DNA of 28,356 nucleotides from a virus. The stretch covers positions 1 to 28,356 of the IMG/VR virus record IMGVR_UViG_3300042197_001475; one strand, written 5' to 3'. The notes beneath the pieces were generated by a model. That model was not told the origin of the DNA, made no database searches, and saw only the letters and a list, made by a program, of their open reading frames with translations. Positions within the stretch are counted from its first letter, which is position 1. Each line of letters starts with the position of its first letter. The position numbers and the translations under genes are program-made. Shown one piece after another: positions 1-28,356 of the stretch.

Positions 1-1
1 G

Positions 2-94
2 TTGGTCCGCGATGCTCGCGCCGCTTTCGCCGTTTTCGTTTTCGGTTTTTTCGCAGGTGTCGTCATCCCGGAACCTAAACTTTGCTGGCACTGA
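2..94 (+). CDS. Possible 3' end of a gene with a hydrophobic C-terminus (partial)
   Basis: One plus-strand frame is open from the left edge to a TGA at 92-94. It reads as about 30 residues with a hydrophobic, Phe/Val/Ala-rich run (AFAVFVFGFFAGVVIP) followed by a short polar tail, which would suit the last membrane helix of an upstream protein. The codons are mostly C- or T-ending, like real genes nearby. The other two plus frames also stay open for at least 75 bases and the piece is very short, so this is only a candidate. The repeat-rich stretch starts right after it. Confidence 0.25.
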   Translation: MVRDARAAFAVFVFGFFAGVVIPEPKLCWH

Positions 95-284
95 CGCAAC
101 CACTATTTGACCGGCGGCGAATCTGCGGCGAATCTGCCATCATGTCGCGATCATGGCGTGTTCACGTTAATGCCAGTGTGCCAGTGTGCCACTGGGTGAC
201 GTTCGGCAAGCCGGTGTCACTGGCAGTGTGTCACCGTCACGTCATCGCATGGCTTGGCAACGTCACCGTGACATTGACCCCGGT
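95..284. repeat. Repeat-rich non-coding stretch upstream of the membrane protein gene
   Basis: I see no convincing gene here, but several short repeats. CGGCGAATCTG occurs twice in exact tandem (115-125 and 126-136). CCAGTGTG occurs twice in tandem (173-180, 181-188) and runs into CACTGG, giving the inverted repeat CCAGTG-TGC-CACTGG (181-195). CACTG-G-CAGTG (218-228) is a perfect 11-base palindrome, followed by TGTCACCGTCACGTC. Such clusters are typical of binding sites for a regulator or a replication initiator. Which of these applies cannot be told from sequence alone. No clear promoter or Shine-Dalgarno sequence precedes the ATG at 285. Confidence 0.5.
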
Positions 285-830
285 ATGACAGACACTCGGT
301 TTTTGGTGGCACTGTTGGGCGCACTGGCGGCGGCGGCTTTTGCCATCTCCGCAGGCAGTCTGACACAGTTGGCAGAGTCCAGGCATCTGCCATTCCCTTG
401 GCTTCTGCCATTCATCCTCGATGGTGGCGCAGTAGGTGTGGCATACGTAGCATACTCTGCTGCTTGTGACCGAGTTGCGAGCCGGGGCTATGCTGTCATA
501 GTCGCGGCATTCACGGCAGTGTCAGTGTCCTTCAATGTGTGCCATGTTTGGCATGATGATGACATAGTCACCAGCATCGTGCATGGCACTCCGCCAGTGG
601 TGCTGTACGTGTTCCTCGAGGTCTTGTTATCACGTCTCCGGCAGCAACGGTCACCGGTGCCGCGTGTCGAAGCGGATCGAGTGCCACCGACTGTGCCACC
701 GACTGTGCCACCCGTGGAACATAAACGTGCCACACGGAACACGGGGAACACGGTCACGGTGGCACAGCAAGCTGCCGCTGCCGGTGTGTCGGTGCGGACA
801 TGGCACCGTCGCCGCGCTAGGTCACAGTGA
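285..830 (+). CDS. DUF2637-like four-helix membrane protein with a basic HTH-like tail
   Basis: This is a 181-residue protein. Hydrophobic segments lie at about residues 6-26, 39-59, 69-87 and 96-116. The pattern of an Ala-rich first helix, the WLLPFILDGG motif before the second helix and a third helix with SVSFNV resembles the DUF2637 family of Actinobacteria, some of whose members are linked to plasmid transfer. The tail contains a VPPT repeat made by the 12-base repeat GACTGTGCCACC. It ends with a short helix-turn-helix-like stretch (VAQQAAAAGVSVRTW) and a cluster of arginines. I chose the ATG at 285 because the hydrophobic N-terminus starts there and the extension upstream is compositionally different. 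The gene is very rich in TGCCA/TGGCA, unlike the rest of the window, which suggests recent acquisition. Its 3' end overlaps the convergent regulator by 9 bases. Function is unknown. Confidence 0.6.
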   Translation: MTDTRFLVALLGALAAAAFAISAGSLTQLAESRHLPFPWLLPFILDGGAVGVAYVAYSAACDRVASRGYAVIVAAFTAVSVSFNVCHVWHDDDIVTSIVHGTPPVVLYVFLEVLLSRLRQQRSPVPRVEADRVPPTVPPTVPPVEHKRATRNTGNTVTVAQQAAAAGVSVRTWHRRRARSQ

Positions 831-1121
831 CAGAAGTTGAGCCAACCGGTCGATGGACTCGTGACACGTCGTCACGGCTTGAGCCAACTCCTCCCGGGAC
901 GCACTGCCACCGGACGCCGCAGCTTCCAGGCGTTGCAGGCGAGACTCAAGGTCTCTCGGGAGCGACAACGCCTCCAAGGTGCCGCCGGAGTCAAGGTGCG
1001 ACAACAACGCCGAGACCGCAAGGCGCACCAAAGCAGACACCGTTTTGCCGGTAGCTTGCGATGCCTGCTCAAGCCTGACCCGGTCTTCCCCCATGTTCAC
1101 GTTAACAGTTCGCAATTCCAT
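822..1121 (-). CDS. Ribbon-helix-helix type DNA-binding regulator, candidate repressor
   Basis: This is a 99-residue protein. Residues 1-45 have the Arc/CopG-like layout: a short polar strand (ELRTVNVNM), then a helix (EDRVRLEQASQATG), a turn (KTV) and a second helix (ALVRLAVSALLSHL). Residues 55-99 form a probable coiled coil (LESRLQRLEAAA, then ESIDRLAQLL) that could hold dimers or tetramers together. The gene is transcribed away from the excisionase-like gene at 1251 across a 129-base gap with mirrored promoters, the classic layout of a phage lysogeny switch. I prefer the ATG at 1121 over the one at 1136 because the RHH strand begins there and the promoter spacing then matches that of the facing gene. 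The repressor role is inferred from position and fold only. Confidence 0.6.
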   Translation of the reverse strand: MELRTVNVNMGEDRVRLEQASQATGKTVSALVRLAVSALLSHLDSGGTLEALSLPRDLESRLQRLEAAASGGSASREELAQAVTTCHESIDRLAQLLSL

Positions 1122-1127
1122 AGCTTT

Positions 1128-1162
1128 ATGATACATCGCACCGTTGAGACGCAAAGAAAAAA
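1128..1162 (-). promoter_or_regulatory. Candidate promoter of the RHH regulator
   Basis: Read on the minus strand, a TTTTTTCTT element (1162-1154) is followed by a -10-like TATCAT (1133-1128). Transcription would then begin at or next to the ATG at 1121, giving a leaderless message. The same T-run element faces the other way at 1211-1219, at almost the same distance from its own start codon (33 versus 32 bases). Predicted by eye only. Confidence 0.4.
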
Positions 1163-1210
1163 AGGTATATCGCCAGTGAAACTTTATAGAAATATCATTA
1201 ACGCGCCATC

Positions 1211-1242
1211 TTTTTTCTTGATTCAGCCATAGTTGTGATAAT
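1211..1242 (+). promoter_or_regulatory. Candidate promoter of the early operon
   Basis: TTTTTTCTT (1211-1219) overlaps a -35-like TTCTTG, and GATAAT (1237-1242) follows after a 16-base spacer. The ATG of the first early gene is only 8 bases past the -10 element, so the message would be leaderless or nearly so. There is no Shine-Dalgarno sequence. The arm is a perfect inverted copy of 1154-1162, so one regulator could bind both promoters. Confidence 0.45.
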
Positions 1243-1250
1243 TTTACGCC

Positions 1251-1502
1251 ATGAATGAAAACACCATCGCGGAACTCGAGAGCCGCATCGCCTCTCTCGA
1301 GCGAAAACTCGGCATCGCAAAGCCTGGATTCAGCGAGTTCTCCCCGGAGGACTTCGTGACCCCGAAGCAAGCGGCTGAGATGGCGGGGATCCCCCTCCCC
1401 ACCATTTATTACCACATGCAGAAGGGCAACTTGCCCTCGATTCGCGTCTTCGGAAGGATCCGAATCGCAAAACGTGACATCTCCAGCCTTTTCACGAAAT
1501 GA
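1251..1502 (+). CDS. Excisionase/MerR-like helix-turn-helix protein
   Basis: This is an 83-residue protein. Residues 1-22 form a short coiled coil (ESRIASLERKLG). Residues about 34-80 are a winged HTH of the excisionase/HTH_17 type: TPKQAAEMAGIPLPTIYYHM, then a wing ending in RVFGRIRIAKRDI. Such proteins act as excisionases, as Cro-like switches or as transcription activators. As the first gene of the early operon, facing the RHH regulator, it is a good candidate for the lytic-side regulator, with excision as the alternative role. Its TGA overlaps the next ATG (ATGA at 1499-1502). Confidence 0.7.
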   Translation: MNENTIAELESRIASLERKLGIAKPGFSEFSPEDFVTPKQAAEMAGIPLPTIYYHMQKGNLPSIRVFGRIRIAKRDISSLFTK

Positions 1503-2155
1503 ACGCGCAAAACGCCACCCCCGAACTCTTTGCCGCTCTTGCAGCGGCGCAAGCCGAAGTCGAGAATGCCGCTAAAAGCAGTGTCAACCCGCACTTCAAG
1601 TCGCGTTATGCGGACCTTGCCGAGGTGCTGTCCGTCACCCGCCCCGTGTATAGCAAACACGGGGTCAGCTTGGTGCAGGCGGGCAACCTCGCGAACGGTC
1701 TTGTCACCGTCACGTCTATCTTGGCGCACAAGAGCGGAGGTTATATCACGGCAGAAGCGTCGTGCGTCCCGGCCCGCACCGATGCCCAGGGTGTCGGCGC
1801 GGCGATGACCTACTTGAGGCGGTATTCTGCTGCCGCCCTCCTGTGCATCGCGCAGGAGGATGACGACGGTGAAACCGCAGTCGGTCGTCGAACCCCGATG
1901 CCTGCGGCGAAACCCGCACCGGTCCCCGCACCGGTCCCCGCCCCTCCCAAGAAGGGCTGGGAACCCTCTGCTGCTCTTCTCGCCGAGGTCGCCAAGTGTG
2001 GCGATGACCTTATGAAGTGGGATAACCTGCGTATCAGGTCTGCAAAGTCGATGGCAAGGCTGTCCCCGGAACACCGGGAGCAAGCCGAGGCTTGGATCGT
2101 CACGCAACAGACGGTTGCCCTTAGCAGTGAAAATCTTCCTGACTGGCTGGCATGA
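1499..2155 (+). CDS. erf: ERF family single-strand annealing recombinase
   Basis: This is a 218-residue protein. Residues about 5-130 match the ERF superfamily: an Ala-rich N-terminal helix, then VNPHFKSRYADLAEVL, the strand pair around GVSLVQAGN and LVTVTSILAHKSGGYI, and GVGAAMTYLRRYSAAALLCIA, which is the family's most recognisable stretch. A Pro/Ala linker (about 141-155, made of PVPAPVPAP repeats) leads to a helical C-terminus ending in LPDWLA. ERF proteins coat single-stranded DNA and anneal complementary strands, helping genomes to circularise and recombine. With the Fe-S nuclease encoded at 2610 it would form an exonuclease/annealing pair. It starts inside the stop codon of the upstream gene and its own stop overlaps the next ATG. 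Confidence 0.9.
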   Translation: MNAQNATPELFAALAAAQAEVENAAKSSVNPHFKSRYADLAEVLSVTRPVYSKHGVSLVQAGNLANGLVTVTSILAHKSGGYITAEASCVPARTDAQGVGAAMTYLRRYSAAALLCIAQEDDDGETAVGRRTPMPAAKPAPVPAPVPAPPKKGWEPSAALLAEVAKCGDDLMKWDNLRIRSAKSMARLSPEHREQAEAWIVTQQTVALSSENLPDWLA

Positions 2156-2406
2156 ACACTGAAGAACGCATCATCACAACCGACGTTTATGTCGGTGAGG
2201 AACTTCAGGACATCACGGTTGAGGCTAGCGTCACTGTGCCGGAGTCCGAACGCACTTGGTGCCGGTGGGAAGATTCCCACCCGGGTGGCTACGCCGAGAT
2301 CATCGCCCTGACGGTGACCGGCGAGGACGGGAGCGATATCGACTTCGACGATCTCGCTTGGATGGAACAGCAACGCATCATACGCCTCATCAATGAATAC
2401 CGCTGA
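2152..2406 (+). CDS. Small acidic phage protein, function unknown
   Basis: This 84-residue acidic protein begins with beta-strand-like sequence (RIITTDVYV, ITVEASVTV) and has a WEDSHPGGYAEIIALTV stretch, then an acidic segment (DGSDIDFDDL) and a C-terminal helix. The PGGYAEI-strand-DID layout recalls small proteins common in early operons of temperate phages, which have no assigned role. Translation is coupled on the left by ATGA at 2152-2155. The next gene starts 14 bases before its stop. Confidence 0.7.
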   Translation: MNTEERIITTDVYVGEELQDITVEASVTVPESERTWCRWEDSHPGGYAEIIALTVTGEDGSDIDFDDLAWMEQQRIIRLINEYR

Positions 2407-2617
2407 CGGACCCTATCATTTCGACGAAGATTCTTGGTCAATCCTGGAGGACTGTGAAGTCTTCATGGAGTTGCCCGAGAGCATGCCCGACTGGGTGGCG
2501 CAGCAGATCACCGATTTGCTGAACGAGGATTTCCGCCAACGTCTTTCGGAGACGCTCGCATGGAGCAAGGCGGAGATGAACCAGATTGAAAGATTCAAGC
2601 TGCGATTCAATGACTGA
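2393..2617 (+). CDS. Small early phage protein, function unknown
   Basis: This 74-residue, strongly acidic protein is probably mostly helical (WSILEDCEVFMELPESMP, then WVAQQITDLLNEDF and RLSETLAWSKAEMNQIERF). I recognise no family. It overlaps the preceding gene by 14 bases in another frame. Its stop lies inside the first codons of the nuclease gene (ATGACTGA at 2610-2617), so it sits firmly within the coupled early operon. Confidence 0.6.
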   Translation: MNTADGPYHFDEDSWSILEDCEVFMELPESMPDWVAQQITDLLNEDFRQRLSETLAWSKAEMNQIERFKLRFND

Positions 2618-3671
2618 AGGACTTTACCTGCGCCCTTCGAGCCTTGCCAGATACGAGGCGTGTCCCGCTTCGTATTGGCTCGGCCAGGGAATCACGCTCC
2701 CTGAGAGCAAGGATGCCGCCATCGGCACCCGGGTCCATGAATTCATGTCCGGCAAAAGCGTTACCCTCTCTGCTGACGAAGCGGACATGGTCGAGGTGCT
2801 GACCGATGCGTTGGCTTCTCTTTATGAGACCGAGCCTGACCTAGTCGAGATTGAGATCAAGGCGCATATTATGCTTCCGTCTGCCAAGCTGGAAGGCACC
2901 GCAGACCGGATCGAAGTCAGGGGCAATCGGATCACCGTCATCGACTTCAAGACCGGGCGCAATGCAGTGTCTCATGCGGCGACGAACCTTCAGCTGCACG
3001 CTTATGGATTGATCGCACTCTCCCGGCACCGGGGGGTGGAGGAGGTTGAGCTTGTGATTCTTCAGCCTTACGCCCCTAGGGGCGGAAGCCGTGCCGTGTT
3101 TACGCGGCAGGAGATGGCGCAGACGTATCACCGGCTTGTCGCTCTCGTCGGCGCCATCAATGCCGCCGCCCTGCGGGGGACGCCTCACAAGGGTGATCAC
3201 TGCACCTACTGTCCAGCCCTTGCCACCTGCCACGCGCACCGGGAAACCATTGGCGAACTTGCTACGGTGGATAGCCACCCGGGACGGTGGGAAGCTGCGA
3301 CCGTTGACGAAAAGCTGGCCCTTTGGGACAAAATCAAAGGAGCCAAGAAAGCCATTGCCCTCATCGAATCCCTCTATAGGAGAGACCTTGAAGGGAATGG
3401 AGACTTCTTCGGCGGGAAGATCTTCCTTGGTGCCGGACGCACCCAACGGGAAGTGACCGATCCCGGTGGCCTGCTGCGGGAACTGTCTCGCGAGTGTCAA
3501 CTCGACCCGGCGGAGTTCGCTCAGGCTTGCAAGGTGCGGCTGGGAGACCTCGAAGGCATCGTGAAAAAGCGGCAGTCGAGGAAGGGCAAGGAGTTCGCGG
3601 AGTGGTATGCCGGTATCCTCGACCGATACTCGGAAAAAACTACAACCAGGGGGGCACTGGAGACCAAGTGA
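2610..3671 (+). CDS. Cas4/RecB-like PD-(D/E)XK exonuclease with Fe-S cysteines
   Basis: This is a 353-residue protein. The nuclease core shows His43 (GTRVHEF), Asp99 (GTADRI), Asp112-x-Lys114 (VIDFKTG) and the Gln motif at Gln128/Tyr132 (NLQLHAY). One cysteine near the N-terminus (Cys18, YEACPASYW) and three after the core (Cys198, Cys201, Cys207 in CTYCPALATC) match the four-cysteine iron-sulfur pattern of Cas4 and AddB. It resembles the DUF2800-type phage nucleases. The likely job is to resect DNA ends and make single strands for the ERF protein encoded just upstream. I chose the ATG at 2610 because the conserved N-terminus (LRPSSLARYEACP) starts there and it overlaps the upstream stop. The stop overlaps the next start as GTGA. 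Confidence 0.85.
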   Translation: MTEGLYLRPSSLARYEACPASYWLGQGITLPESKDAAIGTRVHEFMSGKSVTLSADEADMVEVLTDALASLYETEPDLVEIEIKAHIMLPSAKLEGTADRIEVRGNRITVIDFKTGRNAVSHAATNLQLHAYGLIALSRHRGVEEVELVILQPYAPRGGSRAVFTRQEMAQTYHRLVALVGAINAAALRGTPHKGDHCTYCPALATCHAHRETIGELATVDSHPGRWEAATVDEKLALWDKIKGAKKAIALIESLYRRDLEGNGDFFGGKIFLGAGRTQREVTDPGGLLRELSRECQLDPAEFAQACKVRLGDLEGIVKKRQSRKGKEFAEWYAGILDRYSEKTTTRGALETK

Positions 3672-4486
3672 ATAACCTGGCCGAACTTGCAATCCCCATT
3701 GAGTTCTTTTTGTCCCGAGACTACCGGGGGAGCGAGCCGCTCGACCGAGGAACATGGCTTGCTCTCTTGGCTCATTGCTACGTGGAAGGCAACGACGGGC
3801 GCATCCGGGGCGCGGGACGATGGACCGACCGAACCGCACTTCAGGTGGCGGGCGTCACCATGCAGGAGATCCGCAAGGACTCCGGCTTGTGGACTTGGGA
3901 GGGGGAGGATCTCGTCGTCTCACACTACAAGCCCCGGCAACTCACGGCACCCGCCATCCCTGCGGCGAATCCTCCGCGAACGATCCGCACCTTACAGCAG
4001 GAAGCCTCGGAGATCGTTTCATTGTATCACAAAGCGGCAAGGGTGGGGCGCATCGTTGCTCAGTGTGAGTTCGCAATTCATAGGAGCGTGACGGAAGGGA
4101 AGGGGACTCTCGAAGAAATCCGCGTGAAAACGGAGGCCATTTGTATCATCCTCGACGCCCTCCAAGAACGTCGATGGATCCCCGCCCCGTTCACCTTCTT
4201 CGATCAGGAACAGTGGAGGAATCCACCCCAGTCGTTCCTGCCCCGTCAGGCTCCGGTGCAGCAGGCTCCGGCCCGCCAACCTTGGCAGGTCAAGAAAGAC
4301 TTGGAGGTCATCACCGAACAAATCAATGACCTCTGCACGTCGGAGGATAGCTATACCTACAAGCGAGTGGTGACCGACGAGGAGACCGGCTCGCGTGAGC
4401 TGCGGAAGCTGATGAAGGACGAACCAAAGCAACGCCTTGCCGCCCTTCGCGAGAAGAAGAAACAACTCCAACTTGAAATCCAATGA
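3668..4486 (+). CDS. Possible phage replication initiation protein
   Basis: This 272-residue protein uses a GTG start that overlaps the upstream stop (GTGA, 3668-3671). Residues about 1-90 look like the N-terminal winged helix of phage replisome organisers: IEFFLSRDYRGSEPLDRGTW, a helix, then WTDRTALQVAGVTMQEI and a final strand LVVSHYKP. The middle is helical. A Pro/Gln-rich linker (about residues 190-205, with repeated QAP) leads to a basic, coiled-coil C-terminus (KQRLAALREKKKQLQLEIQ). The position after the recombination genes suits a replication protein. No ATPase or primase motif is visible. An upstream in-frame ATG at 3494 exists but would lie deep inside the nuclease gene, so I rejected it. 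Confidence 0.55.
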   Translation: MNNLAELAIPIEFFLSRDYRGSEPLDRGTWLALLAHCYVEGNDGRIRGAGRWTDRTALQVAGVTMQEIRKDSGLWTWEGEDLVVSHYKPRQLTAPAIPAANPPRTIRTLQQEASEIVSLYHKAARVGRIVAQCEFAIHRSVTEGKGTLEEIRVKTEAICIILDALQERRWIPAPFTFFDQEQWRNPPQSFLPRQAPVQQAPARQPWQVKKDLEVITEQINDLCTSEDSYTYKRVVTDEETGSRELRKLMKDEPKQRLAALREKKKQLQLEIQ

Positions 4487-4761
4487 CCAGCACTATCATC
4501 AAAACACTCATGCCCAAAGAGGCTATCGAGTTCATCGCGCACCAGATCGATTCGATCCAGGCGCGACTCGGTCACACCCTCGACGATCAAATCGCCACCG
4601 TCAGCCTTGACCGATTGGCGGAAGATATGAACGTCCCGGTGAACTCGATCACGATCTTGATCGACCGTGCCAATCAACCAATCATTGCAATCGGGGGACG
4701 ACGCTTCGTCAGGAAAACCTCCTGGCTTGAAGTCCTCAAGCTCAACGAAAAGACCAAGTGA
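4483..4761 (+). CDS. Small winged-helix-like protein
   Basis: This 92-residue protein has a helix (PKEAIEFIAHQIDSIQARLG), then a segment resembling a helix-turn-helix (VSLDRLAEDMNVPVNSITILID) and a wing-like hairpin (PIIAIGGRRFVRK). This suggests DNA binding, but I cannot name a family. ATGA couples it to the upstream gene (4483-4486). Its end, AGACCAAGTGAA, is identical over 12 bases to the end of the nuclease gene at 3661-3672, and it also overlaps a GTG start. Confidence 0.6.
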   Translation: MTSTIIKTLMPKEAIEFIAHQIDSIQARLGHTLDDQIATVSLDRLAEDMNVPVNSITILIDRANQPIIAIGGRRFVRKTSWLEVLKLNEKTK

Positions 4762-5618
4762 AGATTCACACACGTCCAGCTCCAACAAATGCTGTTCGGT
4801 GGGTGGCATTCAGTTGCTCTCATTGCCCGCTCCAAGACCAAGAAGCGGTCGATGCCGTGCGGGAGGCTGTTGCCGACTTTGCACCTCACCGTATTGTCAT
4901 GCTGGGCGATCTTCATGAAGCGGATTCTGCGTCCCGGTGGCCGAGTGAATACGACTGGAGCATCGAAGACGAGTATATCTCCGCAAGCGAGATGCTAGCC
5001 TCGATTCGACTTGGACACCCAACCGGGGACGTGCAATGCGTGTTCTTGCCGGGGAATCATGACGCCAACATCGAGGCAATCGCCCGCCACCCGCGCAAGC
5101 AACGGGCGCTGTTGTCTTGGCGGGTGCCGCAATACATCCAGCGCAAACGGGGCGGCGAATGGTGGATTAACCAAGAGTTCTGCCAACACTGGCGGACGGT
5201 GGCGGACTACCGCTATTCGAGGAAGCGCGGCATCTACCGCATCGGCAGCACAGTCTTCACGCACGGCTACAATTCCGGCGTGAACGCGGACGAGGATCAC
5301 GCTATAGACCTTGGCTGGACGTTCGGACTTACAGTTTGCGGTCACAGTCATCGACCCACGGAAGGCTATGCTCGCCAGGTCATGAAGACACGTCGCCGCC
5401 CGCTGCCCTGGTGGTATCTAAACGCGGGTTGCACCCGAGATCTCTACCCGGAATACGCGGAACGGCAGTTCTCTTCCACCTGGGGGAACGGTGTAGCCTA
5501 CGGGTGGAGTATACCGATTAACTCTCCCCGCCATGACCGTTCCCACTGGGACGCATGGTGCGAGGTGACCAAGTTCCACGAATCAGCTTTTTCTCAACCA
5601 TACAAACACAATGCCTAG
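4758..5618 (+). CDS. Calcineurin-like metallophosphoesterase with altered first motif
   Basis: This 286-residue protein uses a GTG start at 4758 inside the upstream stop (GTGA). Motifs of the metallophosphoesterase fold are visible in order: SCSH near residue 20, VMLGDLHEAD, FLPGNHD, FTHGYNSG and VCGHSH. These are the metal-binding and catalytic blocks of the family. The first block usually reads DxH, but here the aspartate is replaced by cysteine (CSH). Phages encode such enzymes near replication and recombination genes, where they act on phosphodiesters, often DNA or cyclic nucleotides. The substrate here is not known. The C-terminus overlaps the next gene by 8 bases. Confidence 0.8.
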   Translation: MKIHTRPAPTNAVRWVAFSCSHCPLQDQEAVDAVREAVADFAPHRIVMLGDLHEADSASRWPSEYDWSIEDEYISASEMLASIRLGHPTGDVQCVFLPGNHDANIEAIARHPRKQRALLSWRVPQYIQRKRGGEWWINQEFCQHWRTVADYRYSRKRGIYRIGSTVFTHGYNSGVNADEDHAIDLGWTFGLTVCGHSHRPTEGYARQVMKTRRRPLPWWYLNAGCTRDLYPEYAERQFSSTWGNGVAYGWSIPINSPRHDRSHWDAWCEVTKFHESAFSQPYKHNA

Positions 5619-5844
5619 ACCTATCAAAATCAAAATTGATGTCACGAAACTAGACAAAGAAGCCTTCTTCCGCGCCCCATCGGGATCGGTGTACGTGGAC
5701 ATCGTCGCATGGCCGAGCAAGTCTTCCCGCTTCGGGGAGACTCACTCGCTGAAGCAACAGTTCCCGAAAGACGACCCGCGCAACCAAGGTTCGCCTTACG
5801 TCGGATCGCTCACCCTGCCTGACAACGACGAACTCCCGATGTAA
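5611..5844 (+). CDS. Small conserved phage protein, function unknown
   Basis: This 77-residue protein has a basic beta-rich start (RPIKIKIDVTKLDKEAFF) and a GSVYVDIVAWPSK strand pair, then a THSLKQQFPKDDPR stretch and PYVGSLTLP. It resembles short proteins found in early regions of many temperate phages, sometimes near single-strand DNA metabolism genes, but no role is established that I can name. It overlaps the phosphoesterase by 8 bases, and its TAA shares one base with the next ATG (TAATG at 5842-5846). Confidence 0.65.
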   Translation: MPRPIKIKIDVTKLDKEAFFRAPSGSVYVDIVAWPSKSSRFGETHSLKQQFPKDDPRNQGSPYVGSLTLPDNDELPM

Positions 5845-6113
5845 TGCAAGACTACTGGAACGATCCGCCGGACGGCGATGAACCCCCGGAATGCTGCGGC
5901 GATTACATGCTCGACATGGAAGGTGCCTTTGTGTGCCATGTCTGCGGACGACGCATCGAAGAGTTCCCTGACTGGGAACCCATGGTAGAACCTGAACCTG
6001 TCATGGAACTCGATTGGGTGGACGAGTTTTGTCCACATAACAACCCATGGCATGACTGCGATGCCTGCGACTACTTGTCGGACCAAGCCTATGATGCTTG
6101 GCGTGAAGGCTAG
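5844..6113 (+). CDS. Small zinc-ribbon protein, last gene of the early operon
   Basis: This 89-residue, very acidic protein carries cysteine pairs typical of a zinc ribbon: CC near residue 14 (PECCGDYM), CHVCGRRI near residue 31, and a second cluster, CPHNNPWHDCDAC, near residue 63. Similar small Cys-rich proteins are common at the ends of phage early operons and their role is unknown. It is coupled to the upstream gene by TAATG. A strong terminator begins 20 bases after its stop. Confidence 0.65.
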   Translation: MQDYWNDPPDGDEPPECCGDYMLDMEGAFVCHVCGRRIEEFPDWEPMVEPEPVMELDWVDEFCPHNNPWHDCDACDYLSDQAYDAWREG

Positions 6114-6133
6114 GCTGGGGCGCGTGTCGCGCA

Positions 6134-6163
6134 GGGGCGGGCCGGGTGGCTCGCCCCTTTTTT
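6134..6163 (+). terminator. Rho-independent terminator of the early operon
   Basis: GGGGCGGGCC (6134-6143) pairs with GGCTCGCCCC (6148-6157) across a GGGT loop, with one G-U pair, and is followed by six T bases (6158-6163). It closes the plus-strand operon between two convergent genes. On the minus strand no T-run follows the hairpin, so it works in one direction. Confidence 0.9.
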
Positions 6164-6647
6164 ATTCGTAGAGCATAGCCGCACTGAACCACTCGTCAGC
6201 GACTTCAGGCGTGATATTTAAGACTTCGCGCAACGCTTCGATCTTGGGACCTTTTCGCCGAACGGTGGATGTATACTCGAACCACTCTATCATGATCGCT
6301 TTCTCGGTGGCGTCCGCAATTGAGTTGATTGCCGACTCCACTTGCGCTTTAATTCCCCGCCGGATGAGCATTTCTCCGAACTGCGCTCGCGTCAAAACGA
6401 AAGTCTGACGCAACACCTCAATCTCACTTGCTGTCAACGCAACTGCGCGCCACTGCATAACGGGTTCGCCATCTATGACCACCCAAAAAGCCTCCGCACG
6501 TTCATACAGCCCCACCGAAATCGGGGCGACACCGAGAGGTGAACGCGAGCATTCAATCACGCTCTCGTTTTGCGCGATAAACTCATGGCTGGGCACCCAC
6601 TCATTAGGTGCATCGTGGATCTCGCCGTTAATTAGAAGCTGCCTCAT
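6162..6647 (-). CDS. Tail-assembly-like phage protein
   Basis: This is a 161-residue protein. The N-terminal half is beta-rich with ERAEAFWVVIDGEPVMQWRAV. The C-terminal half is helical (LTRAQFGEMLIRRGI, then INSIADATEKAIMIEWFEYTSTVRR and EVLNITPEVADEWFSAAM). This C-terminal layout resembles short phage proteins encoded next to tail fibre genes that are thought to help fibre assembly. I chose the ATG at 6647 because it lies one base past the stop of the upstream gene (TGATATG). A longer start at 6698 would overlap that gene. The stop codon lies in the terminator's T-run. Confidence 0.55.
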   Translation of the reverse strand: MRQLLINGEIHDAPNEWVPSHEFIAQNESVIECSRSPLGVAPISVGLYERAEAFWVVIDGEPVMQWRAVALTASEIEVLRQTFVLTRAQFGEMLIRRGIKAQVESAINSIADATEKAIMIEWFEYTSTVRRKGPKIEALREVLNITPEVADEWFSAAMLYE

Positions 6648-6648
6648 A

Positions 6649-7062
6649 TCAATCTGGATACGATGTAAAGATTTCAGCCCAATCTGATTGGTTGCCACTT
6701 AACGCGGTCTCACCGAATGAATTATAAGCCGTGACGTAGATAAAGTACGTTCTCTCAAACAGAGCAGGCCCCCACGTACTTCCATCAAAGTTTGCGTTAA
6801 TGTTAGCCTGCGCCAACGTGATCGTTGCCCGCAAGATGATCGGGTCATTCCAGCTCCCGCTTTTTGCGTAAATCTTGTAGCCTTCAGCTCCCGCTGGTTG
6901 CTTGGGCTGCCAAGAAACATCAATGTAAGCGTCAGTGTTGCTTACGTTATAGTTGTTGTAAGCCGAGAGGTTTATAGGGGTAAACACAACCGGCCCGGAC
7001 GGAGCGGAAACGAAAACATTTGCGATGTTATACGATACAATCATGATATACGATACAATCAT
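6649..7062 (-). CDS. Fibronectin type III-like tail protein
   Basis: This is a 137-residue protein. Residues about 13-130 look like one FnIII domain: YIDVSWQPKQPAGAEGYKIY (strands B and C) and RTYFIYVTAYNSFGETALS (strands F and G). Such domains decorate phage tail fibres and help surface binding. The ATG at 7062 overlaps the stop of the fibre gene (ATGA), and an exact 18-base tandem copy supplies a second in-frame ATG at 7044, so the protein begins MIVSYI-MIVSYN. Frames extending upstream overlap the fibre gene and are unlikely. It probably works together with the collagen-like fibre. Confidence 0.6.
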   Translation of the reverse strand: MIVSYIMIVSYNIANVFVSAPSGPVVFTPINLSAYNNYNVSNTDAYIDVSWQPKQPAGAEGYKIYAKSGSWNDPIILRATITLAQANINANFDGSTWGPALFERTYFIYVTAYNSFGETALSGNQSDWAEIFTSYPD

Positions 7063-7064
7063 GA
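7029..7064. repeat. Exact 18-base tandem repeat at a start codon
   Basis: The 18 bases of 7029-7046 are repeated exactly at 7047-7064. Each copy contains CATGA on the plus strand's complement, so the ATGA junction linking the fibre and FnIII genes is duplicated, giving two start codons in frame. Confidence 0.95.
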
Positions 7065-7808
7065 CCAGTCTACGCGGAATCCAATGAGAGTAGTGTTGCC
7101 AGCACTTGACCCGGACTCGGAGCCGGGGACACGGGAGATTTCCAACATCAGCCACTCCCCGGCATTGATCGTTGTGCTCGGGGTGATGTTGCTCAAAGTC
7201 ACGTAGTTGACAACAAGCCCTTCCGCTGCCACTACGGTTGCTGCAACCGAAGTTCCCCCCACTGTTATCGGTCCAGACGCCCGAGCCGAAAACCGAACAT
7301 TACCAGTTGCAGACGGACGGAAGCATAGAGTCAAGGAAAACGTAGTCCCTGCTCCTGTTGGTTTTATCAGGCGATACAGGAACGCTGTTGTTCCGGTGGA
7401 AGGAAAATTGACGCCAGCCGACACACCGCTCGTTGCTGTGCTAGCCGCCGCCGATCCTGGCGGAAACCCGGAAAGTGCCGGGAAAAAGATTGGACCTACC
7501 GGGCCTTGCGGACCGGTCGCCCCGTTGCTACCGTTGGCCCCGGTGGCCCCGGTGGCCCCAGATGCACCTCGAATATCGATAGCGTCCGCCAACTGCGATG
7601 TCAGTCCGCTCGAGCCTAAATAGTCACCAGTCGAAGGCTTGCTGCCACCGCCACCAGTCCAATCCGTTACTCGAAGAACACGCCTTGCGCTATCACTGAC
7701 GACGGCAAAGATAGGACTCCAGCCAGTCGCGCCTTGAGGTCCGTTCAGGACTGTCGAACTGCTTGCCGAGGAAGAGGTTGGTCTTATGACAGGACGACGG
7801 CGAGGCAT
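7059..7808 (-). CDS. Collagen-like phage tail fibre / receptor-binding protein
   Basis: This is a 249-residue protein. Residues about 22-78 form a conserved fibre domain (WSPIFAVVSDSARRVLRV, then DWTGGGGSKP and LADAIDIRG). A Gly-X-Y run follows (GASGATGATGANGSNGATGP), about ten triplets, as in collagen-like trimeric phage fibres. The C-terminal 140 residues are beta-rich with no recognised family and are the likely receptor-binding tip. It follows the integrase gene by 19 bases. GAGGAA lies directly before the ATG, the only hint of a Shine-Dalgarno sequence among the late genes. The small size suggests a short fibre or spike. Confidence 0.75.
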   Translation of the reverse strand: MPRRRPVIRPTSSSASSSTVLNGPQGATGWSPIFAVVSDSARRVLRVTDWTGGGGSKPSTGDYLGSSGLTSQLADAIDIRGASGATGATGANGSNGATGPQGPVGPIFFPALSGFPPGSAAASTATSGVSAGVNFPSTGTTAFLYRLIKPTGAGTTFSLTLCFRPSATGNVRFSARASGPITVGGTSVAATVVAAEGLVVNYVTLSNITPSTTINAGEWLMLEISRVPGSESGSSAGNTTLIGFRVDWS

Positions 7809-7827
7809 TTCCTCACATTATCACACG

Positions 7828-9000
7828 TCACTGACCAGTCAACCGTGAATGAGTAAGCGACCAATACCGTGTAGCTTCATCCGGCGTGCGGGCGTTTCGA
7901 TAGTGACGCATGAACGTCTTGATTTCTGTGTGACCCATCTCTGCGCGTACCGTGTCAGCAGTCACGCCAGGGCTTGCCGCAAGATATGAACCAAATGAGT
8001 GCCGGCATATGTCTCTGCTAGACCAATTGACGATCACAGACCCATCATCCCGCGTCAAGATACGGTCACGCCACCGGCGGAAGTTGCTCGGGCAGATCGG
8101 GCCGGATGGTTTGCGGAACGCTTGCAACCATGAGAACAACGTAGGATTCAACGTGACGTAGCGGTTGATCGCCCCGGTCTTGTCTGCGTTCTTGCTGTCC
8201 TTGACCCTGATCAATCCCTGATCCCATAACACGTCTTGCCATGACAAAGTGTTGGGACGCTCAAACTCACAGACCGGACGCACCCCGGCAAAGCAGAGCA
8301 CAGCGAAATACAGGGACATCGGGGGATGAATTGCTAGGCTACGCTGCAAGATTTCTTCGAGTTGCTCCGGCAATAGCACTGCCACCTCCTGAGCCGGGAT
8401 GGACTTTCGGCGGATAGCCTCGAGCGGGTTCCTCGGCACCCGGCCTTGCGCCATAGCATGACGGTAAAGACTGGTCATCCAAAGCAACGCCTCGTTGTAG
8501 GTCCGCTCCTGCCAACCCAAGCGGCGAGCAGTCGCCTGCAATTCGTCTCGCCAGAAATCGGTGTCCATCGTGCCGACACGTCGATCCCAGATCGAGGCAA
8601 ACGCACCCTGCAACCTCCGCCAATCTTTCTGCGTCGATGTCTTCGGGTAGTCCACCAGATAGGACTCGACAAGGTGAGCGAGGGTAGGCGATTGCAGTTC
8701 CGCCGACAACCTGCGCTCGAAAAGGTCGCACGCTTCTGCCAACCCGGACAACCCGAGGAACTGAAACACCTGATCGTAATGAACGGCTACGCGAACGAGG
8801 TCTTCGTTCACGCTCTTGACCGGCGTCACTTTTGCCGCGTTGCCCCGGGTCACTTCCTTCACTCGCAAGGCAGCCATGGCCTCGGAGTCGTAACGCTCCA
8901 ACGCTCGCTTCCCGCTTGCGGTCATGGAGGGGGGAATCGAGAGCAACCACTTGCGTTCCCTCGGGCAGTAGCGCGGGGACAGACTAGCTTTCTTGGGCAT
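7828..9000 (-). CDS. int: Tyrosine-type site-specific integrase
   Basis: This is a 390-residue protein. The N-terminal part includes a SAM-like core-binding domain (about residues 105-195). The catalytic domain shows Arg241 (FAGVRPVCEFE), a lysine hairpin with Lys270/Lys274, Arg333 in DICRHSFGSY, His357 in EMGHTEI and the nucleophile Tyr367 in RHYRN. The usual histidine of the HxxR box is Asp330 here. The C-terminus has a TRYWSL motif like those I associate with Verrucomicrobiota/Planctomycetota integrases. It would join attP (9735-10081) to a host tRNA-Ser gene. The endolysin gene lies between the integrase and attP. The 50 bases before its ATG carry phased GAATT repeats. Confidence 0.9.
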   Translation of the reverse strand: MPKKASLSPRYCPRERKWLLSIPPSMTASGKRALERYDSEAMAALRVKEVTRGNAAKVTPVKSVNEDLVRVAVHYDQVFQFLGLSGLAEACDLFERRLSAELQSPTLAHLVESYLVDYPKTSTQKDWRRLQGAFASIWDRRVGTMDTDFWRDELQATARRLGWQERTYNEALLWMTSLYRHAMAQGRVPRNPLEAIRRKSIPAQEVAVLLPEQLEEILQRSLAIHPPMSLYFAVLCFAGVRPVCEFERPNTLSWQDVLWDQGLIRVKDSKNADKTGAINRYVTLNPTLFSWLQAFRKPSGPICPSNFRRWRDRILTRDDGSVIVNWSSRDICRHSFGSYLAASPGVTADTVRAEMGHTEIKTFMRHYRNARTPDEATRYWSLTHSRLTGQ

Positions 9001-9007
9001 CGTGTCA

Positions 9008-9039
9008 GAATTTGAATTCCCCTGAATTCGAGGGAATTG
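9008..9039. promoter_or_regulatory. Phased GAATT repeats before the integrase gene
   Basis: GAATTC at 9014, GAATTC at 9024 and GAATTG at 9034 are exactly 10 bases apart, and GAATTT stands at 9008. AATTCCC (9015-9021) and GGGAATT (9032-9038) form an inverted repeat. The cluster fills the gap between endolysin and integrase, 8 bases before the integrase ATG. It is a candidate operator or DNA bend controlling the integrase. Confidence 0.45.
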
Positions 9040-9050
9040 GAACTGCGGTG

Positions 9051-9734
9051 TCAGAGCAGGAAGTCCACGATGCCATTCGCGACGGCACCGGCAAGTTCAC
9101 TCTGAGAGTTTTTCCACCGGTCCCAGTCGCCTTGGTGATCGCCAAAGAACGGCTCCACAATCACGGCGGGAAACTCGAAGCTACTGAGGAACCCCCTGCC
9201 CCGCACTGCGCTTTTCACCCCTCGGTTCACACCCTCCGGCCATGCCTGAGCGATTGCCGTGTTGATCGATCTTGCGAGACGTGTAGACCGAATGTCTTGA
9301 TCCGCGTTCCAGCACAGGACTTCATGCCCGGTGCCGCCCCCGCTGTTGAAGTGCAATTCGACGCCAACGGTGACCCCGTGCTTCGGGGCTTCCTCGGCAA
9401 GCCATGCCATCGCGGACCCGTAGGATCCGCCCTTGTACGCCCAGAACAGTTCGACCGTCAGGTCTGCCCGGTGCAACGCCCGCATCAGCTCGGTTGCCAC
9501 AACCCGGTTGTACGTCCACTCGGCCACCCCGCCCAGGCTGACGGCACCCCGGTCGCCCAACCTGCTGTGACCAACAAAGATGCCGACGACATCGTTCGAT
9601 TTGTTGCTTCGCGGACGAAGAGGCGGGGTCTTGCGAAGCTCTTCCTGCAACCTGATCAAGCCCTGCTCGGCTCGCTCATAGTCTTTGGCCCGGATAAAGT
9701 CGATAACTTGTGAGAAATGATGCTCCAGATTCAT
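9051..9734 (-). CDS. N-acetylmuramoyl-L-alanine amidase endolysin (Amidase_3)
   Basis: This is a 227-residue protein. After a helical N-terminal region (1-48) comes the Amidase_3 fold: zinc ligands His56 (FVGHSRLGDRGAV), Glu72 (GGVAEWTYN) and His128 (GVELHFNSG), with catalytic Glu194 (AVIVEPFFGDH). The enzyme cuts the bond between N-acetylmuramic acid and L-alanine in peptidoglycan and would lyse the host. No signal peptide is visible, so a holin would be needed for export. The N-terminal helices could be a wall-binding or regulatory part. It lies between attP and integrase, read in the late direction. Confidence 0.88.
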   Translation of the reverse strand: MNLEHHFSQVIDFIRAKDYERAEQGLIRLQEELRKTPPLRPRSNKSNDVVGIFVGHSRLGDRGAVSLGGVAEWTYNRVVATELMRALHRADLTVELFWAYKGGSYGSAMAWLAEEAPKHGVTVGVELHFNSGGGTGHEVLCWNADQDIRSTRLARSINTAIAQAWPEGVNRGVKSAVRGRGFLSSFEFPAVIVEPFFGDHQGDWDRWKNSQSELAGAVANGIVDFLL

Positions 9735-9757
9735 GGCTAATCGTTCGCGTTGGGATA

Positions 9758-9813
9758 CGGAACAAATTCTAGCAGATCAGAACAAATTCAAGAAGTTTCG
9801 GAACATTTTTGTT
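9758..9813. repeat. attP left arm: phased GGAACA repeats
   Basis: CGGAACA at 9758, CAGAACA at 9778 and CGGAACA at 9799 lie 20 and 21 bases apart, two helical turns. The first two continue as AAATTC. The third leads into GAACA-TTTT-TGTTC, an inverted copy. The same heptamer occurs on the other side of the tRNA-like core. This is the layout of arm-type integrase binding sites in lambda-type attP. Confidence 0.6.
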
Positions 9814-9911
9814 CAGCAAGGGTAAGCTACGGATGCCCAAAACCTAGCACCGTCCGCATGAAAAGCGAGCAATCAGTAGAAACATGACAGCATCGAGCGG
9901 CAACTGCCAGA

Positions 9912-9971
9912 AATCTTTGCTAAAGATGCGTAGTCGGAAGGCTACCGTGGGTTCAAATCCCACCCTGACCG
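9912..9971 (+). other. attP core: 3' half of a tRNA-Ser(GCU) gene
   Basis: The segment folds as the 3' half of a tRNA: anticodon stem 9912-9916 with 9924-9928 (one mismatch at the outer pair), loop TTGCTAA with anticodon GCT (9919-9921), a six-pair variable arm GTAGTC-GGAA-GGCTAC (9930-9945) as in class II tRNAs, T arm GTGGG-TTCAAAT-CCCAC (9947-9963), acceptor strand CCTGACC (9964-9970) and discriminator G (9971). No 5' acceptor strand (expected GGTCAGG) exists upstream, so it is not a working tRNA. CCA is not encoded. Phages that integrate into tRNA genes carry exactly such a 3' copy, which restores the host tRNA on integration. Confidence 0.85.
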
Positions 9972-10015
9972 GATTCTGAATGCCACCAAATGCCAATCAG
10001 GCACCTGACAGAATC
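9972..10015. repeat. Inverted repeat directly after the tRNA-like core
   Basis: GATTCTG (9972-9978) and CAGAATC (10009-10015) are a perfect inverted pair, with an inner TGCC-AATCA-GGCA. It begins at the base after the tRNA discriminator. In a lysogen it would stand just downstream of the restored host tRNA. No T-run follows, so it is not a standard terminator. Confidence 0.5.
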
Positions 10016-10057
10016 TCATAAGCCAAACAACTTGCGTCGTCACGTTTTCTAATAAAT

Positions 10058-10080
10058 CGGAACAATACGGAACAGTTCCG
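10058..10080. repeat. attP right arm: CGGAACA repeats and palindrome
   Basis: CGGAACA at 10058-10064 and 10068-10074 are direct repeats 10 bases apart. The second is part of the perfect palindrome CGGAAC-A-GTTCCG (10068-10080). They repeat the heptamer of the left arm, about 90 bases past the core, and end 2 bases before the stop codon of the giant ejection gene. Confidence 0.6.
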
Positions 10081-10081
10081 T

Positions 10082-13000
10082 TCACATTCCCCTTAGCTCT
10101 TCGGGAATCCGGGCAACGACAGTTCTGGTCAAAAGACCGTCAACTTTCCTCCATTCCGCCATCTTTGCCCTTCGTTGTTCTGGAGTCAGATTCTCAAGAA
10201 GCTGACCCATCACGATTGCCCTGGTCCCATCTGTAGAGCTTTTCGTCAACAGTCTCCGAACTTCTGGAGTCCTTGACTTCTCACGAATCTCCAATTCTGC
10301 CTTTGTTAATCTGTCCTTCAAAGTTTTTCCTTGGTCAGCAGAAATCAAACCTTGCTTGACCATCTCGTTGACTTTCTCAACCTTTGCATTGCCGGTCAGG
10401 TTGCGAATCTCGAACTGCGCCTTGGTGAACTTTTCCTTGTTAAGCCGGACTTCCCTTTGATCGGGGTTCTCGAGCAAGTTCCGCACATCGTCGTCCAGGC
10501 CCATGGACCGCAAGCTACGTTGTGATATAGGCACTACCAGACTGCGTCCCCCCTTAATGGCAGCAATACCCTCAAGGGACGCAAGAGTAAAGTCAGATAC
10601 TTCCTGAACGAAATTCTTCTCATTGTCTTTAAGGTTCCTGATTACTACCTTTAGGGGTTCACCCATTTCCAAAGCGGCTTGCGTGATTGGATTTCGCGAC
10701 TCATACCCTTTGACTCCAAAGCCAAAACGAATAATTGCGCCAAAGGCTTCCCCAAGAAACGGGATGCCGTTCAAAGGCCCGAGTAGCATTGCGAAAGCAT
10801 ATCGCGTTAACGAATCCTCACGGAATTCTTCTTTTTCTTCATCATCAAGCGACCCATATTTGAACAAATCACTGAAGGCTTGAAACGTAACTGGAACCAA
10901 AACGTGTCCAACAATCAGTCGTTTCATGCCCTCTTTGAACGCACCGGGTCTTCCATCAAAAGGATTGACCGCATACGTTGAGAGATAAAGGTTTCGTGAA
11001 TTGGTCATGAACACGTTGAACAACCCGCCGAGACTTCCTGAAAGCTCTAAATCAGTTTTGTTTGCCGGACCTTCGCCAGTTTGTGTTCTCGATGTGATTT
11101 CTGCTAGAGCATCTTCGCCTGCTGCGTCTGCTTCATCAATCACCTCTTGAGACGTGATGTCTTTCCCATTCGCTTTAGCTTGGTTCAAGTATTCCTGCCG
11201 CCCGTTCATGTAAACGGCATATCCACCGGACATCACAACTGCCATATCGCCCCAGGAAGAAGGAAACATGGAAGCCTCAATTACATACTCAGCAGAGTCC
11301 CTAGCCACCAACTTTCCTTTTTTCTTGTTGTACTTCCCGCTAAGAATAGTTTGCAACTGCTTGCTTTGCCCTTGCTTGAAGCGACTTTGAACAAAATCAC
11401 ATTCCAAAAACTTCCGAACTTGCGGCGACATTTCCCCACCAGTTGAAATCCTGACAAGTTCCGCACCAAATTCTGCCTCATACCGTGTGAAAGCCGCTGT
11501 TGGAACGTCAAACAAGTAGGCGGGATTGCCTGAAAGCTGCTTTGCAATCTGCGCTATATTCCCCGCCAGACCAGTCAAAACAAAGTTGCGTTTGATGGTA
11601 TCAACAAACTTACTATTGAACGCATTAACCTGACCATCCGTCGCAATAGCGTGAAGTTTCCGGTTGATCAACCTGCGAAGGTTATCCCCGCCAGACTCCG
11701 TCAACGCCTGCTGCATGTCTTTGTTCCCAAAGACCGAGTTCATGTCGCGGACTAGCTCTGCGTAATAAATATAGTGCGCTGCCTCTGACATGTGAGCCAT
11801 GTATTCTGCCATCGCTCCGTTTGTCAGATCTGGTTCTGCCAAATTCTGAACGCGATCAGAGAGGAAGCCGTAGGAAACCACAGACGAACTGGTGCGATTT
11901 CCGTTTTCTGTAACGTCGAGCAATGATGCCGCAGTGATCTTCTGCGCCGGAGAATAGTTCACGAACTTTGTCAGGTTCGTTCCATTCATCCGGCGGAACA
12001 CTTCGTTGACATCGGAATAAGCGCTCTCGTATTCAGCCGCCAAATGCTCTCGGATCGCAATGCTTCTAGGGGTCAGGAGTTTTTCGGCCTCCGCAATCAC
12101 CTCTTCAGTCCAGCCCCAGTATTCCAAGTTGCGACGTTGATCAGGTTGACGGGCAAGCATGGTGATCTTGATCAGATCGTCCTGCGACATCACCTGAGCA
12201 ACTTCTTGGATAGCGTCCCAGTCAGTCAAGTCCAAGTCTTGCAGGTTCTTTTTCTGCTTCAAACGGACTTTCTCTTGGTTCTTTGCAGAGATGAACTCTC
12301 TCAAAGAAGAAAGAGTTTCAAGGCCTGCATCGTCCATAACTGGACCAGATCTGACAATCGAACTATTCTGCATCGCCTGTCGCACAACAAGGCCGGAATC
12401 GTTAATGTTTAGATTGAGTAGCTGCTTAACTCTTTTTTGATCAACAGGCTTAAGTGCTGCAAACTCAGCATCAAACTCTTCAGAGTTCAAAGAATTCAAA
12501 CGCCGGATCAACGCTTCGTGCAAACTGGTCAACTCTGCTTCCTCGGACTTCACAAGAGATTCCAAAGCAGCAACTTCTGTTTCGTAATCTTCCAATGCTT
12601 CAAATACAACTTGCATTTGCCCTTTGGAAAATGCTTTGCCGTCCTTGGTCAATAGAGTTGCGCCCAGGTCTATAGCTTGCCTCGCTTCTTCTATCGAAAC
12701 CGTTTGCTTGAAACGATGCTGTTGTCCTGGTTCTTTGCGTAGAACTGTTGCACGTTCCTCGGGCTGAAAGTGATCCAGCAAAGAAAGCTCTGTATCGCGC
12801 ACAAATCGCCTACTGTTAAGGTCAATCCCACTTATCTCGGCAATGACCCTAAGAAGCGAAACAAACTTTTCTTGTGCATACTTCTCTCGATTCCGAAATG
12901 CCTGATTTTCTTTTGCGGCAAAAATCTTGTTCAAGTAGCCTTTGAAACCTACTGCACTCGGGTCTAGCCTTGATGCCAAGTTCAACATGGCATCGAATGT

Positions 13001-16000
13001 CATCGTAACCTTGAGAAAGAAGTCTTGAACGCTTTCGAGGTAGGTGCTGATACTCAGGGCATTATTCTTTCGTTGGGCGGAATTCAAAGGTGCATTCCCG
13101 CCCCGAACTGAGTTTAAGCCTTTTTCAAGCATCTCTGCGCGGCGAGCAGCATCACTTAGATCTGCTTGCGTTTGAGCCAACCGACCCTCCGAGATCAACT
13201 CTTTCAACAGCTCGACAGCTTGGAAGAGATCACCTGAGTTTCGGTTTCTCAAGTCGGCAAAGGCAGTCACTAACTTCTGCCGCTCAAGGTTGTCGGCTTT
13301 TTCATCACCTTCTGGCAAATTAAGTTCTTCCTGTCTCAGCCTGTCAATCTCCGCAGTAGCAGTCTCAGGGTTTAGTTCACTGATCTTTTTGACTTCCTCG
13401 ATGATATCGACCAACTCCGCTCCCGGGCCTTTACGCACTCCCTTCGCGTTTTTCTTTGGTTTGGCGACAGCAAATAGCTTGTCGAGATCGCCTTTCAACA
13501 CGTTAACAACGTGCTTCTCCAGCACCTGTTGGACACGCTCTGCTCTTTGTTGGATCAGCTTGCTGCGCTGATTGACGCTAGCTTCTCGGAGCAACTGACC
13601 AAACCCCACAGTAGGGTTCTTGGGTGTGGCGGACGGGTCTACAGGGAACTTGGTCGTTCTGATGACGGAAGCCTTTAGCTCGGGCGGCAGGATCTCGATC
13701 AACCTTTCCAGATCTTGGACGTGCCGCATCTGGTTCAACCGTTGAGCGTAAGCACTGTTAGTCGCTTGAGAAAGATTGACGCTCAAGTTTTCTCTCAGCG
13801 CCTTGGCGGTGAGATTCCCATCAGAATCAAAAGCCTTCTTGCCGGGAGTTGCCGCCCAAGCATCGAACGCTTGCTTGACCGAAGTCACTTGATCCGGCGA
13901 CAGGTTGTACTTAGAAATCAACTCCGTCACGCCAGCAGCATTAGAACCCTGGGCAATGACCTGCGCATCCGCCATCGGCATTTTGATGCGATTCGACCGT
14001 TGCAGATCGGGCCTTGCTTGATTCGCAATCTGATTGGCAAGATCAACCGCTTCTTTCAACGCCTCTTGGGTCAACCGAGTTGGCCTCCTTGCCTTCCTAG
14101 CCAGTGTCAACGTCGTCCCGGTTTGCGGCGCTGACGATGGCGGCAGTTGAATCACTGGAGGCGTTTGCTGACTGCGACGCTTTGCGGTCTCCAATGCGTT
14201 GATGACCGCATCTGACGGGTCGTTGTCAGTCACAAATTGGTCCAACGACTTCCCGCTCAAGCCCTGCATCCGGCTGAACATCAAAGTCTCCTGGGGGGAC
14301 AACCCTTCTGTTGGATTGAAACTCTTGCCAACCTGCAACCCGGTTGCCTGCGCCAGCATGCCCTCGAAACGAGGACTGACGGTTTGATTGTCAAGTTGCT
14401 TCTGGAGACGCACTGCCCGCCGCATAACGTCGCTGACCCAGGTCTTGAGCCGAGTGAACCAAGATTGAACCTTGGCGGGTAACAAAGTAGAGGACGGGGC
14501 GCGGACTACGATGTAGTCCACCGACAGATCAGATGCCCACTCGATCACGCCTTCTAATGTGTCAGGCATGCGTTGATCCTCTGGCAGACCTGCCTCCAGC
14601 TTGCGCTTTTCCGCTAGGAGTTCTTCGACGGTGACTTCCTTAGAATCCAAGGCACGTTTGAACCACACTTGCGATTTCTCACGCACCAAGGTCTGCGGAG
14701 TTCTCGTTCCGGTCACCACAGCAATAGATGCTTGCTTCGACTGACTCGCATAGTCAACACTGTTGGCGCCCAGGACTTCATAGTCCTCGCGCAATGTTTC
14801 GACTCCGGGCGAAGATGCCGCCTCACCAGCATTGATGTTTGCTGCCGCAGTCGCTGCATCAACTGCCTGCTCAGTTGGTGCTGGCATCAATGCATCCAAC
14901 TCCGCCGCCGTCTGAACAACAGTCACCCGATCCGGGGCTTGCCCTCGTTTTGCGTCTACTGCCTCCATCCACGCAATCATTTCCTGCACAGTAGCGGTAG
15001 ACTCGTCGATGACCGCAGGAGCGACGGTCTCCGTTTGCGCCAGGAGGGCTTTTCGGACCTTGGTGATCCCGGCTTTCTGTTCAACTCCAAGTGCCTTCCG
15101 AATCTGACTGCGTTCGGCCCTGCTCAGTTGATTCCAAGTCGAGGTGTATTCTTCCTCTGACATGTTCCGCAGTTGCGTGATCTGGTCGGCACCCAGCAAT
15201 TTTTCGACTGCCGAAGTTTCCTGCTGCTCCGGTTCGACCATCCCGGCATCTTGCACTGCCTGTCTGAGTTCGGCATCTCGTTCAAGAACAAAGTCCAGCA
15301 CAGCTTTTGCCCGCTCCTGAAACTCCGCCTTACGTGCAGTCAGCATTGAACGCACTTCCTCGGTTGGGTTTTGGGCTAGGACTTTGTCAATTTCTTGAAT
15401 GGCTGAATGCTGACCATCGATGACCTGTTGCGCCACCTCCTGAGTCATCCGGTTGATCGAAAATTGCCCCGCAACAATTGCTTGTTTTTGCGCCCCTCCA
15501 ACAGAGTCCAGCAACCCTCCCGTGATAAAGCCAGCCGCGAACTCGCGTGACCGTCTGTCCGCATCGAAGATCTTCTTGGCGATAGGCTCAAGACCTTTGG
15601 CTCTGGCTTGGTCGTCTTGCTTTGCCCAAACGCCTGTAGCTTTCTCAGTGAAGTCAACCAGCAACCCGGAGACGTTTTCCTGCAACCCTTCCTTGATTCC
15701 CCCTCCAACAAACGTCGCAGTTGCTGCTGCACCGGGAACTTGGAAGATCGTCTTGTTTGCCAATCGAATTGCTTCGCGGCCCAAGGGAGTCTTTTCAATC
15801 AACTTCAGTTGTGTCCCGCCAACGCCAAGGAACTCAAGGGTGCCAATTGCGCTTCGCAAGCCCGCTAGATTGTTAATCTCTTCTGGCGACATGCCAACAT
15901 CTTGACCAACTTGAGTGCCTTCTGCTGTTCCCATTGCAGACCCCATAAATGCAAGGCCACCTGAACCAAGAATTCTGCCAACTCCAACATTTACCACTCC

Positions 16001-16732
16001 AGAGGTCAACGCCTTCGGCAAATCACCCATGAAAAAGGTTTCTGCCAACTGTGGATTCTCTTTGAACTTTTGATTGATGCGAGCATTTCGAGCCTCGTTA
16101 AGTTTATTTCCCGCTTCAATCAAAGGAGGTGCCAACGCTGAACCCAACGCTTTTGGAACTCCGACAACCCAGATTTTGTTCATAGCCTCTGTAAGCTCTG
16201 GATCGAAGTAGGTGTTGTAGCCAACGTCTAGTTGACCGTTCTCATCTTTATCAATGTAGATGTCATGAAGTTCAGCAAAGGTGCTGACGAAACTTTCCCT
16301 CTGGTCTTCTGGGAGCGCACTGTACCTAGCTTTTATCAAGTCTTGCTGTTGCTTGGTCAGAACTCGTTGTTTGTTGATCCTGTCCTCACGTTCGACAGGC
16401 GTTTCGAGTCCACCTTGAATTTGTAATCCTGCGCCCTTAAGGGATTTGCTGACGATATCAACAGCCGTATTACTTACAGAAGCCTTTAGATGTTCTCCAA
16501 CTAGCACTCCGTTGTCTAAAGCATTTCCTCTCCAGTCTTGAAAGTGTTGCAATCGCGCCGCTCTTGCTTGCTCCGGGCTTGATCCGATTGACCTAAGATA
16601 GCCTTCATAGGCAACACCCCAAGTCACGAGCAGAGCCAACTTATTTTCAGGACTGCCTTCTTTCCAAGAATTAGACGCAGCAACAACGTCCCACGGTGTT
16701 GGCTTGTTAAAAACAACAGGTGACTCTGGCAT
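10082..16732 (-). CDS. Giant ejection (internal virion) protein, T7 gp16-like by position
   Basis: This is a 2216-residue protein, the last of three probable internal virion genes after the tail tubular genes, which is the place of T7 gene 16. The N-terminus is helical. Residues about 235-430 hold Gly/Ala-rich, weakly hydrophobic segments (GSGGLAFMGSAMGTAEG, GAAATATFVGGGIKEG, AAGFITGGLLDSVGG) suited to entering a membrane. A long helical, coiled-coil middle follows. Near the C-terminus, segments such as YAFAMLLGPLNGIPFLGEAF resemble the 'large polyvalent protein' type domains. I see no transglycosylase or protease catalytic motif, although T7 gp16 carries a transglycosylase. The likely role is to form, with the two upstream proteins, a channel for DNA entry through the cell envelope. 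It starts 2 bases after the upstream stop. G+C looks higher in the middle of the gene than at its ends. Confidence 0.75.
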   Translation of the reverse strand: MPESPVVFNKPTPWDVVAASNSWKEGSPENKLALLVTWGVAYEGYLRSIGSSPEQARAARLQHFQDWRGNALDNGVLVGEHLKASVSNTAVDIVSKSLKGAGLQIQGGLETPVEREDRINKQRVLTKQQQDLIKARYSALPEDQRESFVSTFAELHDIYIDKDENGQLDVGYNTYFDPELTEAMNKIWVVGVPKALGSALAPPLIEAGNKLNEARNARINQKFKENPQLAETFFMGDLPKALTSGVVNVGVGRILGSGGLAFMGSAMGTAEGTQVGQDVGMSPEEINNLAGLRSAIGTLEFLGVGGTQLKLIEKTPLGREAIRLANKTIFQVPGAAATATFVGGGIKEGLQENVSGLLVDFTEKATGVWAKQDDQARAKGLEPIAKKIFDADRRSREFAAGFITGGLLDSVGGAQKQAIVAGQFSINRMTQEVAQQVIDGQHSAIQEIDKVLAQNPTEEVRSMLTARKAEFQERAKAVLDFVLERDAELRQAVQDAGMVEPEQQETSAVEKLLGADQITQLRNMSEEEYTSTWNQLSRAERSQIRKALGVEQKAGITKVRKALLAQTETVAPAVIDESTATVQEMIAWMEAVDAKRGQAPDRVTVVQTAAELDALMPAPTEQAVDAATAAANINAGEAASSPGVETLREDYEVLGANSVDYASQSKQASIAVVTGTRTPQTLVREKSQVWFKRALDSKEVTVEELLAEKRKLEAGLPEDQRMPDTLEGVIEWASDLSVDYIVVRAPSSTLLPAKVQSWFTRLKTWVSDVMRRAVRLQKQLDNQTVSPRFEGMLAQATGLQVGKSFNPTEGLSPQETLMFSRMQGLSGKSLDQFVTDNDPSDAVINALETAKRRSQQTPPVIQLPPSSAPQTGTTLTLARKARRPTRLTQEALKEAVDLANQIANQARPDLQRSNRIKMPMADAQVIAQGSNAAGVTELISKYNLSPDQVTSVKQAFDAWAATPGKKAFDSDGNLTAKALRENLSVNLSQATNSAYAQRLNQMRHVQDLERLIEILPPELKASVIRTTKFPVDPSATPKNPTVGFGQLLREASVNQRSKLIQQRAERVQQVLEKHVVNVLKGDLDKLFAVAKPKKNAKGVRKGPGAELVDIIEEVKKISELNPETATAEIDRLRQEELNLPEGDEKADNLERQKLVTAFADLRNRNSGDLFQAVELLKELISEGRLAQTQADLSDAARRAEMLEKGLNSVRGGNAPLNSAQRKNNALSISTYLESVQDFFLKVTMTFDAMLNLASRLDPSAVGFKGYLNKIFAAKENQAFRNREKYAQEKFVSLLRVIAEISGIDLNSRRFVRDTELSLLDHFQPEERATVLRKEPGQQHRFKQTVSIEEARQAIDLGATLLTKDGKAFSKGQMQVVFEALEDYETEVAALESLVKSEEAELTSLHEALIRRLNSLNSEEFDAEFAALKPVDQKRVKQLLNLNINDSGLVVRQAMQNSSIVRSGPVMDDAGLETLSSLREFISAKNQEKVRLKQKKNLQDLDLTDWDAIQEVAQVMSQDDLIKITMLARQPDQRRNLEYWGWTEEVIAEAEKLLTPRSIAIREHLAAEYESAYSDVNEVFRRMNGTNLTKFVNYSPAQKITAASLLDVTENGNRTSSSVVSYGFLSDRVQNLAEPDLTNGAMAEYMAHMSEAAHYIYYAELVRDMNSVFGNKDMQQALTESGGDNLRRLINRKLHAIATDGQVNAFNSKFVDTIKRNFVLTGLAGNIAQIAKQLSGNPAYLFDVPTAAFTRYEAEFGAELVRISTGGEMSPQVRKFLECDFVQSRFKQGQSKQLQTILSGKYNKKKGKLVARDSAEYVIEASMFPSSWGDMAVVMSGGYAVYMNGRQEYLNQAKANGKDITSQEVIDEADAAGEDALAEITSRTQTGEGPANKTDLELSGSLGGLFNVFMTNSRNLYLSTYAVNPFDGRPGAFKEGMKRLIVGHVLVPVTFQAFSDLFKYGSLDDEEKEEFREDSLTRYAFAMLLGPLNGIPFLGEAFGAIIRFGFGVKGYESRNPITQAALEMGEPLKVVIRNLKDNEKNFVQEVSDFTLASLEGIAAIKGGRSLVVPISQRSLRSMGLDDDVRNLLENPDQREVRLNKEKFTKAQFEIRNLTGNAKVEKVNEMVKQGLISADQGKTLKDRLTKAELEIREKSRTPEVRRLLTKSSTDGTRAIVMGQLLENLTPEQRRAKMAEWRKVDGLLTRTVVARIPEELRGM

Positions 16733-16734
16733 GA

Positions 16735-18303
16735 TTATCTACTTGGATAAAAAACATTCAGTGCGCCTTCAGCCAGAATTTTTTCCCAGAAACTCATTTG
16801 TTTCTTAGACTTCCCAGCAAGTTCAGTTTTGGCTTTTTCAATAACTTCGGATGGCGTTTGGCCGGGAATGACGACGCCCGGCTCAAGATACTTATCTATG
16901 TCCACAGATTCCGTTGGCACACCAAGATCCTCAACGTATTTCAACACATCGGCAATAGGCGCAGTAGGTTTGTTTTTCATGTAATTTGTTACAGCAGTCT
17001 CTAAAGCAATCTGCGCTTTTGTCTGCATAACAGTATCCAATCCTGATTGTCCCACCGCAGCCTCAATCTGACGTTTTGCCTGACTCAAAATGATGCGTTG
17101 ATCACTAGACATCGAGTCATCCACGCTCGGTTGTTGAAGAAGATCGGATAGATGACCGATAAACGAACTGTAATAGTCTTTGTGGATCTGATCTTTGATC
17201 TTCTCCCTGTATTTCCAAACGTCCACAAGTTTTGACGTAGGAGAAATCTGTTGGTTCATCTCAGTCCACAGAGATGTCATCACGTCGAAATCCGGTGGCC
17301 TCCCTTCCCTCCACTGGTCCAGCTTGGTTTTCTTTTGCTCAGGAGTCAGTGCAGTCGCATCGAGTTGTTGCCTAAACTCCGTTTCTGGAATGTCCGGTCT
17401 TTCCGCCAGCAGATTGTCTAACTCATCCATCTGCGAAATGCGGATTTCACTTTCTCTGCGATCAATGCCTTCTAGGGTCTTGATTTTATCCAAATCAGTC
17501 ATCCACGAAGGTTTTGAATCCGTCAGGTAGTCTCTGACCCCCGACGGGTTTTGATAGATCTGGACAGTTAGATTTTGCCGTTGAATCTGCTCCTTCGCCT
17601 TGGTCAACCTGATGTCTTCCAAGTCCTGCGTGGAAAGGCCCATAGCAACTCTTTGAGCGGAGTATTGCGTAGCCGCCATCAAGTCTCCCCGAGCCACTGC
17701 CTCCTCGAAAGCAAACTCGCTTTTTGCTTTGGCAATGTTCAAGTTCTGCCGCATCGCCATAGTCTCCAAGCCTACCCGGTTCTCGGCCTCCCAGGCTTTG
17801 ATGTTCTGCTCCAGCTTGCGCTTCAAAGGCTTGCTCATCCGCTTGTCCGGGTCGTTCAGCAGATCACCTCGGACAGATTGGACGACACCATCAAAACCAC
17901 CTTTCCAGCCGCCCGGATCCTCCGACAACCCCGCTTTGTATCGCTCTGCCGCTCCCTTCATGATCGCGTCTGCCTCCATCAACTCGGCAGACTCCCGAGC
18001 AATGATGATGCGTTGCGCGACCTGTGAGATGCCCTGACCAATGTCGGTAATGGTTTGAGCGAAGGCTTGCCCGGTCTGAAACGTCGCTCGCGCCGCTTGC
18101 ATCTCACCCTGGGCCAACTGCTCGCCCGACGCTTGAACTCCACCTACGCGCACCGCAGTCTGCGGGGCTTGCGTATTCAGCCGGACTCGACCGGCAGACA
18201 CGGACCTCGGATTGACCTGTACAGCGTCCGGCCCCGGCATCATTTGCGCGAGACCGGTCTGCGCCGTGGGACCACCCGGCAGTGGGATGAGTTGTCGTTC
18301 CAT
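16735..18303 (-). CDS. Internal virion (ejection) protein, T7 gp15-like by position
   Basis: This is a 522-residue protein. A polar, Pro/Gly-rich N-terminus (1-60) is followed by long helices (ITDIGQGISQVAQRIIIARES, WEAENRVGLETMAMRQNLNI, RQNLTVQIYQNPSG) and many charged segments. No enzyme motif or membrane helix is visible. Its order between the 309- and 2216-residue proteins matches T7 gp14-gp15-gp16, whose middle member builds the periplasmic tube of the ejection channel. The function is assigned from order and composition, not from clear sequence similarity. The start follows a 21-base spacer that copies the end of the preceding gene. Confidence 0.6.
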   Translation of the reverse strand: MERQLIPLPGGPTAQTGLAQMMPGPDAVQVNPRSVSAGRVRLNTQAPQTAVRVGGVQASGEQLAQGEMQAARATFQTGQAFAQTITDIGQGISQVAQRIIIARESAELMEADAIMKGAAERYKAGLSEDPGGWKGGFDGVVQSVRGDLLNDPDKRMSKPLKRKLEQNIKAWEAENRVGLETMAMRQNLNIAKAKSEFAFEEAVARGDLMAATQYSAQRVAMGLSTQDLEDIRLTKAKEQIQRQNLTVQIYQNPSGVRDYLTDSKPSWMTDLDKIKTLEGIDRRESEIRISQMDELDNLLAERPDIPETEFRQQLDATALTPEQKKTKLDQWREGRPPDFDVMTSLWTEMNQQISPTSKLVDVWKYREKIKDQIHKDYYSSFIGHLSDLLQQPSVDDSMSSDQRIILSQAKRQIEAAVGQSGLDTVMQTKAQIALETAVTNYMKNKPTAPIADVLKYVEDLGVPTESVDIDKYLEPGVVIPGQTPSEVIEKAKTELAGKSKKQMSFWEKILAEGALNVFYPSR

Positions 18304-18352
18304 TAGCGGTTACGGAGGTTTGCTTTATGGATAGCGGTTACGGAAGTTTGCT
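18304..18352. repeat. 21-base imperfect repeat spanning a gene end and spacer
   Basis: Bases 18304-18324 and 18332-18352 are identical at 20 of 21 positions (G at 18317, A at 18345). The second copy encodes the last residues of the 309-residue protein. The first copy is the whole spacer between that stop and the next ATG. Confidence 0.9.
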
Positions 18353-19254
18353 GTGTTAATTGCCGCGTTTCCAATGCCGGACAGGACGCTCAGTCCGCCC
18401 TGCGCTCGCATTGCTGCGGCGGATGCGGTTGCTCCTTGGTAGGCGGCGGCACCATAACGTCTTGTCAGTTTGGCTTGAGTAGCCAGATCACTGGCTTGAG
18501 ACCGGATGTTCTTCGCGTTCAGTTGGCTTTCGTAAAGCGCAATGGCGGCCTCTTGTTCTGAGTTCCACGCATCCACTCTGGAATTGAACTTCCCTAGCTC
18601 CGCTGAATACCTCATGCCTCGCACATTCTCTGCGCCTTGATACGCCGCCATGTCTCCCTCGAAGCGGGTCATGGTTCCAGCAAACTTGGTTTGCCGCACT
18701 CGGTTGCCTGCTTCAGTCAACATGTCGAACCGATCAAGCTCAAGCCGGGTCGCAGATTCAACCAGGCGATCAAGCTCGGTCCCAGCCAATCGAAGTCCGC
18801 TTCTAACGGTAGCCACTCGTTGCTGTCCTAATACTGTCTTATTCTGTCTATACATCCGCACTGCGGAAGTCGTTGCCGCCGCCGCAAGATTCTGCGCCTC
18901 TAAATCGAACTGCGCCGCTTTCGCGTCAGAGAACTGTTTGCTTCTTTGGTTGGCTAACTCAACAATGTCCGCCGCCCGGGTAGCTTCAAAGTAATCGGTA
19001 TCTGCTAGACGTTGGTTGATCGCGCTTTGTTGACTGATGCGCGATGCCACATACTGCCCGCGCCATTCCTCCAGCTTCGCGTTTTCGCGCAGTCGTCCAG
19101 CCTGGGCTTGCAGCACCTTTGCGTTCTCGTTCGCCACCTTGCGCTCGATGACGGCACCTCGCATCTGCGACTCCGCCGCCTTCCGTGAGGCACCGGCTTG
19201 ACCGATGCCGCCAACAACGGAAGCGATTGATCCAAGTGCTGCGAAGAAAGGCAT
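18325..19254 (-). CDS. Internal virion (ejection) protein, T7 gp14-like by position
   Basis: This is a 309-residue protein. It opens with a Gly/Ala-rich, mildly hydrophobic segment (FFAALGSIASVVGGIGQAGA), then is almost wholly helical with regular Ala, Gln, Arg and Glu (KAAESQMRGAVIERKVANEN and many similar), and ends in another Ala/Gly-rich stretch (AAAYQGATASAAAMRAQGGL). This matches the small T7-like ejection protein that enters the outer membrane first. The gene lies directly after tail tubular protein B with a 30-base leader (19255-19284) that includes the AT-rich run CTAATATAATAAAG and no Shine-Dalgarno sequence. Confidence 0.65.
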   Translation of the reverse strand: MPFFAALGSIASVVGGIGQAGASRKAAESQMRGAVIERKVANENAKVLQAQAGRLRENAKLEEWRGQYVASRISQQSAINQRLADTDYFEATRAADIVELANQRSKQFSDAKAAQFDLEAQNLAAAATTSAVRMYRQNKTVLGQQRVATVRSGLRLAGTELDRLVESATRLELDRFDMLTEAGNRVRQTKFAGTMTRFEGDMAAYQGAENVRGMRYSAELGKFNSRVDAWNSEQEAAIALYESQLNAKNIRSQASDLATQAKLTRRYGAAAYQGATASAAAMRAQGGLSVLSGIGNAAINTANFRNRYP

Positions 19255-19284
19255 AGCTTTATTATATTAGAAAAGCGTTAGTAA

Positions 19285-21570
19285 TCAAATAGTCTCGGTT
19301 GAATCCCACTCGATGCACAAGCCCAAGATCTGAGCGGGCAGTGGCGTTGCCTGCCGAAGTTTGAGCCTCGGCACCCTGCTGTGAATCCCGGCGACTGCTG
19401 CTTCTACTGGTCCAGTTCGCAGACTTGGCGGATTCTCGATATTCTCTGACGCCACCCTAGTTTGCAACTGATAATACACGTTCCGCTCCGCATCGGAGTA
19501 TTCGATGCCGAACGAGTTGTAGAGGTCAACCAAGATACGTGAGATCTTCCCTATCTTGTATCGCGTCATTCCGGCCCGAGTGTTGGCCATAAGAGGCAAC
19601 GTCTCAACAGTCGATGTCATCGGCAACCCAACACACACTACGGCATTGGTGACAGACCGATTCAGCGTGATTGACCCTGACGCAACAGTCACTCGGGGAT
19701 GCGTTCCGCCTTCAACTAGCACATCGACTTGCGTTCCGTTTAGATAACTCAAGCCAGTTACTGTTACCCCTGTAACGCCCGTGACAATCTTCCCAGAATC
19801 AAGAAACAAACACTGACTTGCCGTCCCGGTTAAGACCAGATCAGGGGTCTCCGGGTGAAGACGTTCAATGCGTCGGTCATTCGATCCAGTGACTTTCACC
19901 GACACCCACACCTCATCCCCTGCCGCCCCGGGGATGGTCGCCACACTTTCAATCGTGCCAGCACTGTGAACGTGCTTGTGCCACCCCATCAACGATTCTG
20001 CCCGGTCATAGTTCACGCCTACTAGCTTGCCGTCCACTACTGCCCAGATGATAGGGTCAGGCTGCTGACTGGTCGCCATCTGAACGATGCCCTTGCTTGT
20101 GATATGTTCTGCCACCCTTGTCAAGTCTCCGGCGGCATAAGGATCTCGGGCAAGGTCGTCTCGTTGGGTGTCCAAGCCTATGTAGTCGCGGATCCGAGTC
20201 CCTCGACGCTCGACGAACAAAACGCTATCGTTTAATGTTAGTGCCGGCAGAGCAGCAGACCCATAAGCTGTAGACTTTTGCGCAGATGCGTTGTCTGGGT
20301 CAGATGCATTCCGAATCACCCATTCGTCCCCGGCAGTTCCGACAATCAACGCCCCGCCCCGGGAGATCAACCACTGGATCTTGTCTGCCGTCGAACTGTA
20401 AAGCGTTTGTTGCAGGGCGAGGTCCGGCGACTCAGCCTCCCGGCGGAAGTTGTCGAACTCGTCAATTGCGGAAGCGAACAGAGTCAACGGTTCGCGTTTG
20501 GTCCCAGCAAACCAAAGTCTGCCATCATGCAGAATGACCTGCCGGGGATAGCCATTAGGTTTGCTCCAAGACCCTTCGGCCCAGTATGTCGTCGCAGTCG
20601 TCGCTAGGAACGGCTCGATAATGTCCACCGTTACTGACGTGCTGCTCGCTCGCGCAGTGATCTTTGCGCTTCCCCATACTACTGGGTTAAGAGCATCGAT
20701 AGTTGCCCTCGGGCTTCCTGTTGCGCTGGAGTAGTTGGTTGTCGTAACCCTCAAGTATGTTGGCTCGAAGCAAGTGCCGATGTATTCGATGTTTCGCTCT
20801 CCGGCGATCTGCCAAGACTGCAACACTTCCCAGGTGCTGTTATCTTTGCTTTGTTCAATGCTAATCGTTGAAACAAATGTCCCGGTTGTTTTGAAAACAA
20901 ACTCTCCCTGAGTGAGGATAGACGATGACGAACTGTTACTGCTGATCGCCAAGGCCACCGTGTTCTCGGCGCGGACGTGTCCAATACGCCAGTGACTTCC
21001 GATGTAATCGTTACTTGTCCACAAGGCAGAAGATGCCGTCAAGGTGCGGGAATTGCCGCTGACATGGCTTGGCGTGATAGTCAGCGTTCCTACGTTCTCG
21101 TCAATAAATGGTTGTGCGCTCAGGGCAAACTCAGTCAACGTCCAGCTTGTGTCCGAAACCCGAACCAGTTTACGCGGAGCATAGTTCGGGTGGACGATGA
21201 ACACAGTGTCGAGGATCTGCTCTGTCCGCAACTCATCGAGGTCTGTTGACAAATACGGAGTCGCAAACGTCACCGGGGTTCCACCACCACTGGTGACCAA
21301 TGCGCCGTCTTTGTAAACTCGAGCAGTTTGATTGCCAAACGCCAACACCAGTGCTGTCGTCGAGGAGAAGCGAAACGGAATCAAGCGCACCTTGTTCTGC
21401 CCATGCGTGTCAATGTATTGGAACCCCGGACGGCGAGTGATCCCACCGTAGGGCAGCACCATGAAGTTCTCCAAAGATGCCACCGAGGAGTAATACCGCT
21501 CCATGTCGGAGCGGGGCCACAACCTCCGCGAGATCTCGCCACCGGCTAAACTGAAGACTTGGCTAGTCAT
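19285..21570 (-). CDS. Tail tubular protein B (nozzle)
   Basis: This is a 761-residue protein. The start (SLAGGEISRRLWPRSDMERY, then ENFMVLPYGGITRRPGFQYI) is the typical opening of T7 gp12-like nozzle proteins. Beta-rich repeats follow, with the conserved block WSKPNGYPRQVILHDGRLWFAGT near residue 335. The protein forms the end of the short tail below tail tubular protein A and contacts the fibres. The length is close to that of T7 gp12 (about 794). Its ATG overlaps the stop of the tail tubular A gene (ATGA, 21567-21570). Confidence 0.88.
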   Translation of the reverse strand: MTSQVFSLAGGEISRRLWPRSDMERYYSSVASLENFMVLPYGGITRRPGFQYIDTHGQNKVRLIPFRFSSTTALVLAFGNQTARVYKDGALVTSGGGTPVTFATPYLSTDLDELRTEQILDTVFIVHPNYAPRKLVRVSDTSWTLTEFALSAQPFIDENVGTLTITPSHVSGNSRTLTASSALWTSNDYIGSHWRIGHVRAENTVALAISSNSSSSSILTQGEFVFKTTGTFVSTISIEQSKDNSTWEVLQSWQIAGERNIEYIGTCFEPTYLRVTTTNYSSATGSPRATIDALNPVVWGSAKITARASSTSVTVDIIEPFLATTATTYWAEGSWSKPNGYPRQVILHDGRLWFAGTKREPLTLFASAIDEFDNFRREAESPDLALQQTLYSSTADKIQWLISRGGALIVGTAGDEWVIRNASDPDNASAQKSTAYGSAALPALTLNDSVLFVERRGTRIRDYIGLDTQRDDLARDPYAAGDLTRVAEHITSKGIVQMATSQQPDPIIWAVVDGKLVGVNYDRAESLMGWHKHVHSAGTIESVATIPGAAGDEVWVSVKVTGSNDRRIERLHPETPDLVLTGTASQCLFLDSGKIVTGVTGVTVTGLSYLNGTQVDVLVEGGTHPRVTVASGSITLNRSVTNAVVCVGLPMTSTVETLPLMANTRAGMTRYKIGKISRILVDLYNSFGIEYSDAERNVYYQLQTRVASENIENPPSLRTGPVEAAVAGIHSRVPRLKLRQATPLPAQILGLCIEWDSTETI

Positions 21571-22157
21571 TGATACCGGGCGCGGATAAGATCAGATTCC
21601 AAAAGCCTGTTGTTACGATGACCCATGCTTTCGTTGCCGTTCTGCCTGCTGGCTTTTGGCAGAAGCCCGCCTGGACCAAGGCACCTAGCTTCAAGCGATG
21701 CCGCCAGTTGCCAGTTCGCGTTGATTCCCACAGTGACCCGCGCCGCCAAAAGGGTAGCAAACGCTTCGACAAAGTCCGAAGGGTAAGCGTTCGGGTCAGT
21801 CTCCAGCTTCACATACCGCAATTTGCAGTCTTCTTCGTTCGTCAGGATCGCACCGCCTTCGACAGCAAACGGTGCGTTGGGGTATTGCTCAGGGTCGATG
21901 CCGTTCACTTCCAGCACTTGGATGCAATCAATCGGGAGTTGGAAGCGGTTGGCCCACCCGAACGCAGGAGCCTCTAGCTTTGCGGTCACCACTCGGGAAA
22001 TAGCAAAGCTCCATGGCGCCGCCCGCAACAGTTCCGCCAACACCGAGTCGTAATGCGTCCTCAAGTATTCCGCGTTCACCGAGTTCTCGTCAACTGCGAC
22101 AACTGCTTGTGCGCCGATCTTGGCTAAGGCAAGGTTGCAAATCTGGACTTTAGTCAT
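21567..22157 (-). CDS. Tail tubular protein A (gatekeeper)
   Basis: This is a 196-residue protein, about the size of T7 gp11 (196). It has the family's usual opening (TKVQICNLALAKIGAQAVV, then LRTHYDSVLAELLRAAPWSF). A FGWANRFQLPIDCIQVLEVNG stretch and a conserved helical segment (SDFVEAFATLLAARVTVGIN) follow. It forms the ring that joins the portal to the nozzle and closes the head. The gene stands behind a terminator that follows the capsid gene and has an A/C-rich leader (ACAACCACTGCT) without a Shine-Dalgarno sequence. Confidence 0.88.
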   Translation of the reverse strand: MTKVQICNLALAKIGAQAVVAVDENSVNAEYLRTHYDSVLAELLRAAPWSFAISRVVTAKLEAPAFGWANRFQLPIDCIQVLEVNGIDPEQYPNAPFAVEGGAILTNEEDCKLRYVKLETDPNAYPSDFVEAFATLLAARVTVGINANWQLAASLEARCLGPGGLLPKASRQNGNESMGHRNNRLLESDLIRARYQ

Positions 22158-22174
22158 AGCAGTGGTTGTATAGT

Positions 22175-22207
22175 AAAAAGGGGCGAGAGGTTATAACCCT
22201 CCGCCCC
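22175..22207 (-). terminator. Terminator after the major capsid gene
   Basis: On the minus strand, GGGGCGGAGGGTT and AACCTCTCGCCCC form a 13-position stem with one mismatch and two G-U pairs, then five T bases. It lies between the capsid and tail tubular A genes. T7 has a terminator at the same place, after gene 10, which lets capsid be made in excess. Confidence 0.7.
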
Positions 22208-22232
22208 CCACTCCGAATCGCTCAGAGTAAAA

Positions 22233-23189
22233 TCAAGCCGCGTAGGTCTGCACGGTGATAACTTTGTTATCATACCGGCGCATCCCGCCCATGCGCATCG
22301 TCACGCGCATCTGGCGAGCGTGAGAGGTTTCAGGAAGAACGTCAAGGTAGACCCGGCGTTGACCTTGGTAGAAGGTGCAAGCGGAGGGAACCCAAGCAAT
22401 GCAGGTCCGTTTGTTGCTTGCCTTAGACAACCGTTCGGTGCGGATGAATTTGATCCCCATGAAGGAATCGACTTCGCCCGCCACCAAGGCACGAACCGTG
22501 TTGTAGTCCGCACTTTGGATTGTCGGAAGCGTAAGCAGATTGTCCAAGTCAGACTGCGACACTGCCATGTAGACTTGCTCGCCACCAGATCCGCTAATCC
22601 CTTGACCGGTCACTTCGTTGCGGGCCAAAAGACTTTTGACGTGGATCAGCTTTTCAAGAGTCAACTTATGCACAGCAGTGTCAGAAGCAGAAGTGTTAGC
22701 AGCACCACGAGCGCTCGCAGTCGCGTCGATATACAGTTTCTGAGTTTCAAGAAAGGTGGCATTGTCAGTTCCGGCAGCACCTTTCTTGGTCGTCGAATCA
22801 GAGACCAACGCATCGATGATGATGTCGTCGATCTGCCGACCGAAGTTAGCGAACATGCACTTCAATATCTCGGAGTCCGGGCGAGCAAGCGCACCGAGTT
22901 TCTCGTCATCGTATTCGTCGATAATCTTCGCGTCTTCGTACTCGGAAGCGGTCAGCCACCGGGAAGCGGATTCGACATCGCTCCGGTTGGTCGCCCCGGC
23001 CCGGAGGGTCTTCTTGGCCACCGTGTTCTGCGCCTCGAAGTCGTCGTAACGCTTGCGGTTCCCGTTGAGGTTGCTTTCAATCGTGACGTAGCTCTTGAGA
23101 CGTTCTTCAAGCTGTTGCGCTTGATGCCCCCAGTTCTCGTTGAACAGGTCAACGACGTGATTAGGAAGATTCGTGATTGCTTGACTCAT
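22233..23189 (-). CDS. Major capsid protein
   Basis: This is a 318-residue protein. The start (ITNLPNHVVDLFNENWGHQA, then QLEERLKSYVTIESNLNGNR and KRYDDFEAQNTVAKKTLRAG) and the end (GQRRVYLDVLPETSHARQMR, then VTMRMGGMRRYDNKVITVQT) fit the capsid family found in many small podoviruses. The region RPDSEILKCMFANFGRQIDD and the domain around GVKFI-type strands (GIKFIRTERL) support an HK97-like fold. It lies between the accessory capsid protein and tail tubular A. The leader includes CTAGATCATGA over the ATG and no Shine-Dalgarno sequence. Confidence 0.85.
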   Translation of the reverse strand: MSQAITNLPNHVVDLFNENWGHQAQQLEERLKSYVTIESNLNGNRKRYDDFEAQNTVAKKTLRAGATNRSDVESASRWLTASEYEDAKIIDEYDDEKLGALARPDSEILKCMFANFGRQIDDIIIDALVSDSTTKKGAAGTDNATFLETQKLYIDATASARGAANTSASDTAVHKLTLEKLIHVKSLLARNEVTGQGISGSGGEQVYMAVSQSDLDNLLTLPTIQSADYNTVRALVAGEVDSFMGIKFIRTERLSKASNKRTCIAWVPSACTFYQGQRRVYLDVLPETSHARQMRVTMRMGGMRRYDNKVITVQTYAA

Positions 23190-23216
23190 GATCTAGTAAT
23201 TGTGAAAGTGTTTGGA

Positions 23217-23585
23217 TTAGGGAGTAAGAAACGCACCAATGTTCCACCATCCGGTGCCGTCAAACAGCAGTTCCAGCATGCAAGTTTTGCTTGCAGTGAC
23301 GTTGGCTACCGCAGGACCAGAAGCACCGGTAAGAGTGACACTCCTAGCCGTTCCATCAGCCGTAAGTCGGATGAAAAGCCTTTGTCCAGTTCGAGGCGCA
23401 CCGCCGACCACTCCAGTTTCTCCGGTAGTCTTAGGATCGATGGTAATGTTCCCGGTAAGCGTGCCAATGATGACGATTTCGTTGTCAACGTAAGTGCCAG
23501 GGTTGGTCAAGTTGACTGTGGCAGCATAGGCCACCGATGTGGTCTCTCGGGTAATCTTTTCCCAATGTTTGCGAATTTCGGCCAT
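23217..23585 (-). CDS. Beta-rich capsid accessory (decoration/head fibre) protein
   Basis: This is a 122-residue protein. After a short helical start (IRKHWEKITRETTSVAY) it is almost all beta strand: VNLTNPGTYVDNEIVIIGTL, then GQRLFIRLTADGTARSVTLT and LELLFDGTGWWNIG. This layout (ADGTARSVTLTG, then a T-x-S-K stretch, then LFDGTGWW) is common in phage head decoration or head-fibre proteins. Its place between scaffold and capsid genes supports this. The leader (CTAGAACAAC before ATG) lacks a Shine-Dalgarno sequence. Confidence 0.6.
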   Translation of the reverse strand: MAEIRKHWEKITRETTSVAYAATVNLTNPGTYVDNEIVIIGTLTGNITIDPKTTGETGVVGGAPRTGQRLFIRLTADGTARSVTLTGASGPAVANVTASKTCMLELLFDGTGWWNIGAFLTP

Positions 23586-23628
23586 GTTGTTCTAGTGTTA
23601 GTGGTTTGTATATGAGCAGTGTGAATAA

Positions 23629-23656
23629 CGCAACAAAAAAGATCACATTTGTTGCG
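23629..23656. repeat. Inverted repeat over the scaffold stop codon
   Basis: CGCAACAAA (23629-23637) and TTTGTTGCG (23648-23656) are a perfect 9-base inverted repeat with a 10-base loop. The scaffold stop codon lies in the loop. On the minus strand a run of T bases sits inside the hairpin, not after it. It could stabilise mRNA or attenuate transcription before the capsid genes. Confidence 0.6.
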
Positions 23657-24485
23657 ACCTGATATACATGTCCTCCACAAGTTTAATCGTTGCCGAGTCG
23701 CCGGAGTGATAGAGTCGATGTTTAGGGTTGCTCGGATTGCGGATGATGTCCTGCGCCATAGCCCTAGGATTCTCCGTCATCAGACTCAAAGCAGTGTCAG
23801 GCAAGCCCATGCCGGTTCGGATTCGAGGATCTTCACTCATCCAAGTGTGAAGCTGGAAGAACACCTCCGCCAATTTCGCGTCTTGGATCGCTTCGAGATT
23901 CACCCCGAGTTTGGTCGCCGCCACCTTGGCTTTCTCGGCATTCTCACCAAACTTGTCGCCCCACATCTGCCGGAGTTTTCCAACCTCCTGCTCAACATAT
24001 TGCACGGTCTCCGCTTCAATCGCCTGAGATCTAGCAACCTCCCGGGCCGCCTCCAACTGCGCCAGTTCCTTGGCCACACTAGCAGGAACATGATGTTTGG
24101 CAAAGACCTCGGCAACCTTCTGCCCGTGCGCCGCATCCCATTCGCCTTGATAGCCTTCGGGGGCTTTGTCTAGGTTGTAGTCTCCAGCTTTGTCCGGTGC
24201 GCCCAACATAGTCCGAAGCGCATCGAGTTGCGACGGGGTAGCCTTGGCAATGTCTTTCGGAAGATTAACACCGTCCGTTTGCCTCAACCGATGCAGGTCC
24301 GAGAAGACCTCTGGAAGCGTCTGATACTTGCCAATGGTTGGCGCAAGGTCACGCAGATTGTCAGGCAAGGTGTCTGCCCAGTTCTCTCGGAACGTGCCGT
24401 CAGGTTGAACGTAATTCGCAAACGGCCCGGTTACGGTTTCGGTCGTCGTTGGCGTTTCGGCACTGCTGTTGGTTTGGGTGTCCAT
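23643..24485 (-). CDS. Scaffold protein
   Basis: This is a 280-residue acidic, mainly helical protein with a low-complexity Thr/Ser/Glu N-terminus. Visible parts are a YVQPDGTFRENWADTLPDNL segment, a LPEVFSDLHRLRQTDGVNLP segment, long helices (LAQLEAAREVARSQAIEAET, VEQEVGKLRQMWGDKFGENA) and a basic tail. These features and its place between portal and capsid fit the internal scaffold that shapes the procapsid. It overlaps the 98-residue gene by 55 bases in another frame. No later ATG would keep the conserved N-terminal block. Confidence 0.78.
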   Translation of the reverse strand: MDTQTNSSAETPTTTETVTGPFANYVQPDGTFRENWADTLPDNLRDLAPTIGKYQTLPEVFSDLHRLRQTDGVNLPKDIAKATPSQLDALRTMLGAPDKAGDYNLDKAPEGYQGEWDAAHGQKVAEVFAKHHVPASVAKELAQLEAAREVARSQAIEAETVQYVEQEVGKLRQMWGDKFGENAEKAKVAATKLGVNLEAIQDAKLAEVFFQLHTWMSEDPRIRTGMGLPDTALSLMTENPRAMAQDIIRNPSNPKHRLYHSGDSATIKLVEDMYIRSQQM

Positions 24486-24727
24486 GTCTTTGCTTTGTTA
24501 ATTTCGATCTTGAGAATCTCCACGATGTCTTGTCGCCCGCCAATTGCTGCCGCCCGCAAAGCGTCGTATCCGGCAGCATCGAACGGGTTCTGGCCGGTCC
24601 AGCTTTGCTCCTCCAAGAAGCCGATGATCAAAGGGAAATCCTCGGACTGAGCGAACCGCAACATTGCGTTCACCTTGGCTTCTTCATCCGCTGCATCGTA
24701 TGCCCCTCGGTGTGTCTGTCGTCTCAT
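24431..24727 (-). CDS. Small protein with ankyrin-like repeat, between portal and scaffold
   Basis: This is a 98-residue protein. Residues about 45-75 look like an ankyrin-type helix pair (YDALRAAAIGGRQDIVEILK), preceded by a possible second, weaker unit (NAMLRFAQSEDFPLIIGFLE). The C-terminus is basic and Pro-rich (KPTAVPKRQRRPKP). Ankyrin repeats bind proteins. A partner could be the portal, the scaffold or a host factor. It starts on the stop codon of the portal gene (ATGA, 24724-24727) and shares its last 55 bases with the scaffold gene, so it is clearly part of the operon. Confidence 0.6.
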   Translation of the reverse strand: MRRQTHRGAYDAADEEAKVNAMLRFAQSEDFPLIIGFLEEQSWTGQNPFDAAGYDALRAAAIGGRQDIVEILKIEINKAKTWTPKPTAVPKRQRRPKP

Positions 24728-26331
24728 TGCAGTTGCTGTTCTTCTTGCATCGCCACCATTTGCGCCTGCATCATCTGCCGCTGTTGCTGCAACCGAAGCA
24801 CCTCGCCTTCGGAGCGCAGCATGTTGGTGTCTGCACCGCTAGACCGGAACCTTGCACGGACAATCTTCGGAATGTCGAACTGGTCAGCAACCGTTGGATC
24901 CACCTGCATGAGCGGAAGAGTTTCGCCCACCGTGCCAAGTGCAGCGTAGTCGGACTGCGCTCGAATCTCCAAACCGATGCGCGAATTGAACTCAACCTCT
25001 GGCACCCGGAGGAACGCTCCACTCTCGTTCATCTCGGTCAGTTCTGGAGGAATGTCAGCAGGGAGTTCTCCAGCTTCGGCAAGTGTCGCAAACAACCACT
25101 TGCCCAACGGCTTGAGCAGTTCGTCCGCAAGCAGATCGAAGGTGGGTGAGGCATTGTCCATCTTCTCGCCCATCCGCGCCCTGATCTCCTCGGCAGTTCG
25201 TTGCCGGTCGTCCATCTGAGCAAACATCTCGAATAGATCCACCATGAACGCTTTGCGAATCCGTTGCCGCTTCAACTCCGCACGCTGATGACTGATGTCG
25301 ATCCGCCCGTTGGTGAGCCACTCTTCCGGTTTCTGACTCATGTCTTCGATGACGGTCACGCCACCAGGGCGGAAGTCCACCCGCCCTGACATGGTCTCCG
25401 GCACCAAGATCCGAGGATTGACCATCGCATCGACCAAAGCATCCGACATCTGCTCCAGCCGGTTGACCTGACACAATTCAGGGTAAGCGTAGAAGGAGGG
25501 CGACCATCCGAACGGCGCCATCGGGTTGCTGCGCGTCCACGTCAGGTAGCGGGTCACCAAATACGGGGAATCGTTCAGCCCGCCTTCGCTCACGATTTGG
25601 CCGGACGAGTAATGCACCCAGGTTGATCGATACCGCATCTTGGTCCACAGTGGTGATGCCGGGTCGTAGTCAGGGTTGGGCATCGCAAGGTGGATGTAGT
25701 CCGCAGTCTCGTTGTTTTGGCGAGGATTGACAGCAGCTTCCTGAATCTCTTTCGGAAGATTCTCCATGCCGTAGATCGCCGCCGCCGTTCGATGACTGTA
25801 GCAACGCTTCACACCCACAGTGTCGATGACATCGTCCGGTCCCATCGCGCAAACGAAATCGCCTTCGCACCGGAAAGACAGTTTACGGTTTGCCGAATCC
25901 CATGACCGCAACAAACACGCAGTCCCGAACCCGGAGCGTTCAAGGTAAAGCTCGAAGATAGCGTTATAGAAGTTGCTCTTGAGCAGATGCATCTTCACGA
26001 TCTTGGCGCATTCCGCAAGGTAGTCGAGAACGTCGTCAGTCTCCTCTACGCCAACCGGGGCCGAGTAGCCCAGCCACCCACCTTGTCGAGGTGTCATCCA
26101 CGCCAGTTGCCCCCTCGCGCATGTCAGGTTTGCCTCGATGCCGGTGCTGTCGAAGATGTCGGCATGAATCCGCCGGTCAGGGGTGCCTGGGTTGCTGCCA
26201 CTCGTATTCGACGAAAGATCGTGATATCGGCGAGGTTGGATGTATTTCGCCAGATCCCGGAACGTGCTTCGCCATGGACCCGCCGCCGACTCCATGTCAT
26301 GATACATCCCTTTGATTTCTTGCCCTGTCAT
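24724..26331 (-). CDS. Portal (head-to-tail connector) protein
   Basis: This is a 535-residue protein, the size of T7 gp8 (536). It shows the Head-tail connector family layout: the opening GPWRSTFRDLAKYIQPRRY, the block ANLTCARGQLAWMTPRQGGW, NFYNAIFELYLERSGFGTAC, and near residue 265 RYLTWTRSNPMAPFGWSPSF followed by the helix DALVDAMVNPRIL. A Gln/Met-rich C-terminal helix (RLQQQRQMMQAQMVAMQEEQ) would reach into the head. It forms the dodecameric ring through which TerL pumps DNA. It is coupled upstream to the 33-residue membrane protein (TAATG). Confidence 0.9.
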   Translation of the reverse strand: MTGQEIKGMYHDMESAAGPWRSTFRDLAKYIQPRRYHDLSSNTSGSNPGTPDRRIHADIFDSTGIEANLTCARGQLAWMTPRQGGWLGYSAPVGVEETDDVLDYLAECAKIVKMHLLKSNFYNAIFELYLERSGFGTACLLRSWDSANRKLSFRCEGDFVCAMGPDDVIDTVGVKRCYSHRTAAAIYGMENLPKEIQEAAVNPRQNNETADYIHLAMPNPDYDPASPLWTKMRYRSTWVHYSSGQIVSEGGLNDSPYLVTRYLTWTRSNPMAPFGWSPSFYAYPELCQVNRLEQMSDALVDAMVNPRILVPETMSGRVDFRPGGVTVIEDMSQKPEEWLTNGRIDISHQRAELKRQRIRKAFMVDLFEMFAQMDDRQRTAEEIRARMGEKMDNASPTFDLLADELLKPLGKWLFATLAEAGELPADIPPELTEMNESGAFLRVPEVEFNSRIGLEIRAQSDYAALGTVGETLPLMQVDPTVADQFDIPKIVRARFRSSGADTNMLRSEGEVLRLQQQRQMMQAQMVAMQEEQQLQ

Positions 26332-26432
26332 TACCTATGATTGCGAAATTTCTCCACCAAAACGTCCACCACACCGAGGACAAGAATGCCCACGAAGATC
26401 CAGCCTGCCATACCTGCGATCAACTCGTTCAC
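26331..26432 (-). CDS. 33-residue single-helix membrane protein, holin-like candidate
   Basis: A GTG start (26432-26430) overlaps the stop of the upstream 86-residue gene (GTGA), and the TAA stop (26333-26331) shares one base with the portal ATG (TAATG). Both ends are thus coupled exactly, which is unlikely by chance. The product begins MNELIAGMAG and has one hydrophobic helix (residues about 8-26, WIFVGILVLGVVDVLV) and a charged tail (EKFRNHR). Small one-helix proteins among packaging genes in T7-like phages include class II holins (T7 gp17.5 lies beside the small terminase). No other holin is visible for the amidase. A morphogenesis role is possible too. Confidence 0.65.
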   Translation of the reverse strand: MNELIAGMAGWIFVGILVLGVVDVLVEKFRNHR

Positions 26433-26689
26433 GCCCCGTAACGCATACCAGAATTGATTGCCGCCCCAAGGAAGCCGCCGGTCTCCCCTGCCGCCAACGT
26501 GCCGAGGATTCCAGCCTTTGCACGTCGCCGCCGGATTTCACGCCCAACCTGCATGGAATTGTCCACCAGTTGCGTTGCCGGGTCAGCAGAAGGCATTCCG
26601 GGCATGCCCATGCTGTTGGTGCTTAGTTGCGGAGGATTCATCATCCAACTTGGCATAGTCGCGTTAAGAATGGCAGGACGGCGCATCAT
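26429..26689 (-). CDS. Small phage protein of the packaging region, function unknown
   Basis: This is an 86-residue protein. The N-terminal half is Met/Pro/Ser-rich (MNPPQLSTNSMGMPGMPSAD). The C-terminal half is a basic stretch (GREIRRRRAKAG) followed by a mildly hydrophobic Gly/Ala-rich segment (ILGTLAAGETGGFLGAAI). It may associate with membrane or nucleic acid. I recognise no family. The leader carries CTAGATCATGA over the start, as does the capsid gene. The next ATG, at 26686, is equally possible. Its stop overlaps the GTG of the membrane protein gene. Confidence 0.6.
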   Translation of the reverse strand: MMRRPAILNATMPSWMMNPPQLSTNSMGMPGMPSADPATQLVDNSMQVGREIRRRRAKAGILGTLAAGETGGFLGAAINSGMRYGA

Positions 26690-26729
26690 GATCTAGCATT
26701 CACATATAATGACTACAAATGCAAGATGT
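26690..26729 (-). promoter_or_regulatory. AT-rich leader, possible late promoter
   Basis: Read on the minus strand, this 40-base gap is AT-rich, with TTGCAT, then CATTATATG, before CTAGATC and the ATG. It is one of the few non-coding gaps among the packaging and head genes and lacks a Shine-Dalgarno sequence. A promoter is possible but only weakly supported by eye. Confidence 0.3.
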
Positions 26730-26978
26730 TTAAGCGGGCCACCATGTAACCGAGTATCCAATCTCGCTTCGTTCTTCGATGCGTTGGATCTCTCCTTCCC
26801 TAAGCAACTGTTGCATAACAGTTGCAAAGCGCAGCTTCACGTTGTCACAATTGATCTGCCGGTTTGTTCTGCCTCTGTCACGCAACGCCTTCAGCACGTA
26901 AGGCCAAAGCTCTGCGGATGTTCGCCCGGGATTCTTCCCGATCACCTCGATGACGATCTCGTCGTACGGAATTACCAT
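26730..26978 (-). CDS. Small winged-helix-like protein next to the terminase
   Basis: This is an 82-residue protein. YDEIVIEVIGKNPGRTSAEL, then WPYVLKALRDRGRTNRQI and VKLRFATVMQQLLREGEIQR, ending with a wing-like ERSEIGYSVTWWP, fit a small winged-helix DNA-binding fold. It overlaps the 3' end of the terminase gene by 7 bases. Its place after TerL suggests a packaging or regulatory role. A small terminase is conceivable, though it is short for one and usually precedes TerL. Confidence 0.6.
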   Translation of the reverse strand: MVIPYDEIVIEVIGKNPGRTSAELWPYVLKALRDRGRTNRQINCDNVKLRFATVMQQLLREGEIQRIEERSEIGYSVTWWPA

Positions 26979-28356
26979 TTAATTACCTCCAATTTTCCTT
27001 TTCGTCTTTCGCCAAAGGAGTTTGGTGATGCCAATCCCAGCTTGAAGGCATCGGCAAACGTGCGAAATGCATCCGCGCAGTGCGATGTGTGGTCGTGTAA
27101 TGGTTGCTCCTTGAATCGACCGTTGTCGTTTTTCACGTCTTTTCGATAGGAAGCCAGTAGCTGTAGCCCGTGTTTGCATCTTGTGTGAAAACAAAACGAG
27201 TCGAGCAGTCCTCTTGCTTCGTTGATGCCGATCCACTTGTCAGTAGTTCGGGGAACAACAATGCAGTTTCTCAAGCCTGCTGCTTTTGCTTCGGTAAGGA
27301 ACGTCTTACCGGAAAGACTATGGTGCGCCGCATCGTGCGGGAGAAGGTGCCTAGCCACCGTGATTTCCAAGTCCCTCTCCCAAGTGGCAATGACTGATGC
27401 GTAGTGATCGATGGGTTGCCCGTTGCTTTCGTAGTAGGCAATCGCCCGGAAGTCTAGCTTGGTCACTTGGATAAGCCAAATGGCAGTAGAGTCTGAGTGT
27501 CCCAAGTCCCAAGCGGCATAGATAGGATGGAACTCCTGCGGGTAGAAATCCCCGAACCGGCCTTGCGCCTTCAGCTTGCTGACCTGATCGCCATAGATGG
27601 CACCCTCGATAGGGGCGCGGAACATGTCTTGCGGAGTAGCGGGCCATTCGCGGAACGCTCGTCCCTTCATCTTGCGATGCTCGTTGGCCCAGAACATTTT
27701 CTGTTCATCCGTCAGCCTGACCCCGTCTTTTTCCCAGCCGGCAAAAACTTTGTTAGTCTCCGGCGTGACATGCACTGATCCCACAGGCAACTGGTTTTTA
27801 GAGTCCATCTGGAAGCCGAAGAAGAGGAACTTGAACTCTCGCTTGTGCAGTTCCGCTCCCATCCGCCCTTGCGCTTCCTCGATGAGATCGTAAAACAACC
27901 CAGACGGCGGGCCTTTGTAGGTGGACTCGATGTCAATCGTACACCCGGTAGCCACTGCCGGGAACGCACCGTCGATGATGTTCTGCGCGTCCCGGGGACG
28001 TTCGTCGCAGATAGGTCCGAACTCTGATATGTGCAAGGCTTGCAATGTGCCACCTCGGAAGGTCGTCGAGCAACTGTAGGTGGAACCGTTTGACCATTCC
28101 ATCCACGTCTCGCCCCTGCTGGTCAGCTTGATCTTGTTGTGAATGTATTGATGGATGCTGTCCCTAGTAGCCTGCGAGACTCCGGGGATGTGCAAGCCGA
28201 TCCGCTCCCATGCCTCCTGTAGGATTGCCATCTTGCCCTTGGCATCGTCCAGCTTGAAGTCGATGAGACCGCAGGTCTGCGTGTCGTTGAAGATCGCCCG
28301 GTCGAGGTTGCCCAGGCCGATGCGGGTGGAGAACCCGGCACGTCTAGCCTTGGTCA
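26972..28356 (-). CDS. terL: Terminase large subunit (5' end beyond the window)
   Basis: About 461 codons are visible and the frame stays open to the right edge. The first residues (TKARRAGFSTRIG) are the terminase's Walker A-like block, so at least the part before it is missing. A later in-frame ATG at 28231 is internal. Further on are LQALHISEFGPICD (Walker B-like), IESTYKGPPSGLFYDL (coupling motif) and the nuclease acids in AAWDLGHSDSTAIWL, LPHDAAHHSLSG and HTSHCADAFRTF. The enzyme pumps DNA into the head with ATP and cuts the concatemer. It leads the late operon. Confidence 0.9.
   Translation of the reverse strand, partial: TKARRAGFSTRIGLGNLDRAIFNDTQTCGLIDFKLDDAKGKMAILQEAWERIGLHIPGVSQATRDSIHQYIHNKIKLTSRGETWMEWSNGSTYSCSTTFRGGTLQALHISEFGPICDERPRDAQNIIDGAFPAVATGCTIDIESTYKGPPSGLFYDLIEEAQGRMGAELHKREFKFLFFGFQMDSKNQLPVGSVHVTPETNKVFAGWEKDGVRLTDEQKMFWANEHRKMKGRAFREWPATPQDMFRAPIEGAIYGDQVSKLKAQGRFGDFYPQEFHPIYAAWDLGHSDSTAIWLIQVTKLDFRAIAYYESNGQPIDHYASVIATWERDLEITVARHLLPHDAAHHSLSGKTFLTEAKAAGLRNCIVVPRTTDKWIGINEARGLLDSFCFHTRCKHGLQLLASYRKDVKNDNGRFKEQPLHDHTSHCADAFRTFADAFKLGLASPNSFGERRKGKLEVIKW

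Follow-up and report, generated by a model that had tools for sequence, protein, structure and literature searches.

The gap at 9735-10081 of the window (the whole stretch of 28,356 nucleotides analysed here, IMG/VR record IMGVR_UViG_3300042197_001475) is very probably the attP site of a temperate podovirus-like phage of Verrucomicrobiota, which would exchange strands in the anticodon loop of a host tRNA-Ser(GCU) gene, and the sequenced molecule would be unintegrated. An earlier note, made from the sequence alone, had proposed an attP in a tRNA-Ser(GCU) copy. Three findings now support this proposal strongly: a collinear relative shares the core, repeats of the arm type flank it, and a further relative is integrated at a tRNA gene. 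The features are collected in Table 1. The gap measures exactly 347 bp from the endolysin ORF to the 2216-aa ORF, and phage genes lie on both sides of it, as the note had stated.

Table 1. Features of the putative attachment site, its surroundings and compared loci. Positions are those of the window unless a locus is named.
Feature	Position	Strand	Remark
HTH_17 protein, 83 aa	1251-1502	+	PF12728 E 1.2e-8
Tyrosine integrase, 390 aa	7828-9000	-	phrog_1 integrase E 8e-22; PF00589 below its cut-off
Endolysin (N-acetylmuramoyl-L-alanine amidase)	9051-9734	-	PF01520 E 3e-13, phrog_435; between integrase and attP
Candidate arm-type site 1, CGGAACA	9758-9764	+	
Candidate arm-type site 2, CAGAACA	9778-9784	+	one-base variant; 20 bp from site 1
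Candidate arm-type site 3, CGGAACA	9799-9805	+	21 bp from site 2
Putative attP core, tRNA-Ser(GCU) copy	9913-9971	+	5′ anticodon stem to discriminator G, without CCA; 56/59 against the genes in L007, L008 and L011
Probable crossover region	9913-9927	+	perfect inverted repeat ATCTTT-GCT-AAAGAT, the anticodon stem-loop
Candidate arm-type site 4, CGGAACA	10058-10064	+	
Candidate arm-type site 5, CGGAACA	10068-10074	+	10 bp from site 4
Giant structural gene, 2216 aa	10082-16732	-	other side of attP; "ejection protein" by position only
Large terminase (terL)	26972-28356	-	PF17289 C-terminal domain, below cut-off; frame open to last base
Prophage-like modules near tRNA	L066 10842-10918; L068 10686-10769		

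The core is 59 bp long (ATCTTTGCTAAAGATGCGTAGTCGGAAGGCTACCGTGGGTTCAAATCCCACCCTGACCG) and corresponds to the 3′ portion of a class II tRNA whose anticodon is GCT. It comprises the anticodon loop TTGCTAA, a variable arm (GTAG/CTAC) and a T arm (GTGGG TTCAAAT CCCAC), and it ends with the acceptor strand CCTGACC and discriminator G; CCA is absent. The earlier note had described a partial tRNA without its 5′ half, and this description held. ARAGORN found no complete tRNA in the whole window, and the covariance-model check, an Rfam search, returned no tRNA at the site. Two Rfam matches, to ceN70 and plastid psbl-rps4 (E 0.1 and 0.41), were dismissed as chance or as antisense to the tRNA part. Near the site there is no host 5′ half (GGTCAGGTGGCTGAG.GGTC); its sole match with three mismatches, at 20055, lies inside a tail gene. 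A functional phage-borne tRNA gene was therefore ruled out. As for pairing, the acceptor strand CCTGACC pairs with host GGTCAGG, and the T and variable arms pair as well, so that recombination would rebuild an intact tRNA. At variable-arm position 20/29, both sides differ between window and host (C-G to G-C), a compensatory change that keeps the pairing. Across the window, the relative phage described below and the hosts, 72 of 72 base-pair cells in the three tRNA helices pair, against 31-58% in controls with slid partners. Because only six distinct sequences carry this pairing pattern, the covariation alone is suggestive rather than strong.

To find candidate host genes, a pattern scan was made of contigs from 84,980 genomes, one per species. 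There were six matches, all in Verrucomicrobiota MAGs and each within a complete tRNA-Ser(GCU) gene; thus, the match is far beyond chance. In the genomes sampled, the six belong to one family-level group. One of the MAGs is labelled Akkermansia muciniphila, and its assembly is 6.5 Mb. The closest three genes (L007, L008 and L011) have three substitutions relative to the 59 bp of the window copy, two of which are the compensating pair in the variable arm; none of the three genes encodes CCA. The host site had been predicted to end in CCTGACC and discriminator G, perhaps with no encoded CCA, and these details agree with the three MAGs. The exact gene that was also predicted was not found: in a search of 240 genomes of the order and 75 of the family, the best were three genomes within three mismatches, identical to each other and with differences in the variable arm. 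The earlier note had further suggested looking for this integrase beside an identical gene in bacterial genomes. The best match there was 56/59, and no homologue of the integrase or of other window proteins was found in 8-kb stretches (5.4 kb for L009) around the six tRNA-Ser genes. A prophage of the window phage with its attL/attR pair was not found in the sampled genomes, and an exact scan of viral contigs for a 53-base core gave no match. On the sequence evidence, the host can safely be assigned to the phylum Verrucomicrobiota, and perhaps to a family.

The observation in the window recurs in a second phage, IMGVR_UViG_3300012000_000132 (23,039 bp), whose integrase is 52% identical to that of the window. 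The two phages are collinear from terL to the integrase: terL, portal, scaffold, major head and tail genes are followed in the relative by a 2050-aa giant gene, a gap, an endolysin, the integrase and a tail-fibre-like gene. The giant gene of the window had no family match in domain and phage-family profile searches; its homologue in the relative occupies the equivalent place with 33% identity, and the endolysin likewise has its counterpart in the equivalent place. The gap of the relative also contains a tRNA-Ser(GCU) copy, which starts at the identical anticodon-stem base; its variable arm is different but still paired. This site reads as an independent repeat of the observation in the window. 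When viral sequences were scanned a second time with an alignment of three integrase sequences, only this phage was returned.

The repeats that the note had seen around the tRNA copy proved to be real. CGGAACA occurs four times in the 347 bp, always on the + strand, against 0.05 expected from the rest of the window, and none of 5000 shuffles of the gap held four copies. Under a looser control, some 7-mer occurred at least four times in 1% of shuffles. Therefore, the count alone is not decisive, and it is the recurrence in the relative phage that decides. In both phages five GGAAC words point the same way (one with a one-base change in the window); three stand between the core and the endolysin and two towards the giant gene, at intervals of 10-21 bp. 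The spacing is 20/21 and 10 bp in the window and 21/11 and 11 bp in the relative, where the copies (GGAACGA) stand at 3389, 3410 and 3421 and at 3677 and 3688. This layout, 3 + 2 in one direction at about one to two helical turns, is that of arm-type sites, to which the integrase would bind.

The integrase possesses R241, K270, R333, H334, H357 and Y367; where box II would have its histidine it has D330. In about 26 verrucomicrobial relatives, R241, R333 and Y367 are invariant, H357 is nearly so, and K270 is less well conserved. The first histidine of the HxxRH box, D330 in the window, is D or N in nearly all of these relatives. A pattern scan of genome contigs with the integrase gave 22 pattern matches, none of which was a relative. 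An integrated relative is present in genome G002, where an integrase at 36.5-37.9 kb of contig C45 is about 45% identical by tblastn (55% without its insert). Immediately upstream is an intact tRNA-Thr(TGT) gene. The 3′ part of this tRNA recurs 12,200 bp away, at the other end of a 12.2-kb element, as a 45-bp copy whose first bases, GATTTGTAATC, belong to the anticodon stem. Three + three phased repeats accompany the core (GTCCC words at +107, +118 and +140 and at -104, -93 and -81), 11-22 bp apart and roughly 80-140 bp from it. As read from its sequence, this element shows the integrase lineage in the integrated state, at a tRNA gene, with a crossover region that matches that of the window. 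The genes of the element (L051, G002:C45:25000-38400) include those for a second integrase, a DnaB-like helicase, a DUF2637 protein and a VRR nuclease; none homologous to the structural genes of the window was found. It is possibly a satellite or integrative element that shares integrase and DUF2637 genes with the window phage. The DUF2637 protein of the window (186-830, + strand; PF10935 E 4e-15) lies in the phage early region, and its homologue in the integrated element is 35% identical.

Besides the missing exact host gene and prophage, two observations count against the attP reading. Firstly, the integrase relatives in the sampled Verrucomicrobiota use Thr, Gly, Val, Arg and Trp tRNAs: apart from the tRNA-Thr case, more distant relatives adjoin tRNA-Gly, Val, Arg and Trp genes. 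This variety implies that the integrase family changes its target tRNA easily, as is known for other integrases (PMC8371274). Secondly, the tRNA copy points away from the integrase in the window and in the relative phage, whereas the tRNA reads towards the integrase in the G002 element and in several other relatives (compared in L012 and L039).

We propose the following mechanism. The integrase would bind the inverted repeat ATCTTT-GCT-AAAGAT together with the helically phased GGAACA arm sites to either side of it, and the 7-bp anticodon loop in the tRNA-Ser(GCU) gene of the host would be where strands are exchanged. The 7-base loop TTGCTAA (9917-9923) is the likely overlap. We infer exchange in the anticodon loop because identity with the host tRNAs and with the copy in the relative phage begins at the crossover region, because the inverted repeat is perfect, and because of the integrated relative. 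The anticodon loop is established as the overlap for tRNA-targeting tyrosine integrases (PMC8371274). Since the 3′ part of the tRNA is present in the phage, it would join with the host 5′ half to restore a working tRNA-Ser beside the giant gene, and the displaced 3′ fragment would come to lie against the integrase-endolysin end. The identity of the core, its left edge, the pairing, the arms and the duplication in the integrated relative lend support to this mechanism, and the tRNA neighbours of many more distant integrase relatives agree with it. The position of cleavage, the binding of the integrase and the integration of the window phage are steps that it predicts. The 83-aa HTH_17 protein might serve as the excisionase or recombination directionality factor.

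In a single integrated prophage, the genes that flank attP would stand at opposite ends. The earlier note had worded this as the tRNA halves being apart, which is incorrect: it is the two phage arms that separate, and each end of the prophage then has the 3′ part of the tRNA, one end within the restored gene and the other as the displaced fragment. The late gene order is unbroken through attP in both of the diverged phages, which makes unintegrated phage DNA the most likely source of the sequence. The "free phage form" of the note thus stands as the simplest reading, since the arms are contiguous in both phages, but tandem prophages also hold an internal attP and the contig is fragmentary. It is unlikely, though conceivable, that a genuine attP was sequenced from tandem prophages, or that the assembly mixed reads from an excised circle and a prophage. 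In either case attP would be unsplit, and the record is a linear metagenomic fragment in which terL is open to the final base of the contig, so the genome is incomplete. However, the relative, about 50% diverged and in a separate record, has the unsplit order too, and host sequence is found at neither end of the window.

That the copy is instead a decayed phage-borne tRNA gene, or a captured piece of tRNA with no role in integration, is very improbable. Only the 3′ part is present and no complete tRNA was called, as this explanation would expect. However, the truncation point is identical in two diverged phages, the variable arm has undergone a compensatory change, and the copy keeps a conserved position near the integrase between phased repeats. 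Barely credible is tRNA-dependent lysogeny, in which the host tRNA is disrupted by a short shared core and replaced by a full tRNA encoded by the phage: attP does overlap a tRNA gene, but its core, at 59 bp, extends to the 3′ end of that gene, and ARAGORN found no tRNA gene in the window (an incomplete genome), at odds with the short core (~10 bp) and complete phage-encoded tRNA of matching isotype that define this system (PMC10865867).

The attachment mechanism itself is textbook knowledge, and the site in the window is a clear and well-formed instance of a common arrangement. The core of phage lambda attP is flanked by arm-type sites on both sides. The window site resembles it in its repeated, putative arm sites on both sides of the core (five in the window and five in the relative phage), and differs in the words, number and spacing of the arms and in having a tRNA anticodon stem-loop as core. 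In Islander, 2083 of 3919 islands are anticodon-centred and 3760 have 3′ fragments (PMC4383910); anticodon-centred tRNA sites are termed class A (Williams 2002, as cited in PMC4383910). Like these sites, the window has a tyrosine recombinase with its catalytic residues, a probable anticodon-loop crossover, a tRNA copy that runs from the anticodon stem-loop to the 3′ end of the gene, and a tRNA that would be rebuilt. Unlike them, it is known from the phage form only, with an endolysin between attP and the integrase and with attP inside the late block. By 2013, marine metagenomic phages had been assigned hosts by attP-tRNA matches, including one Verrucomicrobia phage, group G11 (Mizuno et al. 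2013, PMC3861242). The logic is shared, in that an integrase and a partial tRNA in a phage contig name the host phylum. Their matches were exact, whereas the best match of the window is 56/59, which carries the assignment to the phylum, or perhaps the family, only. The nearest annotated integrases (26%) are those of the Akkermansia phages Chantilly (ON453895) and Chambord (ON453894), which share a verrucomicrobial host but are distant and differ in genome layout.

An anonymous contig thus becomes a temperate phage for which the integration gene and the host phylum can be named, in a phylum where few phages are known. It also provides a complete putative attP (core and arms) with its integrase for a verrucomicrobial mobile-element lineage, which is directly testable as an integration tool. 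The less usual point of the system is the position of attP within the late gene block. The site splits a run of same-strand late genes into a structural side and an endolysin-integrase-tail-fibre side, and the endolysin lies between attP and the integrase in both phages. No sigma-70-like promoter was found in 8900-10300. Integration would part the structural operon from the genes for lysis and integrase, and excision would bring the two together again; that lysis might be expressed with the late operon only from the excised circle is a tentative and rather doubtful idea.

Two further observations were made. Prophage-like podovirus head-tail modules in two Verrucomicrobiota genomes adjoin tRNA-Val and tRNA-Leu genes, just upstream of terL. 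These distant prophages have related tail genes, but their layout differs, and they were set aside as no test of the window site. The best conserved protein between the two phages is a metallophosphoesterase (70%), encoded at 4758-5618 (+) in the window and at 8385-9218 (-) in L050; its place and orientation relative to terL differ between the two.
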